From NCBI RefSeq assembly GCF_014489475.1, contig NZ_CP060820.1:2806001-2870000 (forward strand): DNA of 64,000 nucleotides. Direction: 5' to 3'. Positions 1-64,000 of the stretch are shown here, piece after piece. Made by a program: the position numbers and the translations under genes. Origin of the DNA: Lysobacter terrestris. GTDB taxonomy: Bacteria; Pseudomonadota; Gammaproteobacteria; Xanthomonadales; Xanthomonadaceae. How positions within the stretch are numbered: position 1 is the stretch's first letter; each line of letters opens with the position of its first letter. The notes beneath the pieces were generated by a model that saw nothing but the letters and a program-made list of their open reading frames with translations, was not told the origin of the DNA and ran no database searches.

Positions 1-1
1 G

Positions 2-211
2 GAAGAGCTCGACGAGCACCAGCCGGCCGCCGACCTGCTCGAAGTGGAAGGCATGGACGAGGAACTCGCATTCACCCTCGCCGCGCGCGGCGTGGTGACC
101 CGCGACGACCTCGCCGACCTCGCCACCGACGAACTGACCGATATCGAAGGCGTCGACGAGGACCGTGCGAAGGCGCTGATCATGGAAGCGCGCAAGCACT
201 GGTTCGAATGA
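2..211 (+). CDS. nusA: Transcription termination/antitermination factor NusA, C-terminal end (partial)
   Basis: The gene runs in from the left edge; only the last 69 codons are visible, ending in TGA. The peptide is acidic and holds repeated helix-hairpin-helix-like pieces ([19 protein letters not shown], then [16 protein letters not shown]). This matches the C-terminal acidic repeats of proteobacterial NusA, which contact the RNA polymerase alpha subunit or relieve autoinhibition. The position directly upstream of infB, rbfA, truB, rpsO and pnp is the conserved nusA operon order and supports the call. Nothing can be said about the S1 and KH domains, which lie outside the window. Confidence 0.9.
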
Positions 212-255
212 CCCCTCATCCTGCCGCCCACACGGGCCGGCCAGGCGCCACACGT

Positions 256-261
256 TAGAAT
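256..261 (+). promoter_or_regulatory. Candidate -10 element upstream of infB
   Basis: TAGAAT lies 51 bp before the infB start codon in the 100-bp nusA-infB gap, followed by a short leader. No good -35 is visible at 17 bp, so this may be a weak internal promoter inside the nusA operon. The call rests on the hexamer alone. Confidence 0.35.
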
Positions 262-311
262 CGCTCCATCACGCGCGGGATCCGTCCCGCGCCACGAGGA
301 CACGGAACCGA

Positions 312-2915
312 ATGTCGCAGCAAACCACCATCCGCAAACTCGCTGAACTGGTAAATACGCCGGTCGAGAAGTTGCTGGAGCAGCTGGCCGAAGCCGGCAT
401 GACCTTCAGCGGCCCCGACCAGGTCGTGACCAGCATCGAGAAGGTCAAGCTGCTTGGCTTCCTCAAGCGCTCGCACGGCAAGGCAGAGGCTGCCGAAGCC
501 GTCGAGGCGCCGAAGAAGATCACGCTCAATCGCAGCCGCAAAGAAGAGCTCACCGTCGGCGGTGGCAAGAACAAGGCCACGGTCGACGTCGTCGTGCGCA
601 AGAAGGTCACGCTGGTCAAGCCGACCGAGAAGTCGGGCGAGCCGGTGACCGACGAGCGCGCGGAGATCCTGCGCAAGCTCGAGGAATCGCGCGCCCGCAA
701 CACCGCCGAGCAGCAGCGCCTGGCCGAGACCGACCGCCGCCGCGCCGAGGAAGCCGATCGCCTCCGCCAGGAAGCCGAGGAAGCCGCGCGCCGCAAGGCC
801 GAGGAAGAGGCGCAGGCCAAGCTCGCCGATGCCAGCGCCGTAGCGGGCGACGAGGACGCGCCGGTGCGCAAGCCCGCCGCGCACGGCCATGGCCACGGTC
901 ATCCCAAGCCCGCTCCCGCGCGTCCCGCCGAGGCGGCGCGTGGCGCTCCCGCGCACAAGAACCGCGGCTCGCACGCGATGGTCACGACCGTCGAGGATGA
1001 CGATCGCACCAACCGCTTCGCCGGCCAGATGCACCTGAGCGCGTCCGATCGCGCACGGCGCACGACCAGCACGCGTGGCAAGGCCCGTCCGCAGCAGCGC
1101 CGCCAGGCCGAGCAGTCGCGTTCCGGCTCGGGCTTCACCCGTCCGCTTGCACCGATCGTGCGCGAAGTCGCCATCGGCGAAACCATCACTGTGGCCGACC
1201 TCGCGCAGAAGCTCGCGCTGAAGGGCGGTGACGTGGTGAAGGCGCTGTTCAAGATGGGCGTGATGGCGACCATCAACCAGTCCATCGACCACGACACCGC
1301 GGCGCTGGTGACCGAAGAACTCGGCCACACCGTGGTCAAGGCCAGCGAGAACACCGCGGAAGACGCGCTGCTCGCCCACGTCGAGGAAGCGCAGGGCGAC
1401 AAGGCCCCGCGTCCGCCGGTCGTCACCATCATGGGTCACGTCGACCACGGCAAGACCTCGCTGCTCGACTACATCCGCCGCACCCGCGTCGCCTCGGGCG
1501 AAGCCGGTGGCATCACCCAGCACATCGGCGCGTACCACGTCGAAACGCCGAAGGGCGTCGTCAGCTTCCTCGATACCCCGGGCCACGCAGCGTTCACGCA
1601 GATGCGTGCGCGCGGCGCCAAGCTCACCGACATCGTGGTGCTGGTGGTCGCCGCCGACGACGGCGTGATGCCGCAGACCAAGGAAGCGGTGCAGCACGCG
1701 AAGGCGGCGAAGGTGCCGCTGATCGTGGCGATCAACAAGATCGACAAGTCCGATGCCGACCCGCTGCGCGTGAAGAACGAGCTGCTGGCCGAACAGGTCG
1801 TGGCCGAAGACTTCGGCGGCGACACGCAGATGGTCGAGCTCTCGGCCAAGACCGGCCAGGGCGTCGACGACCTGCTCGACTCGATCCTGTTGCAGGCCGA
1901 AGTGCTCGACCTGCAGGCCGTGCCGACCGGCCGCGCCACCGGCGTGGTCATCGAATCCTCGCTCGACAAGGGCCGCGGTCCGGTTGCCACCGTGCTGGTG
2001 CAGCAGGGCGAACTCAAGAAGGGCGATTACCTCGTGTGCGGCGTGCAGTACGGCCGCGTGCGTGCGCTGTTCGACGAAACCGGTTCGCAGGTCAACTCGG
2101 CCGGTCCGTCGATCCCGGTGCAGGTGCTGGGCCTGTCGGGCGTGCCCGATTCCGGCGACGACTTCGTCGTGGTCGAGGACGAGCGCCTGGCCAAGGACGT
2201 CGCGCAGCAGCGCGATGCCAAGCGCCGCGAGTCGCGCCTCGTCGCCCAGGCGGGCAACCGCATGGAAGACATCATGTCGCAGATGGGCGAGGGCGCCGGT
2301 CAGCAGACGCTCAACCTCGTGGTCAAGGCCGACGTGCACGGTTCGGTGCAGGCCCTGCGCGAAGCGCTCACCGGCCTGTCCACCGACGCGATCCGCATCA
2401 ACGTGATCGGCGGCGGCGTCGGCGGCATCACCGAATCCGACGCCACGCTTGCCGCGACCTCGAAGGCCACGATCATCGGCTTCAACGTCCGTGCCGACGC
2501 CTCGGCCCGCAAGGTGATCGAAGGCAACGGCGTCGACCTGCGCTACTTCTCGATCATCTATGACGTGATCGACCAGGTGAAGCAGGTCGCTTCGGGCATC
2601 CTCGGCAAGGAGATCCGCGAAGAGATCATCGGTACCGCCGAGGTCCGCGACGTGTTCCGCAGCTCCAAGTTCGGCGCGGTTGCCGGCTGCATGGTGGTCG
2701 AGGGCGTGGTCAAGCGCCACAAGCCGATCCGCGTGCTGCGCGACAACACCGTCATCTTCGAGGGCGAGCTGGAATCGCTGCGCCGCTTCAAGGAGAACGT
2801 CGACGAAGTGCGCAACGGCACCGAGTGCGGCATCGGCGTCAAGGCGTACAACGACATCAAGGCCGGTGACCAGATCGAGTGCTTCGAACGCATCGAGGTC
2901 CAGCGCACCCTCTGA
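312..2915 (+). CDS. infB: Translation initiation factor IF-2
   Basis: IF-2 is the GTPase that brings initiator fMet-tRNA to the 30S subunit and promotes 50S joining. The 867-residue protein has the family layout. Residues 1-55 form the IF2_N fold ([14 protein letters not shown]). A charged Lys/Arg/Glu/Ala linker runs to about residue 290, with a His/Gly/Pro patch near residues 195-205. A second IF2_N-like block follows near residues 280-330. The G domain starts at about 372 with G1 [10 protein letters not shown]3 DTPGHAAF and G4 NKID, and C-terminal domains II-IV close with the usual [13 protein letters not shown] end. It starts at ATG after a purine-rich leader and is followed 12 bp later by rbfA. 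Confidence 0.98.
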
Positions 2916-2927
2916 GGTGCCATCGCC

Positions 2928-3299
2928 ATGCCAGGTAAATCGTTCCATCGCACCGATCGCGTTTCCGCCCAGCTCCGTCGCGAGCTGGGCGCGATCGTGC
3001 ACACGACCGTGCGCCAGCACGGCCTTCCCTCGGTCAGCGTCTCGGACGTGGAGGTCACCCGTGACCTCGCGCACGCCAAGGTCTTCGTGACCGCGCTGCA
3101 GGAAGAGCGCTCCAAGGAAGCGGTGAAGGCGCTGAAGGAACTCGCGCCGCAGATCCGCTTCCAGCTCGGCCGGGCGATGAAGCTGCGCCACGTGCCCGAG
3201 CTGCATTTCCACTACGACGATTCCGTCGACCGTGGCGAGCGCATCAACAACCTGCTGCGCGACAACCCGGCCATCGCCGACGACGGCGACACCGATTGA
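2928..3299 (+). CDS. rbfA: 30S ribosome-binding factor RbfA
   Basis: RbfA is a small KH-like protein that binds pre-30S particles and assists 16S rRNA 5'-end maturation. The 123 residues start [15 protein letters not shown] and contain the family signatures [18 protein letters not shown] and the late block [20 protein letters not shown], which the family shares. It follows infB by 12 bp in the standard order. Stop is TGA at the start of a palindromic repeat region that separates it from truB. Confidence 0.97.
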
Positions 3300-3305
3300 G
3301 GACCG

Positions 3306-3372
3306 GGCGGGCTCAGGCCCGCCGCTGTCCCGCCGCCTTGTCCGGCTCCCCCATGGCGGGCTTGAGCCCGCC
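3306..3372. repeat. Pair of REP-like GC-rich palindromes between rbfA and truB
   Basis: Two near-identical 18-bp palindromes, GGCGGGCTCAGGCCCGCC at 3306-3323 and GGCGGGCTTGAGCCCGCC at 3355-3372, are separated by 31 bp. Each can form an 8-bp stem. They fill the rbfA-truB gap and resemble dispersed REP elements of this lineage. They could stabilise the upstream mRNA or weakly attenuate; there is no T-run, so I do not call a terminator. Confidence 0.75.
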
Positions 3373-3394
3373 CTACGATCGCTACGATCCCGCG

Positions 3395-4351
3395 ATGAGC
3401 AAGAAGCCGCGCACCATCTTCCGCAAGCTCGACGGCATCCTGTTGCTCGACAAGCCGCAGGGGCTCAGCTCCAACCAGGCGCTGCAGCGGGTGCGGCACC
3501 TGTTCCGTGCGGAGAAGGCCGGGCACACCGGTAGCCTCGACCCCCTGGCGACCGGCCTGCTGCCGGTCTGCTTCGGCGAGGCCACCAAGATCGCGGGCCT
3601 GCTGCTGGGCGCGCACAAAGCCTACGAGACCACGGCCGCGCTCGGCCTGACCACCGACACCGACGATGCGGACGGCGCTCCGCTGCTGCGCCGGGACGTT
3701 CCCGGTGACCTCGGCGAGGCACGCATCGAAGCCGCGCTGGCGCCGCTGCGCGGCCGCATCCGCCAACGCGCCCCGATCTATTCCGCGCTGAAGCAGGGCG
3801 GCGAGCCGCTCTACGTCAAGGCGCGCCGGGGCGAGGCCATCGAGGCCCCCGAGCGCGAGGTCGAGGTCCACCAGTTGCGGGTCCTGGAGCGGCAGGCGGA
3901 GCGGATCCGGTTGCTGGTCGAATGCGGCTCCGGCACCTACGTGCGCAGCCTCGTCCGCGATATGGGCGAAAGCCTGGGCTGCGGCGCCCACGTCGCCACG
4001 CTGCGCCGCCTGTGGGTGGACCCGTTCGGCGAGCCGCGCATGTTCACGCTCGACCAGCTGCTGGCCCTGGCCGAAACCGGGGGCGAGGCCGCCCTGGAAG
4101 CCTGCCTGCTGCCGATCGAGGCGGGACTGACCGGCTTCCCCCGGGTCGAGTTGGACGACGTCCAGGCCCGGCGCCTGGGGCAGGGGCAGCGGCTCGGGCT
4201 GGATGGGGTCGAGCCGGCCGCATGCGTCGCGATCCATGCCCGCGGCGGGCGTGTGCTCGGGCTGGGCGAGGTCGATTCCGACGGAGTCCTGCGCCCCACG
4301 CGCCTGTTCACATGGACCACCGAGGCCGCGGCTGCGCCGGCAAACCCGTAG
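3395..4351 (+). CDS. truB: tRNA pseudouridine(55) synthase TruB
   Basis: TruB makes pseudouridine 55 in the T-loop of elongator tRNAs and acts as a tRNA chaperone. At 318 residues it matches family length. The block [17 protein letters not shown] at residues 14-30 and the catalytic motif [12 protein letters not shown], with Asp49 as nucleophile, are both present. The RNA-contact block [18 protein letters not shown] and a C-terminal PUA-like domain follow. An upstream in-frame TTG at 3296 is open but runs through the palindromic repeat, so I chose the ATG that starts [14 protein letters not shown]. Confidence 0.96.
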
Positions 4352-4392
4352 CGCGCCTGCGCGCGGACCGGGTTTCCGGAGTGCCAAGGCGG

Positions 4393-4421
4393 TCGCAATC
4401 CCAGGCCCGCGCTGCTACAAT
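4393..4421 (+). promoter_or_regulatory. Candidate rpsO promoter
   Basis: A good -10 hexamer TACAAT (4416-4421) lies about 127 bp upstream of the rpsO ATG; TCGCAA sits 17 bp before it as a weak -35. The long leader would suit the S15 feedback control known in other bacteria. I cannot confirm the pseudoknot by eye. Confidence 0.45.
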
Positions 4422-4547
4422 CCGCGCGCTTTTCAAGGACGTTGAAAAGCTCCACATCTCCAGCAAACGGCGGACCAGGCGGTGCGTCGGCAATGCTATT
4501 GCCGATTCGCGTTCTGCAGGCCTCGCATCCAACAAGGCACAAACACG

Positions 4548-4808
4548 ATGTCGATCGACACCAACAAGATCATTGAAGAACACAAGCGCGGCGCGGGCGA
4601 TACCGGCTCCCCGGAAGTCCAGGTCGCCCTGCTGACCGCTCGCATCGAGCAGCTCACCGGCCACTTCAAGGTCCACAAGCAGGACCACCACAGCCGTCGT
4701 GGCCTGCTGCAGATGGTCAACCGCCGCCGCAGCCTGCTCGACTACCTCAAGCGCAAGGACAACGAGCGCTACAAGGCCCTGATCGAGAAGCTCGGTCTGC
4801 GCCGATAA
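4548..4808 (+). CDS. rpsO: 30S ribosomal protein S15
   Basis: S15 is a primary 16S rRNA-binding protein of the 30S platform. The 86-residue product starts [20 protein letters not shown] and carries the invariant block [20 protein letters not shown], the DHHSRRGLL rRNA contact and the C-terminal [13 protein letters not shown] helix. The reading frame is open 66 nt upstream, but the ATG at 4548 gives the exact family length. It is followed by an intrinsic terminator and then pnp, the usual rpsO-pnp arrangement. Confidence 0.98.
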
Positions 4809-4820
4809 ACGAAACTCCAA

Positions 4821-4851
4821 CCGCGGCGCAGCGATGCGCCGCGGTTTTTTT
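4821..4851 (+). terminator. rpsO intrinsic terminator
   Basis: The stem CCGCGGCGCA/TGCGCCGCGG with a four-base loop is followed by seven T. It starts 12 bp after the rpsO stop codon. In rpsO-pnp operons such a hairpin usually lets some transcription pass into pnp. Confidence 0.9.
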
Positions 4852-4876
4852 CGGGCTTCATCCCGGAAGTTTTCGG

Positions 4877-4954
4877 GTCATCCCGAGCGCAGCGAGGGAC
4901 CTGTTTTTCGGCAGCGCGAAGCGAAAACAGATCCCTCACTCCGTTCGGGATGAC
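4877..4954. repeat. Imperfect inverted repeat between rpsO and pnp
   Basis: The left arm GTCATCCCGAGCGCAGCGAG is answered by a right arm ending CTCCGTTCGGGATGAC, with inner arms GGGACCTGTTTT and AAAACAGATCCC. This gives a ~78-bp foldback around a short loop. The arms are of the type dispersed in this lineage. The transcript could form a long hairpin ahead of pnp, a possible RNase III target; that role is inference. Confidence 0.7.
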
Positions 4955-5040
4955 AACAGAATCAACGGCTGTCTCATCGCAGCCAAACCGCGCCGGGCAG
5001 GGGCCCGCGTGGAACGAATCAGAAACCAGGACTATCCAAC

Positions 5041-7149
<2,109 letters not shown>

Positions 7150-7171
7150 GCCGCGCATCCTGCGTCGAATC

Positions 7172-7200
7172 GAAAAAGCGGGCTTCGGCCCGCTTTTTCT
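7172..7200 (+). terminator. pnp intrinsic terminator
   Basis: Hairpin AAAAAGCGGGC-TTCG-GCCCGCTTTTT lies 22 bp after the pnp stop codon. The flanking A and T runs would let it work in both directions. It closes the infB-to-pnp block. Confidence 0.93.
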
Positions 7201-7317
7201 TTGTGCGTTCCTTGTGCGGCCGTGCGCAAGCGGATGGTTGCGCGGCAATGCGACGCAGGCCTCCATGCCGCGTTCCGTCGATGGCGCGGGTTCGCCAATG
7301 CGGGTAGCCTGCGGGCC

Positions 7318-9666
7318 ATGCAGCCGGCTCCCCTGTACCGTTTCGGCGACTTCGTGCTCGATCCCGCCGTGCGCGAACTGTGGCATTGCGGCGCGCCGAT
7401 TTCGCTGCCGCCCAAGTCGTTCGATTGCCTGGTCTACCTGCTCGAACACCGCGACCGCGCGGTCGGCCGCGACGAGTTGATCGCAGCGGTGTGGGGCAAG
7501 GTGGACGTCAGCGACGCGGTGTTGGCGCAGACGTTGTTGCGCGCGCGCCGTGCGGTAGGCGATACCGGCAGCGAACAGACCACGATCCGCACCGTGCCGC
7601 GTTTCGGCTACCACTGGGTGGCCGCGGTGCATGCGATGGCGCGCACGACGCTTGAAGAAGCGGGCGCGGATACCGGCACGAACGCTGCGGCGCCATCGCC
7701 CGAACCCGCGACGGATGTCGCGCCGGCGGTCGCAGGCGAAAGCCCGGCCACTGCATCGTCCGCGCGTGAGTCGCGTTGGCGCTGGGCCGCGCTGGTGTCG
7801 GCGGCAGCGGTCGCACTGGCGTTGCTGTCGTGGTGGGGATGGCAGGGTCGTAACGGCACCGTCGACCCGACGACGCGGACCGCGGCCGGATCCCGCCTCG
7901 CCGTCGTGCTGCCGGTGACGATCGCTGACGAAAACGCGGAGCAGGCCTGGGTGCGGCTGGGGGCGATGGACTACATCGCCAGCCGCCTGCGCGGCAACGG
8001 CGACGTGAATGTCCTGCCGAGCAGCCAGGTGCTGCAGCTGGCGGGGGCCCGCGGCGACAGCGGCGATGCGCAGGCGCGACGCCTGCTCGATACCACCGGC
8101 GCGCGCTGGGTCATGCAGCCGCAGGCGATCGCCGGCGGCAAGGACTGGACGGTGCGCCTGCACCTGCTCGAAGCAGGCAAGCCGGCGGTCGATGTCGAAG
8201 CCCGCGGCGACACCGCGCTGGCCGCAGCGGCCACGGCCACCGATACCCTGCTGCGCCGGCTCGGGCGCCTGCGCAGCGATGCCGCGCCCGCGCCGACCGC
8301 GCTGGCCGAGCGCCTGCAGCAGATCGATGCGGAACTGCTGGCCGGGCAACTGGCCAATGCGCGCGCGCTGATCCAGGGCGCCGCGCCGGAACTGCGGAAG
8401 GAACCACAACTGCAGTTGCGCGAAGGACAACTGGAATTCCGCGCCGGCCGCTTCGCCGAATCGACGCGCGTGTTCGACGGCCTGCTCGCGGAGGGACGCG
8501 CCGTGCCCGACGAGATCCGGGCACAGGCGGCGGCGGGGCTGGGTGCGACGGCGATCCGCTCCGGCGATTTCCGCGTTGCCGAACAGCGCTACTCGGAGGC
8601 GCTGGCACTGCTCGAGCCTGCGCGGGCGTCCGATCCGGCCCTGCTGGGCAACGCCTACAACGGCCGTGGCATCGCCCGCGTCGAGCTCGGGCACGAAGCG
8701 GATGGGATCGCCGACATCGGCCGGGCGCGACTGGCGATGCAGCGCGCCGGCAACGAACTGGAAACGGCTTCGGTCGATACCAACCTGGGCATGATCGAAA
8801 GCCATCGCGGCAACGACACGCGCGCGTTGCAGCAGTTCGATCGCGCCATCGCCACCTTCGAGCGCTTCGGCGTGCAGGACAACCTGGTGGCGGTGTTGCA
8901 GGCCAAGGCGAACTCGCAGATGCGCATGGCGCAACCGGCGGCGGCACTGGCCACCATCGAGCGCGCGGCCGCACGCATCGATGAGATCGAAAACCCCGTG
9001 CTCGCCGAGCGCATCGGCCTGGTACATGCCAGGGTGTCGATCGCCAACGGCCGCCTGCGCGAGGCTGACGCGTGGATCGCGCGCCTGCAGGGCAAGGCCC
9101 GCGTCGAGACGCAGCCGGCGCTGGATGCGCTGCGCCTGCGCTTGCGCCTGGTGCGCGGCGATGCCCGCGGTGCGGCGGGGCTGGCGCAGGCCATGGCGAA
9201 GGCCGGCGATGCCGATGGCGAGCGGATCCTGCTCGGCGTGCAGGCGGCGTTGCGCGTCGATGATCGCGACGCCGCGCGCGCATGGCTGGCGCGCGCCGAT
9301 GCGCAGGTGCGCGACGGCATGCCCTGGCTGCTCGCCAAGGCGTTGCTGGCGGCGCGCGAAACGCCCGCGGCCAGCGAATCGGCATTCACCGCCGCCGAAG
9401 CGGCGCTGAGCAAGGACGGCACGCTGGATGCACGCGTGATCGTCGGATGCGCGCATGCCGTCGCCCTGGTCGAGCAGGGCGCGACCGATCGCGCCGGCGC
9501 GCTGCTCGGCGAGATCGCGACGCTGGCCGACAACGACTATCGCGTCGCCCATACCACCCTGGCGTTGTATCGCGCGCTAGGCGACCACAGCGCCGCCGGC
9601 AACAGCGAAGCCGCGGTGCGGCGCCTGGCCGGCGAGCGCGATCCACTGCGGCCGCTGGTGTATTGA
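7318..9666 (+). CDS. CadC-like membrane regulator: winged-helix domain, one TM segment, TPR-rich sensor
   Basis: Residues 1-100 form an OmpR-type winged helix (FGDFVLDPAVRELWHCG ... LPPKSFDCLVYLLEH ... RTVPRFGYHW). One predicted membrane helix follows near residues 155-177 (WAALVSAAAVALALLSWWGW). A long Ala-rich C-terminal region carries TPR-like helical repeats from about residue 340. This one-component layout puts DNA binding in the cytoplasm and the sensor outside the membrane, as in CadC and ToxR. The frame is open upstream to 7201 through the pnp terminator, so I used the ATG that starts MQPAPLYRFGDF. It stands alone between terminators; its target is unknown. Confidence 0.85.
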   Translation: MQPAPLYRFGDFVLDPAVRELWHCGAPISLPPKSFDCLVYLLEHRDRAVGRDELIAAVWGKVDVSDAVLAQTLLRARRAVGDTGSEQTTIRTVPRFGYHWVAAVHAMARTTLEEAGADTGTNAAAPSPEPATDVAPAVAGESPATASSARESRWRWAALVSAAAVALALLSWWGWQGRNGTVDPTTRTAAGSRLAVVLPVTIADENAEQAWVRLGAMDYIASRLRGNGDVNVLPSSQVLQLAGARGDSGDAQARRLLDTTGARWVMQPQAIAGGKDWTVRLHLLEAGKPAVDVEARGDTALAAAATATDTLLRRLGRLRSDAAPAPTALAERLQQIDAELLAGQLANARALIQGAAPELRKEPQLQLREGQLEFRAGRFAESTRVFDGLLAEGRAVPDEIRAQAAAGLGATAIRSGDFRVAEQRYSEALALLEPARASDPALLGNAYNGRGIARVELGHEADGIADIGRARLAMQRAGNELETASVDTNLGMIESHRGNDTRALQQFDRAIATFERFGVQDNLVAVLQAKANSQMRMAQPAAALATIERAAARIDEIENPVLAERIGLVHARVSIANGRLREADAWIARLQGKARVETQPALDALRLRLRLVRGDARGAAGLAQAMAKAGDADGERILLGVQAALRVDDRDAARAWLARADAQVRDGMPWLLAKALLAARETPAASESAFTAAEAALSKDGTLDARVIVGCAHAVALVEQGATDRAGALLGEIATLADNDYRVAHTTLALYRALGDHSAAGNSEAAVRRLAGERDPLRPLVY

Positions 9667-9671
9667 TCCGC

Positions 9672-9707
9672 GCAAAAAAAGAGGCCCCGGCTTGGAACCG
9701 GGGCCTC
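9672..9707 (-). terminator. Terminator of the protease operon
   Basis: On the minus strand a 12-bp GC stem (GAGGCCCCGG/CCGGGGCCTC core) is followed by seven T. It starts 39 bp after the stop codon at 9747 and so ends the 13024-9747 transcript, converging with the + regulator gene. Confidence 0.9.
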
Positions 9708-9746
9708 GCAGGCGTTGTTGCCTACAACCTTTACCGCGTACGACGT

Positions 9747-11222
9747 TTACTTGACCGCGCCCGATTCCTTCTTGCCGAGCACGCCGTCGCGACCGATGTT
9801 CTGGATCGCCACGTCGCTGTCGGTGAAGGAGGAATGGCTGTTCCAGGCGAAGGCGGCGTAGCCGTCGCGGCTGGCGGTGCCGCTCAGCTTGGAGATGCCG
9901 GTGGGGCCGGTCTTGATGGAGACGATGCCGCGGCTCCAGCCGTAGTTGCCGTCACGGGTGATGTACGTCGCCTGGATCGGCATCGGCAGCGGATAGCTTT
10001 CCAGTGCCCACGCCGCGACGAAGCCATCGCCCATCGGCACCATCGTCACCTCCGACTTCGCGATCGGATCCAGCGGCAGCAGCACGTTGCCGGTGTCGCT
10101 CCACTGGCGGTTGCCCTGGCCGTCGAAGCGCTGCGCGTAGATGCCGGACTGGGAGAAGGCGCTGCCCGGGGTGCGTTCGCGCCACAGCACATAGGTGTCG
10201 TCGTTGCCGGCGTCGTAGCTCACCGAGCATTCGCCGCGGTTGTTGACGTTGTCGGTGGACACCGGCAGGCCGTTGTGGGGGAAGCGCTCGCCGCCGTCGG
10301 CATTGATGTGCTGCACCCGCACGCGCCGGCTGGAAACGCCGAAGGTGTAATCCCAGCAGTACACCGCGCCGCCGTTGCCGTCGGTGACGAAGCGCGCGAA
10401 CGAGCCGTTGGGGATCGCGCCGCTGGCGTTGTCGTCCCACAGCTTGACCGGGGTCGCGCCCCACACAGGTTGCCCGTTGGCGTCGTACTTCTGCGTCCAG
10501 AACTGGTTGATGAAGCGTCCCAGCTGGGCGTTCCAGCTGACGATGAAGCCGCCGTCCTCGGAGGCGTGCAGGTCGGCCATGATGAAACTGGTGCCGGCCA
10601 CCTGCGGAACCTGGATGTTCTGCTCGCCCCACAGCAGGGCGCCGTTGGCGTCGAGCCGCTGCAGCACCACGCGGCCCTGGCCGTTGATGTTGTAGTTCAC
10701 CGTCCAGGCGACCACCGCGCCGCCGTCGGCGGTGGCGACGATGCGCGGCGACAGCGCGCCGTAGTCGCCGCCATCCGGCAGGCGGACCAGGCCCGATTCG
10801 TTGCCCCACAGCGGCGTGCCGTCGGGCGCGACCTTGCTGACGATGATGTGGAACTTGCCGTCGACCTGGCTGATGTCGTGGAAGGCCAGCAGCGCGTTGC
10901 CATCGGCATCCACATCGATGCCGTAGTCGGTGGTGTACGCCAGGCCACGATCGGCGACCAGCCGGCCGTTGTGGCCCCATTGCGGTCGGCCCTTGACGTC
11001 CAGTCGCTGCAGGCGGACGTCGTAGCCGCCGTTGGCGTTGTCGAACCACACCGAGTAGTAGCCGCCGTCGGCGGTCGCGGCCAGCTTGGGCTGGACCTGT
11101 TCAAGCGGACCATCGCCGATGACCAGGTTGGCGTCGGCGGTCTTGGACCACTGCGCGAAAGCGGTCAGCGGGGCGATCAGTGCGGCCAGGGCGAGGGCCT
11201 GGCGGGAAATGCGAAGCGTCAT
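9747..11222 (-). CDS. Secreted repeat protein of unknown function, cotranscribed with the subtilase
   Basis: The 491-residue product begins with a Sec signal peptide (MTLRISRQALALAALIAP..AFA, cut near residue 23). It has at least four copies of a motif of the form L-Q-R-L-D-x-x-G-x-x-x-W-G (LQRLDVKGRPQWG, LQRLDANGALLWGE, QKYDANGQPVWGA, AQRFDGQGNRQWSD). Such blade-length repeats suggest a beta-propeller, but this is inference; no catalytic motif is seen. It starts 14 bp after the protease stop, so the two are almost certainly one operon. It may be a partner, inhibitor or substrate of the protease, or an independent exoprotein. Confidence 0.75.
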   Translation of the reverse strand: MTLRISRQALALAALIAPLTAFAQWSKTADANLVIGDGPLEQVQPKLAATADGGYYSVWFDNANGGYDVRLQRLDVKGRPQWGHNGRLVADRGLAYTTDYGIDVDADGNALLAFHDISQVDGKFHIIVSKVAPDGTPLWGNESGLVRLPDGGDYGALSPRIVATADGGAVVAWTVNYNINGQGRVVLQRLDANGALLWGEQNIQVPQVAGTSFIMADLHASEDGGFIVSWNAQLGRFINQFWTQKYDANGQPVWGATPVKLWDDNASGAIPNGSFARFVTDGNGGAVYCWDYTFGVSSRRVRVQHINADGGERFPHNGLPVSTDNVNNRGECSVSYDAGNDDTYVLWRERTPGSAFSQSGIYAQRFDGQGNRQWSDTGNVLLPLDPIAKSEVTMVPMGDGFVAAWALESYPLPMPIQATYITRDGNYGWSRGIVSIKTGPTGISKLSGTASRDGYAAFAWNSHSSFTDSDVAIQNIGRDGVLGKKESGAVK

Positions 11223-11236
11223 GTCTGTCTCCGGAA

Positions 11237-13024
11237 TCAGTAATACAGCGAGGCCTTGGCGGAGCACTGCGAAGTGCCGGCATTGCAGACCTGGTAGATC
11301 AGCGTGCCGCTGCCGCGCAGCTTGGGCGCGTCGGTCGCCGCGAGCGTGTTGGGAATGGCGGACATGATCTTCGTGCCGCCGCGGTAGACGTCGACGGTGC
11401 TGTTGCCGCGCGTCCACAACAGGTCGACCTGGTACTTGTTCTTGACCGTGTTGCCCACGACCATCAACTGACCCGGCGTGGAACCCGGCTGCGGCAGGCC
11501 GCCGTTGACGAGTTCGTTCGCGGCGGCCTTGGCCTGCACCAGGCCCCAGCCGGTGTTGATGTCGCGGCCCGGTGCGTCCAGGTCGATGGCCGTCACCGAA
11601 AGCGCCTCGCGCACCTGCTGGTTGCTCTTCTGTGGAGCTGCGCTCCACGCCAGTGCCGCCACGCCGGTCACGTGCGGTGTCGCCATCGACGTGCCGCTCA
11701 TGTAGCCGTAGCCACTGGCCGGCGACATCGCCACGGTGTCGACGCGCGCCTGCTGGCCGAGCTGGCCGGCGAGCAGCGCCTCGCCGTCGGCATTGGTCAC
11801 GCTGACCGCCGGGATCGTCGATACGTACGGAGTCAGCGAGCCGGTGAAACCGCCCGGGATGTCGTTGTAGACGATCATGCCCAGGCCGCCGGCGGCGGTG
11901 ACGCGCGTGGCCTTGTCGGCGAAGGAGTTGCTGCCGCGCTTGCACAGCACGACCTTGCCGTTCCAGTCGATGCCGGTGGTGGTGCAGAGCCCGCCGGAGA
12001 CCAGCGCGCCCTGTGCGACGGCCTGCACCGTGCCGACCATCGCGGTGGCGGGGTAGTCGTTGTCGCCGACGCGGACCGCGGCCGAACGGAACGGCACCGA
12101 ACTGAGGATGTCGACGCCGGGCGCGGCGAGTTCCACCTGGCTGGTGAACTGCGAGAAGGCCGCGCGCTTGTTGTTGCTGTCCAGTGCGGCCACGGCCACG
12201 ACGCTGTCGTAGGAGGCCGGATAGCTGTAGGCGCCGTTGCCGTCGTTGCCGGCCGCGGCGATGCTGAGCACGCCCTGCTGGTACAGGCGGGTGAAGGCGT
12301 CGCGCTCGGCGATGCTGCTGCCGGTGCCGCCCAGGCTCATGTTGATGACCTTCGCGCCCGCTGCCTGGCAGCGCTGCGCGGCGTCGATCAGAGTCGACGC
12401 ATAGCTCCAGCCGCAGCTGCCCGGCGTGCTGTCGCCGAACACCTTGACGATGTGCAGCGCGACCTTGCCGGGGCTTACGCCAACCACGCCGGTGCCGTTG
12501 TCCGCCGCGGCGATGGTGCCGGCGACGTGGGTGCCGTGGCCGCAGTTGTCGACGTTCCACGGCTGGCCGTTGCCGCTGTCGCCGGTGATGGCCATGCCGG
12601 CGAATTCCTCGTGGGCCGGATTGATGCCCGAGTCGATGATGCAGACCTTGATGCCGCTGCCGTCGGCGCCGGCGGCCACCGCTTCGGGCGCCTGCACGCG
12701 CGGGATGCCCCACGGCATCGTCTGGCCCATCGGGTAGCGCGGCGCGTCGACCTCGATCGATTCGACGTCGGCGCGATGCTTGAGCCCCTCCAGCGCCGCC
12801 ACCGGCACCGTGACGGCCATGGTGTCCATGTTGTCGAAGCTGTAGTGGAAGCGGGCGCCGGCCTCCTTCAGGACCTGCTTCAGCTGGGCCTTGTTGCCCT
12901 TCTTGTACTTGATCAGGACACGGTCGGTGTCCTTGGCCGGCGCGCCGGTGGTGCTGCTGGCGTAGCCGATGGTCAGGGTGGCCAGCGCGATCGCCATGGC
13001 CCCCACGAGGTGACGCTGTTGCAT
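11237..13024 (-). CDS. Secreted S8 subtilisin-like serine protease with inserted PA domain
   Basis: This 595-residue protein has a signal peptide (MQQRHLVGAMAIALATLTIG), an inhibitor-I9-like propeptide to about residue 100 and a catalytic domain with the full triad. These are Asp131 in CIIDSGINPAH, His163 in CGHGTHVAGT and Ser446 in GYMSGTSMATPH; the oxyanion-hole Asn is Asn260 in AAAGNDG. Residues ~325-420 form a protease-associated (PA) insertion (GKVVLCKRGSNSFADK ... GMIVYND), usual in longer subtilases. A short C-terminal domain follows. The chosen ATG gives a clean signal peptide; 28 more codons are open upstream without one. It is probably an extracellular nutrient-acquiring or predatory protease. 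Confidence 0.92.
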   Translation of the reverse strand: MQQRHLVGAMAIALATLTIGYASSTTGAPAKDTDRVLIKYKKGNKAQLKQVLKEAGARFHYSFDNMDTMAVTVPVAALEGLKHRADVESIEVDAPRYPMGQTMPWGIPRVQAPEAVAAGADGSGIKVCIIDSGINPAHEEFAGMAITGDSGNGQPWNVDNCGHGTHVAGTIAAADNGTGVVGVSPGKVALHIVKVFGDSTPGSCGWSYASTLIDAAQRCQAAGAKVINMSLGGTGSSIAERDAFTRLYQQGVLSIAAAGNDGNGAYSYPASYDSVVAVAALDSNNKRAAFSQFTSQVELAAPGVDILSSVPFRSAAVRVGDNDYPATAMVGTVQAVAQGALVSGGLCTTTGIDWNGKVVLCKRGSNSFADKATRVTAAGGLGMIVYNDIPGGFTGSLTPYVSTIPAVSVTNADGEALLAGQLGQQARVDTVAMSPASGYGYMSGTSMATPHVTGVAALAWSAAPQKSNQQVREALSVTAIDLDAPGRDINTGWGLVQAKAAANELVNGGLPQPGSTPGQLMVVGNTVKNKYQVDLLWTRGNSTVDVYRGGTKIMSAIPNTLAATDAPKLRGSGTLIYQVCNAGTSQCSAKASLYY

Positions 13025-13136
13025 TGCTCTCTCCCGGGTGTGGTCGGGTACCGCAGGGGGCGGCACCCGCAGTTTCCTGCCCATGCAGGCTGTGCCCGGG
13101 ACGGCCACGGCGCTTGAGCGCGGGCTGACAGTGGCC

Positions 13137-13164
13137 GTTATCGGCGATCACAGATCCATGACAA
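13137..13164 (-). promoter_or_regulatory. Candidate promoter of the protease operon; rest of the 13025-13347 gap is empty
   Basis: On the minus strand TTGTCA (13159-13164) and GATAAC (13137-13142) are 16 bp apart, about 110 bp upstream of the protease ATG. The 323-bp gap to the divergent fnr gene contains nothing else I can support. A lone TGTGA half-site overlaps the spacer but has no matching second half for a CRP/Clp site. Confidence 0.45.
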
Positions 13165-13347
13165 GGCCATCAAAACGGGGCTTGTGGGGTGTCGGCGCGC
13201 CCGAGACGGGCTTCGGTGAAAAGAGTTGAGGGCCCGGCGGCCGATTCCGGAAGGCGCCTCCGCCTGCCTCCGCCGCATTCCCATGGCGGGACTGAATGCG
13301 GGGTTCGGCCTCGTCCGGACAGGCGGCGGCTGCGTGCGCGTGGCACC

Positions 13348-14118
13348 ATGTCACGCATGAACGGGGCCCCCGTACTCGACCTGGCAACCCTCCGGAGCGG
13401 CTGCTCGCACTGTTCGCTGCAGCAGTTGTGCCTGCCGGCCGGCATCAGCCCGGATGAACTGCAACGGCTGGACGAGATCGTGCGTCGCCGTCGCCCCATC
13501 GAGCGCGGCGAACGGCTGTACCGCGCCGGCGATCCGCTGGCCGCGGTGTTCGTGGCCCGCGACGGCGCGTTCAAGACGGTGAGCATCAGCGAGGAAGGCG
13601 AGGAGCAGGTGATCGGCTTCCACCTGCCCGGCGAACTGATCGGGCTCGATGCCCTGGGCGCGGGCAGCCATCGCTGCGAGGCCATCGCGTTGACCGAGGC
13701 GAACGTCTGCGAGGTGCCGTTCGAGCAACTGGCCGTGGTTGCCGCGCAACTGCCGTCGCTGCAGCAGCAGCTGCTGCGCGTGATCGGGCAGAGCGTGGGC
13801 CGCGACCAGGACCACCTGGGCATCCTGGTGCGACGGCAGGCGGGCGAGCGCATCGCGCTGTTCCTGCACGGCCTGTCCGAGCGTTACCGCAACATCGGTC
13901 AGCCGGCGACGCAGTTCAAGCTGCCGATGAGCCGCGAGGACATCGCGCGCTACCTCGGACTGGCACTGGAAACGGTGAGCCGCGGCTTCACCCGTTTGCA
14001 GGAAGACGGCGTGATCGACGTCGTCGGCCGCCGCATCGACATCCTCAAGCCGGCCGAACTCAACCGCCTCGCGCACAGCGCCGAACACGACGAACCCAAG
14101 CGCCGCGGCCGCGCCTGA
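13348..14118 (+). CDS. fnr: FNR-family oxygen-sensing transcription regulator (paralog 1)
   Basis: The 256-residue protein has all FNR hallmarks. Three N-terminal Cys (Cys19, Cys22, Cys28 in CSHCSLQQLC) and an internal Cys121 (NVCEVPFE) are the four ligands of an oxygen-labile [4Fe-4S] cluster. A cyclic-nucleotide-type beta roll follows, then a helix-turn-helix with recognition helix LALETVSRGFTRLQEDG, whose E-x-x-S-R pattern reads TTGAT. It should be cytoplasmic, dimeric and active without oxygen. It converges with the cbb3 operon and lies close to many matching boxes. A second ATG three codons downstream is also possible. A paralog with the same Cys set is at 36398-37162. Confidence 0.92.
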   Translation: MSRMNGAPVLDLATLRSGCSHCSLQQLCLPAGISPDELQRLDEIVRRRRPIERGERLYRAGDPLAAVFVARDGAFKTVSISEEGEEQVIGFHLPGELIGLDALGAGSHRCEAIALTEANVCEVPFEQLAVVAAQLPSLQQQLLRVIGQSVGRDQDHLGILVRRQAGERIALFLHGLSERYRNIGQPATQFKLPMSREDIARYLGLALETVSRGFTRLQEDGVIDVVGRRIDILKPAELNRLAHSAEHDEPKRRGRA

Positions 14119-14137
14119 AACGGTTCTGCTGGCAACC

Positions 14138-14860
14138 TCAGGCGGGCAGGGCGCGACAGCCCAACGCCGCCAGCACGCCATGCAGCGCCGGTGACTGCAT
14201 CAGCAGCGGCGCCGCCAGCGTGAGCACACCGGAGCACAGCACGCACAGCCCCATCGCGACCCGCCAGCCGCCGCGCTGCAGGCGCTGGCCCATGCGCGCA
14301 CCGGCCCAGGTCAACGGCAGCATCACCGGCAGCGTGCCGAGGCCGAACGCGGCCATGGTCATCGCGCCGTGCAAGGCACTGGCCTGTAGCCACGCCGCCG
14401 CCAGCAGCGTCGTGCTCAGGCCACACGGCATCCAGCCCCACAGCAGGCCCAGCGCCATGCGCCGGGTCGCGGTATTCGCCGGCAACAGGCGGCGTTGCAA
14501 CGGCCGCAGCCATTGCCATGCGCGGGCACCGGCCCCGCCGAGGAAGGACAGGCGGCCGCGGCGATCGAGCAGGCGCAACGCGGCGACGATCAGCACCACG
14601 CCCACCGCCGCGCGCAATGCGATGGCGAGCTGCGGCACGCGGGCCACATCCAACAAGCCATGGCCGATGCCGCCGACGATCGCGCCCGCCAGCACGTAGC
14701 CGCCGATGCGGCCGAGGTTGGGTTGCAGCGCCACCCACCAGCCGCCGCGCTGCTGCACCGACAGGCCGGTGGCGATGCCGCCGCACATCGCCGCGCAGTG
14801 CGCGCCGCCGAGCAGGCCGCTCAGCAGCGCGCCGCCGACGACCAGCCAGTCAATCGGCAT
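14138..14860 (-). CDS. TauE/SafE-type membrane protein, last gene of the cbb3 locus
   Basis: This 240-residue polytopic protein starts MPIDWLVVGGALLSG and has about six hydrophobic helices. It carries HCAAMCGG near residue 21 and WGWMPCG near residue 150, Cys-containing motifs seen in the SafE/UreH-like family that ends many ccoGHIS operons. The probable role is metal or sulfur handling during cbb3 assembly; the exact substrate is not known to me. It overlaps ccoS by 11 bp, so translation is coupled. It converges with fnr over a 19-bp gap. Confidence 0.8.
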   Translation of the reverse strand: MPIDWLVVGGALLSGLLGGAHCAAMCGGIATGLSVQQRGGWWVALQPNLGRIGGYVLAGAIVGGIGHGLLDVARVPQLAIALRAAVGVVLIVAALRLLDRRGRLSFLGGAGARAWQWLRPLQRRLLPANTATRRMALGLLWGWMPCGLSTTLLAAAWLQASALHGAMTMAAFGLGTLPVMLPLTWAGARMGQRLQRGGWRVAMGLCVLCSGVLTLAAPLLMQSPALHGVLAALGCRALPA

Positions 14861-15029
14861 CGTGGTGCTCCCCGGCGGGTGGCAGCGGCTCGCGATCGTC
14901 GGCGAGGATGTCGAGCGCGGGCGTGTCGAGGTCGTCGAACTGTCCGCGCTTCACCGCCCACACGAACGCACCGACCGCGAGCAGGAGCAGCATCAGGCTG
15001 AGCGGCACGAGCAACAGCAGGATGTTCAT
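14850..15029 (-). CDS. ccoS: cbb3 oxidase assembly protein CcoS
   Basis: A 59-residue protein that is one N-terminal membrane helix (MNILLLLVPLSLMLLLLAVG) followed by FVWAVKRGQFDDLDTPALDI and an acidic, His-containing tail. The hydrophobic helix followed by a G-Q-F-D-D-L block is the CcoS/FixS signature. CcoS is needed for insertion of haem and copper into the catalytic subunit CcoN. It overlaps ccoI by the four bases ATGA and the following SafE gene by 11 bp. Confidence 0.93.
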   Translation of the reverse strand: MNILLLLVPLSLMLLLLAVGAFVWAVKRGQFDDLDTPALDILADDREPLPPAGEHHDAD

Positions 15030-17497
15030 GCGCGCACCTCACGCGTTGCCGCAGCTGCGTTGCGCAGCGCCGGCGCGGTTGCGCGTGCGAGCCGCAGGGC
15101 GTTGAGCGTCACCGCGAGCGAGGACAGCGTCATCCCCAGCGCCGCGAGCCATGGCGTGACCAGTCCCGCCATCGCCAGCGGCAGCGCGAGCAGGTTGTAG
15201 GCCAGCGCCCAGCCCAGGTTCTGTCGCACGATCCGGCGGGTGCGCCGCGCCAATGCGATCGCCGCGGGAATGCGCGTCAGCGACGGCGAGGTCATCACCA
15301 GGTCGGCGGCGCCCTGCGCCAATGCGGCGCCTTCGCCCATGGCGATGGAGACGTCCGCGCCAGCGAGCACGGGCGCATCGTTGGAACCGTCGCCGACCAT
15401 CGCCACGTGGCGGCCTTCGTGCTGCAGGCGGCGGACCAGGGCGAGCTTGGCTTCGGGCGTCTGCCGTGCATGCGCATCGACAATTCCCAGCGCCTGGGCG
15501 AAGCGGGCGACGGCGTCGGCGGCGTCGCCGCTGGACAGGTGCACGTGCATGCCGGCGTCGCGCAGGGCCTGCAATGCCTCGCGGGCGCCGTGGCGTTCGC
15601 TTTCGCGGATCTCGAAGCGCGCGCTGGCGCGGCGGCCGTCGCCGAGCCACACGGCGCCGTCGTCGTCGCGGTCGCAGGCGAAGCGGGCGTGACCCAGGCG
15701 CCAGCGCGTGCCTTCGACCGATCCTTCGAGGCCCTGGCCGGCGCTGGCGATGACATCGTTCGCGGCCAGTGGCGCCGCAGGTTGGGGCTCCGCCGTGGTG
15801 AACGCGTGCGCCAGCGGATGCCCGCTGTCGCGTTCCAGCGCGGTGGCGATGCGCAGCGCGTGCGCGCGATCCATGCCGTCGAACGCGGTCACGTCCAGCA
15901 GGCGCGGTTGCCCGTCGCCCAAGGTGCCGGTCTTGTCGAAGACCACGTCGGTCGTGCGCGCCAGCCGTTCCAGCGCGTCGGCGCGCACCGGCAGCACGCC
16001 CATGCGCGCGAGCGCGCCGTTGGCGGCCGCGAGCGCCGCCGGCACCGCCAGCGACAGCGCGCACGGACAGCTGATCACCAGCAGCGCGAGGGTGACTTCG
16101 AAGGCGCGTGCCGGTTCGTGTGCGCGCCAGAAGAGGAAGGTGGCGCCGGCGACGACCAGCAACGCCAGCACGAACCACGCCGCGATCCGGTCCGCGGCCT
16201 GTGCCTGCGCGGGGCGGTGCGCCTGGGCGCGTTCGACCAGGCGCGCCAGCTGCGACAGGCGCGTGGACGCGCCGGTGGCGGTGACGTGGATGCGTGCCGG
16301 ACGCGTGCGGCACAGCGTGCCCGCGAACACCGGCATGCCCTGCGTCTTGCCGACGGCGCGCGATTCGCCGGTCAGCAGCGCTTCCTCGAAGTCGCCGCGC
16401 GCATCCAGCAGCGTGCCGTCGGCGGGCACCGCTTCGCCCACGGCGATGCAGGCGATGTCGCCGACCGCCAGCATCGCCAGCGGCACCTGTTCGCGCACGC
16501 CGTCGTCGCGTTCGCGCGTGGCGAAGGCGGGCTTCGCCCGGGCGAGCGCATCCACCTGCGCGGTCGCGACGCTGCGAACGCGTTGCTCGAGCATGCGCGC
16601 CGCCAGCAGCAGGAACACGAACATCACCGCCGCGTCGTACCAGACCTGCGGGCCGCCACGCACGGTTTCGACCAGGCTGGCGAAGTAGGCCAGCAGCGTG
16701 GACGTGGCGATCAGGGTGTCCATGCCGAGGCGGCGGTGACGCAGCTCGCGCACGCAACCGGCGAGGAACGGCCAGCCGGCGTAGAACACCACCGGCGTGG
16801 ACACCAGGAAGGTCACCCAGCGCAGGAAGTCGCGCATCGCCAGCGACATCGTGCCGGCGGTATCGAGGTAGAGGGCTTCGGCGAACATCATCGCCTGCAT
16901 CGCGCCCAGTCCGGCCACGCCCAGCCGCAGCAGCCAGCGGTTGCGTTCGGCGCGGCGGGCGCGTTCACCCGCTTCGCCGGTGGCGAGGTACGGCCGGTAG
17001 CCCAAAGCCGCCAGTCGCCGCAACGGCGCCGACAGCGCGGTGCGCGCTGGATCCCAGGCGATGCGGATGCGGCCGGTCATCGCGTTCGCGCTCACTTCGA
17101 GCACGCCCGCTTCGCGCGCGAGGGCGCGGTCGATCAACCAGGCGCAGGCGGCGCAGCGCATGCCGTCCGTGAGCAGGGTGAGCTCGCGGCCACCGGGGAC
17201 GGCGCGCGCATGCGTCGCCAGGATTTCCTCGCGGTCCCACAGCGCCAATGCGGCGTCGTCGGTGTCGACGCGAGCGGCCGGCTCGCTGCGCAGGCGGTAG
17301 TAGTCGTCGAGCCGGGCGTCGCGGATCCATTGCGCGGCCGCGGCGCAGCCGTCGCAGCAGAACTCGCGTTCGGCGCCATCCAGGCGGATGCGCACGGGCG
17401 AGGCCGGTACCGGTTCGCCGCAGTGGAAGCAGGCAGGCGCGACGGTCACGATCGCCGCGCCCGGCAGTGCACTCACGCTGGCGGGCGTCGCCGCCAT
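15026..17497 (-). CDS. ccoI: Copper-exporting P1B-type ATPase CcoI
   Basis: CcoI moves copper across the inner membrane for the CuB site of cbb3 oxidase. The 823 residues hold a Cys-rich N-terminal module (CFHCGEP ... CCDGC), a heavy-metal-associated domain with GMRCAAC, eight or so membrane helices, the transport motif SCPCALS, the phosphorylation motif DKTGT, the actuator TGES and the hinge GDGSNDAP. The frame is open upstream, but the ATG that starts MAATPASVSALPG lies 4 bp from the ccoH stop and matches the operon spacing. The CPC motif plus operon position separate it from CopA. Confidence 0.95.
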   Translation of the reverse strand: MAATPASVSALPGAAIVTVAPACFHCGEPVPASPVRIRLDGAEREFCCDGCAAAAQWIRDARLDDYYRLRSEPAARVDTDDAALALWDREEILATHARAVPGGRELTLLTDGMRCAACAWLIDRALAREAGVLEVSANAMTGRIRIAWDPARTALSAPLRRLAALGYRPYLATGEAGERARRAERNRWLLRLGVAGLGAMQAMMFAEALYLDTAGTMSLAMRDFLRWVTFLVSTPVVFYAGWPFLAGCVRELRHRRLGMDTLIATSTLLAYFASLVETVRGGPQVWYDAAVMFVFLLLAARMLEQRVRSVATAQVDALARAKPAFATRERDDGVREQVPLAMLAVGDIACIAVGEAVPADGTLLDARGDFEEALLTGESRAVGKTQGMPVFAGTLCRTRPARIHVTATGASTRLSQLARLVERAQAHRPAQAQAADRIAAWFVLALLVVAGATFLFWRAHEPARAFEVTLALLVISCPCALSLAVPAALAAANGALARMGVLPVRADALERLARTTDVVFDKTGTLGDGQPRLLDVTAFDGMDRAHALRIATALERDSGHPLAHAFTTAEPQPAAPLAANDVIASAGQGLEGSVEGTRWRLGHARFACDRDDDGAVWLGDGRRASARFEIRESERHGAREALQALRDAGMHVHLSSGDAADAVARFAQALGIVDAHARQTPEAKLALVRRLQHEGRHVAMVGDGSNDAPVLAGADVSIAMGEGAALAQGAADLVMTSPSLTRIPAAIALARRTRRIVRQNLGWALAYNLLALPLAMAGLVTPWLAALGMTLSSLAVTLNALRLARATAPALRNAAAATREVRA

Positions 17498-17501
17498 GGC
17501 G

Positions 17502-18053
17502 TCATTCGCCCCCCAGCGCGGGGCGCAGGTAGGTCGCGCGCTGGCCGCCGATCCAGCGGCCCTGCAGGCGCCAGCGGCCGTCTTCCGCGGCGAGCTGGAC
17601 GTTCCAATCGTGGCCCAGGTCGATGCCGCCGTTGCTGCGCCAGCCGGTCGCGGTCGGCGCGAGCACGAACGTGCGGTCGAACCCGGCGATCGCGGGATGG
17701 TGCAGCGATAGCAGCAGCGGTGCGTCGCGTGCGAAGCCGCCGTCCACCGGCAGCACCTCGATCGCACTGGCGCCGCGTGCGGTGTCGAGACGCACGATCG
17801 CGCTCAGGCGCAGCTCGCGCGCGGTCGCGTCGGGGCCGAGGTCGGCGACCTGCACCTGCGCGGTGCGCTGCACGCGATCGGCGACGGCATCGTTGTTGCC
17901 TGACGAGCGCGCCGACACCACCAGCAAGGCGATCGTCGCGATCACCGCCGCGGCGGGAATAGCCGCGACCAGCCAGACCATCGGTTCGCGCCAGGCCGGG
18001 CGTTGTTCCGATGCATGCACGCGATTTTCGAGGGTCATGGTGTCGAGGGTCAT
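17502..18053 (-). CDS. ccoH: FixH/CcoH family cbb3 assembly protein
   Basis: The 183-residue protein has one N-terminal membrane helix (VWLVAAIPAAAVIATIALLV, residues ~26-46) and a periplasmic domain that ends with the family-typical GRWRLQGRWIGGQRATYLRP. CcoH stabilises the cbb3 complex during assembly. It starts in a four-base ATGA overlap with ccoG and stops 4 bp before ccoI. An alternative ATG five codons later would leave the helix intact. Confidence 0.9.
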   Translation of the reverse strand: MTLDTMTLENRVHASEQRPAWREPMVWLVAAIPAAAVIATIALLVVSARSSGNNDAVADRVQRTAQVQVADLGPDATARELRLSAIVRLDTARGASAIEVLPVDGGFARDAPLLLSLHHPAIAGFDRTFVLAPTATGWRSNGGIDLGHDWNVQLAAEDGRWRLQGRWIGGQRATYLRPALGGE

Positions 18054-19588
18054 GGCGTCGGTCCGAAGAAGCTGCTTTCGACGCGCTGCGTTGCGCTGCC
18101 GTCCACCGCGGTGACGTCGAAGTGGACCGCGCGGCGCCCGCGGGTATCGGCGGGAGCGACGACCGTAACCGGCACCGACGCGACTTCACCCGCCGCCACC
18201 GCGACCACCGGCGGCGCCTGCAAGGCCATGCCGGCCGCGACGTCGCGCAGTTGCACCCGATAGCGCTGCGCGTTTTCGGTCTTGTTCACCAGCTTGAGGG
18301 TGTAGCCGTTCTCGATGCCGGTGGCGGTCTCGCGGTACAGCGCGTTGCGGTCGCGCAGCACTTCGGCGATCAGCGGCGTGCGCGCGCCCACGCCCCAGGC
18401 GAAGGCGCCCAGCAGTACCAGCAGCAGCGTGCCGTAGACGAAGATGCGCGGACGCAGCACGCGCGTGCCCTTGCCGTCGAGCGCGTTCTGCGTGGTGTAG
18501 CGGACCAGGCCCTTGGCGAAGCCCATCTTCGCCATCACTTCGTCGCAGGCGTCCACGCAGGCGCCGCAGGCGATGCACTCGTATTGCAGGCCGTTGCGGA
18601 TGTCGATGCCGACCGGGCACACCTGCACGCAGATCGTGCAGTCGATGCAGTCGCCCAGTTGCTCCGGCGTGAACTTCGGCAGCGGCTCGGCCTCGTTGCC
18701 GCCGTCGAAGGTGATCGTGCCGTGGGCCTGCAGGCGCGCGTCCGCCGCGCTCGGATGACGGCTGGCGCGGAACACGTAATCGAAGGCGGTGGCCCTGGCG
18801 AGCAGGCCGCGGCCGCGCGCGAGCACGTCGCCGAGGCCGCGCTTGCGCGGGCCGCGTGGCTCGCCGCGCATCGGGTCGTAGGCGATCAGCAGGGTGTTGC
18901 GGTCGAACATCGCGCTCTGGAAGCGCGCGTACGGGCACATGTACTTGCACACCTGTTCGCGCAGGAAGCCGGCGTTGCCCCAGGTCGCCAGCGCGTAGAA
19001 CAGGATCCAGAAGGCTTCCCAGCCGCCGAGGTCGAACGGAAGGCGTGCGCCGAGTTCGGTGATCGGGGTGAAGAAGCCGACGAAGGTGAAGCCGGTCCAC
19101 AGCGCGAACACCAGCCACAGCAGGTGCTTGGCGCCCTTGCGCAGCAGCTTGTTCGCCGACCACGGCGCGGCGTCGAGTTTCATGCGCGCGTTGCGGTCGC
19201 CCTCGGTCCAGCGCTCCATCCACAGGAACGTCTCGGTCCACACCGTCTGCGGGCAGGCGTAGCCGCACCACAGCCGCCCGGCCAGCGCAGTGAAGAAGAA
19301 CAGCGACACGCCGGCGATGATCAGCAGCAACGCTAGCAGCGGGAAATCCTGCGGCCAGAACGTCAGCCCGAACACGTGGAACTTGCGCGCCGGCAGGTCG
19401 AACAGCACCGCCTGGCGCCCGTCCCAGCGCAGCCACGGGAACACGTAGAACATGCCCAGCAGCCACGCCACCGCGACCTTGCGCAACACGTCGAAGCGGC
19501 CGCTGACGTCGCGCGGATAGACCTTGCGCTCGCTGACGTAGAACGAACCATTGTCGTCGGCCAGGGCGATGTCGATGGACTTGCTCAA
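18050..19588 (-). CDS. ccoG: Cytochrome c oxidase accessory protein CcoG, with an extra internal segment
   Basis: CcoG is a membrane ferredoxin-like copper reductase that supplies Cu(I) for cbb3 assembly. The 512-residue protein has about five membrane helices, GYACPQTVWTE and KYMCPYARFQSAMFD in the membrane part, and two ferredoxin clusters CIDCTICVQVCP and CIACGACVDAC. A periplasmic Ig-like C-terminal domain follows. Between RGEPRGPRKRG and GDCIDC there is a roughly 60-residue basic insertion (about residues 232-292, beginning LGDVLARGRGLLAR) that I do not expect in the family core. It overlaps ccoH by 4 bp. Confidence 0.95.
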   Translation of the reverse strand: MSKSIDIALADDNGSFYVSERKVYPRDVSGRFDVLRKVAVAWLLGMFYVFPWLRWDGRQAVLFDLPARKFHVFGLTFWPQDFPLLALLLIIAGVSLFFFTALAGRLWCGYACPQTVWTETFLWMERWTEGDRNARMKLDAAPWSANKLLRKGAKHLLWLVFALWTGFTFVGFFTPITELGARLPFDLGGWEAFWILFYALATWGNAGFLREQVCKYMCPYARFQSAMFDRNTLLIAYDPMRGEPRGPRKRGLGDVLARGRGLLARATAFDYVFRASRHPSAADARLQAHGTITFDGGNEAEPLPKFTPEQLGDCIDCTICVQVCPVGIDIRNGLQYECIACGACVDACDEVMAKMGFAKGLVRYTTQNALDGKGTRVLRPRIFVYGTLLLVLLGAFAWGVGARTPLIAEVLRDRNALYRETATGIENGYTLKLVNKTENAQRYRVQLRDVAAGMALQAPPVVAVAAGEVASVPVTVVAPADTRGRRAVHFDVTAVDGSATQRVESSFFGPTP

Positions 19589-19611
19589 CTACGGACTCCT
19601 CGCGCGCATGC

Positions 19612-19899
19612 CTAGCGCAGCGCGCGGTTGAAGCGGCTCGCCGGCCGCAGCAGCCACCAGGTGAACAGGCTGGACGACGCCGTCGCCAGCCAGAACATGA
19701 AGAAGCCGACCGTGTAGCCGAGTTCGCGCGTCAGCGGCAGCGACGGGAAGGTCATGTCGCGCAGCGCCAGCGGATCGACGAAGGCGAAGAACACCATCGT
19801 CGCCACGCCCGCGGCGAAGAAGCTCGGCCACGCGATGGCGCCGATGCGCTGCGCGAGCGGGCGGGGCGGATGGTCGAAGCCGGGTGCGGGCGTGCCCAT
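19612..19899 (-). CDS. Small two-helix membrane protein within the cbb3 operon
   Basis: The 95-residue protein has two predicted membrane helices (IAWPSFFAAGVATMVFFAFV and GYTVGFFMFWLATASSSLFT) with a short loop and an Arg-rich C-terminus. It lies 9 bp after ccoP and 23 bp before ccoG in the same direction. I recognise no characterised family; its fixed place between ccoP and ccoG suggests an oxidase accessory subunit or assembly protein. Confidence 0.75.
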   Translation of the reverse strand: MGTPAPGFDHPPRPLAQRIGAIAWPSFFAAGVATMVFFAFVDPLALRDMTFPSLPLTRELGYTVGFFMFWLATASSSLFTWWLLRPASRFNRALR

Positions 19900-19908
19900 G
19901 CGCGTTGC

Positions 19909-20859
19909 CTAGCGTGCGGCCGGGGCGGCGGACGCGGCGCCCTTGCCTTGCGGCGGGTTCGACAGCGACCAGACATAGGCGGCGACCAGGCGCGCGCGGG
20001 TCTCGCCGAGCAGTTCGCGATGCGCGGGCATCGAACCGTGGCGACCCTTGGCGATGGTCTGGCGCAGCGCCTGGTTGCTCTTGCCGTACAACCAATAGTC
20101 GTCGGTGAGGTCGGGCGCGCCCATCTGCTGGTTGCCCTTGCCGTCGACGCCGTGGCAGGCGACGCAGATGCCGTCATAGAGCTTCTTGCCCTGCGCGGCC
20201 ATGTAGTCGTTCTGCAGCGATTGGCCCGGCGTGGCCAGCGTGCGCACGTAGGCGACGACATAGTCGACCCCGTTCTCGCCGCCCATGCCGGTCAGCACCG
20301 TGCCCCATTCCGGCATCACGCCTTCGCGCCCATCGAGCACCGTCTCCAGCACGCGCTCGGGCGAGCCGCCCCAGTGCCAGATGTCGTCGGTGAGGTTCGG
20401 GTAGCCGATCGCGCCCTGCGCGGACGAACCGTGGCAGGTCGCGCAGGTGTTGTTGAAGATCGAGCGGCCGAGCTTGCGCGCCTCGGGATCGGCGGCCAGC
20501 ACGTTGATCGGCTGGTTCTTGAACGGCGCGAAGGTGCCTTCCAGCGTCGCGTCATAGGCGGCCTTGCGCTGCGCGTGTTCCTGCTGCGACGACCAGCGGC
20601 CGTAGCCGGCGAAGTTGCCGAAGCCCGGGTACCACGCCAGGTAGCCGATGCTGAAGACGATGGTCAGCCAGAACAGGTTGATCCACCATTTCGGCAGCGG
20701 CTTGTTGTACTCGGTGAGATCGCCGTCCCACACGTGGCTGGTGTCTTCCGGCTTGGGATCGCCGGGGCGGCGCTTGGCCGTCCACCACAGCAGCCAGCCG
20801 CAGCCGGCGATGTTGAGCACGACCAGTGCGATGACGTACCACGACCAGGCGTTGCTCAT
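19909..20859 (-). CDS. ccoP: cbb3 oxidase dihaem cytochrome c subunit CcoP
   Basis: CcoP passes electrons toward CcoO and CcoN. The 316 residues have two N-terminal membrane helices (residues ~8-28 and ~58-78) with the typical HVWDGDLTEYNKPLPKWW segment between them. Two cytochrome c domains follow, with haem motifs CATCH (~residue 139) and CVACH (~residue 230), each with a distal Met (EGVMPEWG, GSMPAHRE). The Ala-rich tail is low complexity. It overlaps ccoQ by ATGA. Confidence 0.97.
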   Translation of the reverse strand: MSNAWSWYVIALVVLNIAGCGWLLWWTAKRRPGDPKPEDTSHVWDGDLTEYNKPLPKWWINLFWLTIVFSIGYLAWYPGFGNFAGYGRWSSQQEHAQRKAAYDATLEGTFAPFKNQPINVLAADPEARKLGRSIFNNTCATCHGSSAQGAIGYPNLTDDIWHWGGSPERVLETVLDGREGVMPEWGTVLTGMGGENGVDYVVAYVRTLATPGQSLQNDYMAAQGKKLYDGICVACHGVDGKGNQQMGAPDLTDDYWLYGKSNQALRQTIAKGRHGSMPAHRELLGETRARLVAAYVWSLSNPPQGKGAASAAPAAR

Positions 20860-21014
20860 CGTTCGGACTCCCCGATGTCGACGGCGCGCGGGCCATCATC
20901 CAGCGGCAGGCGTGCCGCTTCCTCGAAATCCCGGCGGCGGCGCGGGCTCCACGCCCAGGCCCAGCCGGCGACGAACACCACCAGCAGCGTTGCAGTGATG
21001 ATTCCGGAAACCAT
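20856..21014 (-). CDS. ccoQ: cbb3 oxidase subunit CcoQ
   Basis: This 52-residue protein, too short for most ORF callers, starts MVSGIITATLLVVFVAGWAW. It has one membrane helix followed by the Arg stretch SPRRRRDFEEAARLPLDD, which is the FixQ/CcoQ pattern. It stabilises CcoP binding. It starts 3 bp after ccoO and overlaps ccoP by ATGA. Confidence 0.93.
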   Translation of the reverse strand: MVSGIITATLLVVFVAGWAWAWSPRRRRDFEEAARLPLDDGPRAVDIGESER

Positions 21015-21017
21015 GGC

Positions 21018-21647
21018 TCAGCCTCCCCGCGGTGCGTGCTTGCCGAGCGCCTGCAGGTAGGCGACCACGGCGTCGAGTTCGGTCTTGCCGGCGACCTCGT
21101 CGGCCGCCGTGCGCAGCTGCGCGTCGGTGTAGGGATCGCCCAGCTTCTTGAGCGCGTGCATGCGGGCGGTGACTTCCTGGCCGTCGAGTGCGTTCTCCGC
21201 AAGCCACGGGAACGACGGCATGTTGGATTCCGGCACGACATCGCGCGGGTTGACCAGGTGCACGCGGTGCCAGTCGTCGGAATAGCGGCCGCCCACGCGC
21301 GCCAGGTCGGGACCGGTGCGCTTGGAGCCCCACTGGAACGGCCGGTCGTAGACCGATTCGCCGGCCAGCGAGTAATGGCCGTAGCGTTCGGTCTCGAAGC
21401 GCAGCGTGCGCACCATCTGCGAGTGGCAGTTGTAGCAGCCCTCGCGCACGTACACGTCGCGGCCGGCGAGCTGCAGCGCGGGGTAGGGCTTCACGCCCGG
21501 CAACGGCTGGATCGCCTCGGCCTGGTACATCAGCGGCACGATCTCGGCGAGGCCGCCGAAGGACACGGCGACCGCGATCAGTACGGCCATCAGGCCGACG
21601 TTCTTCTCGATCTTCTCGTGCGGGTTGGGAGTGTGCTTGTCGCTCAT
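21018..21647 (-). CDS. ccoO: cbb3 oxidase monohaem cytochrome c subunit CcoO
   Basis: The 209-residue protein has one N-terminal membrane helix ([20 protein letters not shown]), the haem motif in [19 protein letters not shown] and a distal Met in [11 protein letters not shown]. Tyr/Gly-rich signatures [11 protein letters not shown] and [18 protein letters not shown] are characteristic of CcoO/FixO. It follows ccoN by 9 bp. Confidence 0.97.
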
Positions 21648-21656
21648 CTTGATTCC

Positions 21657-23159
21657 TCAGGCGCGCGCATCGTTCAAGTCGGGCGCGAGCACCGGCTGCG
21701 GCGCGCGCTCCTTCGCCATCGCGAAGGTCTTCCATGTGTTCAGCGCCATCAGGCCCATGCCCGCGAGCACCAGCAGGCCGCCGCCGAAGCGCACCAGGTA
21801 GTAGGGATAGGTCGCGTTGAGCGCCTCGACGAAGCTGTAGGTCAGGGTTCCGTCGGCGTTGGTCGCGCGCCACATCAGGCCCTGCATCACCCCGGCGATC
21901 CACATCGAGGCGATGTAGAAGACGACGCCCAGCGTGTGGATCCAGAAGTGCAGGTCGATCCACTTCGTCGAATACATGCCCTTCAGGCCGAGCAGGCGCG
22001 GCATCAGCGCGTACAGCGAGCCGATCGAGATCATCGCCACCCAGCCCAGCGCGCCGGCATGCACGTGGCCGATGGTCCAGTCGGTGTAGTGCGACAGCGA
22101 GTTGACCGTCTTGATCGACATCATCGGTCCCTCGAAGGTGGCGATCATGTAGAAGCTGATCGCGACGATGAGGAACTTGAGGATCGGGTCGGTGCGCAGC
22201 TTGTGCCAGACGCCCGAGAGCGTGAGCACGCCATTCATCGCGCCGCCCCACGACGGCGCCAGCAGGATCAGCGAGAACACCATGCCCACCGACTGCGCCC
22301 AGTCGGGCAGGGCGGTGTACTGCAGGTGGTGCGGGCCGGCCCACATGTACACGGCGATCAGCGCCCAGAAGTGCACGATCGACAGCCGGTACGAGTAGAT
22401 CGGGCGCTCGGCCTGCTTGGGCACGAAGTAGTACATCATCCCGAGGAAGCCCGCGGTCAGGAAGAAGCCGACCGCGTTGTGGCCGTACCACCACTGCACC
22501 ATCGCATCGACTGCGCCGGTGTAGGCCGAATACGACTTGGTCAGGCCCGCCGGCATCGCGATGTTGTTGACGATGTGCAGCAGGGCGACGGCGAGGATGA
22601 AGCCGCCGTAGAACCAGTTGGCGACGTAGATGTGCTTGACCCGGCGCTTGGCGATGGTGCCGAAGAACAGCACGGCGTAGCCGACCCACACGGCGGTGAT
22701 CAGCAGGTCGATCGGCCATTCGAGTTCGGCGTATTCCTTGCCCTGGGTGATGCCCAGCGGCAGCGTGATCGCCGCGGCGACGATCACCGCCTGCCAGCCC
22801 CAGAACACGAACGACGCCAGGCGGTCGGACAGCAGCCGCACGTGGCAGGTGCGTTGCACCACGTGCAGCGAGGTCGCGAACAGGGCGCAGCCGCCGAAGG
22901 CGAAGATCACCGCGTTGGTGTGCAGCGGGCGCAGGCGGCCGTAACTCAACCACGGGATGCCCTCGCCAAGCGTCGGCCAGTACAACTGCGCGGCGATCAG
23001 CACGCCCACGGCCATGCCGACGATGCCCCAGACCACGGTCGCGACCGAGAACTGCAGCACCACCTTGTCGTTGTAATAGCCGTCGCGCGCCGTCGTTGGC
23101 GCGCCGGACACGGCCGGTGCGTCGCCGACCAGCGGTTGCGCGGAGTCGTTCGCAGTCAT
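21657..23159 (-). CDS. ccoN: cbb3 oxidase catalytic subunit CcoN
   Basis: CcoN reduces oxygen at a haem b3-CuB centre with very high affinity. The 500-residue protein has about 12-14 membrane helices. Metal-site signatures are [16 protein letters not shown] (haem b), [20 protein letters not shown] (CuB His), [12 protein letters not shown] (CuB His pair) and [17 protein letters not shown] (haem ligands). It heads a ten-gene operon running to the SafE gene at 14138, with most joints overlapping or within 25 bp. A 26-bp FNR dyad lies 66 bp upstream of its start codon at the class II position. Confidence 0.98.
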
Positions 23160-23202
23160 GGAGGATTCCCGTCCAGGTGTTGGCGAAATTGCGGTTGGGG
23201 AA

Positions 23203-23250
23203 ATTGTCGGGATCCGCCCCCTGCGGCGACTTGATCCAGATCAAGTCGCC
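23203..23250 (-). promoter_or_regulatory. FNR box and -10 of the ccoN operon
   Basis: TTGATCCAGATCAA (23231-23244) sits inside a longer dyad with 12-bp perfect arms (GGCGACTTGATC ... GATCAAGTCGCC, 23225-23250). Its centre is 29.5 bp from the end of GACAAT (23203-23208), exactly the spacing of a class II FNR promoter, giving a start near 23196. The box also lies 81 bp upstream of the divergent universal stress gene, but no -10 fits on that side. Confidence 0.85.
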
Positions 23251-23317
23251 TCCGCGCCGAAGGCGGAGCATGGATTCCGGGCCCGGACTGCGGGGCCCGA
23301 TCTGCAGGAGAAACGCC

Positions 23318-24133
23318 ATGGATCTGCTGGTTCGCGCATCGCGTTATCCCGAATGGGATCCCGGCGTGCTGTTCGCCACCCGCCTGGCCGGGCAACTGCG
23401 ATCCGGCCTGACCGCGCTGCATATCGTGCAGGGCGGCATTCCCCCCGTCTGGGATTACGACGCCGGCCTGTTGCTCGCCGAATACGCTGCCGCGATCGAC
23501 GAACAGATCGGCCTGGCCCGCTCGGCCGGGCCCATGTTCGAGGCCTTTGCCGAATCCAGCGGCGCGGTATTCCCGCAATGGCTGGTGGCGCAGGGGCACG
23601 TCGGTGATGCGCTGCGCTATGCCGGCAACTGGCACGACCTGCTGGTCCTGGCCCGCGACGACGAGGACCCGTGGGCCACGCCGGCCGCACTGGCATCGAT
23701 CGCGCTGCACGTCGACGTACCGTGCCTGGTGGTGCCGCCGGGTCGGCAGGAACTGCAGCTGGAATGCATCGCCATCGCCTGGAACGGTTCGATCGAGGCG
23801 ATCCGCGCCCTGCACGGCGCGTTGCCGCTGCTGCGTCGCGCGCGCCGCATCGTGCTGCTGATGGGACGGCGCCATCCGGGCCTGCCGCCCGTGCCGGCTC
23901 CGGAATTCGCGCTGGAAGCCTGGTGCCGGCGCCACGACTTCGCCGTGGAGTTCGAACTGCTCGAAGGCGACGTCGACGATGGCCGCCTCATCCACGAAGC
24001 GGCCCGTGCCGCCTACGCCGACCTGCTGGTGATGGGCGCCTACGGTCGTTCGCGTTTCGCCGAGCGGGTGCTGGGCGGCGTGACCCGCTACATGCTGCAG
24101 CAGACCGACCTGCCGTTGCTGATGCGGCATTGA
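23318..24133 (+). CDS. Tandem universal stress protein (UspA-like)
   Basis: The 271-residue protein is long enough for two Usp domains: a divergent N-terminal one (MDLLVRASRYPEWDPGVLFA) and a C-terminal one starting near residue 148 (LECIAIAWNGSIEAIRAL). The nucleotide-loop region reads VMGAYGRSRFAERVLGGVTRYM, shown here as two parts VMGAYGRSRFAER and VLGGVTRYM; the final Gly-Ser of ATP-binding members is Gly-Gly, so ATP binding is doubtful. Start is ATG after a GGAG site; a leader hairpin (GGGCCC arms, ~23280-23298) precedes it. It is divergent from ccoN and shares its FNR box region, as low-oxygen Usp genes often do. Confidence 0.85.
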   Translation: MDLLVRASRYPEWDPGVLFATRLAGQLRSGLTALHIVQGGIPPVWDYDAGLLLAEYAAAIDEQIGLARSAGPMFEAFAESSGAVFPQWLVAQGHVGDALRYAGNWHDLLVLARDDEDPWATPAALASIALHVDVPCLVVPPGRQELQLECIAIAWNGSIEAIRALHGALPLLRRARRIVLLMGRRHPGLPPVPAPEFALEAWCRRHDFAVEFELLEGDVDDGRLIHEAARAAYADLLVMGAYGRSRFAERVLGGVTRYMLQQTDLPLLMRH

Positions 24134-24181
24134 TGCCGTGCCCGTCGCTCCGCATGGGAAGCGGCGGGCAGGACGGTCCCC

Positions 24182-24955
24182 TCAGCGCGCGGTATAGCCG
24201 CCGTCGATCACCAGTTCGGCGCCGGTGACGAATTTCGCTTCGTCCGACGCCAGGTACACGACGCCCCAGGCGATGTCGTCGGCTTCGCCCATGTGTCCGA
24301 GCGGATGCAGGCGACCGACTTCGACGATGGCCGCTTCCAGGTCGGTGGCGCCACTCTCGCGCAGGTGGTGTTCGACCATCGGCGTGCGGATGTAGCCGGG
24401 ATGCACCGAGTTCACGCGGATGCCGTCGGCCGCATACAGCAGCGCGTCGGTCTTGCTCATCAACCGCACCGCGCCCTTGGCTGCATGGTAGGGCGGCACG
24501 TCGGGCGCGCCGACCAGACCATAGATCGACGACAGGTTCACGATGCTGGCGCGACCGGCCCGGCGCAGGTGCGGGATCGCATGCTTGGTGCAGAAGAACA
24601 CACCCTTGACGTTGACCGCCTGGACACGGTCCCACTCGGCCTCGGTGAGTTCGTGCGTGGGCTTGCTGGCACCGGCGATGCCGGCGTTGTTGACCAGCAC
24701 GTGCACGGCCCCGAAGCGGGCGGCGACTGCATCGATCGCACGCGCCACGTCGGCTTCGCGACTCACGTCGACGTGCCAGTACCCGGCGTCGGCCCCGAGC
24801 ACGCGCAATTCGTCGGCCAGTGTTGCGCCGGCGTCGTCGAGCACGTCGAAGATCGCGATCCGGGCGCCTTCCTGGGCCATCCGCATCGCGCACGCGCGAC
24901 CGATGCCGAGCGCGGCGCCGGTGATGATGCATACCTTGTCTTCGAGGCGTTTCAT
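24182..24955 (-). CDS. Short-chain dehydrogenase/reductase (classical SDR)
   Basis: The 257-residue protein has the classical SDR cofactor loop TGAALGIG (residues 12-19), the NNAG motif, catalytic Ser in NLSSIYG and Tyr-x3-Lys in YHAAKGA. An Asp (IFDV) after strand 2 suggests NAD(H) preference. The C-terminal block FVTGAELVIDGGYTAR is usual for the family. The substrate cannot be deduced. It starts in an ATGA overlap with the DUF6868 gene, so both should follow the FNR-type promoter at 25251-25292. Confidence 0.88.
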   Translation of the reverse strand: MKRLEDKVCIITGAALGIGRACAMRMAQEGARIAIFDVLDDAGATLADELRVLGADAGYWHVDVSREADVARAIDAVAARFGAVHVLVNNAGIAGASKPTHELTEAEWDRVQAVNVKGVFFCTKHAIPHLRRAGRASIVNLSSIYGLVGAPDVPPYHAAKGAVRLMSKTDALLYAADGIRVNSVHPGYIRTPMVEHHLRESGATDLEAAIVEVGRLHPLGHMGEADDIAWGVVYLASDEAKFVTGAELVIDGGYTAR

Positions 24956-25224
24956 GGCGTGGCTCCGTTGAACATGATGCGCAGTACCAGCCAGGGGATG
25001 AGGAAGAGCAGCCAGATGCCGAGCTTGTACAGCCCCAGCATCAGGTACACCGCGGCGTGGGCTTGGGTTCGGTCGATGGGGAACCAGCGCGCGTGCAGGC
25101 GGTACAGGGTGTCGCCGGCGAGCGCCCAGGCGAAGAAGGCAACGAGCAGAACGGCGTAGTTCAACAGCCCTGCCCACAGCAGGAAGGATTGGAGCTGCGC
25201 GAGGGTGATCTGGGCGAGTGGCAT
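24952..25224 (-). CDS. DUF6868-like small membrane protein
   Basis: The 90-residue protein has two membrane helices (residues ~12-34 and ~60-85) flanking WALAGDTLYRLHARWFPI, and a Leu/Ile-rich end (LGIWLLFLIPWLVLRIM). I place it in DUF6868 from memory of that pattern. The function is unknown. A GGAGG site lies 8 bp before the chosen ATG. An FNR box and TACAGT -10 are at the class II position upstream, and it is translationally coupled to the SDR gene. Confidence 0.7.
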   Translation of the reverse strand: MPLAQITLAQLQSFLLWAGLLNYAVLLVAFFAWALAGDTLYRLHARWFPIDRTQAHAAVYLMLGLYKLGIWLLFLIPWLVLRIMFNGATP

Positions 25225-25250
25225 GGCGGTGTCCTCCGGCAGGCACATCG

Positions 25251-25292
25251 ACTGTAGGCCCAAGCGGCCACGACGGCCTTGATCCGGGTCAA
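25251..25292 (-). promoter_or_regulatory. FNR-type promoter of the DUF6868-SDR pair
   Basis: TTGATCCGGGTCAA (25279-25292) is centred 29.5 bp before TACAGT (25251-25256), giving a start near 25244 and a 20-nt leader carrying GGAGG. No matching -10 faces the divergent MgtC-type gene. Confidence 0.78.
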
Positions 25293-25333
25293 CCGGGATT
25301 GCGGCGCGCCTCGTGCTGGACGAAGCTGCCGGC

Positions 25334-26569
25334 ATGATGGATGTGGACACGCTCAAGGGGCTTGCGGTCGCCGTCGGCGTCGGGCTGCTCGTCGGGATCG
25401 AACGCGAGCGCCGCAAGGGCGAGGGCGCCGCCTCCGGTGCCGCCGGCGTGCGCACGTTCGCCCTCATCGCGCTTGCCGGGGCGATCGCGGCCCTGCTGGG
25501 GGGCGTGGGCATCGCGATTGCGGGCGCGTTCACCGCCCTGGCGGCGTTGGCGAGCTATCGCCACAGCCGCGGGCGCGATCCGGGGCTGACCACCGAAGTG
25601 GCCATGCTGGTGGTGTTCCTGCTCGGCGTCCTGGCGATGCGCGAGACCACGCTGGCCGCCGCGCTGGGGGTCGCGGTCGCGCTGCTGCTGTCGGCCAAGT
25701 CGAGGGTGCACCGCTTCGTCAGCAATGTCCTTACCGAACAGGAGCTGCACGACGCATTGCTGCTGGCCGCCGCGGCCGCGATCGTGCTGCCGTTGCTGCC
25801 CGACCGCGCCATCGATCCCTGGCAGGTGCTGAACCTGCACAAGCTCTGGCTGCTGGCCGTGATCATCATGGCGATCAATGCCGCGGGCCATGTCGCCCTG
25901 CGCGTGTTCGGTGCGCGGACCGGCCTGTTGCTCGCAGGACTGGCAGGGGGCTTCGCCTCCAGTACCGCAACGATCGCCAGCATGGGCAACCGGGCCCGGG
26001 CGAATCCGGAACTGGCCACCGCCTGTGCCGGCGCCGGCGTGGCTTCCAACGTGAGCACGGTGGTACAGCTCGCGGTCATCGCGGGGACGTTGTCGCCGCC
26101 GCTGCTCGTGGCGCTGTGGCCGCCGATCGCCGCAGCCGGTGGGGTGATTGCGCTGTTCGCGCTGGGCGCCGCCTGGGCCACGCGTCGCGTCGAAGCGCAC
26201 GGCACGCAACTGACGGGACGGGCGTTCGAACCGAAGCATGCGCTGGTGTTCGTGGCCATCGTCGCCGCGGTGATGCTGCTGTCCGCAGCGATGCTGGCCT
26301 GGTTGGGGGATGCGGCGCTGGAGTGGACGCTGGCGGCATCGGGCATCGCCGACGTGCACGCGGCCGCGGCTTCGGCAGCACAGCTGGTCGCGGTCGGGCG
26401 CATCGGTGCGGAAACCGCTGTGCCGGGCATTGCGTTCGCGTTCGCCGCCAATTCGGCGATGAAGCTGGTGATGGCGTTCCTGACCGGCGGCCGCGCCTAT
26501 GCGCTACGGCTCGCGCCGGGCATCGTGGCGATGGTGGTGGCGTTTGGGGTGGTGGCTTGGGTGGTGTAG
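25334..26569 (+). CDS. MgtC/SapB-domain DUF4010 membrane protein
   Basis: The 411-residue protein starts with an MgtC-like domain (GLAVAVGVGLLVGIERERRK, with the Arg/Glu-rich GIERERR motif; AGVRTFALIALAGAIAALLG follows). It continues as a DUF4010 domain, in total about 12 membrane helices. MgtC relatives affect Mg2+ homeostasis and ATP synthase control, but the role of this two-domain form is unknown. A GTG 21 nt upstream and an ATG one codon later are alternative starts. It is divergent from the DUF6868 gene. Confidence 0.8.
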   Translation: MMDVDTLKGLAVAVGVGLLVGIERERRKGEGAASGAAGVRTFALIALAGAIAALLGGVGIAIAGAFTALAALASYRHSRGRDPGLTTEVAMLVVFLLGVLAMRETTLAAALGVAVALLLSAKSRVHRFVSNVLTEQELHDALLLAAAAAIVLPLLPDRAIDPWQVLNLHKLWLLAVIIMAINAAGHVALRVFGARTGLLLAGLAGGFASSTATIASMGNRARANPELATACAGAGVASNVSTVVQLAVIAGTLSPPLLVALWPPIAAAGGVIALFALGAAWATRRVEAHGTQLTGRAFEPKHALVFVAIVAAVMLLSAAMLAWLGDAALEWTLAASGIADVHAAAASAAQLVAVGRIGAETAVPGIAFAFAANSAMKLVMAFLTGGRAYALRLAPGIVAMVVAFGVVAWVV

Positions 26570-26595
26570 TTCGTTTCTGTGCGTCGCAAAAGGCG

Positions 26596-26804
26596 CCCCT
26601 CATCCGCCCCTACGGGGCGCCTTCTCCCCGCGCCATGCGCGGGGAGAAGGACGTGACCAATTCCCTCGCCCCGCTTGCGGGGTGAAGGCGGGCGCTTGTG
26701 CGCCACTGGCGCACGCTCGACTGAACGCCCTTGCGCCACATGCGCAAGGGCCGGGGGCACAGCGAGGGACAGCGTTGCGCAGCAACGCAGGTTGAGGGGA
26801 GGGG
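26596..26804. repeat. Dispersed repeat family A, copy 1
   Basis: The 26570-26836 gap holds a composite repeat. Its left end is CCCCTCATCCGCCCCTACGG, then CTTCTCCCCGC hairpins, then CCCTCGCCCCGCTTGCGGGG, and it ends in GTTGAGGGGAGGGG. The same words occur at 33486-33625 and 36074-36186, but this copy is in the opposite orientation. There is no ORF of its own and no transposase. Confidence 0.7.
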
Positions 26805-26836
26805 AGGTGAAGTGAAGTGAAGGCGACGCGCGTCGC

Positions 26837-27295
26837 TTACTTCGTCACCACCAGCTTGCCCTTCATCAACGTCGCGTGCCCAGGGAACGAGCAGAAGAAG
26901 CTGTAGTCGCCGCCGGCCTTGAGCTTGTTGCCGGCGAAGGTGGTCTTGGTGCTCGCGCCGCCGCCGACGACGGGCGTGGCGGCGATCACCTTCGTATCGC
27001 CCTTGGGCACGTAACCCGCTGCCGCACCGGCTTTCATGCCGGCGGCATTGATCGCGTTCATATCGACCGTCTGGCTGATCACGACGTTGTGCCCCATCAC
27101 CTGCGCGGCCAGCTTGCCGGCGTGCGTGAGTTCGATGGTGATCTTCGGGCACGACGCCGAAACCGTTGCAGTCTTCAGGTCGAACTGCATCGCGTCGTTG
27201 CCCTTGAGGCGGACGGTGCAATTGGGTGCGGCGTGGGCGAATGCCGAGGCGGTGAGCAGCGCCAGTCCGGCGAACAGGGTGTGCGTGGTTTTCAT
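26837..27295 (-). CDS. azu: Azurin (periplasmic blue-copper protein)
   Basis: Azurin carries electrons to nitrite reductase or other periplasmic partners. The 152-residue precursor has a Sec signal peptide (MKTTHTLFAGLALLTASAFA) and a mature protein of about 130 residues. Type I copper ligands are visible: Gly-His in VMGHNVV, then Cys, His and Met in FFCSFPGHATLMKGKLV. The structural disulphide Cys are in NCTVRL and SASCPKI. It is the last minus-strand gene before the repeat at 26.6 kb, 95 bp downstream of the SCO gene, and sits with NirK, its probable partner. Confidence 0.95.
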   Translation of the reverse strand: MKTTHTLFAGLALLTASAFAHAAPNCTVRLKGNDAMQFDLKTATVSASCPKITIELTHAGKLAAQVMGHNVVISQTVDMNAINAAGMKAGAAAGYVPKGDTKVIAATPVVGGGASTKTTFAGNKLKAGGDYSFFCSFPGHATLMKGKLVVTK

Positions 27296-27390
27296 GGTGG
27301 TCTCGATGGTTGTGGAGGGAATGGCCCGCCATCGCCGCCGCTATTGCCGGAGCCCCGGCTTGTTCGTCGGCAATGGCGGGCGTTGCAGGT

Positions 27391-27999
27391 TCACGGCGTC
27401 GTGGCCTTGCGCACCGCGGCCAGGAACTCGGGGTCGGGACGGCTGCCGACCTGCTCGGTGCGCGCGAGGATGCGACCGTCGGCATCGAGCAGCACGAGTG
27501 CGCTGGTGTGGTTGAAGTTGCCGTCGGCCAGGGCGCGGTAGCGGATGCCCAGCACCCCGGCGACGGCGCGCACGTCGGCGGCGGGCGGTGCGGCGAGCGT
27601 CCAGCGTTGCGGGTCGAGCCGGCGCTTGTCGACGATGGATTGCAGGGCGGCGGGTGTGTCGTGCGCCGGGTCCATGCTGATCAGCAGCACTCGCAGGCGC
27701 GCGCGCTGCGCCGGGGTAAGGTTGTGGTCGATCGCCTTGCCGGAGTCGACGATCAACGGACAGATGTACTGGCACGAGGTGTAGAACATCGACACCAGTT
27801 GCGGGCGGCCGCGCCGCGTGCGCCAGTCCCACACCTGCGCGGACTGGTCGGTCAATCGCAATGGCAGCTGGTACACCGAGTCGCGGGGCAGGGGAGCCGG
27901 CTTGGGCGCGGAATCGGCGGCCAGGGCGGCGGCGCTCAGCAGGGTGAAGGCGAGCCCGGCCAGGACCGCGAACAACAGGGCACGGAAGGACTTTTTCAT
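27391..27999 (-). CDS. SCO1/SenC family copper chaperone
   Basis: The 202-residue protein has a signal anchor (FRALLFAVLAGLAFTLLSAA) and a thioredoxin-like domain with copper-binding CQYIC (SCxxxC type) and the distal His in NFNHTSALV. SCO proteins deliver copper to oxidase CuA or related cupro-enzymes; next to nirK it probably serves NirK or azurin. It starts in an ATGA overlap with the NirV-like gene. Confidence 0.9.
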   Translation of the reverse strand: MKKSFRALLFAVLAGLAFTLLSAAALAADSAPKPAPLPRDSVYQLPLRLTDQSAQVWDWRTRRGRPQLVSMFYTSCQYICPLIVDSGKAIDHNLTPAQRARLRVLLISMDPAHDTPAALQSIVDKRRLDPQRWTLAAPPAADVRAVAGVLGIRYRALADGNFNHTSALVLLDADGRILARTEQVGSRPDPEFLAAVRKATTP

Positions 28000-28976
28000 C
28001 GAGCGCTCCTGGCGCAGCGGAATCCGAGGTTGGCGGTGGCGTCGGCGCCTTCCAGCGAGGACAGCATCGCCACGCGCATCAGCACCGCGTAGTTCTCGCG
28101 GTCCTGCATCGAGAGCGCGCCGGCGCCGCAGAACTTCATACGGTCGGGATCGCCCTGGTCGCGGTTGTCGCCCGATACCAGCAGCGAGGAATAGTCGTCG
28201 GTCCATTCCCAGACCAGGCCATGCAGGTCCTGCACGCCCCAGGCATTGGCGGCCTGCAGCCCGGCGCGTGGCAGCGCTTCGTTGGAAGGGCGTGCGTACC
28301 AGGCGAGGATGCGTTCGCGCCATGCGGGGTCCTTGCGCGCGTCCTTGCGGGTTTCGTCGGCGGCCGCGGCGTATTCCCATTCCGACCAGGTCGGCAGCCG
28401 TGCATCGATCGATTCGCAGTAGGCGTTCGCGGCGAACCAGCTCACCCACACCACCGGCTGCTGCGGCAGTGCCTGCGGGCCGAGGGCGGTGGGCGACGCC
28501 CAGTGCGACAGGTAGCGCGGTTCGGCCAGCACGCCGGCGACGCGGTCGCGCTGCCATTGCGGATGCGCGCGTACGAAGGCGAGGAAGTCCGCATTCGTGA
28601 CCGGCTTGCGCATCAGTGCGAACGGCGCCACGCGCACGCCGGTCTTCGCGTCCTCGTACTGCAACGCGGATACGAAAGTGCCGCCCGGCAGACCGACGTA
28701 ACGCGGCCCCGCATCGCCGGCGAGGCCGGCGAGCGGGAGCGCGAGCAGCAGGGCGGCGAATACTTTGCGGAGCTGGCGTAGCCCGGGTAAGCGGAGCGCA
28801 CCGCGCCGCGACGCGCTTCGTTCCGTCGCGCGGTCGAACGCGCCGCCGCGCGCTGCAAAAGGAGGCGTGCGGGGTTCGATTTTGTGTCCCGATGCGGACC
28901 CGGGTGCGGCCTTCGGCCTTACCCGGGCTACGGTGGTGGTGGCAGGGCGCATGGCGGATTCCAGCGTTCCGTTCAA
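27996..28976 (-). CDS. nirV: NirV-like formylglycine-generating-enzyme-family protein with repeat-derived N-terminus
   Basis: From about residue 70 this is a standard exported FGE/SUMF-type protein: hydrophobic [17 protein letters not shown], then [37 protein letters not shown] and NLGFRCAR. Such proteins next to nirK are called NirV and have no settled function. The first ~66 residues (from [11 protein letters not shown]) are Arg/Pro-rich and encoded largely by the inverted-repeat element at 28778-28931. The start overlaps the nirK stop by ATGA, so the long form is probably translated. The signal-like helix is then buried and export may be impaired. No start codon lies between the element and that helix. 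Confidence 0.75.
28778..28931. repeat. Palindromic element B, copy 1, inside the nirV-like reading frame
   Basis: Terminal inverted repeats GTAGCCCGGGTAAGCGGAGC and GGCCTTACCCGGGCTAC bound about 154 bp that remain open in the coding frame. The same ends bound a shorter copy at 36293-36390. No transposase is present, so it behaves like a small non-autonomous or REP-type element. Confidence 0.8.
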
Positions 28977-30502
28977 TGACCACCCGACGCATTGGCCGGC
29001 GCCTGCTTGCGGATCGCCGCGGCCTCGTCCTTGCTCACGCGGCCACCGGGATTGCCCCAGCTGTTGAGCACGTAGGTCGCGATGTTGGCCACCTCGTCGT
29101 CGGTGAGCTGGCTCATCGGCGGCATGTTCGAGTTGTAGTCCTTGCCGTTGACCTTCACCGGACCGACCAGTCCGTGCAGGATCGCGCCGGGCACGCGCTT
29201 GGGATCGGCGGCGATGTAGTCGGACTTCGCCAGCGGCGGGAACACGCCCTCCATGCCCTGGCCCTGCGGCTGGTGGCAGGTGGAGCAGGTGCCGGTGAAC
29301 AGCGCCTTGCCGGCGTCGATCTGCTCCTGCAGCGTCAGCTCGCCGGTCTTGGCGGATGCGGCGGCCGTGGCGACCGCGCTCATGTTCGGCTGTGCGCGGT
29401 CGCCGATGTACACCGCGTCGACTTCCTTGCCCGAATAGATGTCCTTGCGCTCGGCGCCGTCGGCCTTGAGGATCGCCAGCGCGCCCTTGTTGAAGGCGCG
29501 GAAGATCGAGTGGTCGACCAGCACGTAGCTGCCCGGCACTTCGACGTGGAAATCCATGATCGCCGCGCCGCCTGCCGGGATCAGCGTGGTCTGCACGTTC
29601 TCCTGGAAGTGGGTGCCGCCCTCGTACCAGACCTTGTCGAAGATCTCGCCGATCACGTGGAAACTCGACACGAGGTTCGGGCCGCCGTTGCCGACGAACA
29701 GACGCACGGTTTCACCGGTACTGGCCTTGAGCGCCTTGTCGCCGGTCAGCGAGCCTTCTGCGCCGTTGAACAGCACGTAGGTCGGGTGCTCCTCGATCGC
29801 CTTCTCCATGTCGAAAGGCTGGTGGCCCTTCTCGCGGTACTTGCCGGCGGTGTAGAAGTCGCCCTGCATCACGTAGTACTCGCGGTCGACCTTGGGCAGG
29901 CCCTCCGGCGGTTCAACCAGGATCAGGCCGTACATGCCGTTGGCGACATGCATGCCGACCGGCGCGGTCGCGCAGTGATAGACGTACAGGCCGGCGTTGA
30001 GCGCCTTGAAGGTGAAGCGCGAGACGTGGCCGGGCGCGGTGAAGCTCGACGCCGCGCCGCCACCGGGACCGGTGACGCCGTGCAGGTCGATGTTGTGCGG
30101 CATCTTGCTGTCCGGCATGTTGCGCAGGTGGAACTGCACGGTGTCGCCCTGGCGCACGCGGATGAAACTGCCGGGCACGGTGCCGCCGAAGGTCCAGAAG
30201 GTGTAGCTCACGCCTTCGGAGATCGGCATCTCCTTCTCGACGACGTCGAGTTCGACGACGACCTTGGCGGGGTAATCGCGGTTCACCGGCGGCGGCACCA
30301 ATGGCGGCGAGGTGAGCGCGGCCTTGATCTCCTTGCCGCGCGGCGGGCCGAAATCGCCTTTCAGCGAACCGCCGGTGTCGCTGCTGGGCGCCGCAGCCTT
30401 GGCATCGGCGGGCGTCTGCGTGGCGGTGCAGCCGGACGCGCCGATGGCGATCGCGGCGGCAATGGCGCAGGTGGCGAACATTCCCCTCTTCGTGGTGCGC
30501 AC
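28973..30502 (-). CDS. nirK: Copper nitrite reductase NirK fused to a C-terminal cytochrome c domain
   Basis: NirK reduces nitrite to NO in the periplasm. The 509-residue protein has an N-terminal lipobox-like signal ([16 protein letters not shown]), two cupredoxin domains and then a class I cytochrome c domain (haem motif CSTCHQPQG at about residue 420). Copper ligands include MPHNIDLHG, the type I block [11 protein letters not shown] and SSFHVIG in domain 2; the catalytic Asp is in NIDLH. I chose GTG at 30502 because a GAAGGGGA site precedes it; an ATG seven codons in would also leave the signal. Fusion to cytochrome c gives it its own electron relay. Two FNR-type boxes lie upstream. Confidence 0.94.
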
Positions 30503-30574
30503 GGTGTTCCCCTTCTTCCTCGATGGCCGGCTTGGCCGTTGTTCGTAGGGTGTTCCCGGCGGCGATGGGCCACG

Positions 30575-30588
30575 TTGACCCAGATCAA
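30575..30588 (-). promoter_or_regulatory. Proximal FNR box of nirK
   Basis: TTGACCCAGATCAA is centred 79 bp upstream of the nirK GTG. The class II -10 position (30547-30552) reads CACCCT, a poor match, so activation here may need the second box or another factor. Confidence 0.75.
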
Positions 30589-30623
30589 AATGGAGCGGGT
30601 GTCCGCAGCGAATCGCCTCGCGC

Positions 30624-30637
30624 TTGACCTGGATCAA
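30624..30637 (-). promoter_or_regulatory. Distal FNR-type box of nirK
   Basis: TTGACCTGGATCAA lies 49 bp (centre to centre) upstream of the proximal box, on roughly the same face after about 4.7 turns. It lies 70 bp beyond the end of the alternative oxidase gene. The nirK promoter is the only one in the window with two boxes. Confidence 0.68.
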
Positions 30638-30707
30638 CGGCGCTTCCCGGAAACGCAACGGGCCCCTGCATGGGGCCCGTTGCGGGACATCACTTCCCGG
30701 TCGTGTT

Positions 30708-31400
30708 TCAGCCGGCGAGGTGCATCTGCCGGGCATCCGGACGCAGCTGGTTGGCGAAGTCGTGGTTGACGTCGCGGTGACCGGCTTCGTCGGCGCGCAC
30801 GGCCAGCACCACCTCGCGCAGGCGGGCATCGGCCGGCAGCTGCCAGTAGTCGCGCGCGATCTTCGGCGCCGGTACGTTCTCGACGCGGCCGCTGTCGATC
30901 TCCTGCAGGTACTGGCTGTAGCTCACCACCGCCTGCTCCTCGAAATAGCCGACGAGGCGATGCGCGGTGCGCGGGGACAGCAGGTACAGCGCGAGGAAGA
31001 AGGTGAAGAAGCCGGCCTGTGCACCGAGTACCAGCGCGCGCTCCAGCCAGTTCGGGCGCGCGATCTCGATGAAGGTCATCAGGTGCATGCGCTCGTTCTC
31101 GGCTTCCTCCATCAGCGCGCGGATCCAGCCGTGGTCGTGCTTCATCCAGCGCAGGCAGCGCAGGTGGATCAGGGCGGCGCCGACCAGGCCCGGCACCGCG
31201 GCGACGGTTTCCAGCACGATCGCGCGATTGCCGTAGCGCTTGGCGAAGAAGGTGTCGGCGAGGAAGCGCAGGCCGCGGGTGATGCCGTAGGCGACCCGGT
31301 CGGACCAGTCGCGCGTGACCTGGTGCGTGTCGAGCGCGATGTGGGTGGGCGTCTGCACGACCGGGGTGATCAGGACGGCGGTGCCGGTGGCGGTGTTCAT
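30708..31400 (-). CDS. aox: Alternative oxidase (AOX), di-iron quinol oxidase
   Basis: AOX oxidises quinol and reduces oxygen to water without proton pumping and resists cyanide and NO. The 230-residue protein has the four di-iron helices: [13 protein letters not shown] (first Glu), [11 protein letters not shown] (Glu-x2-His), a Glu in [10 protein letters not shown] and [13 protein letters not shown] (Glu-x2-His). Hydrophobic segments fit interfacial membrane binding. It lies between nirK and the SirB2-NnrS genes and has its own FNR-type promoter. Bacterial AOX is uncommon, so control by a low-oxygen/NO signal is notable. Confidence 0.92.
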
Positions 31401-31443
31401 GGTGGAGCCTCTCTTCGTCAGCGTCTGTTTTCTGCTGAGGAAA

Positions 31444-31484
31444 AGGCTACGCCGACGCCACTGGCCGGCCTTGATCCAGGTCAA
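31444..31484 (-). promoter_or_regulatory. FNR-type promoter of the alternative oxidase gene
   Basis: TTGATCCAGGTCAA (31471-31484) is followed by TAGCCT (31444-31449), one base off the exact class II spacing. The start would be near 31437 with a ~36-nt leader. A good GGCTCC-rich leader and the ATG at 31400 follow. Confidence 0.75.
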
Positions 31485-31524
31485 TTGCGCACGGCCGCGG
31501 CGGTCGGGTTCAGCTGCGCATCAT

Positions 31525-31926
31525 TCAGCTGAACCAGTAGGTCAACGCGCCCAGCGGCTGGTGCGTGCGCGCGGTCGCATAGATCGACAGGAATACGGTC
31601 AACGCGGCGAGGTAGCACAGCAGCCGCGCACGCCGGGTCTTCGCCCGCTTCAGCGCGAACACGCCCAGTACGATGTAGACGACGAGCAGTGCGATCTTCA
31701 CCAGCAGCCAACCGTTCGCGAACACCGCGCCCGGCAGGATCGTCACCAGCATGAGCGCCGCCGTCAGCAGCACGGTATCGATGGCATAATTGAGCCAGCG
31801 CACGGGCGCCAGCAACGGCCAGCGCGCACCCGCGAGCAGAAAACCGCCGCGCAGCGCGAACAGCGTGCCGCTGAGCAGCGCGACGAGGATGTGCAGCTGG
31901 CGGATCTGCGGGTAGAACTCGATCAT
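31525..31926 (-). CDS. SirB2-family membrane protein
   Basis: The 133-residue protein has four predicted membrane helices (for example LHILVALLSGTLFALRGGFL and NGWLLVKIALLVVYIVLGVF) and the Arg-rich FALKRAKTRRARL loop, as in SirB2 invasion-regulator-like proteins. The biochemical role is unknown. It is the last gene of a three-gene unit and overlaps nnrS by ATGA, which ties it to NO stress or respiration here. Confidence 0.82.
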   Translation of the reverse strand: MIEFYPQIRQLHILVALLSGTLFALRGGFLLAGARWPLLAPVRWLNYAIDTVLLTAALMLVTILPGAVFANGWLLVKIALLVVYIVLGVFALKRAKTRRARLLCYLAALTVFLSIYATARTHQPLGALTYWFS

Positions 31927-33134
31927 CCCGGTTTCCCGTCCTTGCGCGGCGACAGGTAGATGCCACCGAGTCGCGCCACCCACGGCAGCAGCGCCACGAG
32001 CCAGCCGATCGCGGCGATGGCCTGCCAGCGCATGCCGTCCGCCGCGAATTCGGCGCCCACCCGCAGCAGTGCCACGAGCTGGATGGCGACGAACGCGAAC
32101 CAGGCGGTCGGGGTCATCACCAGCGCGCGGCCGGAATGGCCCTGCGTCACGCGCGTGACCATCGCCACCAGCACGCTGCCGAAGAAGCCGACGAAGAGGG
32201 CATGCGCCGGCGCACGGCCCAGCTGGTAAATGCCGGTGAGCAGGTAGGCGAGGCTCTGCGTCGCGTAGAGCAGGAAGGCGATCGGCAGCCAGGCCAGGCC
32301 GAGGAAGAGCACGGTCAACAGCGCCGGCTTCGGGCCGCTCGGCCACCAGCGCACGCACAGCGTGCCGGCCAGCACGAACAGCGGCACGTCGGCGAGCCAC
32401 AGCCAGCCATAGGCGTGGGTGAGCTCCATGCCCAGGTGCAGCAGCGCAAGCGCCCACAGTGCGCCCAGGATCCACAACGGGCGCCAGGGCGTGTAACCCG
32501 GCACGACGTTGCCGGCGAAGAACGGGAACATGCGGTGCGCCACCGTCAGGTACATCGGCAACAGCAGGCCGAAGCTGCCCAGCTTGATGCTTGCGAAAGC
32601 CCAGATCGGGCGCGCGCCCAGCACGAACGCCGCCCACGCCACGAGGCCGAGCAATCCCAGCGAAAGCGCGGCGAAACACGAACGCGCATGCCAGGTGGTG
32701 CCGCGTTCGCGCCACAGCAGCGGCGCGAGCGTGACCATCGCCGCGATCCAACCGCCGAGCGTCATGAACACGCCGACGACGATACCGGCGTGCCAGCCCA
32801 TGGCCCCGAGCAGGGTTGCGATCTGGCCGCCGAACAGGCCCACGCCAACCGGCGCATAACGCCAGCGCTCGAACTCGTGCAGCCCCATCCAGCGCGGGAA
32901 CACCGTCAGCAGGAAGCCGAAGACGAAGCTCGCCAGCATCTGGTACTGCATCACGAAGGCATGCAGCCAGCCCGCATAGGGTTGCGGTTGCGGCATGGCA
33001 AAGCGCCCAGTGGCCGACGAGGCCAGCCACGCCGCCCACCACAGCATGGCCAGCAGCACGTTGCTGGCGCCGATGAAGAACATCAGCCGGTGCGGCGCCC
33101 GTGCCAGCAGGCGTGGCGAGAGGGCATCGGCCAT
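31923..33134 (-). CDS. nnrS: NnrS family haem- and copper-containing membrane protein
   Basis: NnrS is a 12-helix protein linked to NO tolerance in denitrifiers. The 403-residue product has about twelve hydrophobic helices, with family marks at FVFGFLLTVFPRWMG, LTVAHRMFPFFAGN and VTRVTQGHSGRAL. It starts 1 bp after the stop of the small upstream gene and overlaps sirB2 by ATGA. An FNR box heads the unit. Confidence 0.92.
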   Translation of the reverse strand: MADALSPRLLARAPHRLMFFIGASNVLLAMLWWAAWLASSATGRFAMPQPQPYAGWLHAFVMQYQMLASFVFGFLLTVFPRWMGLHEFERWRYAPVGVGLFGGQIATLLGAMGWHAGIVVGVFMTLGGWIAAMVTLAPLLWRERGTTWHARSCFAALSLGLLGLVAWAAFVLGARPIWAFASIKLGSFGLLLPMYLTVAHRMFPFFAGNVVPGYTPWRPLWILGALWALALLHLGMELTHAYGWLWLADVPLFVLAGTLCVRWWPSGPKPALLTVLFLGLAWLPIAFLLYATQSLAYLLTGIYQLGRAPAHALFVGFFGSVLVAMVTRVTQGHSGRALVMTPTAWFAFVAIQLVALLRVGAEFAADGMRWQAIAAIGWLVALLPWVARLGGIYLSPRKDGKPG

Positions 33135-33135
33135 G

Positions 33136-33375
33136 TCAGCCACCGCAGCCGCCGCAGCACACCGATGGCAGGCGTTCGATTTCCGCGGCGGTAACGGGGA
33201 TTCCCGCTTGCCGCAGGCACGCCAGCAGTTGCTCGTCATCGAGCGAGGTCGAAATCCGCACGATGCGCGCGGGCGCATCGGCGTCCAGTACGGCCGCCGG
33301 ATCCAGCGCGGCGATGGCGCGCTCGATGGCGGGCAGGTCGAACGGATGGCTGGGGACGTGGTAACGGAATTCCAT
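33136..33375 (-). CDS. Small protein with Cys/Gly tail, first gene of the nnrS unit
   Basis: The 79-residue protein (MEFRYHVPSHPFDLPAIERA ...) is acidic and probably cytoplasmic. Residues ~20-65 look like a helical beta-alpha-beta fold with a DPAAVLDAD segment. It ends SVCCGGCGG, a three-Cys tail that could bind metal or a cluster. I recognise no named family. It stops 1 bp before nnrS, so it is in the same mRNA; a metal-delivery role for NnrS or a neighbour is only a guess. Confidence 0.75.
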   Translation of the reverse strand: MEFRYHVPSHPFDLPAIERAIAALDPAAVLDADAPARIVRISTSLDDEQLLACLRQAGIPVTAAEIERLPSVCCGGCGG

Positions 33376-33404
33376 GGCGGCGTTGTTCGTGCGGGGATGG
33401 CCGC

Positions 33405-33446
33405 AGTGTTGCGCCGGCATCCGGTGCGCGCCTTGATCTAGGTCAG
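33405..33446 (-). promoter_or_regulatory. FNR-type promoter of the small protein-nnrS-sirB2 unit
   Basis: TTGATCTAGGTCAG (33433-33446, one mismatch to the dyad) is centred 29.5 bp from AACACT (33405-33410). The predicted start is near 33398, 23 nt before the ATG. Confidence 0.72.
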
Positions 33447-33485
33447 ATGAGTGGGTTGCAGCGCGTGGGTCCGAACGCATCACGT

Positions 33486-33625
33486 CCCCTCACCCTGCGT
33501 CGCTGCCGCGACGCTGTCCCTCTCCCTCTCCCCGCAAGCGGGGAGAGGGGGCTTCCCCCTTCTCGCGCGTGTTTTCTCCTTCTCCCCGCGCGCGGGGAGA
33601 AGGTGCCCGAAGGGCGGATGAGGGG
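33486..33625. repeat. Dispersed repeat family A, copy 2, just downstream of norB
   Basis: It begins CCCCTCACCCTGCGTCGCTG and ends GGTGCCCGAAGGGCGGATGA before GGGG. Inside are two CTCCCCGC(A)AGCGGGGAGA-type hairpins. It is in direct orientation with the copy at 36074-36186, so norB is flanked by direct repeats. Confidence 0.8.
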
Positions 33626-33633
33626 GCTTTTGA

Positions 33634-35973
33634 TCAGTGCTCGGATTCACCCGCACCGGCTGCCACCGGCAACCGCCTGGGCGCCACCCACAGGCGCAGC
33701 ACGAACCAGCACAACGCCAGCGCACCGACGCTGAACACGGTGTCGCCCGGCACGCGCATCCATACCAGCAGGTCGACGATCGGCTTCTGCATGAACTCCG
33801 CCGAGCGCGCGTAGGCGTAGCCGTGCTCGATCGCCGCCAGCAGTTGCATCGTGCCCAGGGGCAGCAGGGTGAACACCGCCATCATTCCCAGGCCGATGTT
33901 GAAGCTCCAGAACGCCACCTTCAGTGCCTTGGTGTCCCACGCCATCTGGCCGCGCAGCCCGCGCAGGCAGAACAGCACCAGCGCGATGCCGAGCATGCCG
34001 TACACGCCGAACAACGCGGTGTGGCCGTGCAGCGGGGTCAGGTTGAGGCCCTGCATGTAGTACAGCGACAGCGGCGGATTGATCAGGAAGCCGAACAGGC
34101 CCGCGCCCACCAGGTTCCAGAACGAAACCGCGATGAAGAACAGGATCGGCCAGCGGTAGCGCGCCATCCACGGCGTCGCCTTGCCGAGCTTGTAGGTGTG
34201 GTAGCCCTCGAAGCCGATGTAGGCCAGCGGCACCACTTCCAGCGCGGAGAAGCTCGCGCCCAGCGCCACCACCGCGGTCGGCGTGCCGACGAAGTACAGG
34301 TGGTGCAGGGTGCCGAGCACGCCGCCGGCCATGAACACGATGGTGGCGAACAGCACCGCCGTCGTCGCGGTCTTCGTGTTGACCAGGCCGAGCTTGACGA
34401 AGATCAGCGACATCACCGCGGCGGCGAAGACCTCGAAGAAGCCTTCCACCCACAGGTGCACCAGCCACCAGCGCCAGTACTCGACCTCGGAAATGTGCGT
34501 GTGCTCGCCCCACATCAGCGCCGCGGCGAAGAACAGGCCGATGCACACGGTGGAGAGGAACAGCAGGCCGACAATGGCTCTTGTGTCGTTTGCCGCCTTG
34601 GTGTCGCTGGCAGGACCGCGCAGCACCGGCCACAACGCACGGCCGACCAGGGTCAGCCACAGCAGCAGGCCGACGAAGAGGAACCATTGCCAGAAGCGGC
34701 CCATGTCCGCGTATTCCCAGCCCTGGTGGCCGAACCAGAAGTTCAGGTCGAGGCCGAGCTTCTGCATCACCGCCAGCCACTGGCCCGCGAACGAGCCGAC
34801 CACGATCACCAGCAGGCACGCCCAGAGGAAATTGACACCCAGGCGCTGGAACTTCGGCTCGTGCCCGCTCAGTGCCGGCGCGATGTACAGGCCGGTGCCG
34901 AGCCATGCAACGGCGATCCACAGCACCGCCAACTGCGTGTGCCAGGTGCGGGTGATCGAGTAGGGCAGGATGTTGGAGAGGTTGAAGCCGTAGGCGACCT
35001 GGCCTTCGACCTGGTAGTGCGCGGTCATCGCGCCCAGCAGGATCTGCACCAGGAACAGCGCCAGCACGACCCAGAAGTACTTCGCGGTGGCGCGCATCGA
35101 CGGGGTGATGCGCAACGTGGCGAGCGGATCGCTGGCCGGCAGCTTCATCGGCGCGTCGTCGTGGGTGCGCGCGTGGTGCCAGCCGAGCAGGGCGATGCCC
35201 GCGATCAGGAACAGCACGCTGAAGGCCGACCACAGCCACAGCGGCGCGGCCGGGCGGTTGCCGACCAGCGGCTCGCTCGGCCAGTTGTTGGTGTAGGTGA
35301 CCTGCTGGTCGACCACGTCGGCCTGCGTCGGCACCATCGCGTCGCCCGGCTCGCGCGGGCGTTCGGTGGTCGCGGCCCAGGCCGTCCACCAGAAGAACGC
35401 GGTCAGCGCGCGGCGATGCCCGGCATCGGGCACCGTGTCGTTCTTCATCGCGTAGGCCTCGCGCAGCGCCTGCGTCGCGGGGTCGTTGCCGAACAGGCTC
35501 TCGTAGTGCGCGGCGACATTCGACAGTGCGACGACGCGATCGTCGCTGAGGGTGATCGTGCCGGTCGCGGCGTCGTAGGTGTTCCGGCGCATCATCTCCT
35601 GCAGGCGACCCTGCAGCGCCGCCTTGCGCTCGGCCGGCAGCTGCGCGTACGTCGCCGTCGCATCGTCGGCGCGCGCCCACAGGTCGAGTACGCCGGTGGC
35701 TTCGCGGTGCAGCCAGTCCGCGCTCCAGTCGGGTGCGACATAGGCGCCGTGCCCCCAGATGGAGCCCAGCTGCATGCCGCCCATCGACTGCCACACCTGG
35801 CGGCCGCGTTCGATGTCGGCCTTGGTGTAGACCACCTGGCCGCTCTCGCTCACCACGCATTCGGGCACCGGCGGCGCGGCGCGGAAGATCTCCGTCCCGG
35901 CCCACAGCAGCACGCCGAACGAGACGATGAGCAGGGTCGCAAGCCCCAGCCACAACTTCCTCGTATTGCTCAT
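33634..35973 (-). CDS. norB: Quinol-dependent nitric oxide reductase (qNor)
   Basis: qNor reduces NO to N2O at a haem b3-FeB centre using quinol. The 779-residue length shows the fused single-subunit form: an N-terminal helix, a periplasmic cytochrome c-like domain without a CxxCH motif (QVWQSMGGMQLGSIWGHGAY), then 12+ membrane helices. Metal-site marks are ITRTWHTQLAVLW, WGEHTHISEVEYWRWWLVHLW split around EVEYW, GTLHHLYFVGTP and LTPLHGHTALFGVYG. No norC is needed. The ATG follows GGGAGAA. It has its own FNR-type promoter and is the only gene between two direct repeats. Confidence 0.95.
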   Translation of the reverse strand: MSNTRKLWLGLATLLIVSFGVLLWAGTEIFRAAPPVPECVVSESGQVVYTKADIERGRQVWQSMGGMQLGSIWGHGAYVAPDWSADWLHREATGVLDLWARADDATATYAQLPAERKAALQGRLQEMMRRNTYDAATGTITLSDDRVVALSNVAAHYESLFGNDPATQALREAYAMKNDTVPDAGHRRALTAFFWWTAWAATTERPREPGDAMVPTQADVVDQQVTYTNNWPSEPLVGNRPAAPLWLWSAFSVLFLIAGIALLGWHHARTHDDAPMKLPASDPLATLRITPSMRATAKYFWVVLALFLVQILLGAMTAHYQVEGQVAYGFNLSNILPYSITRTWHTQLAVLWIAVAWLGTGLYIAPALSGHEPKFQRLGVNFLWACLLVIVVGSFAGQWLAVMQKLGLDLNFWFGHQGWEYADMGRFWQWFLFVGLLLWLTLVGRALWPVLRGPASDTKAANDTRAIVGLLFLSTVCIGLFFAAALMWGEHTHISEVEYWRWWLVHLWVEGFFEVFAAAVMSLIFVKLGLVNTKTATTAVLFATIVFMAGGVLGTLHHLYFVGTPTAVVALGASFSALEVVPLAYIGFEGYHTYKLGKATPWMARYRWPILFFIAVSFWNLVGAGLFGFLINPPLSLYYMQGLNLTPLHGHTALFGVYGMLGIALVLFCLRGLRGQMAWDTKALKVAFWSFNIGLGMMAVFTLLPLGTMQLLAAIEHGYAYARSAEFMQKPIVDLLVWMRVPGDTVFSVGALALCWFVLRLWVAPRRLPVAAGAGESEH

Positions 35974-35998
35974 GATGGTTCTCCCATTGCTTCCGTGC

Positions 35999-36040
35999 AT
36001 GGTCGATGCGCGCGGAGAGGCGCGCATTGATACAAATCAA
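35999..36040 (-). promoter_or_regulatory. FNR-type promoter of norB
   Basis: TTGATACAAATCAA (36027-36040), the most AT-rich box here and a perfect dyad in both half-sites, is centred 29.5 bp from GACCAT (35999-36004). Start near 35992 gives a 19-nt leader with GGGAG. Confidence 0.82.
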
Positions 36041-36073
36041 GAACGGGGCGGGAGAAAGGCAAAGGCGCCACGG

Positions 36074-36186
36074 CCCCTCGCCCTGCGCCGCTATCGCGAC
36101 GCTGTCCCTCTCCCCGCAAGCGGGGCGAGGGAGGATTTCCTTCTCCCCGCTTGCGGGGAGAAGGTGCCCGCAGGGCAGATGAGGGG
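36074..36186. repeat. Dispersed repeat family A, copy 3, just upstream of norB
   Basis: It begins CCCCTCGCCCTGCGCCGCTA and ends GGTGCCCGCAGGGCAGATGA before GGGG; it shares order and orientation with copy 2, including GCGACGCTGTCCCTCTCC and the CCTTCTCCCCG/CGGGGAGAAGG hairpin. Confidence 0.8.
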
Positions 36187-36207
36187 CGGCGCTCTTGCTC
36201 GCCCCCT

Positions 36208-36291
36208 TCAATCCCGCAACACCGGCCCCGCCAGCTCGTCGAGCGGTTCGCGCTGCACGATCTCCAGCTCGCGCCGGTCGACGCGCAGCCC
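36208..36291 (-). pseudogene. Remnant of the 3' end of a second, diverged fnr gene
   Basis: Reading the minus strand gives 27 codons, LRVDRRELEIVQREPLDELA then GPVLRD and TGA. The intact fnr next door ends LRVDRRELELVGREALDTLA then APILRD. The two tails align without gaps and differ at about seven positions, so this is a homologous but not identical fnr end. It has no upstream body; it stops at palindromic element B. It looks like the leftover of a replaced or duplicated gene. Confidence 0.82.
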
Positions 36292-36292
36292 C

Positions 36293-36390
36293 GTAGCCCG
36301 GGTAAGCGCAGCGCACCCGGGGGGCGCGACGCGCGACGAAGTCGATGGCCGGCAGTTCACCCGGGTGCGCCTTCGGCTTACCCGGGCTAC
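36293..36390. repeat. Palindromic element B, copy 2, between fnr remnant and intact fnr
   Basis: GTAGCCCGGGTAAGCGCAGC at the left and GCCTTCGGCTTACCCGGGCTAC (last 14 bases CTTACCCGGGCTAC) at the right bound 98 bp. It ends 7 bp before the intact fnr stop codon. Compare 28778-28931. Confidence 0.82.
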
Positions 36391-36397
36391 GTGGCGG

Positions 36398-37162
36398 CTA
36401 GTCGCGAAGGATCGGCGCCGCCAGCGTGTCGAGCGCTTCGCGGCCGACGAGTTCGAGCTCGCGCCGGTCCACGCGCAGCAGGCCCTCTTCCTGGAACCGC
36501 CGCAGCACGCGGCTCACCGTTTCCGGCGCCAGGCGCAGGTAGTTGGCGATGTCCGTGCGCGCCATCGTCAACTGGAAGCGGTTGGGCGAAAACCCGCGCG
36601 CGGCCAGGCGCCGCGACAGGCCGACCAGGAATGCCGCCATGCGCTGGTCGGCCGACCAGTCGCCGGCGAGCAGCGCCGCCCGGCCGATGTCGCGGCTGAG
36701 CAGGCGGAACAGCTGCCGCTGCAGTCCCGGCAGCCGCGTCGCCAGCACCGCGATCTTAGGGAACGAGAAACGGCACAGCATCACCGTGTCCAGCGCGATG
36801 GCGTTGCACGGGTAGTGGTCGCCATCGATCGCGTTGAGGCCGATGACCTCGCCGGGCAGGTGGAAGCCGAGCACGTGTTCGCGTCCGTCGCGGTCGATGA
36901 CGTAGGTCTTCACCGTGCCCGCGCGCACCGCGGCGATGGCTTCGAACGGATCGCCTTCGCGGAAGATGTGTTCGCCGGCGTGGAACGGGCCGACGTGCTC
37001 GACCAGCACGTGCAGGTCCATCAGCGCGCGCTTGTCCATGCCCTCGTCGAGGCAGGCCTGCGAAAAGGCGCAGGTCGAGCAGAAGCGCAGGAGGTCGCCG
37101 TCGTCCGCGAGCGTGCGCGCGTCGTTGCGCGGGAACGTCGCCTGGCTCACGCAGGAATCCAT
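36398..37162 (-). CDS. fnr: FNR/Anr-family regulator (paralog 2), linked to hemN
   Basis: The 254-residue protein has Cys28, Cys31 and Cys37 (FCSTCAFSQAC) plus Cys130 (VMLCRFSF), the full ligand set for an oxygen-sensing [4Fe-4S] cluster. A beta-roll with GFHLPGEVIGLNA and a helix-turn-helix with LAPETVSRVLRRFQEEG follow. It starts 7 bp after the hemN stop, the hemN-anr arrangement known from pseudomonads. It would therefore be controlled by the FNR-type promoter of hemN, giving autoregulation. Its 3' end abuts palindromic element B, and a diverged copy of the tail lies on the other side. Confidence 0.92.
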   Translation of the reverse strand: MDSCVSQATFPRNDARTLADDGDLLRFCSTCAFSQACLDEGMDKRALMDLHVLVEHVGPFHAGEHIFREGDPFEAIAAVRAGTVKTYVIDRDGREHVLGFHLPGEVIGLNAIDGDHYPCNAIALDTVMLCRFSFPKIAVLATRLPGLQRQLFRLLSRDIGRAALLAGDWSADQRMAAFLVGLSRRLAARGFSPNRFQLTMARTDIANYLRLAPETVSRVLRRFQEEGLLRVDRRELELVGREALDTLAAPILRD

Positions 37163-37169
37163 GCGACGC

Positions 37170-38564
37170 TCAGATCGCGCGCGAGAAGCGTGGCGTGGCC
37201 ACGGTGGCAGGCTGGTCGAGGTAGCGGTCGAAGCACATCGCGATGTTACGCAACAGCAGGCGGCCGCGCGACGTGACGCGGATGCACTCGCGTTCCAGCC
37301 GCACCAGCCCGTCCTGCACCAGCGGCTGCAAGCGCACGAGGGCTTCGGCGAAGTACTGGTCGAAAGTGATGGCGTAGCGCCGCTCCAGCGCGCGGATCGG
37401 TACTTCGCCCTGGCACATCAGGGCCTGGATCAGGTCGGCGCGGAGCTGGTCGTCCTCGTCCAGGCGCATGCCGCGGAACACCGGCAGCCGGCCTTCGTCG
37501 AGCGCCAGCTGCCAGCTCGGCAGGTCGCGCGGGTTCTGGCTGAAGCTGTCGCCGATGTGGCTGATCGCGCTCACGCCCAGGCCGACCAGGTCGCTGTCGG
37601 CGTGCGTGGTGTAACCCATGAAATTGCGGTGCAGGCCGCCGCGCGCCTGCGCGATGGCGAGGTCGTCGTCGGGCAGCGCGAAGTGGTCCATGCCGATGTA
37701 GACGTAGCCCGCGGCGGTGAGCCGGGCGATCGCCAGCTGCAGCAGGGCCAGCTTGGTTTCCGCGTCCGGCAGGTCGGCCGCGTCGATCTGCCGCTGCGGC
37801 TTGAACAGCTGCGGCAGGTGCGCGTAGCTGTAGACGGCGAAGCGGTCGGGGCGCATCGCGGTGACGAGCTCGAGCGTCTTCGCGAAGCCGTCGAGGCTCT
37901 GCTTGGGCAGGCCGTAGATCAGGTCGACGTTGACCGAACGGAAGCCATGCGCGCGGCAGGCGTCGACCACGGCGCGGGTTTCCTCCACGCTCTGCACCCG
38001 GTTGACGGCCACCTGCACCGCGGGATCGAAATCCTGCACGCCGAAGCTGGCGCGGTTGAAGCCGATGTCGGCGAGTTGGGCGATGTCCTGCGGCGTGACG
38101 AAGCGCGGGTCCAGTTCGATCGAGATGTCGCGCTCGCCCGATCCGGAAAAATGGAAGTGGCTGCGCAAGGTGTCCACGACTTCGCGCAGTTGTTCCGGCG
38201 TGAGGAAATTGGGCGTGCCGCCGCCGAAATGCAGCTGGATGACCTCGCGGTCGCGGTCGAACAACTGCGCGGTCAGCGCGATCTCGCGGTACAGGCGCGC
38301 CAGGTAGGCCTCGCCGCGGGCCTTGTCGCGGGTGATGATGCGGTTACAGCCGCAGTAGAAGCACGGGCTGGCGCAGAAGGGCACGTGCACGTACAGCGAC
38401 AACCGCCGCGGGATGGGATCGCCGTTGCTGGCCGTCGCCGCATCGCGCAGCTGCGCCTCGCCGAAGCCGGCGTGGAATTGCGGCGCGGTGGGATACGAGG
38501 TGTAGCGCGGTCCGGGCCGGTCGTAGCGGCGCAGCAGGTCGGGATCGAAGGCCATGGTCTCCAT
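37170..38564 (-). CDS. hemN: Oxygen-independent coproporphyrinogen III dehydrogenase HemN
   Basis: HemN is a radical-SAM enzyme that makes protoporphyrinogen IX without oxygen. The protein has GPRYTSYPTA, the cluster motif CASPCFYCGC (C-x3-C-x2-C), LHFGGGTPNF and a C-terminal HemN domain. Possible starts are GTG 38573, ATG 38564 and ATG 38555. The FNR box centre at 38606.5 predicts transcription from about 38565 and puts the GTG inside the -10. I therefore take ATG 38564 (464 residues), which would be nearly leaderless; 38555 is the next choice. fnr paralog 2 follows in the same operon. Confidence 0.93.
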   Translation of the reverse strand: METMAFDPDLLRRYDRPGPRYTSYPTAPQFHAGFGEAQLRDAATASNGDPIPRRLSLYVHVPFCASPCFYCGCNRIITRDKARGEAYLARLYREIALTAQLFDRDREVIQLHFGGGTPNFLTPEQLREVVDTLRSHFHFSGSGERDISIELDPRFVTPQDIAQLADIGFNRASFGVQDFDPAVQVAVNRVQSVEETRAVVDACRAHGFRSVNVDLIYGLPKQSLDGFAKTLELVTAMRPDRFAVYSYAHLPQLFKPQRQIDAADLPDAETKLALLQLAIARLTAAGYVYIGMDHFALPDDDLAIAQARGGLHRNFMGYTTHADSDLVGLGVSAISHIGDSFSQNPRDLPSWQLALDEGRLPVFRGMRLDEDDQLRADLIQALMCQGEVPIRALERRYAITFDQYFAEALVRLQPLVQDGLVRLERECIRVTSRGRLLLRNIAMCFDRYLDQPATVATPRFSRAI

Positions 38565-38571
38565 GGCCTGC

Positions 38572-38613
38572 ACGTTAGGGACCCGGCGGCGGCGTTGCCT
38601 TGATCGAGGTCAA
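38572..38613 (-). promoter_or_regulatory. FNR-type promoter of hemN-fnr
   Basis: TTGATCGAGGTCAA (38600-38613) is centred 29.5 bp from TAACGT (38572-38577). The predicted start coincides with the second possible start codon of hemN. Confidence 0.78.
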
Positions 38614-38620
38614 ATGCGGC

Positions 38621-38680
38621 CGCCGAAGCGCCGAAGCGCCGAAGCGCCGAAGCGCCGAAGCGCCGAAGCGCCGAAGCGCC
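38621..38680. repeat. 8-bp tandem repeat (CGCCGAAG), 7.5 copies
   Basis: Seven perfect copies of CGCCGAAG and a final CGCC lie between the hemN FNR box and the 3' end of the next minus-strand gene. The array is 8 bp upstream of the box and could change length by slippage. Confidence 0.95.
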
Positions 38681-38685
38681 AGGGC

Positions 38686-38892
38686 TCAGCGGCCGACGCC
38701 GTGCGGCTGGATGTAGCCGGTGGCGATGCCCGCCACGACCAGCAGGATCAGCAGCACCGACAGGCCGATGCGCTTGGTCAGCGCGTTCACCGTGCGCTTG
38801 GTGGTGCCGACGTCGACCAGCATGTAGTACAGGCCGGCGCCGAGGTTGTAGAGGATCAGGCCGAGGAAGGCGACGATCACCAGGGTTTTCAT
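38686..38892 (-). CDS. Twin-TM protein of the DUF2909 type
   Basis: The 68-residue protein has two membrane helices (TLVIVAFLGLILYNLGAGLY and IGLSVLLILLVVAGIATGYI) joined by VDVGTTKRTVNALTKR, the pattern of DUF2909 proteins found near haem-copper oxidases. The function is not established. It overlaps the upstream gene by ATGA and ends just before the 8-bp tandem array. Confidence 0.78.
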   Translation of the reverse strand: MKTLVIVAFLGLILYNLGAGLYYMLVDVGTTKRTVNALTKRIGLSVLLILLVVAGIATGYIQPHGVGR

Positions 38893-39254
38893 GGCAGCGA
38901 TACCGGAGTGGCGGAAGGGGAAGGCGCGGGGGCCGCGGCCGGTGCGCGCAGGCGGCGCAGCCAGCGCCAGCGCACGACCAGCGCGACGGTGATCACCAGC
39001 AGGAACAGGCCGTAGGCCACCGAGGTGGCGAGCACCTGCTGCCACATGTGGCCGAAGGTGCGATCGGCGTTGGCCATGCTCCAGTACATGCCGGCCGCGG
39101 CGGCGACCAGCGCCAGCAGCAGGCTGGCGGAGTCGAAGGCCTGGCGCGCGAAGGTGCGCGGGGCGCGGGGGTACACCCAGAACAGCACGGCCAGGATCGT
39201 GAACCAGGGCAGGAACAGGATCAGGGCCAGGTTGAGTTCGACTTGCGGATGCAT
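38889..39254 (-). CDS. Three-helix membrane protein of unknown function
   Basis: The 121-residue protein has helices at about residues 8-30 (LALILFLPWFTILAVLFWVY), 45-65 (SLLLALVAAAAGMYWSMANA) and 78-100 (SVAYGLFLLVITVALVV), with an Ala/Pro tail. I know no family for it. It is translationally coupled to the DUF2909 gene, so the pair probably acts at the membrane in respiration. It is divergent from the MocR regulator gene. Confidence 0.7.
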   Translation of the reverse strand: MHPQVELNLALILFLPWFTILAVLFWVYPRAPRTFARQAFDSASLLLALVAAAAGMYWSMANADRTFGHMWQQVLATSVAYGLFLLVITVALVVRWRWLRRLRAPAAAPAPSPSATPVSLP

Positions 39255-39301
39255 GGGGCGGGCCGGACGCAGGTGGGGATGCGGCCATGCTAGGGCGAAC
39301 G

Positions 39302-39349
39302 TATCAGTTGTCCTAGAATCACAATCGGAGAAAAAAACCATATCAGTTG
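39302..39349. promoter_or_regulatory. Direct repeat TATCAGTTG x2, candidate MocR operator
   Basis: TATCAGTTG occurs at 39302-39310 and 39341-39349, spaced 39 bp, in the gap between the MocR gene and the divergent membrane-protein pair. TAGAAT (39314-39319) lies between them. MocR regulators usually bind direct repeats in such divergent gaps. Confidence 0.55.
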
Positions 39350-39411
39350 CGCGTCGCCCCGACCCCGGGAGATGGTTCACGCGGCGCGCGACCCCGCGGA
39401 GCGGCAGCCCG

Positions 39412-40827
39412 ATGAAACGCTACGAAGCCCTGGCCGACGACGTTGCCCGCTCCATCCGTGCCGGCCTGCTCCGGCCGGGCGCCCGGCTGCCGTCGGTGCG
39501 CCAGGCCAGCGCCGCGCGCAAGCTCAGCCCGGCCACCATCTTCCAGGCCTACTACCTGCTCGAAGCGCAGGGTCTGATCGAATCGCGCGCGCGTTCCGGC
39601 TACTACGTCACCCAGGCCGCGCTGGCGCTGCCGCCGGAGCCGGAGACCGCCTCGCGCCCCGACGGCGAATCGCGCGAGGTCGACGTCAGCGAACTGGTGT
39701 TCGAGGTCCTGCAGTCGGCCATGCAGCGCGACATCGTGCCGCTGGGGTCGGCGTTCATGAGCCCGGCCGCGTTCCCGCTCGATCGCATCGGCCGCGCCGT
39801 GGCCACCGCGGCGTTGCACCTGGACCCCTGGAGCACCGTCGACGACCTCACGCCCGGCAACGCCGCCCTGCGCCGGCAGATCGCGCTGCGTTACCTGATC
39901 GACGGCATGGACATCAGCGCCGACGAGATCGTGGTCACCAACGGCGCGCTGGAGGCATTGAACCTGTGCATCGCCGCGGTCACCCAACCCGGCGACGCCG
40001 TGGTGGTCGAGTCGCCGTGTTTCTACGCCTGCCTGCAGTCGCTGGAACGCAACGGCCTGCGCGCGATCGAGGTGCCCACCCATCCGCGCGACGGCATCGA
40101 CCTCGATGCGCTGGAAACGGCGATCGCCCGCCACGCGCCGCGCGCCTGCTGGCTGATGCCGACCTTCCACAACCCGTTGGGATGCACGATGCCCGAGGAG
40201 CGCAAGCGCGCCCTGGTGGAGCTGCTCGCGCGCCACGGCATCCCGCTGGTGGAAGACGACGTCTACGCCGACCTGCATTACGGCCCGCGGCGCGCCTTGC
40301 CGGCCAAGGCCTTCGATCGCGAGGGCCTGGTGATGCACTGCTCGTCGTTTTCCAAGAGCCTCGCGCCCGGGTACCGCATCGGCTGGGTCGCCGCGGGACG
40401 GCGCGCGCAGGACATCGCCCGGCGCAAGCTCACGTCCACCCTCAACACCAACGTGCCCATGCAGATCGCGCTGGCGCGCTACCTCGAACGCGGCGGCTTC
40501 GACCGCCACCTGCGCCGCCTGCGCAGCACGCTGGCGCAACAACAGGCCAGTTACGCGGCGGCGATTGCCGCGGCGTTCCCGCCGGGCACGCGCGTCACCC
40601 GGCCCGCAGGCGGCTACTTCCTGTGGCTGGAACTGCCCGAAGGCGTCGACGCGCTGCAGCTGCAGCGGCGGGCGTCGAAGCTGGGCATCAGCATCGCCCC
40701 GGGACCGATGTTCTCGGCCAGCCGCGGGTTCGGGAATTGCCTGCGGCTCAACTGCGGCCATCCGCTGGATGCGCGGATCGCGGCGGCGTTGCGCGAGCTG
40801 GGGACGCTGGCGGCGTCGACGGCCTAG
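39412..40827 (+). CDS. MocR-type GntR regulator with fused aminotransferase domain
   Basis: The 471-residue protein has an N-terminal GntR winged helix ([20 protein letters not shown] ... [18 protein letters not shown]) and a fold-type I PLP domain from about residue 100. The PLP Lys is in [27 protein letters not shown] and [11 protein letters not shown] are other cofactor contacts. MocR proteins sense amines, amino acids or PLP itself. The frame is open upstream for 129 codons, but the ATG that starts [14 protein letters not shown] matches the family. Its target may be the divergent membrane pair or itself. Confidence 0.92.
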
Positions 40828-40844
40828 GCGACCACGCCGCAGAA

Positions 40845-40871
40845 AAGAAAAACCCCGCGCGAGGCGGGGTT
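40845..40871 (-). terminator. tRNA-Ala terminator
   Basis: Read on the minus strand, AACCCCGCCTCGCGCGGGGTT is followed by TTTCTTTTCT and lies 13 bp beyond the tRNA 3' end. On the + strand it could also end the MocR gene, but the T-run is only on the minus side. Confidence 0.88.
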
Positions 40872-40884
40872 CTGCTGGATTTGT

Positions 40885-40960
<76 letters not shown>

Positions 40961-41001
40961 ACACGTCAGGGCGAAGTCTACCGGGCCGGCATGGGCCGAC
41001 G

Positions 41002-42102
41002 CTAGTCCTGCGCGGCCAGCAACGGCGCGAGCGCGGGTTCCAGGGCCTCGCGGCGCCAGCCGGCGAGGGCGTTGGGCCAGCGCCCTTCGTCCAGCAACGC
41101 CTGCAGCCAGCGGCGCGAGGCGAGCACGCCGTCGGGCAGGCCCAGTTCCGCGCTGCGCTTGCTGACCGCATCCTGCAGCTTCTTCAGCCGCTGCTTGTCG
41201 CGGGTTTCGCCGACGCTGGCATCGGGCGCTTCGGCTTCGTCGGCCAGCGGCGTGGTCAGGGCGCGCCAGATGGCGTCGCCGAGCTTGCGCGGCGCCTTGG
41301 GATTGGCGTCCAGCAGGTCCTGCAGGGCCTTGCGTTCGCCCGGCGTCGTGCGGGCGATGGTGAGGGCCAGTTCGTTGTCGAGGATCCAGCCGCGCGGGCG
41401 GTCGTTGTCGCGGGCGTAGGCGTCGCGCCAACGCAGCAGGCGCACGAGCCGGCGTTGCGCGTTGGTGTCGAGGAACTGGGCGCCGCGCAGCGACAGGTGC
41501 GGCCAGCGTTCCGGACCCTCGCTTTCGGCGTTGGCGACGGTGCGGGCGGCGTCTTCGAGCAGCCATTCGCGCCGCCCCAGCTGGGCGAGCAGGCCGTCGA
41601 GCGCATCGTGCATCGCGGCGAGGTGGCGCACGTCGTCGGCGGCGTAGTCCAGCTGCGCGGGCGACAGCGGTCGGCGCAGCCAGTCCGAGCGGGTCTCGCC
41701 CTTGGCCAGGGCGATGCCGGTGAGCTGTTCGACCAGGCGCTGGTAGCCGACGCCCGCGCCGATGCCGGCGAGCGCCGCGGCCTGCTGTGTGTCGAACAGC
41801 GGTCGCGGCACGGCGTCACAGGCGTGCTTGAAGGCGACGAGGTCTTCGCTGGGGCTGTGCATCACCTTGAGGATCGACGTGTCGGCCAGGATCGGCGCCA
41901 GCGCGGCGTTCATGCCGGGCACGAGCGGATCGATCAGCAATACGGTCGGTTCGCCGTCGGCGTTGTCGAGCGCGATCTGCACCAGCGCCAGTTGCGGCCA
42001 GTAGGTGCGTTCCCGGATGAACTCGGTGTCGAGGCCGATGCGGAAGGGCTTGTGGGCGAAGTGCGCCTGCAGTGCGGCGGGGTCGGAAATCCAGAGATGC
42101 AT
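41002..42102 (-). CDS. rnd: Ribonuclease D
   Basis: RNase D trims tRNA and other small RNA 3' ends. The 366-residue protein has the DEDD exonuclease motifs [25 protein letters not shown] and [12 protein letters not shown], followed by two HRDC domains (residues ~200-290 and ~300-366). I used the ATG that starts [11 protein letters not shown]; 21 upstream codons are open. It lies 41 bp downstream of the tRNA gene on the same strand, separated by the terminator arrangement only in part. Confidence 0.94.
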
Positions 42103-42227
42103 GGCGTGAAGGATAGGGCAGGTTGCCGCGGCGGGCGACAATGGCCTACTTTCGTGGCCCTGCAATGGCTCCCGTCGCGTGCCGATGGCGGAGCCCGGGC
42201 TTCACTCGCTGGAGCGGCCACGGCCGC

Positions 42228-44138
42228 ATGCGCACGCCAAGGGAGTTGCGTTTGACGTTGCCGGTCTTGAATGCGCAGTGGCGAACCGTGCGGCGGGCCT
42301 GCGGCATCGGCGCGTGCGTCGCGCTGCTCGCGGCGATGGCCGCGTGCGGGCGCCGCGAGAAGGAAGCGGACAAGGCCGCGGATCGCGCGCCGCTGGTGAC
42401 CATCGGCGCCGACCAGTCGGTATCGCCGGTGCCGGCGTGGCAGGCGCCGCGGGTCGAAGTGACGGCCGCGAACGCGGGCGCGCTGCGCAAGCGCGCGGAG
42501 GCGGCGCTGAAGGCTGGCCAGCTCTACGGCGGCACCGATCCGGCCGCCGCTGCGATTCCACTGTTCCTGGCGTTGAAACAGCACGCGCCCGACGATGCGC
42601 GCATCGCACGCGGCCTGCGCGAGGCGCAGCTCGCCCTGGTGGATGAAGGACGCGAGGCGTTGGCGGCGATCGACGAGGATCCCGAGGAACTGCGTCACGC
42701 GCACGAAGTCGCCGCGGTCGCGCGCTTCCTCGCGCCCGGCGATGCCCGGGTCGAGGCCTTCCTCGACCGCCTCGACCGCGCGGACGAAGCGGCGCGCGCC
42801 AACCGCCTGGGCGAGCTCGCGCTCAACGAGGCGCGCCTGGGCGAGAAGGGCGAGGCCAACGGCGCCATCGCCTACTTCCGCGAGGCGCTGCGCGAGCGTC
42901 CGGGCGATACCCGCGCGCAGCAGGGCTTGGCCGCGGCCGAGAGCGCGTTGATCCGCCGCGCCGAGAAGGCGGCCGACGCCGACGATTACGACAGCGCGGC
43001 GTACTGGCTCGACGCAGCGGCAGGCGTCCGCCCCGGCTTCGCCACCGTGGACGACGCGCGCGAGCGCATCGCGATGCAGCGCGTGATGCGCGTGAACGGC
43101 CTGCGCGACGCCGGCATCACCGAACTGGCGACGCCCACCGCGGCGGGCCTGCGCCGCGCCCGCGAACGGTTGGCGCAGTTGCTGCGCATCGCCGCGCCGG
43201 GCGATCCCTCCGTGGTCGAGTTGCGCACGCGGATCGAAATCGCCGCGCATTACGGCCTATTCCGGCCCGGGCAGGCGTTCACCGACGCGCTGTCGAATGG
43301 CGGCCGCGGGCCGCAGATGGTGGTGGTGCCGCACGGCGCGTTCCGCATGGGCGCGCCCGAGAGCGAGGTCGGTGCAGGCGCCGAGGAGCGTCCCGTCCGC
43401 AACATCCGTTTCGAGCGCGGCTTCGCGATCTCACGCACCGAGGTCACGGTCGGCGAATTCCGCCGCTTCGTGGCTGCCACGCGCCATCGCGCGCGCTCGA
43501 CCCGGCGCGGTTATTCCACCATCTACGACGCGCGCAGCGGCAACTTCGTCCGCGCCGGCAACGTCGACTGGCACGACGACTACGGCGGTCGTCCCGCCGC
43601 CGACAACATGCCGGTGCTGCACATCAGTGCCGGCGACGCGGCGAAGTACGCGCAATGGCTGTCGGCGCAGACCGGGCAACGCTATCGCCTGCCCAGCGAG
43701 GCGGAATTCGAATACGTGCTGCGCGCCGGTGGGCAGACGCGGTATCCGTGGGGCGACGGCGCGCCACCGATCAAGGCCGGCAACTTCACCGGCGGCATCG
43801 ACATCTCGCCGAGCGGGCGGCGCTGGACCAATGCCTTCGTCGGCTATGGCGACCGCTCGTGGGGGCCGGCACTGGCCGGCAGCTATCAGCCCAATCGCTG
43901 GGGCGTCCACGACATCGCCGGCAACGTCAGCGAATGGGTCGAGGACTGCTGGCACGGCAACTTCCGCCGCGCTCCGCGCGACGGCCGGCCGTGGGTGAAT
44001 CCGGGCTGCCGCACCCAGGTCATCCGCGGCGGTTCGTGGGCGAGTTCGCCCGCGCATACGCGCTCGGCCTGGCGGCAGGGCACCGACGTCAACAACACGA
44101 GCGCCCGGATAGGCTTCCGGGTGGTGCGGGACATCTGA
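42228..44138 (+). CDS. Lipoprotein with TPR-like middle and C-terminal FGE/SUMF domain
   Basis: The 636-residue protein has a signal with a lipobox-like end (CVALLAAMAAC, Cys40), an Ala/Arg-rich helical middle (~residues 80-350) that resembles TPR-type repeats, and a formylglycine-generating-enzyme-type domain from about 365. Domain marks are MVVVPHGAFRMGAPESE, ISRTEVTVGEFRRF, YRLPSEAEFEYVLRAG, GNVSEWVEDCW and VIRGGSWASS. Most bacterial relatives are not sulfatase activators and some help build complexes. The start is uncertain; an upstream ATG at 42123 would add 35 residues before the signal. Confidence 0.82.
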   Translation: MRTPRELRLTLPVLNAQWRTVRRACGIGACVALLAAMAACGRREKEADKAADRAPLVTIGADQSVSPVPAWQAPRVEVTAANAGALRKRAEAALKAGQLYGGTDPAAAAIPLFLALKQHAPDDARIARGLREAQLALVDEGREALAAIDEDPEELRHAHEVAAVARFLAPGDARVEAFLDRLDRADEAARANRLGELALNEARLGEKGEANGAIAYFREALRERPGDTRAQQGLAAAESALIRRAEKAADADDYDSAAYWLDAAAGVRPGFATVDDARERIAMQRVMRVNGLRDAGITELATPTAAGLRRARERLAQLLRIAAPGDPSVVELRTRIEIAAHYGLFRPGQAFTDALSNGGRGPQMVVVPHGAFRMGAPESEVGAGAEERPVRNIRFERGFAISRTEVTVGEFRRFVAATRHRARSTRRGYSTIYDARSGNFVRAGNVDWHDDYGGRPAADNMPVLHISAGDAAKYAQWLSAQTGQRYRLPSEAEFEYVLRAGGQTRYPWGDGAPPIKAGNFTGGIDISPSGRRWTNAFVGYGDRSWGPALAGSYQPNRWGVHDIAGNVSEWVEDCWHGNFRRAPRDGRPWVNPGCRTQVIRGGSWASSPAHTRSAWRQGTDVNNTSARIGFRVVRDI

Positions 44139-44200
44139 ATCGGTGATGCTGGCGCCGCAACGCGCCAGGCAACGGCACCGTCCGCGATACGGAGACGACG

Positions 44201-45133
44201 ATGAGAGTTGATCCCATGGGCAATCGAGAGGCCGGCCCGCAACGCCGCGGCTTCGGACTCGGCGGCATCCGCTGGTGGATCCTGCTCCTGTTCGCGGGCT
44301 ACGCCGCGTGGTCGTGGTTCGGCAGCGCGGAGACCGACCCCTACACCGGCGAGACCGCGCACTACGGCGCCTCGCCGGAAGAGGAAGTGCAGCTGGGCGC
44401 GCAGGCCTACCAGCAGGTGCAGAGCGACGCCGCCGCGCAGGGCGCGCTGATGCCGGCCGATTCGCAGGTGAGCCAGCAGATCCGCCAGATCGCCAGCCGC
44501 CTGGTCAGCCGCGTGCCGCAGGTCACCAACGACCTGGCGGCGATGACCCAGCAGCAGGCGCCGACCGGCTACCAGGGCTTCCAGTGGGACGTGAGCGTGA
44601 TCCAGTCCGAGGAAGCCAACGCGTTCTGCCTGCCGGGCGGCAAGATGGCGGTCTACACCGGGCTGCTGCCGATCGCCGAGAACGAGAACGCCATGGCGGT
44701 GGTGATGGGCCACGAGATCGCCCACGCCCTGCTGCGCCATGGCTCGCAGCGCATGGCGCAGCAGAAACTGGTGCAGATGGGGCAGATGGCCGCCGGCATG
44801 GCGCTGGGCGGCATGGATCCGCAACAGCAGCAGGCGGTGATGGCCGCGCTGGGCGCGGGCGCGCAGTACGGCTTCATCCTTCCCTATGGCCGCAACCACG
44901 AAACCCAGGCGGACAAGGTCGGCCTGATGCTCGCGGCGGCGGCGTGCTACGACCCGCGCGAGGCGATCCCGCTGTGGGAGCGGATGTCGCAGCTGGGCGG
45001 CGGTTCGCGTCCGCCGGAATTCGCCTCGACGCACCCGGATCCGGCCAACCGCATCCAGACCCTGCAGTCGCTGATGCCGACGGCGGAGGCGTTCCGCACC
45101 AAGTACTGCGCCGGACAACCGCCGCTGAAATGA
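44201..45133 (+). CDS. M48-family zinc metallopeptidase
   Basis: The 310-residue protein has one N-terminal membrane helix (GIRWWILLLFAGYAAWSWFG) and a periplasmic M48 domain. The zinc motif HEIAHALLRHGSQR is at about residue 171; the third ligand Glu is in RNHETQADKVGLML, and STHPDPANRIQTL closes the domain as in YcaL/LoiP-like peptidases. Such enzymes degrade misfolded outer-membrane or periplasmic proteins. It starts 62 bp after the FGE lipoprotein and may share its transcript; a terminator follows. Confidence 0.88.
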   Translation: MRVDPMGNREAGPQRRGFGLGGIRWWILLLFAGYAAWSWFGSAETDPYTGETAHYGASPEEEVQLGAQAYQQVQSDAAAQGALMPADSQVSQQIRQIASRLVSRVPQVTNDLAAMTQQQAPTGYQGFQWDVSVIQSEEANAFCLPGGKMAVYTGLLPIAENENAMAVVMGHEIAHALLRHGSQRMAQQKLVQMGQMAAGMALGGMDPQQQQAVMAALGAGAQYGFILPYGRNHETQADKVGLMLAAAACYDPREAIPLWERMSQLGGGSRPPEFASTHPDPANRIQTLQSLMPTAEAFRTKYCAGQPPLK

Positions 45134-45181
45134 GCGCGCGTGCGTTGCGCCAATGACGTTGAGCCAGAAGTCGACCCAATG

Positions 45182-45210
45182 AAAAAGCCGGGGGATTCCC
45201 CGGCTTTTTT
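45182..45210 (+). terminator. Terminator after the M48 peptidase gene
   Basis: AAAAAGCCGGGG-ATT-CCCCGGCTTTTTT is a 7-8 bp GC stem flanked by A and T runs. It can act in both directions and also closes the minus-strand phaR gene at 45231. Confidence 0.92.
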
Positions 45211-45230
45211 CTTGTTCTGGCGCGCTTCCG

Positions 45231-45716
45231 TCAGCGCTTGGTTTCGGCCTTGGGCTTCGGCGGCGTCGTGGTCGAACCCATGCTGCCGGCCATGTTCTGC
45301 TGGAATTCCTTCCACATCTGCAGGTTGCGTTCGGTCAACTGGTTCATCATCGTCCACGGCGTCTGCCCGAGCAGGCCACCGATCTGGGTGCGGAACTGCT
45401 GCTGCTGGTCCAGGAACATCTGCATCGAGCGTTCCAGGTAATTGCCCATGAAGCCCTGCAGCGAATCGCCGTAGAAGCGGATGATCTGGCTGAGCAACTG
45501 GGTGGACAGCATCGGTTCGCCGTCCGACTCGTGCTCGGCGATGATCTGCAGCAGTACCTGGCGGGTGAGGTCCTCGCCGGACTTCGCGTCGCGGACCTCG
45601 AAATCCTCGCCGTCGACGATGAGCTGGCGCACATCCTCGATCGTGATGTAGCTGGAGATCTCGGTGTCGTAGAGACGACGGTTGGGGTACTTCTTGATGA
45701 TGCGGATCGAACTCAT
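45231..45716 (-). CDS. phaR: Polyhydroxyalkanoate synthesis repressor PhaR
   Basis: PhaR binds PHA and DNA and represses phasin genes. The 161-residue protein begins with the PHB/PHA-accumulation DNA-binding domain IIKKYPNRRLYDTEISSYIT and DVRQLIVDGEDFEVRDAKSG. Two PHB_acc domains follow (LLSQIIRFYGDSLQGFMGNY, and a shorter helical region), then a Gln/Met-rich tail. It stands 154 bp downstream of phbB on the same strand. Confidence 0.93.
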   Translation of the reverse strand: MSSIRIIKKYPNRRLYDTEISSYITIEDVRQLIVDGEDFEVRDAKSGEDLTRQVLLQIIAEHESDGEPMLSTQLLSQIIRFYGDSLQGFMGNYLERSMQMFLDQQQQFRTQIGGLLGQTPWTMMNQLTERNLQMWKEFQQNMAGSMGSTTTPPKPKAETKR

Positions 45717-45870
45717 CGAGCGCCGACTCTAAAACGTGATGCTGCGCAGCATGGCCCAGGGGCGGTTGGCTTGCAACTCGCCCGGGCAGCGGCCGTCGGT
45801 GGCGACCGGAATGGCGGAATCTGGCGGCGCCGCGCGGTTTTTGTGCGCAGCAGGCGCCGCCTGGCGGCTT

Positions 45871-46611
45871 TTACCAGCCCATGTACTGGCCGCCGTTCGC
45901 GGACAGGTTGGCGCCGGTGATCCAGCCGGCTTCGTCGGGGACGAAAAATGCGACGGCGTAGGCGATTTCCTCGGGCGAGCCGAGGCGGCCGGTCGGAATC
46001 TGCGTGATGATCTTGTTGCGCACGTCTTCCGGCACGGCCATGACCATGTCGGTGGCGATGTAGCCCGGGCAGACCGTGTTCACGGTGATGCCGAAACGCG
46101 CGTTCTCCTGCGCCAGCGAGATCGTGAACCCGTGCATGCCGGCCTTGGCTGCCGCGTAGTTGGCCTGGCCGTACTGGCCCTTCTGGCCGTTGATCGAGCT
46201 GATCTGGACGACGCGGCCCCACTTGCGATCGCGCATGCCCTCGATCACCGGGCGGGTGACGTTGAAGCAGGAGTTGAGGTTGGTGCAGATCACCTCGTTC
46301 CACTGCTGCGCGGTCATGCGGTGGAAGGTGGTGTCGCGGGTGATGCCGGCGTTGTTGACCAGGATCTCGACCGGGCCGAGCTGGCGTTCGACTTCGCGGA
46401 CCATCGCCTCGGCGTCTTCCGGCGAGGACACGTCGCCGTGCGCGAGCGCGATCTCCACGCCTTCGGCGCGCAACTGCGCCTGCCAGGCCTTCGCTTTCTC
46501 CTCGTTGCGGTAGTTGGTGGCGACCCGATGGCCCATCCCGGCCAGGCGCTTGACGATCGAGGTACCGATGCCGCCGGTACCGCCGGTCACGAGTGCAACG
46601 CGTGATTGCAT
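45871..46611 (-). CDS. phbB: NADPH-dependent acetoacetyl-CoA reductase PhbB
   Basis: PhbB makes (R)-3-hydroxybutyryl-CoA for polyhydroxybutyrate. The 246-residue SDR protein has TGGTGGIG at residues 9-16, NNAGITRDTTFHRM, SSINGQKGQYGQANYAAAKA with the Ser, Tyr and Lys of the active site, and PGYIATDMV. NYRNEEKA after strand 2 fits NADPH. A GGAGAG site precedes the ATG. No synthase gene is in the window. A TGCGAGG/TTCGCA dyad (46629-46649) separates it from gluQ. Confidence 0.92.
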   Translation of the reverse strand: MQSRVALVTGGTGGIGTSIVKRLAGMGHRVATNYRNEEKAKAWQAQLRAEGVEIALAHGDVSSPEDAEAMVREVERQLGPVEILVNNAGITRDTTFHRMTAQQWNEVICTNLNSCFNVTRPVIEGMRDRKWGRVVQISSINGQKGQYGQANYAAAKAGMHGFTISLAQENARFGITVNTVCPGYIATDMVMAVPEDVRNKIITQIPTGRLGSPEEIAYAVAFFVPDEAGWITGANLSANGGQYMGW

Positions 46612-46653
46612 TTGTTTCTCTCCATGATCTGCGAAGGAAGCCTCGCAGGCATT

Positions 46654-47571
46654 CTATGGAGCAAATATGAAACCTCTGTTGTGCGCTGCGGCGAGTGCGA
46701 CGTGCTGGCCCCGCGGGATGCGCGCCGGGTCGAATGCGGCGCGGGCCGCGTGCAGCAGCGCCGCGACATCGCGCGCCTGCGCAAGCGCCGCTTCGTCCTG
46801 GCCCAAGGCGCGCCAGGCGGCCTGCAGCGCCGGGAGCGGGGTTGCCGGATCGACCGGCAGCGCCGCATCCGACTTGGACAGCTTGCGACCGGCGGCGTCC
46901 ACGACCAGCGGCAGGTGCGCATGGCGGGGAACGGGCAAGCCGAGCACGCGCTGCAGGAAGACCTGCCGCGGCGTCGAGTCGAGCAGGTCGGCACCGCGCA
47001 CCACGTCGGTGATGCCCTGGGCCGCATCGTCGACCACCACTGCCAGCTGGTAGGCCCAGTAGCCTTCCGCGCGGCGCAGGACGAAGTCGCCCACCTCCGT
47101 CGCCACATCCTGCTGCTGCGGCCCCTGCAAGCCGTCGTCGAACGCGACCACGGTGCCGTCGGGCACGCGCAGGCGGATGGCCGGGTCAGGACGCCGGCGC
47201 GCGGCAACGCAGCGGCGATGCACGCCGCCGGTCGCGGCCAGGTCGCTGCGGCTGCAGTGGCATTCGAAAGCGTGTCCCGTCGCCAGCAGTCGCTGCAGTG
47301 CGGCTTCGTACAGCGCGCCGCGTTCGCTCTGGCGCACCACCGGTTCGTCCGGAACCAGGCCGAAGGCGGTCAGGGCCTCGAGCTGGCGCCGGGATGCGCC
47401 GGCGACTTCCCGCGGCGGGTCGACGTCCTCGATGCGCACCAGCCAGCTGCCGTTCGCGTGCCGCGCCAGCAGCCAGCTGCCCAGCGCCGCCAGCAGCGAG
47501 CCGAAATGCAGGTCGCCGGTGGGCGAGGGGGCAAAGCGCCCGCGATAGGCAGGGGAAGCGGCGTGGGGCAT
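46654..47571 (-). CDS. gluQ: Glutamyl-Q tRNA(Asp) synthetase
   Basis: GluQRS glutamylates the queuosine base of tRNA-Asp. The 305-residue protein is a truncated GluRS catalytic core: [20 protein letters not shown] (HIGH-type site reads DLHFGS), zinc-binding Cys in FECHCSRSD and HRRC, and [10 protein letters not shown] as the KMSKS counterpart. It has no anticodon-binding domain. It probably starts at the ATG that gives [13 protein letters not shown]. It lies 42 bp upstream of phbB on the same strand and is divergent from htpX. Confidence 0.93.
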
Positions 47572-47696
47572 CGGGCGTCGGGGAGCCGCTTCACGACTGT
47601 TTGCGTAAAGCGTTCAGCTTGAATTTCCAGCGAGCCTGCCACATCTTCGAACCGAAACCATAGATCCGCGCCCGATCGCGCGAGAGGTTCCTTTCC

Positions 47697-48578
47697 ATGT
47701 TCAAGCGTGTCGCTCTTTTCCTTGCCACCAACCTGGCCGTGCTGGTGCTGCTGGGCATCGTCATGTCGGTGCTGCAGAACTTCTTCGGCATCCGGCTCGG
47801 CAACCAGGGGCAGCTGCTGGTGATGGCCGCGATCTTCGGCTTCGGCGGCTCGATCATCTCGCTGTTGATGTCCAAGTGGATCGCCAAGCGCAGCACCGGC
47901 GCCCACGTGATCGAACAGCCGCGCAACGAGGCGGAGCAGTGGCTGCTCACCACCGTGCATCGCCAGGCCGAGCGCGCCGGCATCGGCAAGCCGGAAGTGG
48001 CGATCTACGACGCACCGGAAATCAACGCCTTCGCCACCGGCGCCAACCGCAACAACGCCTTGGTGGCGGTGTCCACCGGCCTGTTGCGCGCGATGAACCG
48101 CGACGAGGCCGAAGCGGTGCTCGGCCACGAAGTCAGCCACGTCGCCAATGGCGACATGGTGACCATGGCGCTGATCCAGGGCGTGCTCAACACCTTCGTG
48201 ATCGTGCTTTCGCGCGTGGTCGGCCGCGTCATCGACGGTTTCCTCAGCGGCAACCGCGAGGGCAGCGGCGGCGGCATCGGTTACTTCGTGACCGTGATGG
48301 TGCTCGACGTGGTGTTCGGCCTGTTCGCCAGCATGATCGCGATGGCCTTCTCGCGTTACCGCGAGTTCCGCGCCGACGCGGGCGGCGCCAACCTCGCCGG
48401 CCGCGACAAGATGATCGCCGCGCTGCGCCGCCTGGCCCAGAACCACGGGCAGAGCACGCTGCCGGGCCAGATCCAGGCGTTCGGCATCAGCGGTGCGGTC
48501 GGGCACGGCCTGCGCCGCCTGATGCTGAGCCACCCGCCGCTGGAAGAGCGCATCGCCGCGCTGCAGCGCGCGGCCTGA
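47697..48578 (+). CDS. htpX: Protease HtpX (M48B, membrane)
   Basis: HtpX is a heat-shock membrane protease that degrades misfolded membrane proteins. The 293-residue protein has two N-terminal membrane helices ([39 protein letters not shown]), the zinc motif [12 protein letters not shown] with Glu in [12 protein letters not shown], and two later helices. The ATG is preceded by GAGAGG. It has its own terminator. Confidence 0.95.
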
Positions 48579-48599
48579 TCCGGCTGCCGCCAGGCAATA

Positions 48600-48628
48600 A
48601 AAAAGCCCGCCGAAAGGCGGGCTTTTTC
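48600..48628 (+). terminator. htpX terminator
   Basis: AAAAAGCCCGCC-GAAA-GGCGGGCTTTTT lies 21 bp after the htpX stop and can also serve the converging fimX gene. Confidence 0.92.
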
Positions 48629-48659
48629 TTGGACGGTGTTCCGTGGGGCGCGGTCGGCC

Positions 48660-50744
48660 TCAGCCGAACTCGTAATCCATCTCCGGTCCGGCCGGGGCGA
48701 GGAAGTGGCCCTGCGCGTAATCGATGCCGGCGCCGAACAGCGTGGTCATGCTGCCCGCGTCCTGCACGTGCTCGGCGATCGTCTGCTTGCCCAGCTCCTG
48801 TGCCTTGGCGGCGAACTCGCGCACGCGCTGCTGGTGTTCCGCGCTGGCGCCGAGTTCCTTCATGAAGGAACGGTCGATCTTGATGAAGCTGGCGTCGAAG
48901 TGGCTCAGCAGCTGGAAGGGGTTCAGGCCGATGCCGAACTGCTCCAGGCCGACACGCACGCCGAACTCCGCGACGCCCGCCTGGAACTGCTGCGCGGCGC
49001 GCAGGTTGGTGAACACCTTGGACTCGGGAATCTGCAGCACCAGCAGGCGTCCGTCGACGCCGTGGATCTTGAGCTGCTCGCCGATGTGCTGGACGAAGCC
49101 CTCGTCCTGCAGCGAGGCCTGGGTGATTTTGACCATCAGGCGCGTGCGCCGGTTGAGGCGCTGGCGGTCGGCGATGATGCGGATCGCACGGCCGACGACC
49201 CAGCGGTCGATCTCGCCTAGCAGCCCATGCTCCTCGGCGATCGGCAGGAAGGTGAGCGGCTGCACCAGCCCGCCGTCCTCGCCGCGCAGGCGCAGCAGCG
49301 TTTCGTACATCTCCTCGGGCGCGCCGTGCAGCGGTACCAGCGGCTGGAAGTGGATGACGAACTGGTCGCTGGTGATCGCTTCGCGGATGCGGGCGACCCA
49401 GGCGGCGACGCGTTCGAGCTCGGCGCGGTCGGTGGCGCTGGGGTCGTGGATTTCGGCGCGGTTGCCGCCGACGCCGATCGTGGACTGCAGGCCCTGGGAG
49501 GCCTTGCCGAGGATCGCGGGGACGTTGGCGATCTTCTCGCCGATCTGCACGCCACCGATGCTCAGCGTGACGTTGAGCGAGTGGTTGCGCGCCTCGGTCA
49601 CCGCGTCGGCGAAGGCGGCGCGCAGCGACTCGGCCAGCCGCACGGTCTGCGGGTAGTCGCTGTTGTGGGTCAGCACGGCGAACTGGTGCTCGCCGAAGCG
49701 GGCCACCACGTCGTCCGGACCCACCGTGGCGCGCAGGCGTTCGGCCAGCGCGGCGACCAGCTCGTCGGCGGCGTCCAGGCCGATCTCCTGCAGCAGGCGC
49801 GCGTAGTGGTCCGGTTCGATCAGCAGCAGGCCGTGCGTCGTCGCCTTGGCGGCGGTTTCGCCCACGGTGTCCTCCAGCGCGCGCAGGAAGGTCTGCCGAT
49901 TGAGCAGGCCGGTAACCTGGTCGATCTGGCGCAGGCGCTCGAGTTCCTCGGCGGCCTTTGGATCGAACACTTCTTCCTGCTTGCGCAGGACCACCTGCAG
50001 GCAGTTCTCGCCCTCGTAGGTGGCGGGGGTGAACTCCATCACCGCGGGGAAATGCTCGCCTTCCATCGTGACCGCTTCGGTCTCGTAGCGCGGCGGCGGC
50101 GTCTCGCCCTTGGACAGCTGCTTCAGCAGCTTCTTGAATTCGTCGACCTTCTTGGGTGCGACCAGGTCGAGCAGGGACATGCCTTCGATGTCCTCGAAGG
50201 AATCGAACCCGAACATCTCCAAGTAGGCGCTGTTCGCGCGGATGTGCATGCCTTCGTGGATGTAGGCGATGGGATCGCGCGAGGAATCGATCAGCGTGTC
50301 GCAACGGCGCTCGATCTCGCGGATCTGCGCTTCCAGCCGGCGGTAGGAACGCCGTGCCTCCAGGTCCACCCATTCCGAACGCAACACGTGCAGGATGTGG
50401 TCCATGTACTCGCGCAGCACGATGCGGCGCGCGCCCAGGGCCATCATCTTCAACAGCGCGTCTTCGTCGATGCTGCTGGTCAGCACCATGACGGGGAGGT
50501 CCTTGCCACTGGCATTGACCTTTTCCATGACCGTGGCGAACGGCACGCTGACGGCCTTCTGCTCCGCCAGGACGACGTCCTGCGGCTGCGAGTCGATCAG
50601 GGCCTGGAATTCGTCCTCGTTCTCCGGCCGCGAGGGACGCACCGCGATCCCGGCATTGCGCAAACCACTGACAATGGCCTCGGCGGCTTCGACGCTGTCG
50701 TCGACGATCAGCAGTCGCAGTGCCGTGTCTTTGCCGAATTGCAT
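48660..50744 (-). CDS. fimX: FimX-like REC-PAS-GGDEF-EAL protein with degenerate enzymatic motifs
   Basis: FimX is a c-di-GMP receptor that controls type IV pilus assembly. The 694-residue protein has a REC-like domain (RLLIVDDSVEAAEAI, residues ~9-125), a PAS domain (~145-265), a GGDEF domain in which the signature reads RFGEHQF, and an EAL domain in which the signature reads YETLLRL. Both enzymatic motifs are broken, as in FimX, which binds c-di-GMP through its EAL domain without cleaving it. I used ATG 50744 because GGAGGA lies 9 bp before it; GTG 50753 overlaps that site. Confidence 0.9.
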   Translation of the reverse strand: MQFGKDTALRLLIVDDSVEAAEAIVSGLRNAGIAVRPSRPENEDEFQALIDSQPQDVVLAEQKAVSVPFATVMEKVNASGKDLPVMVLTSSIDEDALLKMMALGARRIVLREYMDHILHVLRSEWVDLEARRSYRRLEAQIREIERRCDTLIDSSRDPIAYIHEGMHIRANSAYLEMFGFDSFEDIEGMSLLDLVAPKKVDEFKKLLKQLSKGETPPPRYETEAVTMEGEHFPAVMEFTPATYEGENCLQVVLRKQEEVFDPKAAEELERLRQIDQVTGLLNRQTFLRALEDTVGETAAKATTHGLLLIEPDHYARLLQEIGLDAADELVAALAERLRATVGPDDVVARFGEHQFAVLTHNSDYPQTVRLAESLRAAFADAVTEARNHSLNVTLSIGGVQIGEKIANVPAILGKASQGLQSTIGVGGNRAEIHDPSATDRAELERVAAWVARIREAITSDQFVIHFQPLVPLHGAPEEMYETLLRLRGEDGGLVQPLTFLPIAEEHGLLGEIDRWVVGRAIRIIADRQRLNRRTRLMVKITQASLQDEGFVQHIGEQLKIHGVDGRLLVLQIPESKVFTNLRAAQQFQAGVAEFGVRVGLEQFGIGLNPFQLLSHFDASFIKIDRSFMKELGASAEHQQRVREFAAKAQELGKQTIAEHVQDAGSMTTLFGAGIDYAQGHFLAPAGPEMDYEFG

Positions 50745-50950
50745 TTTCCCCACTCCTCCGTGCGCGCCGGTCCTCCGGCTAGCCGAACGGACCGTAGTCC
50801 GGGTTTATGACATGAAGCCGCGGCTGGCGTCCATGTCCCGAACCGTCCGGTGTGGCGTGGTCGACAATTCGTGCTGCGTCCAACGGCATGTGTTTTGTAC
50901 TACAGCGGGCGTCGCTGGCGGCGCCATACGCTCAAACGGTATTCGACGGC

Positions 50951-51985
50951 TCAGAGCGGCCGCTTGCCGGGATCCCCGGCCACTTCCCGCACGAGGCGCG
51001 GCACCAGATAGCCTGACAGGCGCGCCGCGAGTGCGGCGTGGAGGCTGCGGGCCGTGTCGTCGCCGACTTCGAAATGCGCCGAGCCCTGCACGCGGTCGAG
51101 CTGGTGCAGATAGTAGGGCAGCACGCCCGCCTCGAAGCTGCGTTCGCTCAGCGCCTGGAGGGTGTCGACGTCATCGTTCACGCCACGCAGCAGCACGGCC
51201 TGATTGAGCAAGGTCGCGCCGGCCTCGCGCAGGGCCTTGCAGGCCTGGGCGACATCGGCACCGATTTCATTGGCGTGGTTGGCGTGCAGCACCACCGTGA
51301 CCGGCCAGGGCAGGCCACGCAGCCAGGCAAGCAGGGGTGCGTCCACGCGCTCGGGCAGCACCACCGGCAGGCGCGTATGGATGCGCAGGCGCTTCAGGTG
51401 GGGGATGCCGGCGAGCTGGTCGGTCAGTTCGGCGAGCTTGGGCGTGGACAGCGACCAGGGGTCGCCGCCGGACAGGATCACCTCGTCGATGCGCGCATCG
51501 TCGCGGACCAGCGCGACCGCGTCGCGCCAGTGGCCGGCCGCCGCCATCTCGCTGGCGTAGTCGAAGTGCCGGCGGAAGCAGTAGCGGCAATGGACCGCGC
51601 AGCTGCCGGTGGTGACCAGCAGGGCGCGCCCCTGGTACTTGCGGATCACCCCATCGGCGGCCTTGGCGGCGGCGTCGCCCACCGCGTCCAGGCTGAAGCC
51701 GGGCATGGGCCGCATCTCGTCGTCGAGGGGCAGCACCTGGCGCAGCAGGGGGTCGTTGGGGTCACCGTGGCGCATCTTCGCCACGAACCCGCGCGGCACC
51801 CGCAGCGGAAACTGGGCGGCCGCCGCATCCGACACCGGCAGCGCGGCCGCGTCCAGCCCCAGCAGCGCCAGCAGTTCGCCCGGATCGCGGACGGCGTCGC
51901 GCCACAGCTGTTGCCAGCGGGGCGGGGCCGTGACGGGTTCCGGGGCGGGGGCGTGGTGCCTGAGGGTGGGGGCAGCGGGTATCAT
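50951..51985 (-). CDS. epmB: EF-P beta-lysylation protein EpmB (lysine 2,3-aminomutase family)
   Basis: EpmB is a radical-SAM/PLP enzyme that converts lysine to (R)-beta-lysine for attachment to EF-P. The 344-residue protein has the cluster motif [15 protein letters not shown] and [17 protein letters not shown]. The conserved C-terminal [17 protein letters not shown] includes the Lys-aminomutase signature, while its end lacks a long PLP extension. It is divergent from efp, its target. epmA is not in the window. Confidence 0.93.
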
Positions 51986-52129
51986 GTCGGATCGCGATTT
52001 TCCGGCGCAGCCGACAATTCGCGCCGCGCAGCCCGACATTTTAGCCGCCTGCCGCCCCGCGGCGGGACGGCGGCGGGTCCGGTCCGGACCCGTCCACCCC
52101 TTCAGATCACTTTTTCAGGAGTTCCATCC

Positions 52130-52696
52130 ATGGCCAGCCTGGGCATGAACGACGTCAAGACCGGACAGAAGATCCTGGTCAACAACGACCCGTGCATCAT
52201 CACCGAGACCGAGTACGTCAAGCCGGGCAAGGGCCAGGCCTTCACCCGCATCAAGTACCGCAGCATCAAGTCGGGCCGCGTAGTGGAAATGACCATGAAG
52301 GCGACCGACAACGTCGAGCAGGCGGACGTGGTCGACACCGACATGCAGTACCTGTACGCCGACGGCGAGTACTGGCACTTCATGAACCAGGAGTCCTTCG
52401 AGCAGGTCCAGGCCGACAAGGCCGGCATGGGCGGCGCCGAGAAGTGGCTCAAGGGCGAGGAAGAGTGCGTGGTGACGCTGTGGAACGGCACCCCGATCGC
52501 CGTGCAGCCGCCGAATTTCGTCGAGTTGAAGATCGTCGAGACCGATCCGGGCGTCCGTGGCGACACCTCGGGCGGCGGCGGCAAGCCGGCGACGCTGGAA
52601 ACCGGCGCGGTGGTCCGCGTGCCGCTGTTCGTCGGCAACGAGGAAACCATCAAGGTCGACACCCGCTCGGGCGAATACGTCTCGCGCGTGAAGTGA
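52130..52696 (+). CDS. efp: Translation elongation factor P
   Basis: EF-P rescues ribosomes stalled at polyproline. The 188-residue protein has the three-domain family length, starting [15 protein letters not shown]. The modified Lys34 is in VKPGKGQAF, consistent with EpmA/EpmB beta-lysylation. A GGAG site lies 7 bp before the ATG. Downstream is a hairpin with little T content. Confidence 0.97.
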
Positions 52697-52705
52697 CGCA
52701 ATGAC

Positions 52706-52733
52706 GCGTTCGCGCTTGGCGCGAACGCCTTTG
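52706..52733 (+). terminator. Probable efp terminator
   Basis: GCGTTCGCGC-TTG-GCGCGAACGC is a perfect 10-bp stem 9 bp after the efp stop, followed by CTTTGTC. The weak T-run lowers confidence. Confidence 0.6.
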
Positions 52734-52740
52734 TCATTGC

Positions 52741-52831
52741 GTCATCCCCGCGAAGGCGGGGATCCATGGACGTTTGCTGTTGCCCGACAAAGAGCTGAAG
52801 GTCCATGGATTCCCGCCTACGCGGGAATGAC
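52741..52831. repeat. Inverted-repeat element between efp and mtaD
   Basis: GTCATCCCCGCGAAGGCGGG and GATCCATGGAC at the left mirror GTCCATGGATTCCCGCC and TACGCGGGAATGAC at the right. The outer 31 bp form each arm around a ~29-bp centre. No ORF is inside. Confidence 0.85.
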
Positions 52832-52852
52832 GGATCAACAAGGAAAGACCGG

Positions 52853-54190
52853 ATGACGACCCAACCCGAAGCCTGCGACCTCCTCATCGAAGCCGGCTTC
52901 GTGGTTCCGGTCGAACCGCACGGCGTGGTCCTCGAGAACCACGCCGTCGCCGTCCGCGACGGCGTGATCGTCGACCTGCTGCCGATCCACGAGGCGCGGC
53001 AGCGCTACCAGCCGCGGGAAACCGTCGCGCGCCCCGATGGCGCGCTGATCCCCGGCCTGGTCAACGCGCACACGCACAACCCGATGACCCTGCTGCGCGG
53101 GGTCGCCGACGACCTGCCGCTGATGGAATGGCTGCAGGGCCACATCTGGCCGATCGAAGGCGCGGTGATCGGCCCTGAGTTCGTCGCCGACGGCATTGCC
53201 CTGGCCATCGCCGAGATGCTGCGCGGCGGCACCACCTGCGCCAACGAGAACTACTTCTTCCCCGACGTGCAGGCCGCGGTCTACAAGCAGCATGGTTTCC
53301 GCGCGCGCGTCGGCCTGCCGGTCATCGATTTTCCGACCGCGTGGGCGAAATCCTCGGACGAGTATTTCGACCGCGCCACCGAAGTGCACGACCAATGGCG
53401 CCACGACCCGCTGGTGGCCACCGCGTTCGCGCCGCACGCGCCGTACACGGTGAGCGACGAGAACTTCGAGCGCATCCGCATGCTTGCCGACCAGCTCGAC
53501 GTGCCGGTGCACCTGCACACGCATGAAACCGCGCACGAAGTCACCGAGTCGCGCGAGAAGCACGGCCAGCGCCCGCTCGCGCGCCTGGACCGGCTGGGCC
53601 TGGTCAACGACCGCCTCATCGCCGTGCACATGACCCAGCTCACCGACGCCGAGATCGCGCTGTGCGCGCAGCGTGGCGTGAGCGTGGTGCATTGCCCCGA
53701 ATCCAACCTCAAGCTCGCCTCCGGTTTCTGCCCGATCGGCAAGCTGCAGCAGGCCGGCGTGAACATCGCCATCGGCACCGACGGCTGCGCCAGCAACAAC
53801 GACCTCGACATGTTCGGCGAGACCCGCACCGCCGCACTGCTGGCGAAGGCGGTGGCCGAGGACGCTTCGGCCTTCGACGCGGCGAGCGCGCTGCAGGCCG
53901 CGACGCTGGGCGGCGCGAAGGCGCTCGGCTTCGATGCGCAGGTCGGCTCGATAGTGACTGGCAAGCAGGCCGACCTGGTCTGCGTCGACCTCGGCCAGCT
54001 CGAAACCCAGCCGCTGCACCACGTGATCTCGCAGCTGGTCTACGCCGTGGGCCGCCACCAGGTCAGCGACGTCTGGATCGCCGGCAAGTCGAAACTGCGC
54101 GAACGCCTGCTGGTCGACATCGATGCCGATGCGCTGGTCGCCAACGCGCGCCAGTGGCGCGACCGCATCGCGACGATCCGGATCTCCTGA
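52853..54190 (+). CDS. mtaD: Methylthioadenosine/S-adenosylhomocysteine deaminase (TRZ/ATZ family)
   Basis: This amidohydrolase deaminates 5'-methylthioadenosine or S-adenosylhomocysteine. The 445-residue protein has metal ligands in VNAHTHNPM, HLHTHETAHEV and GTDGCASNNDLDM, and VVHCPESNLKLASGF. The ATG at 52853 follows AGGAAAG; an upstream ATG lies in the repeat. It precedes ubiG and gph, which fits methyl-cycle recycling next to a SAM-dependent methylase. The exact substrate among TRZ/ATZ enzymes is inferred. Confidence 0.88.
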   Translation: MTTQPEACDLLIEAGFVVPVEPHGVVLENHAVAVRDGVIVDLLPIHEARQRYQPRETVARPDGALIPGLVNAHTHNPMTLLRGVADDLPLMEWLQGHIWPIEGAVIGPEFVADGIALAIAEMLRGGTTCANENYFFPDVQAAVYKQHGFRARVGLPVIDFPTAWAKSSDEYFDRATEVHDQWRHDPLVATAFAPHAPYTVSDENFERIRMLADQLDVPVHLHTHETAHEVTESREKHGQRPLARLDRLGLVNDRLIAVHMTQLTDAEIALCAQRGVSVVHCPESNLKLASGFCPIGKLQQAGVNIAIGTDGCASNNDLDMFGETRTAALLAKAVAEDASAFDAASALQAATLGGAKALGFDAQVGSIVTGKQADLVCVDLGQLETQPLHHVISQLVYAVGRHQVSDVWIAGKSKLRERLLVDIDADALVANARQWRDRIATIRIS

Positions 54191-54240
54191 ACGCTTTGAC
54201 GATCCGGATTTCCAGAATGCTTTTCTGCAATGCTTTTGCT

Positions 54241-54308
54241 CGTCATCCCGGCGCAGGCCGGGATCCAGCTTGCCTTTGTTCGTCATCCCGGCGAACGCCG
54301 GGATGACG
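54241..54308. repeat. Two short palindromes between mtaD and ubiG
   Basis: CGTCATCCCGGCGCAGGCCG (continuing GGATCC) and CGTCATCCCGGCGAACGCCG (continuing GGATGACG) are related hairpins of the same type as 52741-52831. The second lies 20 bp ahead of the ubiG start. Confidence 0.75.
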
Positions 54309-54327
54309 ATCTGAGAGGGTTACCCCA

Positions 54328-55041
54328 ATGAATGCCGTGCCCAACGAAAACTTCAGCCAGGCCGAACTCGACAAGTTCGGCGCCCTGGCCCAGCGCTGGT
54401 GGGACCCGGAAGGCCCGCAGAAGGCGCTGCACGCCCTCAACCCCGCGCGCCTGGGCTACGTGGCCGAGCGGGTGAAGCTGCAGGGCGCGAGCGTGCTCGA
54501 CGTCGGCTGCGGCGCGGGCCTGTTGAGCGAGGCGCTCGCACGCAACGGCGCACAGGTCACGGCGCTGGACCTCGCCCCCGAGCTGATCAAGGTCGCCAAG
54601 CTGCACCGCCTGGAAAGCGGCATCAGCGTCGATTACCGCCTGCAGTCGGCCGAAGCGCTGGCGCAGGAGATGCCGGGCCAGTTCGATGCCATCACCTGCA
54701 TGGAGATGCTCGAGCACGTGCCCGATCCCGCCGCGATCGTGCAGGCGTGCGCGACCATGCTCAAGCCGGGCGGGCGCCTGTTCCTGTCGACGCTCAACCG
54801 CACGCCGGCGGCCTTCGCGCTGGCGATCGTCGGTGCCGAATACATCGCACGCGTCCTGCCCAAGGGCACGCACCAGTACCGCGACTTCATCAAGCCCTCC
54901 GAACTGGCCGCGTGGCTGCGTGCCGCGGGCTTGCAGCTCGAAGACGTCAGCGGGCTGATGTACGAGCCCTGGCGCAATGCGGCGCGCGTTATCGGTCGCA
55001 CCGACGTCAACTACCTTGCCTGCGCGGTGAAATCCGCGTAA
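54328..55041 (+). CDS. ubiG: Bifunctional 2-polyprenyl-6-hydroxyphenol methylase/3-demethylubiquinol 3-O-methyltransferase UbiG
   Basis: UbiG does both O-methylations of ubiquinone synthesis. The 237-residue protein has [19 protein letters not shown], the SAM motif [28 protein letters not shown] and [14 protein letters not shown], all typical. The ATG follows GAGAGGG. It lies between mtaD and gph on the same strand. Confidence 0.96.
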
Positions 55042-55050
55042 TTCCACAGC

Positions 55051-55170
55051 TGTCAGCCCGAGCCTAAGCGAGGGAACTGGCAATTTACTTTTATCGGCCG
55101 CGGGCGCGGCGCGAACATGTCGGCCGCTTCACTCTTGTCGCGGGCCGGTCCCTCGCTACGCTCGGGACGA
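55051..55170. repeat. Diverged inverted repeat in the ubiG-gph gap
   Basis: GTCAGCCCGAGCCTAAGCGA (continuing GGGAAC) at the left is mirrored by GGTCCCTCGCTACGCTCGGG (continuing ACGAC) at the right, with about 75 bp between. It resembles the element at 4877-4954. Confidence 0.6.
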
Positions 55171-55184
55171 CCATTGCCACCACC

Positions 55185-55871
55185 ATGACGCACACCCGTT
55201 TCCCCAAGGCCGTCCTGTTCGACCTCGACGGCACCCTGGTCGACAGCGCCCCCGATTTCATCGCGGTGATCAACCGCATGCGCGCCGAGCGCGGCCGCGA
55301 CGCGCTGCCGCTGGCGGAGCTACGGCCCGTGGTGTCCAAGGGCGCGCGCGCGATGCTGGGCGCCGGCTTCCCCGATGTCGCTGCAAGCGAACGCGAGGCG
55401 TGGGTGCAGGAATTCCTCGATCTCTACGAAGCCGAACTGGGCCTGCACGGCACGCCCTTCGACGGCGTCGAAGCCATGCTCGCCGCGCTGGAGGCGAACG
55501 GCACCACCTGGGGCATCGTCACCAACAAGCCCGAATACCTGGCGCGCAAGCTGCTGCCGCTGCTGGGCTGGGAGACGCGCTGCGCGATCCTGGTTGGCGG
55601 CGACACGCTGCCGGTGCGCAAGCCGGACCCGCTGCCGCTGCTGCATGCCGCGCAGGCGATCGGCGTCGTCGCGGACGACTGCATCTACGTCGGCGACGAC
55701 GAGCGCGACATCATCGCCGCGCGCGCCGCGGGCATGCCGTCGGTGGTCGCGTTGTGGGGCTACCGGCTGCACGAAGACGACCCGTTCGCGTGGCAGGGCG
55801 ACGTGCTGATCCACGCGCCGGCCGAACTGTGCGAAACCCGCGCCTGGCCCGGAACGGGTACCCAGGCATGA
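55185..55871 (+). CDS. gph: Phosphoglycolate phosphatase (HAD family)
   Basis: Gph removes 2-phosphoglycolate formed in DNA repair and other reactions. The 228-residue HAD protein has the nucleophile motif FDLDGTLVDSAP, TNKPE in motif II, a Lys in PVRKPDPLPLL and VGDDERDI in motif IV. The gap upstream is repeat-filled. It overlaps the next gene by ATGA. Confidence 0.92.
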   Translation: MTHTRFPKAVLFDLDGTLVDSAPDFIAVINRMRAERGRDALPLAELRPVVSKGARAMLGAGFPDVAASEREAWVQEFLDLYEAELGLHGTPFDGVEAMLAALEANGTTWGIVTNKPEYLARKLLPLLGWETRCAILVGGDTLPVRKPDPLPLLHAAQAIGVVADDCIYVGDDERDIIAARAAGMPSVVALWGYRLHEDDPFAWQGDVLIHAPAELCETRAWPGTGTQA

Positions 55872-56563
55872 GCGAGCGGGAAGCCATCGACAGCTTCATC
55901 GACAAGTGGCGCGCGCGCTGGCCGGAATGGTCGGTGGCCGAAGTCTTCGTGCCGCACGCGCAGCGCGAAACGGCCGCGGCGTGGATGGCGCTGGTGCAGG
56001 AGCTCACCGACGCGGCCTGGGGCGGCAGCGATCCGCGCCCGGGCGAAGCCAAGCTGGGCTGGTGGGCCGAGGAACTGCAGGGTTGGACGCGCGGCATCCG
56101 CCGCCACCCGCTGGGCATCGTGCTGCAGAAATTCCCCGTGGACTGGCTGCTGCTGGCGCGCGCGCTGCCGGCGCTGCGCGACAGCCGCGAACGGCCCGTC
56201 GACAGCGACGAGGCCCACACGCAGCTGCGCCCCTTCGCCGAAGCCGCCGCCTCCATTGAAGCGGGCCTGTTCGGTGGCGCCGCCGACGCGCAGGCCCTCG
56301 TTGCCGCCAACCTCCTGCAGCTGCGGCTCGCCCACCACCCGGGCGAGGCGGTGCCGTTGCAGGTGCTGGCGCAGGTCGGGGAGGGCGCCGCGCTGGCGGC
56401 GTGGTCGCAGCAGCTTGCGGGCCGGATCTCCGTCCGCGGCGGGACGGCGCCGCGCCGGGTGCTCGCCGGGATCGCCAAATCGCGCCTGCGCCGCGGCGAC
56501 GCCGTGCAGCCCGTCGGCGCGATGCGCGCCCTGTGGGCCGCCTGGGGCGCGGCGCGCGGTTGA
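55868..56563 (+). CDS. Squalene/phytoene-synthase-like protein without the catalytic Asp motifs
   Basis: The 231-residue protein is helical. EAKLGWWAEELQGWTRGIRR and HPLGIVLQ resemble the N-terminal helices of SQS/PSY-type proteins of the NDUFAF6 kind, in which RLQWW is common. No D-x-x-x-D motif is present, so it is not expected to be a terpene enzyme. It is translationally coupled to gph, and a role in respiratory complex assembly is only possible by analogy. The family call is moderate. Confidence 0.55.
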   Translation: MSEREAIDSFIDKWRARWPEWSVAEVFVPHAQRETAAAWMALVQELTDAAWGGSDPRPGEAKLGWWAEELQGWTRGIRRHPLGIVLQKFPVDWLLLARALPALRDSRERPVDSDEAHTQLRPFAEAAASIEAGLFGGAADAQALVAANLLQLRLAHHPGEAVPLQVLAQVGEGAALAAWSQQLAGRISVRGGTAPRRVLAGIAKSRLRRGDAVQPVGAMRALWAAWGAARG

Positions 56564-56658
56564 TCGAGCCCGGCTTGATCCAGGCATGCCCGCTTCAATG
56601 GCGGGGCCCCGCATCGGTCCGTTCCGCCCGCGGCAAGGGCCGCATCACGCGGGCCCGG

Positions 56659-56664
56659 TAGAAT
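56659..56664 (+). promoter_or_regulatory. Candidate -10 of folE2
   Basis: TAGAAT lies 35 bp before the chosen GTG. An ATG overlaps its last bases and would lack a leader, which supports the GTG start. Confidence 0.4.
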
Positions 56665-56698
56665 GCGCGGCATTGTCGTCCCCCAAGGCCTGACTCCC

Positions 56699-57628
56699 GT
56701 GTCCGTGAACGTGCGCCCCGATCCGTCCCGCCAGCTGCCCGACGTCGCCTTCGATGCGGCGGCTCAGGCGCGTCCGCTGGATTGGGTGGGCATGTCGAAC
56801 ATCGCGCTGCCGCTGCGCGTGGCGTCCGGCAACGACACGATCACGGTGCCGGCCTCGGTCGATGTCTCCGTCGACCTGCGCGACGCCAACGCCCGCGGCA
56901 TCCACATGTCGCGGCTGTACCTGGAGCTGCAGCAGGCCTTCGCCAGCGAGACCGTCACCCCGGCCGGCCTGCGCCGCGTGCTGCAGACGCTGGTCGACAC
57001 CCAGGGCGGCCTGTCGAGCCGCGCCCGCCTGGTGCTGCGTTACGAACACCTGATGCTGCGCCCGGCGCTCGCCAGCGCGAATGCGGGCTGGAAGCGCTAT
57101 CCCGTCGAGATCGACGCCGCGCTGGTCGACGGCCACCTGCGCCTGGGCCTGCGCTTCGCGGTCGAGTACTCCAGCACCTGTCCAGCCTCCGCGGCGCTGT
57201 CGCGCCAGCTCAATGCCGATCGCTTCGCCCAGGACTTCGCCGACGCGCGCCCGCTGTCGTCCGCCGTGCACGAATGGCTGGCCTCCGAACGCGGCCTCGC
57301 CGCCACCCCGCACGCGCAACGCAGCCGTGCCGACATCCGCGTCGAACTGCGCCACGCCTTCGAGGAACTGCCGCTGGCCGCGCTGGTCGATGCGGTGGAA
57401 GCCGCGCTGGGCACGCCAGTGCAGACCGCGGTCAAGCGCGAGGACGAACAGGCTTTCGCCCGCCTCAACGCCGAGAACCTGATGTTCTGCGAAGACGCCG
57501 CCCGCCGCGTCGCCGCGGCCCTGTCCACCGATCCGCGCGTGGAGCGCTTCGATGCGCAGGTGTCGCACTTCGAAAGCCTGCACGCGCACGATGCGGTGGC
57601 GCGGGTGAGCGGCGAAGGTCGCGCCTAG
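56699..57628 (+). CDS. folE2: GTP cyclohydrolase FolE2 (type IB)
   Basis: FolE2 makes dihydroneopterin triphosphate for folate and does not need zinc. The 309-residue protein has LDWVGMSNIALPLRV, SVDLRDANARGIHMSRLYLE, the catalytic Cys in YSSTCPASAALS and ARLNAENLMFCEDAARRVA. GTG 56699 (MSVNVRPDPSRQLPD) is preferred because an in-frame ATG at 56663 has no ribosome site and overlaps the -10. It is convergent with the cassette island that follows. Confidence 0.93.
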   Translation: MSVNVRPDPSRQLPDVAFDAAAQARPLDWVGMSNIALPLRVASGNDTITVPASVDVSVDLRDANARGIHMSRLYLELQQAFASETVTPAGLRRVLQTLVDTQGGLSSRARLVLRYEHLMLRPALASANAGWKRYPVEIDAALVDGHLRLGLRFAVEYSSTCPASAALSRQLNADRFAQDFADARPLSSAVHEWLASERGLAATPHAQRSRADIRVELRHAFEELPLAALVDAVEAALGTPVQTAVKREDEQAFARLNAENLMFCEDAARRVAAALSTDPRVERFDAQVSHFESLHAHDAVARVSGEGRA

Positions 57629-57652
57629 AGCGGGTTCCGCGCCGCGTCGTTA

Positions 57653-57680
57653 CGAAGCGGTTTCGGCTTGAATGAATTGC
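57653..57680 (-). other. Truncated attC-like site (left half), end of the cassette island
   Basis: On the minus strand GGCAATTCATTCAAGCCGAA leads into ACCGCTTCG, the left stem and loop of an attC of this lineage, after which homology stops. The right half is missing, as if cut when the array end was joined to the folE2 side. Confidence 0.5.
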
Positions 57681-57705
57681 CGGTGCCCGATGGGCGCTCG
57701 GTGGC

Positions 57706-58143
57706 CTATATGGGCCATTTGCGGAGTACGTCCTGCGTTATCGGTTCTTCCGCACGCAGCTGCTCCAGGTAGTTCTTCAGGTGCGCCACGACTTCCCGGT
57801 CTGCTTTTATTCCGCGGATTTTTTCCCGCAGCTCTCCGACCGTAATTGTTCGAGGCAGGGTTGCCCGGTACTCGCTGAGGGTGAATCGCCATAGGAACCT
57901 CAGTGGGCGCGCCCAGCTGCGCCGCTTCCCCGTGGGCGAGAACTCCCTGAAACATCCATCCAGGTCCACGATCCAGCCCGGGATTTCAGAGCGGAAGTAC
58001 TCCTTGCAAACCATGACTTCCGCGGAGAGGAAGTTGATTCCGGCTGCCCTGAGTCCGATTTCCTCATCGGCGCTGAGGTATCCGTTGATGTACACGAGCG
58101 CAGGCAGAGAGAGACGGACTTTCCCGAACCAGATTGCCGCCAT
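57706..58143 (-). CDS. Cassette protein of unknown function
   Basis: The 145-residue protein (MAAIWFGKVRLSLPALVYIN ...) has no signal peptide or membrane helix. It is rich in aromatic and charged residues (EYFRSEIPGWIVDLDGC, RPLRFLWRFTLSEYR) and ends with a charged helix (LKNYLEQLRAEEPIT). I recognise no family. Its start lies 26 bp downstream of the attC2 site and its end 30 bp before the truncated attC, as in a gene cassette. Confidence 0.65.
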   Translation of the reverse strand: MAAIWFGKVRLSLPALVYINGYLSADEEIGLRAAGINFLSAEVMVCKEYFRSEIPGWIVDLDGCFREFSPTGKRRSWARPLRFLWRFTLSEYRATLPRTITVGELREKIRGIKADREVVAHLKNYLEQLRAEEPITQDVLRKWPI

Positions 58144-58168
58144 GGCTGTCCTCGGTTACGTCATTGGG

Positions 58169-58216
58169 GCCTGACGTCTGGATCAAGCCGAGCCGCGAAG
58201 CGGCTGATTGTCAGGC
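58169..58216 (-). other. attC-like recombination site 2 (48 bp)
   Basis: On the minus strand the outer boxes are GCCTGAC and GTCAGGC, a perfect 7-bp complement. Inside, ATCAGCCG faces CGGCTTGAT, leaving one unpaired base, the extrahelical base expected of attC. The top of the stem is AGCCGC-TTC-GCGGCT. It starts 1 nt after the TGA of the gene at 58218. The core GTC is not the usual GTT, so activity may be low. Confidence 0.7.
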
Positions 58217-58217
58217 A

Positions 58218-58613
58218 TCACTTGGCAGCCCGCTTTTCGAGAAGCTCTACGTACTTGACGCAAGTCTCGAGCTGATCGATCGCCGGCATGCTGGTGAGCT
58301 TGGCCTCATAGTCCTTGACCATGGACTCGTTATAAGCGTCCAAGGACGACCAGCCTTTAGGTGGCTGGGCTGAAGCGACGGCGTGACCCCGGTCGACTGA
58401 CGCCTGGTTTGCAACCGACCACGCATCTGCAGCGGTTTTGAATCGAACCTCGTCGTCAAGAGCTTTTCCGCAGATCCTGACAGTAGACGGTATGCCGACG
58501 CTCCGCAGATAGTTCACCCAGTCGTTGAGCTGCTCGTCGGTTGGCTCAGTGGCGTTCGCCAGGGCGCAGCCGGCGGAAAGAACCGAAAACAGAAGCGCTG
58601 TTGTAGCTTTCAT
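58218..58613 (-). CDS. Small exported cassette protein
   Basis: The 131-residue precursor has a signal peptide (MKATTALLFSVLSAGCALAN); the Cys16 in SAGC could be a lipobox. The mature part is helical and charged, with Cys in VRICGKALDD and LETCVKYVELLEK that could form a disulphide. I recognise no family. It starts 17 bp after the attC1 core GTTAGGC and ends 1 nt before attC2, a textbook one-gene cassette. Confidence 0.72.
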   Translation of the reverse strand: MKATTALLFSVLSAGCALANATEPTDEQLNDWVNYLRSVGIPSTVRICGKALDDEVRFKTAADAWSVANQASVDRGHAVASAQPPKGWSSLDAYNESMVKDYEAKLTSMPAIDQLETCVKYVELLEKRAAK

Positions 58614-58629
58614 TGGATCTCCAAGTGAT

Positions 58630-58682
58630 GCCTAACGCCTTGATCAAGCCGCGAGGCGGCTTCGGCTTGAATGTGCGACGCC
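58630..58682 (-). other. attC-like recombination site 1
   Basis: On the minus strand ATTCAAGCCGAAGCCGCC (loop CTC) GCGGCTTGAT is followed by CAAGGC and the canonical core GTTAGGC (58630-58636). ATTCAAGCCG against CGGCTTGAT leaves one extra T, the extrahelical base. The left outer box (GCGTCGC) does not match the core, so that end has decayed or came from another cassette. Confidence 0.68.
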
Positions 58683-58734
58683 CCGGTACGACACCAAGAA
58701 TAGCCGAGCCCCAAGAACGGCGAGCCTTGCAAGG

Positions 58735-59085
58735 TGCAACCGTGGACCCCAAGGGGTCCGACCCTAGGGCTGCAGGGCTGGAACCGTGGACCTCAAAGGG
58801 TCGGAGCTTGGACCTGCAGGGCTGGAACCGTGGACCTCAAGGGGTCGAAGCTTGGACCTGCAGGGGTGGAACCGTGGACCTCAAAGGGTCGGAGCCTGGA
58901 GCTGCAGGGGTGGAACCGTGGAGCTCAAAGGGTCGGAGCTTGGACCTACAGGGGTGCAACCGTGGACCTCAAAGGGTCGAAGCTTGGAGCTGCAGGGGTG
59001 GAGCCGTGGACCTGAAAGGTCCGAGTCTGGACTTGCATGGGTGCAACCCTGCACTTGGAGAGGTCGACCTTGGTCGCGGTGGAGT
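58735..59085. repeat. 44-bp tandem array, 7 copies plus a partial, built of 22-bp half units
   Basis: Units begin at 58735, 58779, 58823, 58867, 58911, 58955 and 58999 and diverge from 59042. A typical unit is TGGAACCGTGGACCTCAAAGGG followed by TCGGAGCTTGGACCTGCAGGGG; the two 22-bp halves match at 14 positions. The array fills the gap between the HEPN gene and attC1. All three + frames are open through it, because no unit contains a stop codon. I do not consider it coding. Confidence 0.95.
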
Positions 59086-59095
59086 GCCCTGACGT

Positions 59096-59890
59096 CTATT
59101 TTGCCGGAAGGACCTCGTACCTGAAGGCTACGCCGTCATCATATTCAGGGTAAGCGTGATGCTCTCTTGGGCTGCGGAGGAAGATCTGCATGTCCAGTTT
59201 CTTGCGGATCTCTGCCTCGCTCATGGTGAAGGAAAAGACATGATTTTTCTGCCATGAAATCTCATCAGTGCGACCGCCCAATGGCCGAATACCAAACTCG
59301 AGTTCTTCGCCCATAGGGTCGGTGGCGGTGACAACGAATTCAATTTGGTCGCCAGGGCGAAGGCGCATGCCTGTTTCCAGCATGCGATTTTCCCCGCTTG
59401 GAATGAAGATATTTCCAAGTGAGTCCCTGACGCTCTCTAATCGCGGGTAGTAGTCCTCACTCATTTCCTTCTTGCTCCTATACCTAACTATCCTGTTTCG
59501 GATGTCGCCGGAAATGCCGAGTGCAAGATGCTTCTGGTGCGGGAGAAGCTCACGTCTATGGGCGTCTGCATCCCTGAGTTTCTCAAGCTCGCTGAGGAAA
59601 ACCTCAATGGTCTTCCAGTCGCCTAGTGCGACGGACAGCTCTCCAGGCCAGCACTTCTTGAGGATTGCCTTAAGGTCATAAAAGTCGGCGTAATAGATCA
59701 GTCTTTCCTCTGTTACAGCGAAACGCTGACGCTTCTCCTCAGTCGCCTTTCTGTTTCGCCACTGTTCAATGCGCTCAGGTGTCACGCCGCATCGATCAAT
59801 CCAATTTGTACCTAGTTCTTTCTCAAGAACAGCCGAAATGAAATCGCGGAGAGAGTTCTCCGCGTCTTTCAGTGCTTGCGTAATGTCCAT
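59096..59890 (-). CDS. Swt1-like HEPN-domain protein (candidate RNase effector) in a cassette
   Basis: The 264-residue protein is AT-richer and more charged than its neighbours. Residues 1-145 are helical and resemble the Swt1-like HEPN fold: ALKDAENSLRDFISAVLEKE, FAVTEERLIYYADFYDLKAI and ELEKLRDADAHRRELLPHQK. Arg106 and His111 form the R-x4-H ribonuclease motif. Residues ~150-264 look like a beta-rich domain (GMRLRPGDQIEFVVTATD). HEPN RNases act in phage defence and toxin systems. No antitoxin-like nucleotidyltransferase is next to it. ATG 59890 is preferred to TTG 59911. It begins 24 bp after the M23 gene. Confidence 0.7.
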   Translation of the reverse strand: MDITQALKDAENSLRDFISAVLEKELGTNWIDRCGVTPERIEQWRNRKATEEKRQRFAVTEERLIYYADFYDLKAILKKCWPGELSVALGDWKTIEVFLSELEKLRDADAHRRELLPHQKHLALGISGDIRNRIVRYRSKKEMSEDYYPRLESVRDSLGNIFIPSGENRMLETGMRLRPGDQIEFVVTATDPMGEELEFGIRPLGGRTDEISWQKNHVFSFTMSEAEIRKKLDMQIFLRSPREHHAYPEYDDGVAFRYEVLPAK

Positions 59891-59914
59891 GACGTGTTTG
59901 TTGGGTAACAACCT

Positions 59915-60784
59915 TTAGCGTCCGCGTTCGAGCACCAGCAACGGATCAATCCGCACCTCGAACCAGTTCATCCCCCAATGCAGATGCGGCCCGGTTGCCC
60001 GGCCCGTCGCGCCGACCGCACCGATCACCTGGCCCTGCGCGACGCGGTCGCCGACTTTCACGTCGATGCGGGAGAGGTGCAGGAAGTTGGAGCTCACGCC
60101 GTGGCCGTGGTCGAGCAGCACGGTGCCGCCGGTGAGGTAGAGGTCGGCGTTGGCGAAGGTCACCACGCCAGCGGCGGGGGCCTGTATCGGCGTGCCGGCG
60201 GCGGCGGCGATGTCCATGCCCGAGTGCGGCGACTTAGGCGTGCCGTTGTAGACGCGCTGGTTGCCGAAGCGGCCGCTGACGCGGCCCTGCACCGGCCAGA
60301 GGAAGGGCTGGACGAAATCGGCGCGGTCGTCGTCCTGCAGGCGCGCCGCGGAGACCTGGGCCTGTTCGCGTTCGATCCGCGCGGCGATCTCCGGCGGCGG
60401 ATTTACGGTGTCGGGCGGCACGCCGTCGATGCGCTCGATCGGCCAGTCGCGCGGCGTCACCGCAATGCTCGTGGTTTCGTGGCTGCCGTCCGTACGCTGC
60501 ACGTCGACCTGCAGCGGGCCGGTTTCGTCACGGCCGATGCCGAACACCACCGTCCCGTACGGCGTGGGCCGCAGCACGCGCTCGCGATAGCGGACCGTGC
60601 TGCCTGCGGGCACTTTGCCGAACACCAGCGCGCCCTGCGAGGCGCTGGCCGGGAACACGATGCGTTGATCCGCGGTTGTTGCCGCAGGCGCGGTGGCCGG
60701 CGGGTCCGCGGCGGCCACCGCGTTCGGGTTGCTGGCGCACGCACCCAGCGCGGCCGCCACGGCGAACGCGGCGAGGCGCCTCAA
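59915..60784 (-). CDS. M23 family metallopeptidase, lipoprotein
   Basis: The 289-residue precursor has a signal and lipobox (AAFAVAAALGAC), an Ig-like N-terminal half and a LytM/M23 domain. Zinc ligands are in SPHSGMDIAAAAG and the HLHWGMNW motif (His-x-His); LLDHGHGVSSNFLHLSRI lies between them. It may cut peptidoglycan or activate an amidase. The only suitable start is TTG at 60784, which overlaps the dihydroorotase stop (TTGA). Confidence 0.88.
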   Translation of the reverse strand: MRRLAAFAVAAALGACASNPNAVAAADPPATAPAATTADQRIVFPASASQGALVFGKVPAGSTVRYRERVLRPTPYGTVVFGIGRDETGPLQVDVQRTDGSHETTSIAVTPRDWPIERIDGVPPDTVNPPPEIAARIEREQAQVSAARLQDDDRADFVQPFLWPVQGRVSGRFGNQRVYNGTPKSPHSGMDIAAAAGTPIQAPAAGVVTFANADLYLTGGTVLLDHGHGVSSNFLHLSRIDVKVGDRVAQGQVIGAVGATGRATGPHLHWGMNWFEVRIDPLLVLERGR

Positions 60785-62112
60785 CGATCGAACTCCAGGC
60801 GCTGGCCCATCGCGTCGCCGACCAGCTGGCGACCGTCCCAGGCGAGCACGCCGTTGACCCAGGTGGAGGCCACGCGGGAATGGAACGTGGTGCCTTCGAA
60901 CGGCGACCAGCCGCACTTGGACAGCACGTCGTCGGCGTGCACGGTCAGCGGGGCGTCGTCGATCAGCACCAGGTCGGCGGCGTAGCCTTCGCGCAGGAAG
61001 CCGCGGTTGCGCACGTCGAACAGCCTGGCCGGTGCGTGCGCGAACTTCTGCACGACCTGCGCGGTGGTGAGCTTGCCTTCGTGCACCAGTTCCAGCGCCG
61101 CCAGCAGCGCGTACTGCACCAGCGGCAGGCCGGAGGGCGCGGAGAGGTAGGGCTTGGCCTTTTCCTCGATGGTGTGCGGGGCGTGGTCGGTGGCGAGCAC
61201 GTCGATCACGTCGTTGGCCAGGGCGGCGATCAGCGCCTCGCGGTCGGCGGCGTCCTTGATCGCCGGGTTGCATTTGATCCTGTTGCCCAGGCGCTCGTAG
61301 TCGGCGCGGTCGAAGCGCAGGAAGTGCACGCAGGTTTCCGCGGTGATGCGCTTGCCTTCGATCGGGCCGGGCTGGAACAGCGCCAGCTCGTCGGCGGTGC
61401 TGATGTGCAGCACGTGCAGGCGGGTGTCGTGCCGGCGCGCCAGCGAGATCGCCAGTTCGGTGGACTTCTTGCACGCCTCGCGCGAACGGATGTCCGGGTG
61501 GCACGACACCGGGATGTCGTCGCCGTACTTCGCCTTGTAGCGGGCGAGTTCGGCGTCGATCATCGGGGTGTCTTCGCAGTGCGTGATGATCGGCGTCGGC
61601 GCGTCGCGGAAGATCGCGTCGAGGGTCTCCGGGTTGTCGACCAGCATGTTGCCGGTGGAGGCGCCCATGAACACCTTGATCCCCGGCGCGCTGCGCGGGT
61701 TGAGGCGCTGGATCGCCTCGAGGTTGTCGTTGCTGGCGCCCATGTAGAAGCCGTAGTTGCCCCAGGCGCGGCCGTGGGCGCGGCGGTACTTGTCCTCCAG
61801 CGCCTCCGCGTTGAGCGTCGGCGGCGAGGTGTTGGGCATGTCCATGAAGGTGGTCAGGCCGCCCGCGACCGCGGCCGCGGACTCGGTGGCGATGTCCGCC
61901 TTGTATTCCATGCCCGGCTCGCGGAAGTGCACCTGGTCGTCGATCATGCCCGGCAGCAACCGGCGGCCGTTGGCGTCGACCACGGTTTCATGGGTGTGCG
62001 CCTGCAGGCCGGTGCCGATCCTGGCGATCCGGCCGTGCTCGATGCGCAGGTCGCCCTCGAACTCGCGTCCTTCGTTGACCAGGCGGGCGTTGACGATCAG
62101 TGTCGATGACAT
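60781..62112 (-). CDS. pyrC: Dihydroorotase (type I, amidohydrolase)
   Basis: Dihydroorotase closes dihydroorotate in pyrimidine synthesis. The 443-residue protein has metal ligands [37 protein letters not shown] and the late [15 protein letters not shown], in the form of long dihydroorotases. The related allantoinases share this fold, so the substrate is inferred. It overlaps yidD by 16 bp and the M23 gene by 4 bp. Confidence 0.88.
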
Positions 62113-62342
62113 GGGGGCTTTCCATTGAGCGGCGGTACCGGATCGAAACCGCCCGGGTGCAGGGGATGGCAGCGCAGCAGCCGACGTGCGGCCAGCCAGC
62201 TGCCCTTGAGTGCGCCGAATCGCGCGATCGCCTCCATCGCGTAGACCGAACACGTGGGATGGAAGCGGCACGCGGGTCCGATCAGCGGACTGAGCCAGCG
62301 CTTGTAGCCACGCAGCATCAGGATGAGCAGGCGATCTATCAC
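62097..62342 (-). CDS. yidD: Membrane protein insertion efficiency factor YidD
   Basis: The 81-residue protein starts [20 protein letters not shown] and carries the family block [20 protein letters not shown] and [16 protein letters not shown] 62342 follows AAGGAAT and gives the family length; the frame is open much further upstream. YidD is usually next to yidC and rnpA, so its location here by pyrC is unusual. Confidence 0.9.
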
Positions 62343-62459
62343 GATTCCTTCATGCCAACAGGCGGTTACTGGCGACAACGCGTCCGGGGCCATGGATAGC
62401 GCCCGTTCGCCGCTTTTCAACAGCGGAAAACCGCAGGCGGAGCGCCACCAGAAGCGCGG

Positions 62460-62488
62460 TTGCCGCGGTAGCCGGGGCAGGGTATAAC
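62460..62488 (+). promoter_or_regulatory. Promoter of dksA
   Basis: TTGCCG (62460-62465) and TATAAC (62483-62488) are exactly 17 bp apart, the best sigma-70-type promoter in the window. The rest of the 62343-62651 gap is a ~155-nt leader. Confidence 0.7.
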
Positions 62489-62651
62489 AGCGCGCTTTCC
62501 AGATATAGGGTCGTGCGATAGCTGACGAAAGGCGCATTGCTTTTTTCAGCCCGACCCCCAACTCTGGCCGACACGAACCCGCGCAAGGCTGTTTCGGCAA
62601 CCTTTGCAGGATCTGAGCAGTTCATTCGAAGGAACAGAGGAAACGCCGCTC

Positions 62652-63749
62652 GTGGCAGCAAAGAAACCCGCGAAGAAGGCCGCCAAGGCCACCAAGAAGC
62701 CGGCTGGTCAGGCCGCTGCAAAGAAGGCCGCCCCGAAGTCCGCGGCCAAGAAGCCCGCAGCGAAGAAGGCGGCGCCTGCCAAGAAACCCGTCGCGAAGAA
62801 GCCTGCTGCCAAGAAGGCCGCTCCGGCCAAGAAGCCGGTGGCGAAGAAGGCTGCCCCGGCCAAGGCTGCGCCGAAGAAGGCGGCCCCGGTCGCGAAGAAG
62901 GCGGCTCCGGTGAAGGCTGCCAAGGCCGCGCCGAAGAAGGCTGCTCCGATCAAGGCTGCGCCGGTCAAGGCAGCTCCGGTCAAGGCCGCTCCTGCCAAGG
63001 CCGCGCCCGTAAAGACCACTGCCCCCGTCAAGGCCGCGCCGGCTCCGGCCGCCAAGACGGTGGTGAAGAAGCCGGCACCGCGTCCGGCCACCAAGTCGGC
63101 CCCGGTTCCCCCGGCGGCTGCTCCGGCCAAGCCCACCGCTCCGGCGAAGGCTGCCGTGGGCAAGTCGGAAACCAAGACCGCCTCCACCGGCACGGCGGGC
63201 AGCAGCCCGGCGCGCCCCGCACCGCCGCAGCGGCCGACCGGCAAGGTCGCCGTCGCCGTCACCGCCAGCAAGGAAAAGGCCCCGGCGCCGCGCGGCAAGG
63301 TCAAGGTCGTGGAATACAAGACTGATGAGGCCACTGGCCGCCCGATCGTCCCGAAGGGTTACCTGCCTTCGTCGGACGAGGAATACATGAGCCCGCTGCA
63401 ACTCGAGTACTTCCGCCAGCGCCTGCTGAAGTGGCGCGCGGACCTGGTCGAGGAATCCAAGCAGACCATCGAGAACCTCAAGGACGAAGTGCGTGACGTC
63501 GGCGACGAAGCCGAACGCGCCACCCGCGAAACCGAGAACTCGCTGGAGCTGCGCACGCGCGACCGCTACCGCAAGCTGATCAGCAAGATCGACAGCACGC
63601 TCAAGCGCGTGGATTCGGGCGACTACGGTTTCTGCGTCGATACCGGCGAGGAAATCGGCCTGGAACGCCTGGAAGCCCGCCTCACCGCCGAGCGCACGAT
63701 CGATGCGCAGGAGCGCTGGGAGCACATGCAGAAGCAGATGGGCGACTGA
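62652..63749 (+). CDS. dksA: DksA-family RNA polymerase-binding regulator with Lys/Ala/Pro N-terminal domain
   Basis: DksA binds the RNA polymerase secondary channel and works with ppGpp. Residues ~1-210 are low-complexity K-K-A-A-P repeats, like a histone H1 tail. The DksA core follows (EEYMSPLQLEYFRQRLLKWR, ETENSLELRTRDRYRKLISK) with the Asp-x-x-Asp-x-Ala-like coiled-coil tip DVGDEAERA. The zinc finger keeps only Cys in YGFCVDTGEEIG; the other three ligands are Thr or Ala. I chose GTG 62652 (MAAKKPAKK); a TTG 48 nt upstream is possible. Confidence 0.9.
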   Translation: MAAKKPAKKAAKATKKPAGQAAAKKAAPKSAAKKPAAKKAAPAKKPVAKKPAAKKAAPAKKPVAKKAAPAKAAPKKAAPVAKKAAPVKAAKAAPKKAAPIKAAPVKAAPVKAAPAKAAPVKTTAPVKAAPAPAAKTVVKKPAPRPATKSAPVPPAAAPAKPTAPAKAAVGKSETKTASTGTAGSSPARPAPPQRPTGKVAVAVTASKEKAPAPRGKVKVVEYKTDEATGRPIVPKGYLPSSDEEYMSPLQLEYFRQRLLKWRADLVEESKQTIENLKDEVRDVGDEAERATRETENSLELRTRDRYRKLISKIDSTLKRVDSGDYGFCVDTGEEIGLERLEARLTAERTIDAQERWEHMQKQMGD

Positions 63750-63772
63750 CGCCTGCTGCCCCGCACGGCAAG

Positions 63773-63801
63773 AAAAAGCCCCGCGCGAGCGGGGCTTTTT
63801 T
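63773..63801 (+). terminator. dksA terminator
   Basis: AAAAAGCCCCGC-GCGA-GCGGGGCTTTTTT lies 23 bp after the dksA stop and can also serve the converging CDGSH gene. Confidence 0.93.
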
Positions 63802-63829
63802 GTTTCGGGGCCGTTCCGGCGGGACGGGG

Positions 63830-64000
63830 TCAGGCGCCGTCCGCCTCGAAACCGACCTTGCGGTGCGAGCCGTCGCAATAGGGCTTGTTCTGCGAATGCC
63901 CGCAGCGGCACAGCCAGGTCTCGCTGACCCGGTCGATGGTATGGCCGGTGCCGGTGACGATTTCCAGGTTGCCGATGACCTTGAGCGGGCCGTTCTTCTG
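63830..64000 (-). CDS. CDGSH iron-sulfur domain protein (partial)
   Basis: The C-terminal 56 residues are visible; the start lies beyond the right edge. LCRCGHSQNKPYCDGSHRKV is the CDGSH [2Fe-2S] motif (C-x-C ... C-D-G-S-H). The upstream part (PLKVIGNLEIVTGTG) suggests an additional N-terminal domain as in bacterial CDGSH proteins. Its role is unknown; redox or cluster transfer is typical of the family. Confidence 0.9.
   Translation of the reverse strand, partial: QKNGPLKVIGNLEIVTGTGHTIDRVSETWLCRCGHSQNKPYCDGSHRKVGFEADGA

Follow-up and report, generated by a model that had tools for sequence, protein, structure and literature searches.

In the T6SS effector-immunity modules of Vibrio, displacement by homology-facilitated illegitimate recombination has been proposed, and the parts of that report available to us mention orphaned 3′ regions of Rhs (PMC5361080). 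At icd of E. coli the site-specific prophage e14 gives the gene a new 3′ end, whilst the former end is left behind as a 3′ fragment, as the accessible portions of PMC6379469 describe. GTAG-headed repeats and REPINs are the subject of PMC3733652 and PMC3116915; as far as excerpts of these papers go, GTAG-type REPINs consist of two inverted GTAG-headed palindromes and a spacer, are about 100 bp long, occur in many copies and form families that go with a RAYT.

The fnr locus of the window (i.e., the whole stretch of 64,000 nucleotides analysed here) resembles each of these in part. As in the Vibrio scheme, so far as the available text of PMC5361080 sets it out, there would be an upstream homologous anchor and a non-homologous downstream junction, and the old 3′ end behind a divergent gene, which such displacement requires, is what the order of the two tails at fnr provides. 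However, fnr is a single regulator gene and not a diversifying toxin locus, a REPIN sits at its seam, and import is something we infer. Like icd with e14, fnr would have gained a new 3′ end with the old one left as a 3′ fragment; unlike that case, as the same portions of PMC6379469 present it, the seam holds only a 98-bp REPIN, and an integrase-bearing insert between the new and old 3′ ends is absent, the REPIN and a few bases being all that lies there. The element itself agrees with the GTAG-type REPINs in build, length and copy number, but differs from the families with a RAYT, as excerpted from PMC3733652 and PMC3116915, in that the genome carrying it gave no match to PF01797.

On the minus strand, hemN is followed by fnr, the 98-bp palindromic element, a second fnr 3′ end, an intergenic stretch, norB and an NnrS gene (Table 1), the gene names at the locus resting on profile matches. 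The fnr product has cNMP_binding, HTH_Crp_2 and Crp domain matches and reaches 196.4 bits against NCBIfam NF008365 (Fnr) in a profile search, below the cut-off of 228. Both norB and NnrS have no NCBIfam match, yet lie above the Pfam cut-offs, and in the profile search covering norB three of the eight query frames were without any match. The hemN-fnr side, with its 7-bp spacing, carries no visible scar. In front of norB stands a candidate FNR-box-like site, picked out by its sequence pattern. Between remnant and norB, at 36100-36164, there is a further intergenic palindromic repeat (CTTCTCCCCGC...GCGGGGAGAAGG), and similar units occur at 33579 and 26621 of the window.

Table 1. Features of the fnr locus, in window coordinates.
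Feature	Positions	Strand	Remarks
norB (nitric oxide reductase, 779 aa + stop)	33634-35973	-	NorB_cytochrome_c-like, COX1
Candidate FNR-box-like site TTGATACAAATCAA	36027-36040		In front of norB, far side of remnant
Orphan fnr 3′ end (remnant), 26 codons + TGA stop	36208-36288	-	Second, diverged Fnr C-terminus; stop 36208-36210
Seam, 4 bases	36289-36292		REPIN end to first homologous codon of remnant
REPIN (two inverted GTAG-headed REP arms + spacer, 98 bp)	36293-36390		Starts 7 bp after fnr stop
fnr, intact (Fnr/Crp-family regulator, 254 aa)	36398-37162	-	Stop TAG 36398-36400
hemN	37170-38573	-	TIGR00538, 577.8 bits (cut-off 324.95); ends 7 bp upstream of fnr start

The two fnr tails, at 36212-36289 and 36402-36479, are direct repeats that are 78% alike at a spacing of 190, and the 200-base flanks compared across the element reach a similarity score of 44, where the best of 100 shuffles gave 16. 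They differ at 18 of 78 bases (60 alike) and have 20 of 26 residues in common by codon (RVDRRELELVGREALDTLAAPILRD versus RVDRRELEIVQREPLDELAGPVLRD, with an L before each), and the similarity persists when codons are aligned, its loss there being an outcome that the first-pass annotation had said would refute its reading. That annotation had assigned the second C-terminus to 27 codons at 36208-36291; a second, different Fnr C-terminus is indeed there, but its homology covers 26 codons and the stop, from the Leu codon at 36286-36288. The 98-bp length and the inverted ends that it gave for the element between the tails agree with ours, as do the stop codons. The remnant has no stop or frameshift ahead of its own TGA and is out of frame with fnr (offset 190), which rules out readthrough from fnr into it. 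Along fnr, variation is greatest in the tail, where the intact gene and the remnant have diverged about as far from each other as either has from the tails of relatives (0.6 to 0.8 alike).

The element between them is a REPIN of a multicopy GTAG-class family. Its ends are contained in a 29-nt inverted repeat with 86% complementary arms; GTAG stands at both outer ends (GTAG...CTAC), i.e., the head is outermost on each arm, and each GTAG is followed by a CCCGGGTAAGC...GCACCCGGG palindrome, the two palindromes being inverted with a spacer. Taken as RNA, positions 36289-36400 fold much better than shuffles (z = -5.25). The REP core motif has 20 + 20 matches in the genome, against 0 for a reversed-pattern control, and a partner arm was recognised by regular expression at 17 of the 26 other REP elements examined. 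For the flank-repeat comparison 30 of the 40 motif matches were used; as four of these were second arms, they represent 26 elements, and two of the other 10 matches are the focal arms. Flanking repeats like those at fnr were absent from all 26, where flank similarity was never more than 1 above the best shuffle (17 vs 16 at L213), so flank duplication as a habit of this family is rejected. The family has a further inverted pair of REP cores in the window, at 28778-28931, with more distance between them than in the element at fnr.

Seventeen of the 60 genomes searched, this one included, have the exact core GTAGCCCGGGTAAGC, with two copies in the same-genus genome G002 and none in G001. PF01797 (Y1 transposase, RAYT superfamily) was matched in 42 of the 60, G001 and G002 among them, and had no match in the genome under study, this being a single Pfam model that a diverged RAYT could escape. 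Since that match is missing, the REP family may be orphaned in this genome, without a RAYT. The two genomes are thus differently equipped, with about 40 REP cores and no PF01797 match here and a PF01797 match with two cores in G002.

The remnant does not resemble a decaying sequence. Scored against an Fnr profile of 85 distinct relative tails (from the 101 of 102 with an ungapped tail), it is ordinary, 34 of the 85 scoring equal or lower, whilst 18 random changes put into the intact tail gave a score as high in none of 20,000 simulations, with a stop expected in 15% of the copies so made. It has 6 amino-acid changes where 11.0 are expected, as few as in 0.3% of the simulations. Starting from a functional tail, the chance of a score at the remnant's level is about 0.05 after five neutral changes and 0.003 after nine, and more than about six such changes since the functional state fit it poorly. 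Because its profile score is ordinary and drifted copies score worse, the remnant looks, as far as its sequence tells, like a once-functional Fnr tail and not like a degraded duplicate of the one next to it. Selection was probably still acting on both tails, each in a working gene of its own, when most of the 18 differences accumulated, and the orphaning was probably recent, unless the remnant is still selected for another reason. The first-pass annotation had left open whether fnr was replaced or duplicated; local duplication followed by decay is strongly disfavoured by these simulations, and replacement by a divergent allele is the part that stands as the best-supported reading.

Relatives offer no parallel for the double tail. 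The survey comprised the window, 80 named relatives and two additional regions, 83 stretches in all, in which Lysobacter sp. M2-1 occurs twice (L040 and L186), the 82 relative stretches thus being 81 distinct loci. A second tail was found in none of the 82 by a whole-stretch scan requiring at least 12 of 23 residues, with the window's two tails as sole references, which a very different second tail could escape; the same arrangement in relatives back to the family root, by which the annotation would have been refuted, did not appear there, both tails occurring in the window alone. For the 80 named loci, a scan of 700 bases downstream of fnr matched 9 of 23 residues at best, with the intact tail, the remnant and the locus's own tail as references. 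None of the 82 stretches has a tandem fnr on the same strand, the second Fnr-family match in six of them being on the opposite strand, 38-62% identical and roughly 1.6 to 5 kb off. L010-L014, the nearest relatives read, have norB next after fnr and no second tail; norB was recovered from 71 of 81 stretches. Of the 80 loci, two have REP cores in the 600 bases that follow fnr, most clearly that of Lysobacter changpingensis (L118), where four REPINs follow fnr in tandem, the first 15 bp past the stop; this is a precedent for a REPIN directly after an fnr stop. The search for a donor in 395 family genomes gave, own tails aside, a best tail of 83% for the remnant and 81% for the intact gene, over most of the 85-base query. 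In G001, the nearest genome by rpoB, neither norB nor a close fnr was found, so norB and fnr were gained or lost within the genus of the window genome.

The placement of the two alleles rests on fnr trees of 85 rows, window and remnant included, from which identical rows and rows with shifted tails (L081, L087, L088, L095 and L096) were omitted. On the fixed fnr tree the remnant goes to Lysobacter sp. M2-1 (L040), of another genus, with a weight of 0.99; a place beside the fnr of the window itself is 8.8 log units worse and is not rejected (AU p = 0.087), and the AU test retains several other placements of this sequence of only 78 bases. An earlier AU comparison on quickly searched trees, which rejected none of three, was set aside as search noise, because the tree constrained to L040 scored below a free tree already containing that pair. 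The remnant is 0.82 alike to Lysobacter sp. M2-1, with which it shares 11 of the 18 differing bases, against 4 shared by the intact tail. The annotation had called the remnant the old tail; a stranded tail is present, but whether it is native is less plain, its best place being in another genus whilst grouping with the intact gene is retained. As for the match to the fnr of a sister species that it proposed to look for, the remnant does not match same-genus G002, which is 0.74 alike to it and 0.77 to the intact tail, with agreement at 8 and 9 of the 18 bases, respectively, and thus no discrimination. The intact tail goes best with L056/G099 (weight 0.64; pAU 0.313 with G002 and L040), and the intact fnr body on deep branches (weight 0.39; pAU 0.607 with G002 and L040).

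The neighbouring genes vary in their grouping: Lysobacter sp. M2-1 is the partner of hemN (local support 0.958) and L048 a weakly supported one of norB (0.708), whilst the rpoB tree, of one gene, puts the genome with G001 (100) and G002 (99). The rpoB sequence was obtained from 24 of 25 genomes; the row of G022, at 36% identity, resembles a wrong-frame extraction and is a mere long branch. Since the fnr body is nearer to other relatives (up to 88.8% identity) than to G002 (83.2%), despite the rpoB grouping with the latter, the locus does not, by these comparisons, follow rpoB, which makes an exchange at fnr plausible. Fisher tests gave values below 0.05 for body vs remnant with 7 of 12 comparison genomes and for intact tail vs remnant with 2 of 12, all uncorrected and non-independent. 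Neither block identities nor site counts against Lysobacter sp. M2-1 located an upstream breakpoint, because every relative is far away.

We take the locus, on balance and with some confidence, to be the fossil of a recombination in which a divergent fnr displaced the resident one, the distal junction falling at the REPIN and the old tail being stranded before norB; the annotation's junction at the element is thereby retained. Incoming DNA with a divergent allele would have replaced the resident fnr, in whole or in its 3′ part. Upstream, the exchange would have run through homologous hemN/fnr sequence without visible scar, hemN being the presumed anchor; downstream, the junction would lie at the outer end of the REPIN just past the fnr stop, so that the last 26 codons of the displaced gene were left before norB. 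A scar-free hemN-fnr side and a seam at the outer end of the REPIN would fit a one-step exchange, by homologous recombination at the former and illegitimate recombination at the latter. In an equally possible version in two steps, a REPIN would have interrupted the old fnr, and an incoming fnr with its own REPIN would then have recombined through the common repeat; the REPIN may thus have arrived before or after the exchange.

Two functional-looking tails would equally be left if tandem full-length fnr paralogs, imported or from an old duplication, had been split by a REPIN and most of the downstream copy then deleted; this we consider unlikely, as the same end state calls for an extra deletion ending at the REPIN, and tandem same-strand fnr occurs in none of the 82 relative stretches. 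A mobile element at the 3′ end of fnr that brought a replacement tail, displaced the old one and later shrank to a REPIN would reproduce the geometry of e14 at icd, where, in the portions of PMC6379469 consulted, the new 3′ end completes the gene and the old end lies beyond the insert, but a 98-bp REPIN and a few bases leave no room for an integrase between the tails, and we hold it to be quite improbable.

The direct repeat that closely flanks the element could suggest that insertion of the REPIN duplicated some 85 bp, as a target site or in tandem, and that one copy then drifted. This is very hard to sustain when not one of 20,000 drifted copies resembles the remnant, when the remnant resembles Lysobacter sp. 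M2-1 (0.82) more closely than it does the tail beside it (60 of 78 bases), and when the 26 other REP elements have no comparable flanking repeat. Least credible of all seems a switch in which recombination between the direct repeats would exchange two alternative, functional C-termini; a remnant free of stops and frameshifts would suit it, but the remnant is out of frame with fnr, the repeats are just 78% alike and no relative examined has a second tail.

Read as an allele displacement, the fnr tail is a well-preserved instance of a known process, to which the REPIN at the seam adds some interest; in the portions of the literature available on REP-bounded gene replacement and on fnr, denitrification and transfer in Lysobacter, no description of such an arrangement was found. 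The orphan tail would record, in legible form, the exchange of a regulator gene next to nitric oxide reductase; since part of the lost allele survives in it, sequences of close strains could settle the donor and the order of events. As a single case, it also raises the question of a role for REPINs in allele replacement. It is tempting, though decidedly doubtful, to see in REPINs a portable homology, matching copies of which after stop codons would let strongly diverged alleles recombine, such that REPIN-bounded swaps and orphan tails would recur across the family. As for fnr-like genes elsewhere in the window, there is a second Crp/Fnr-family regulator at 13342-14073 on the plus strand, about 40% identical to fnr.
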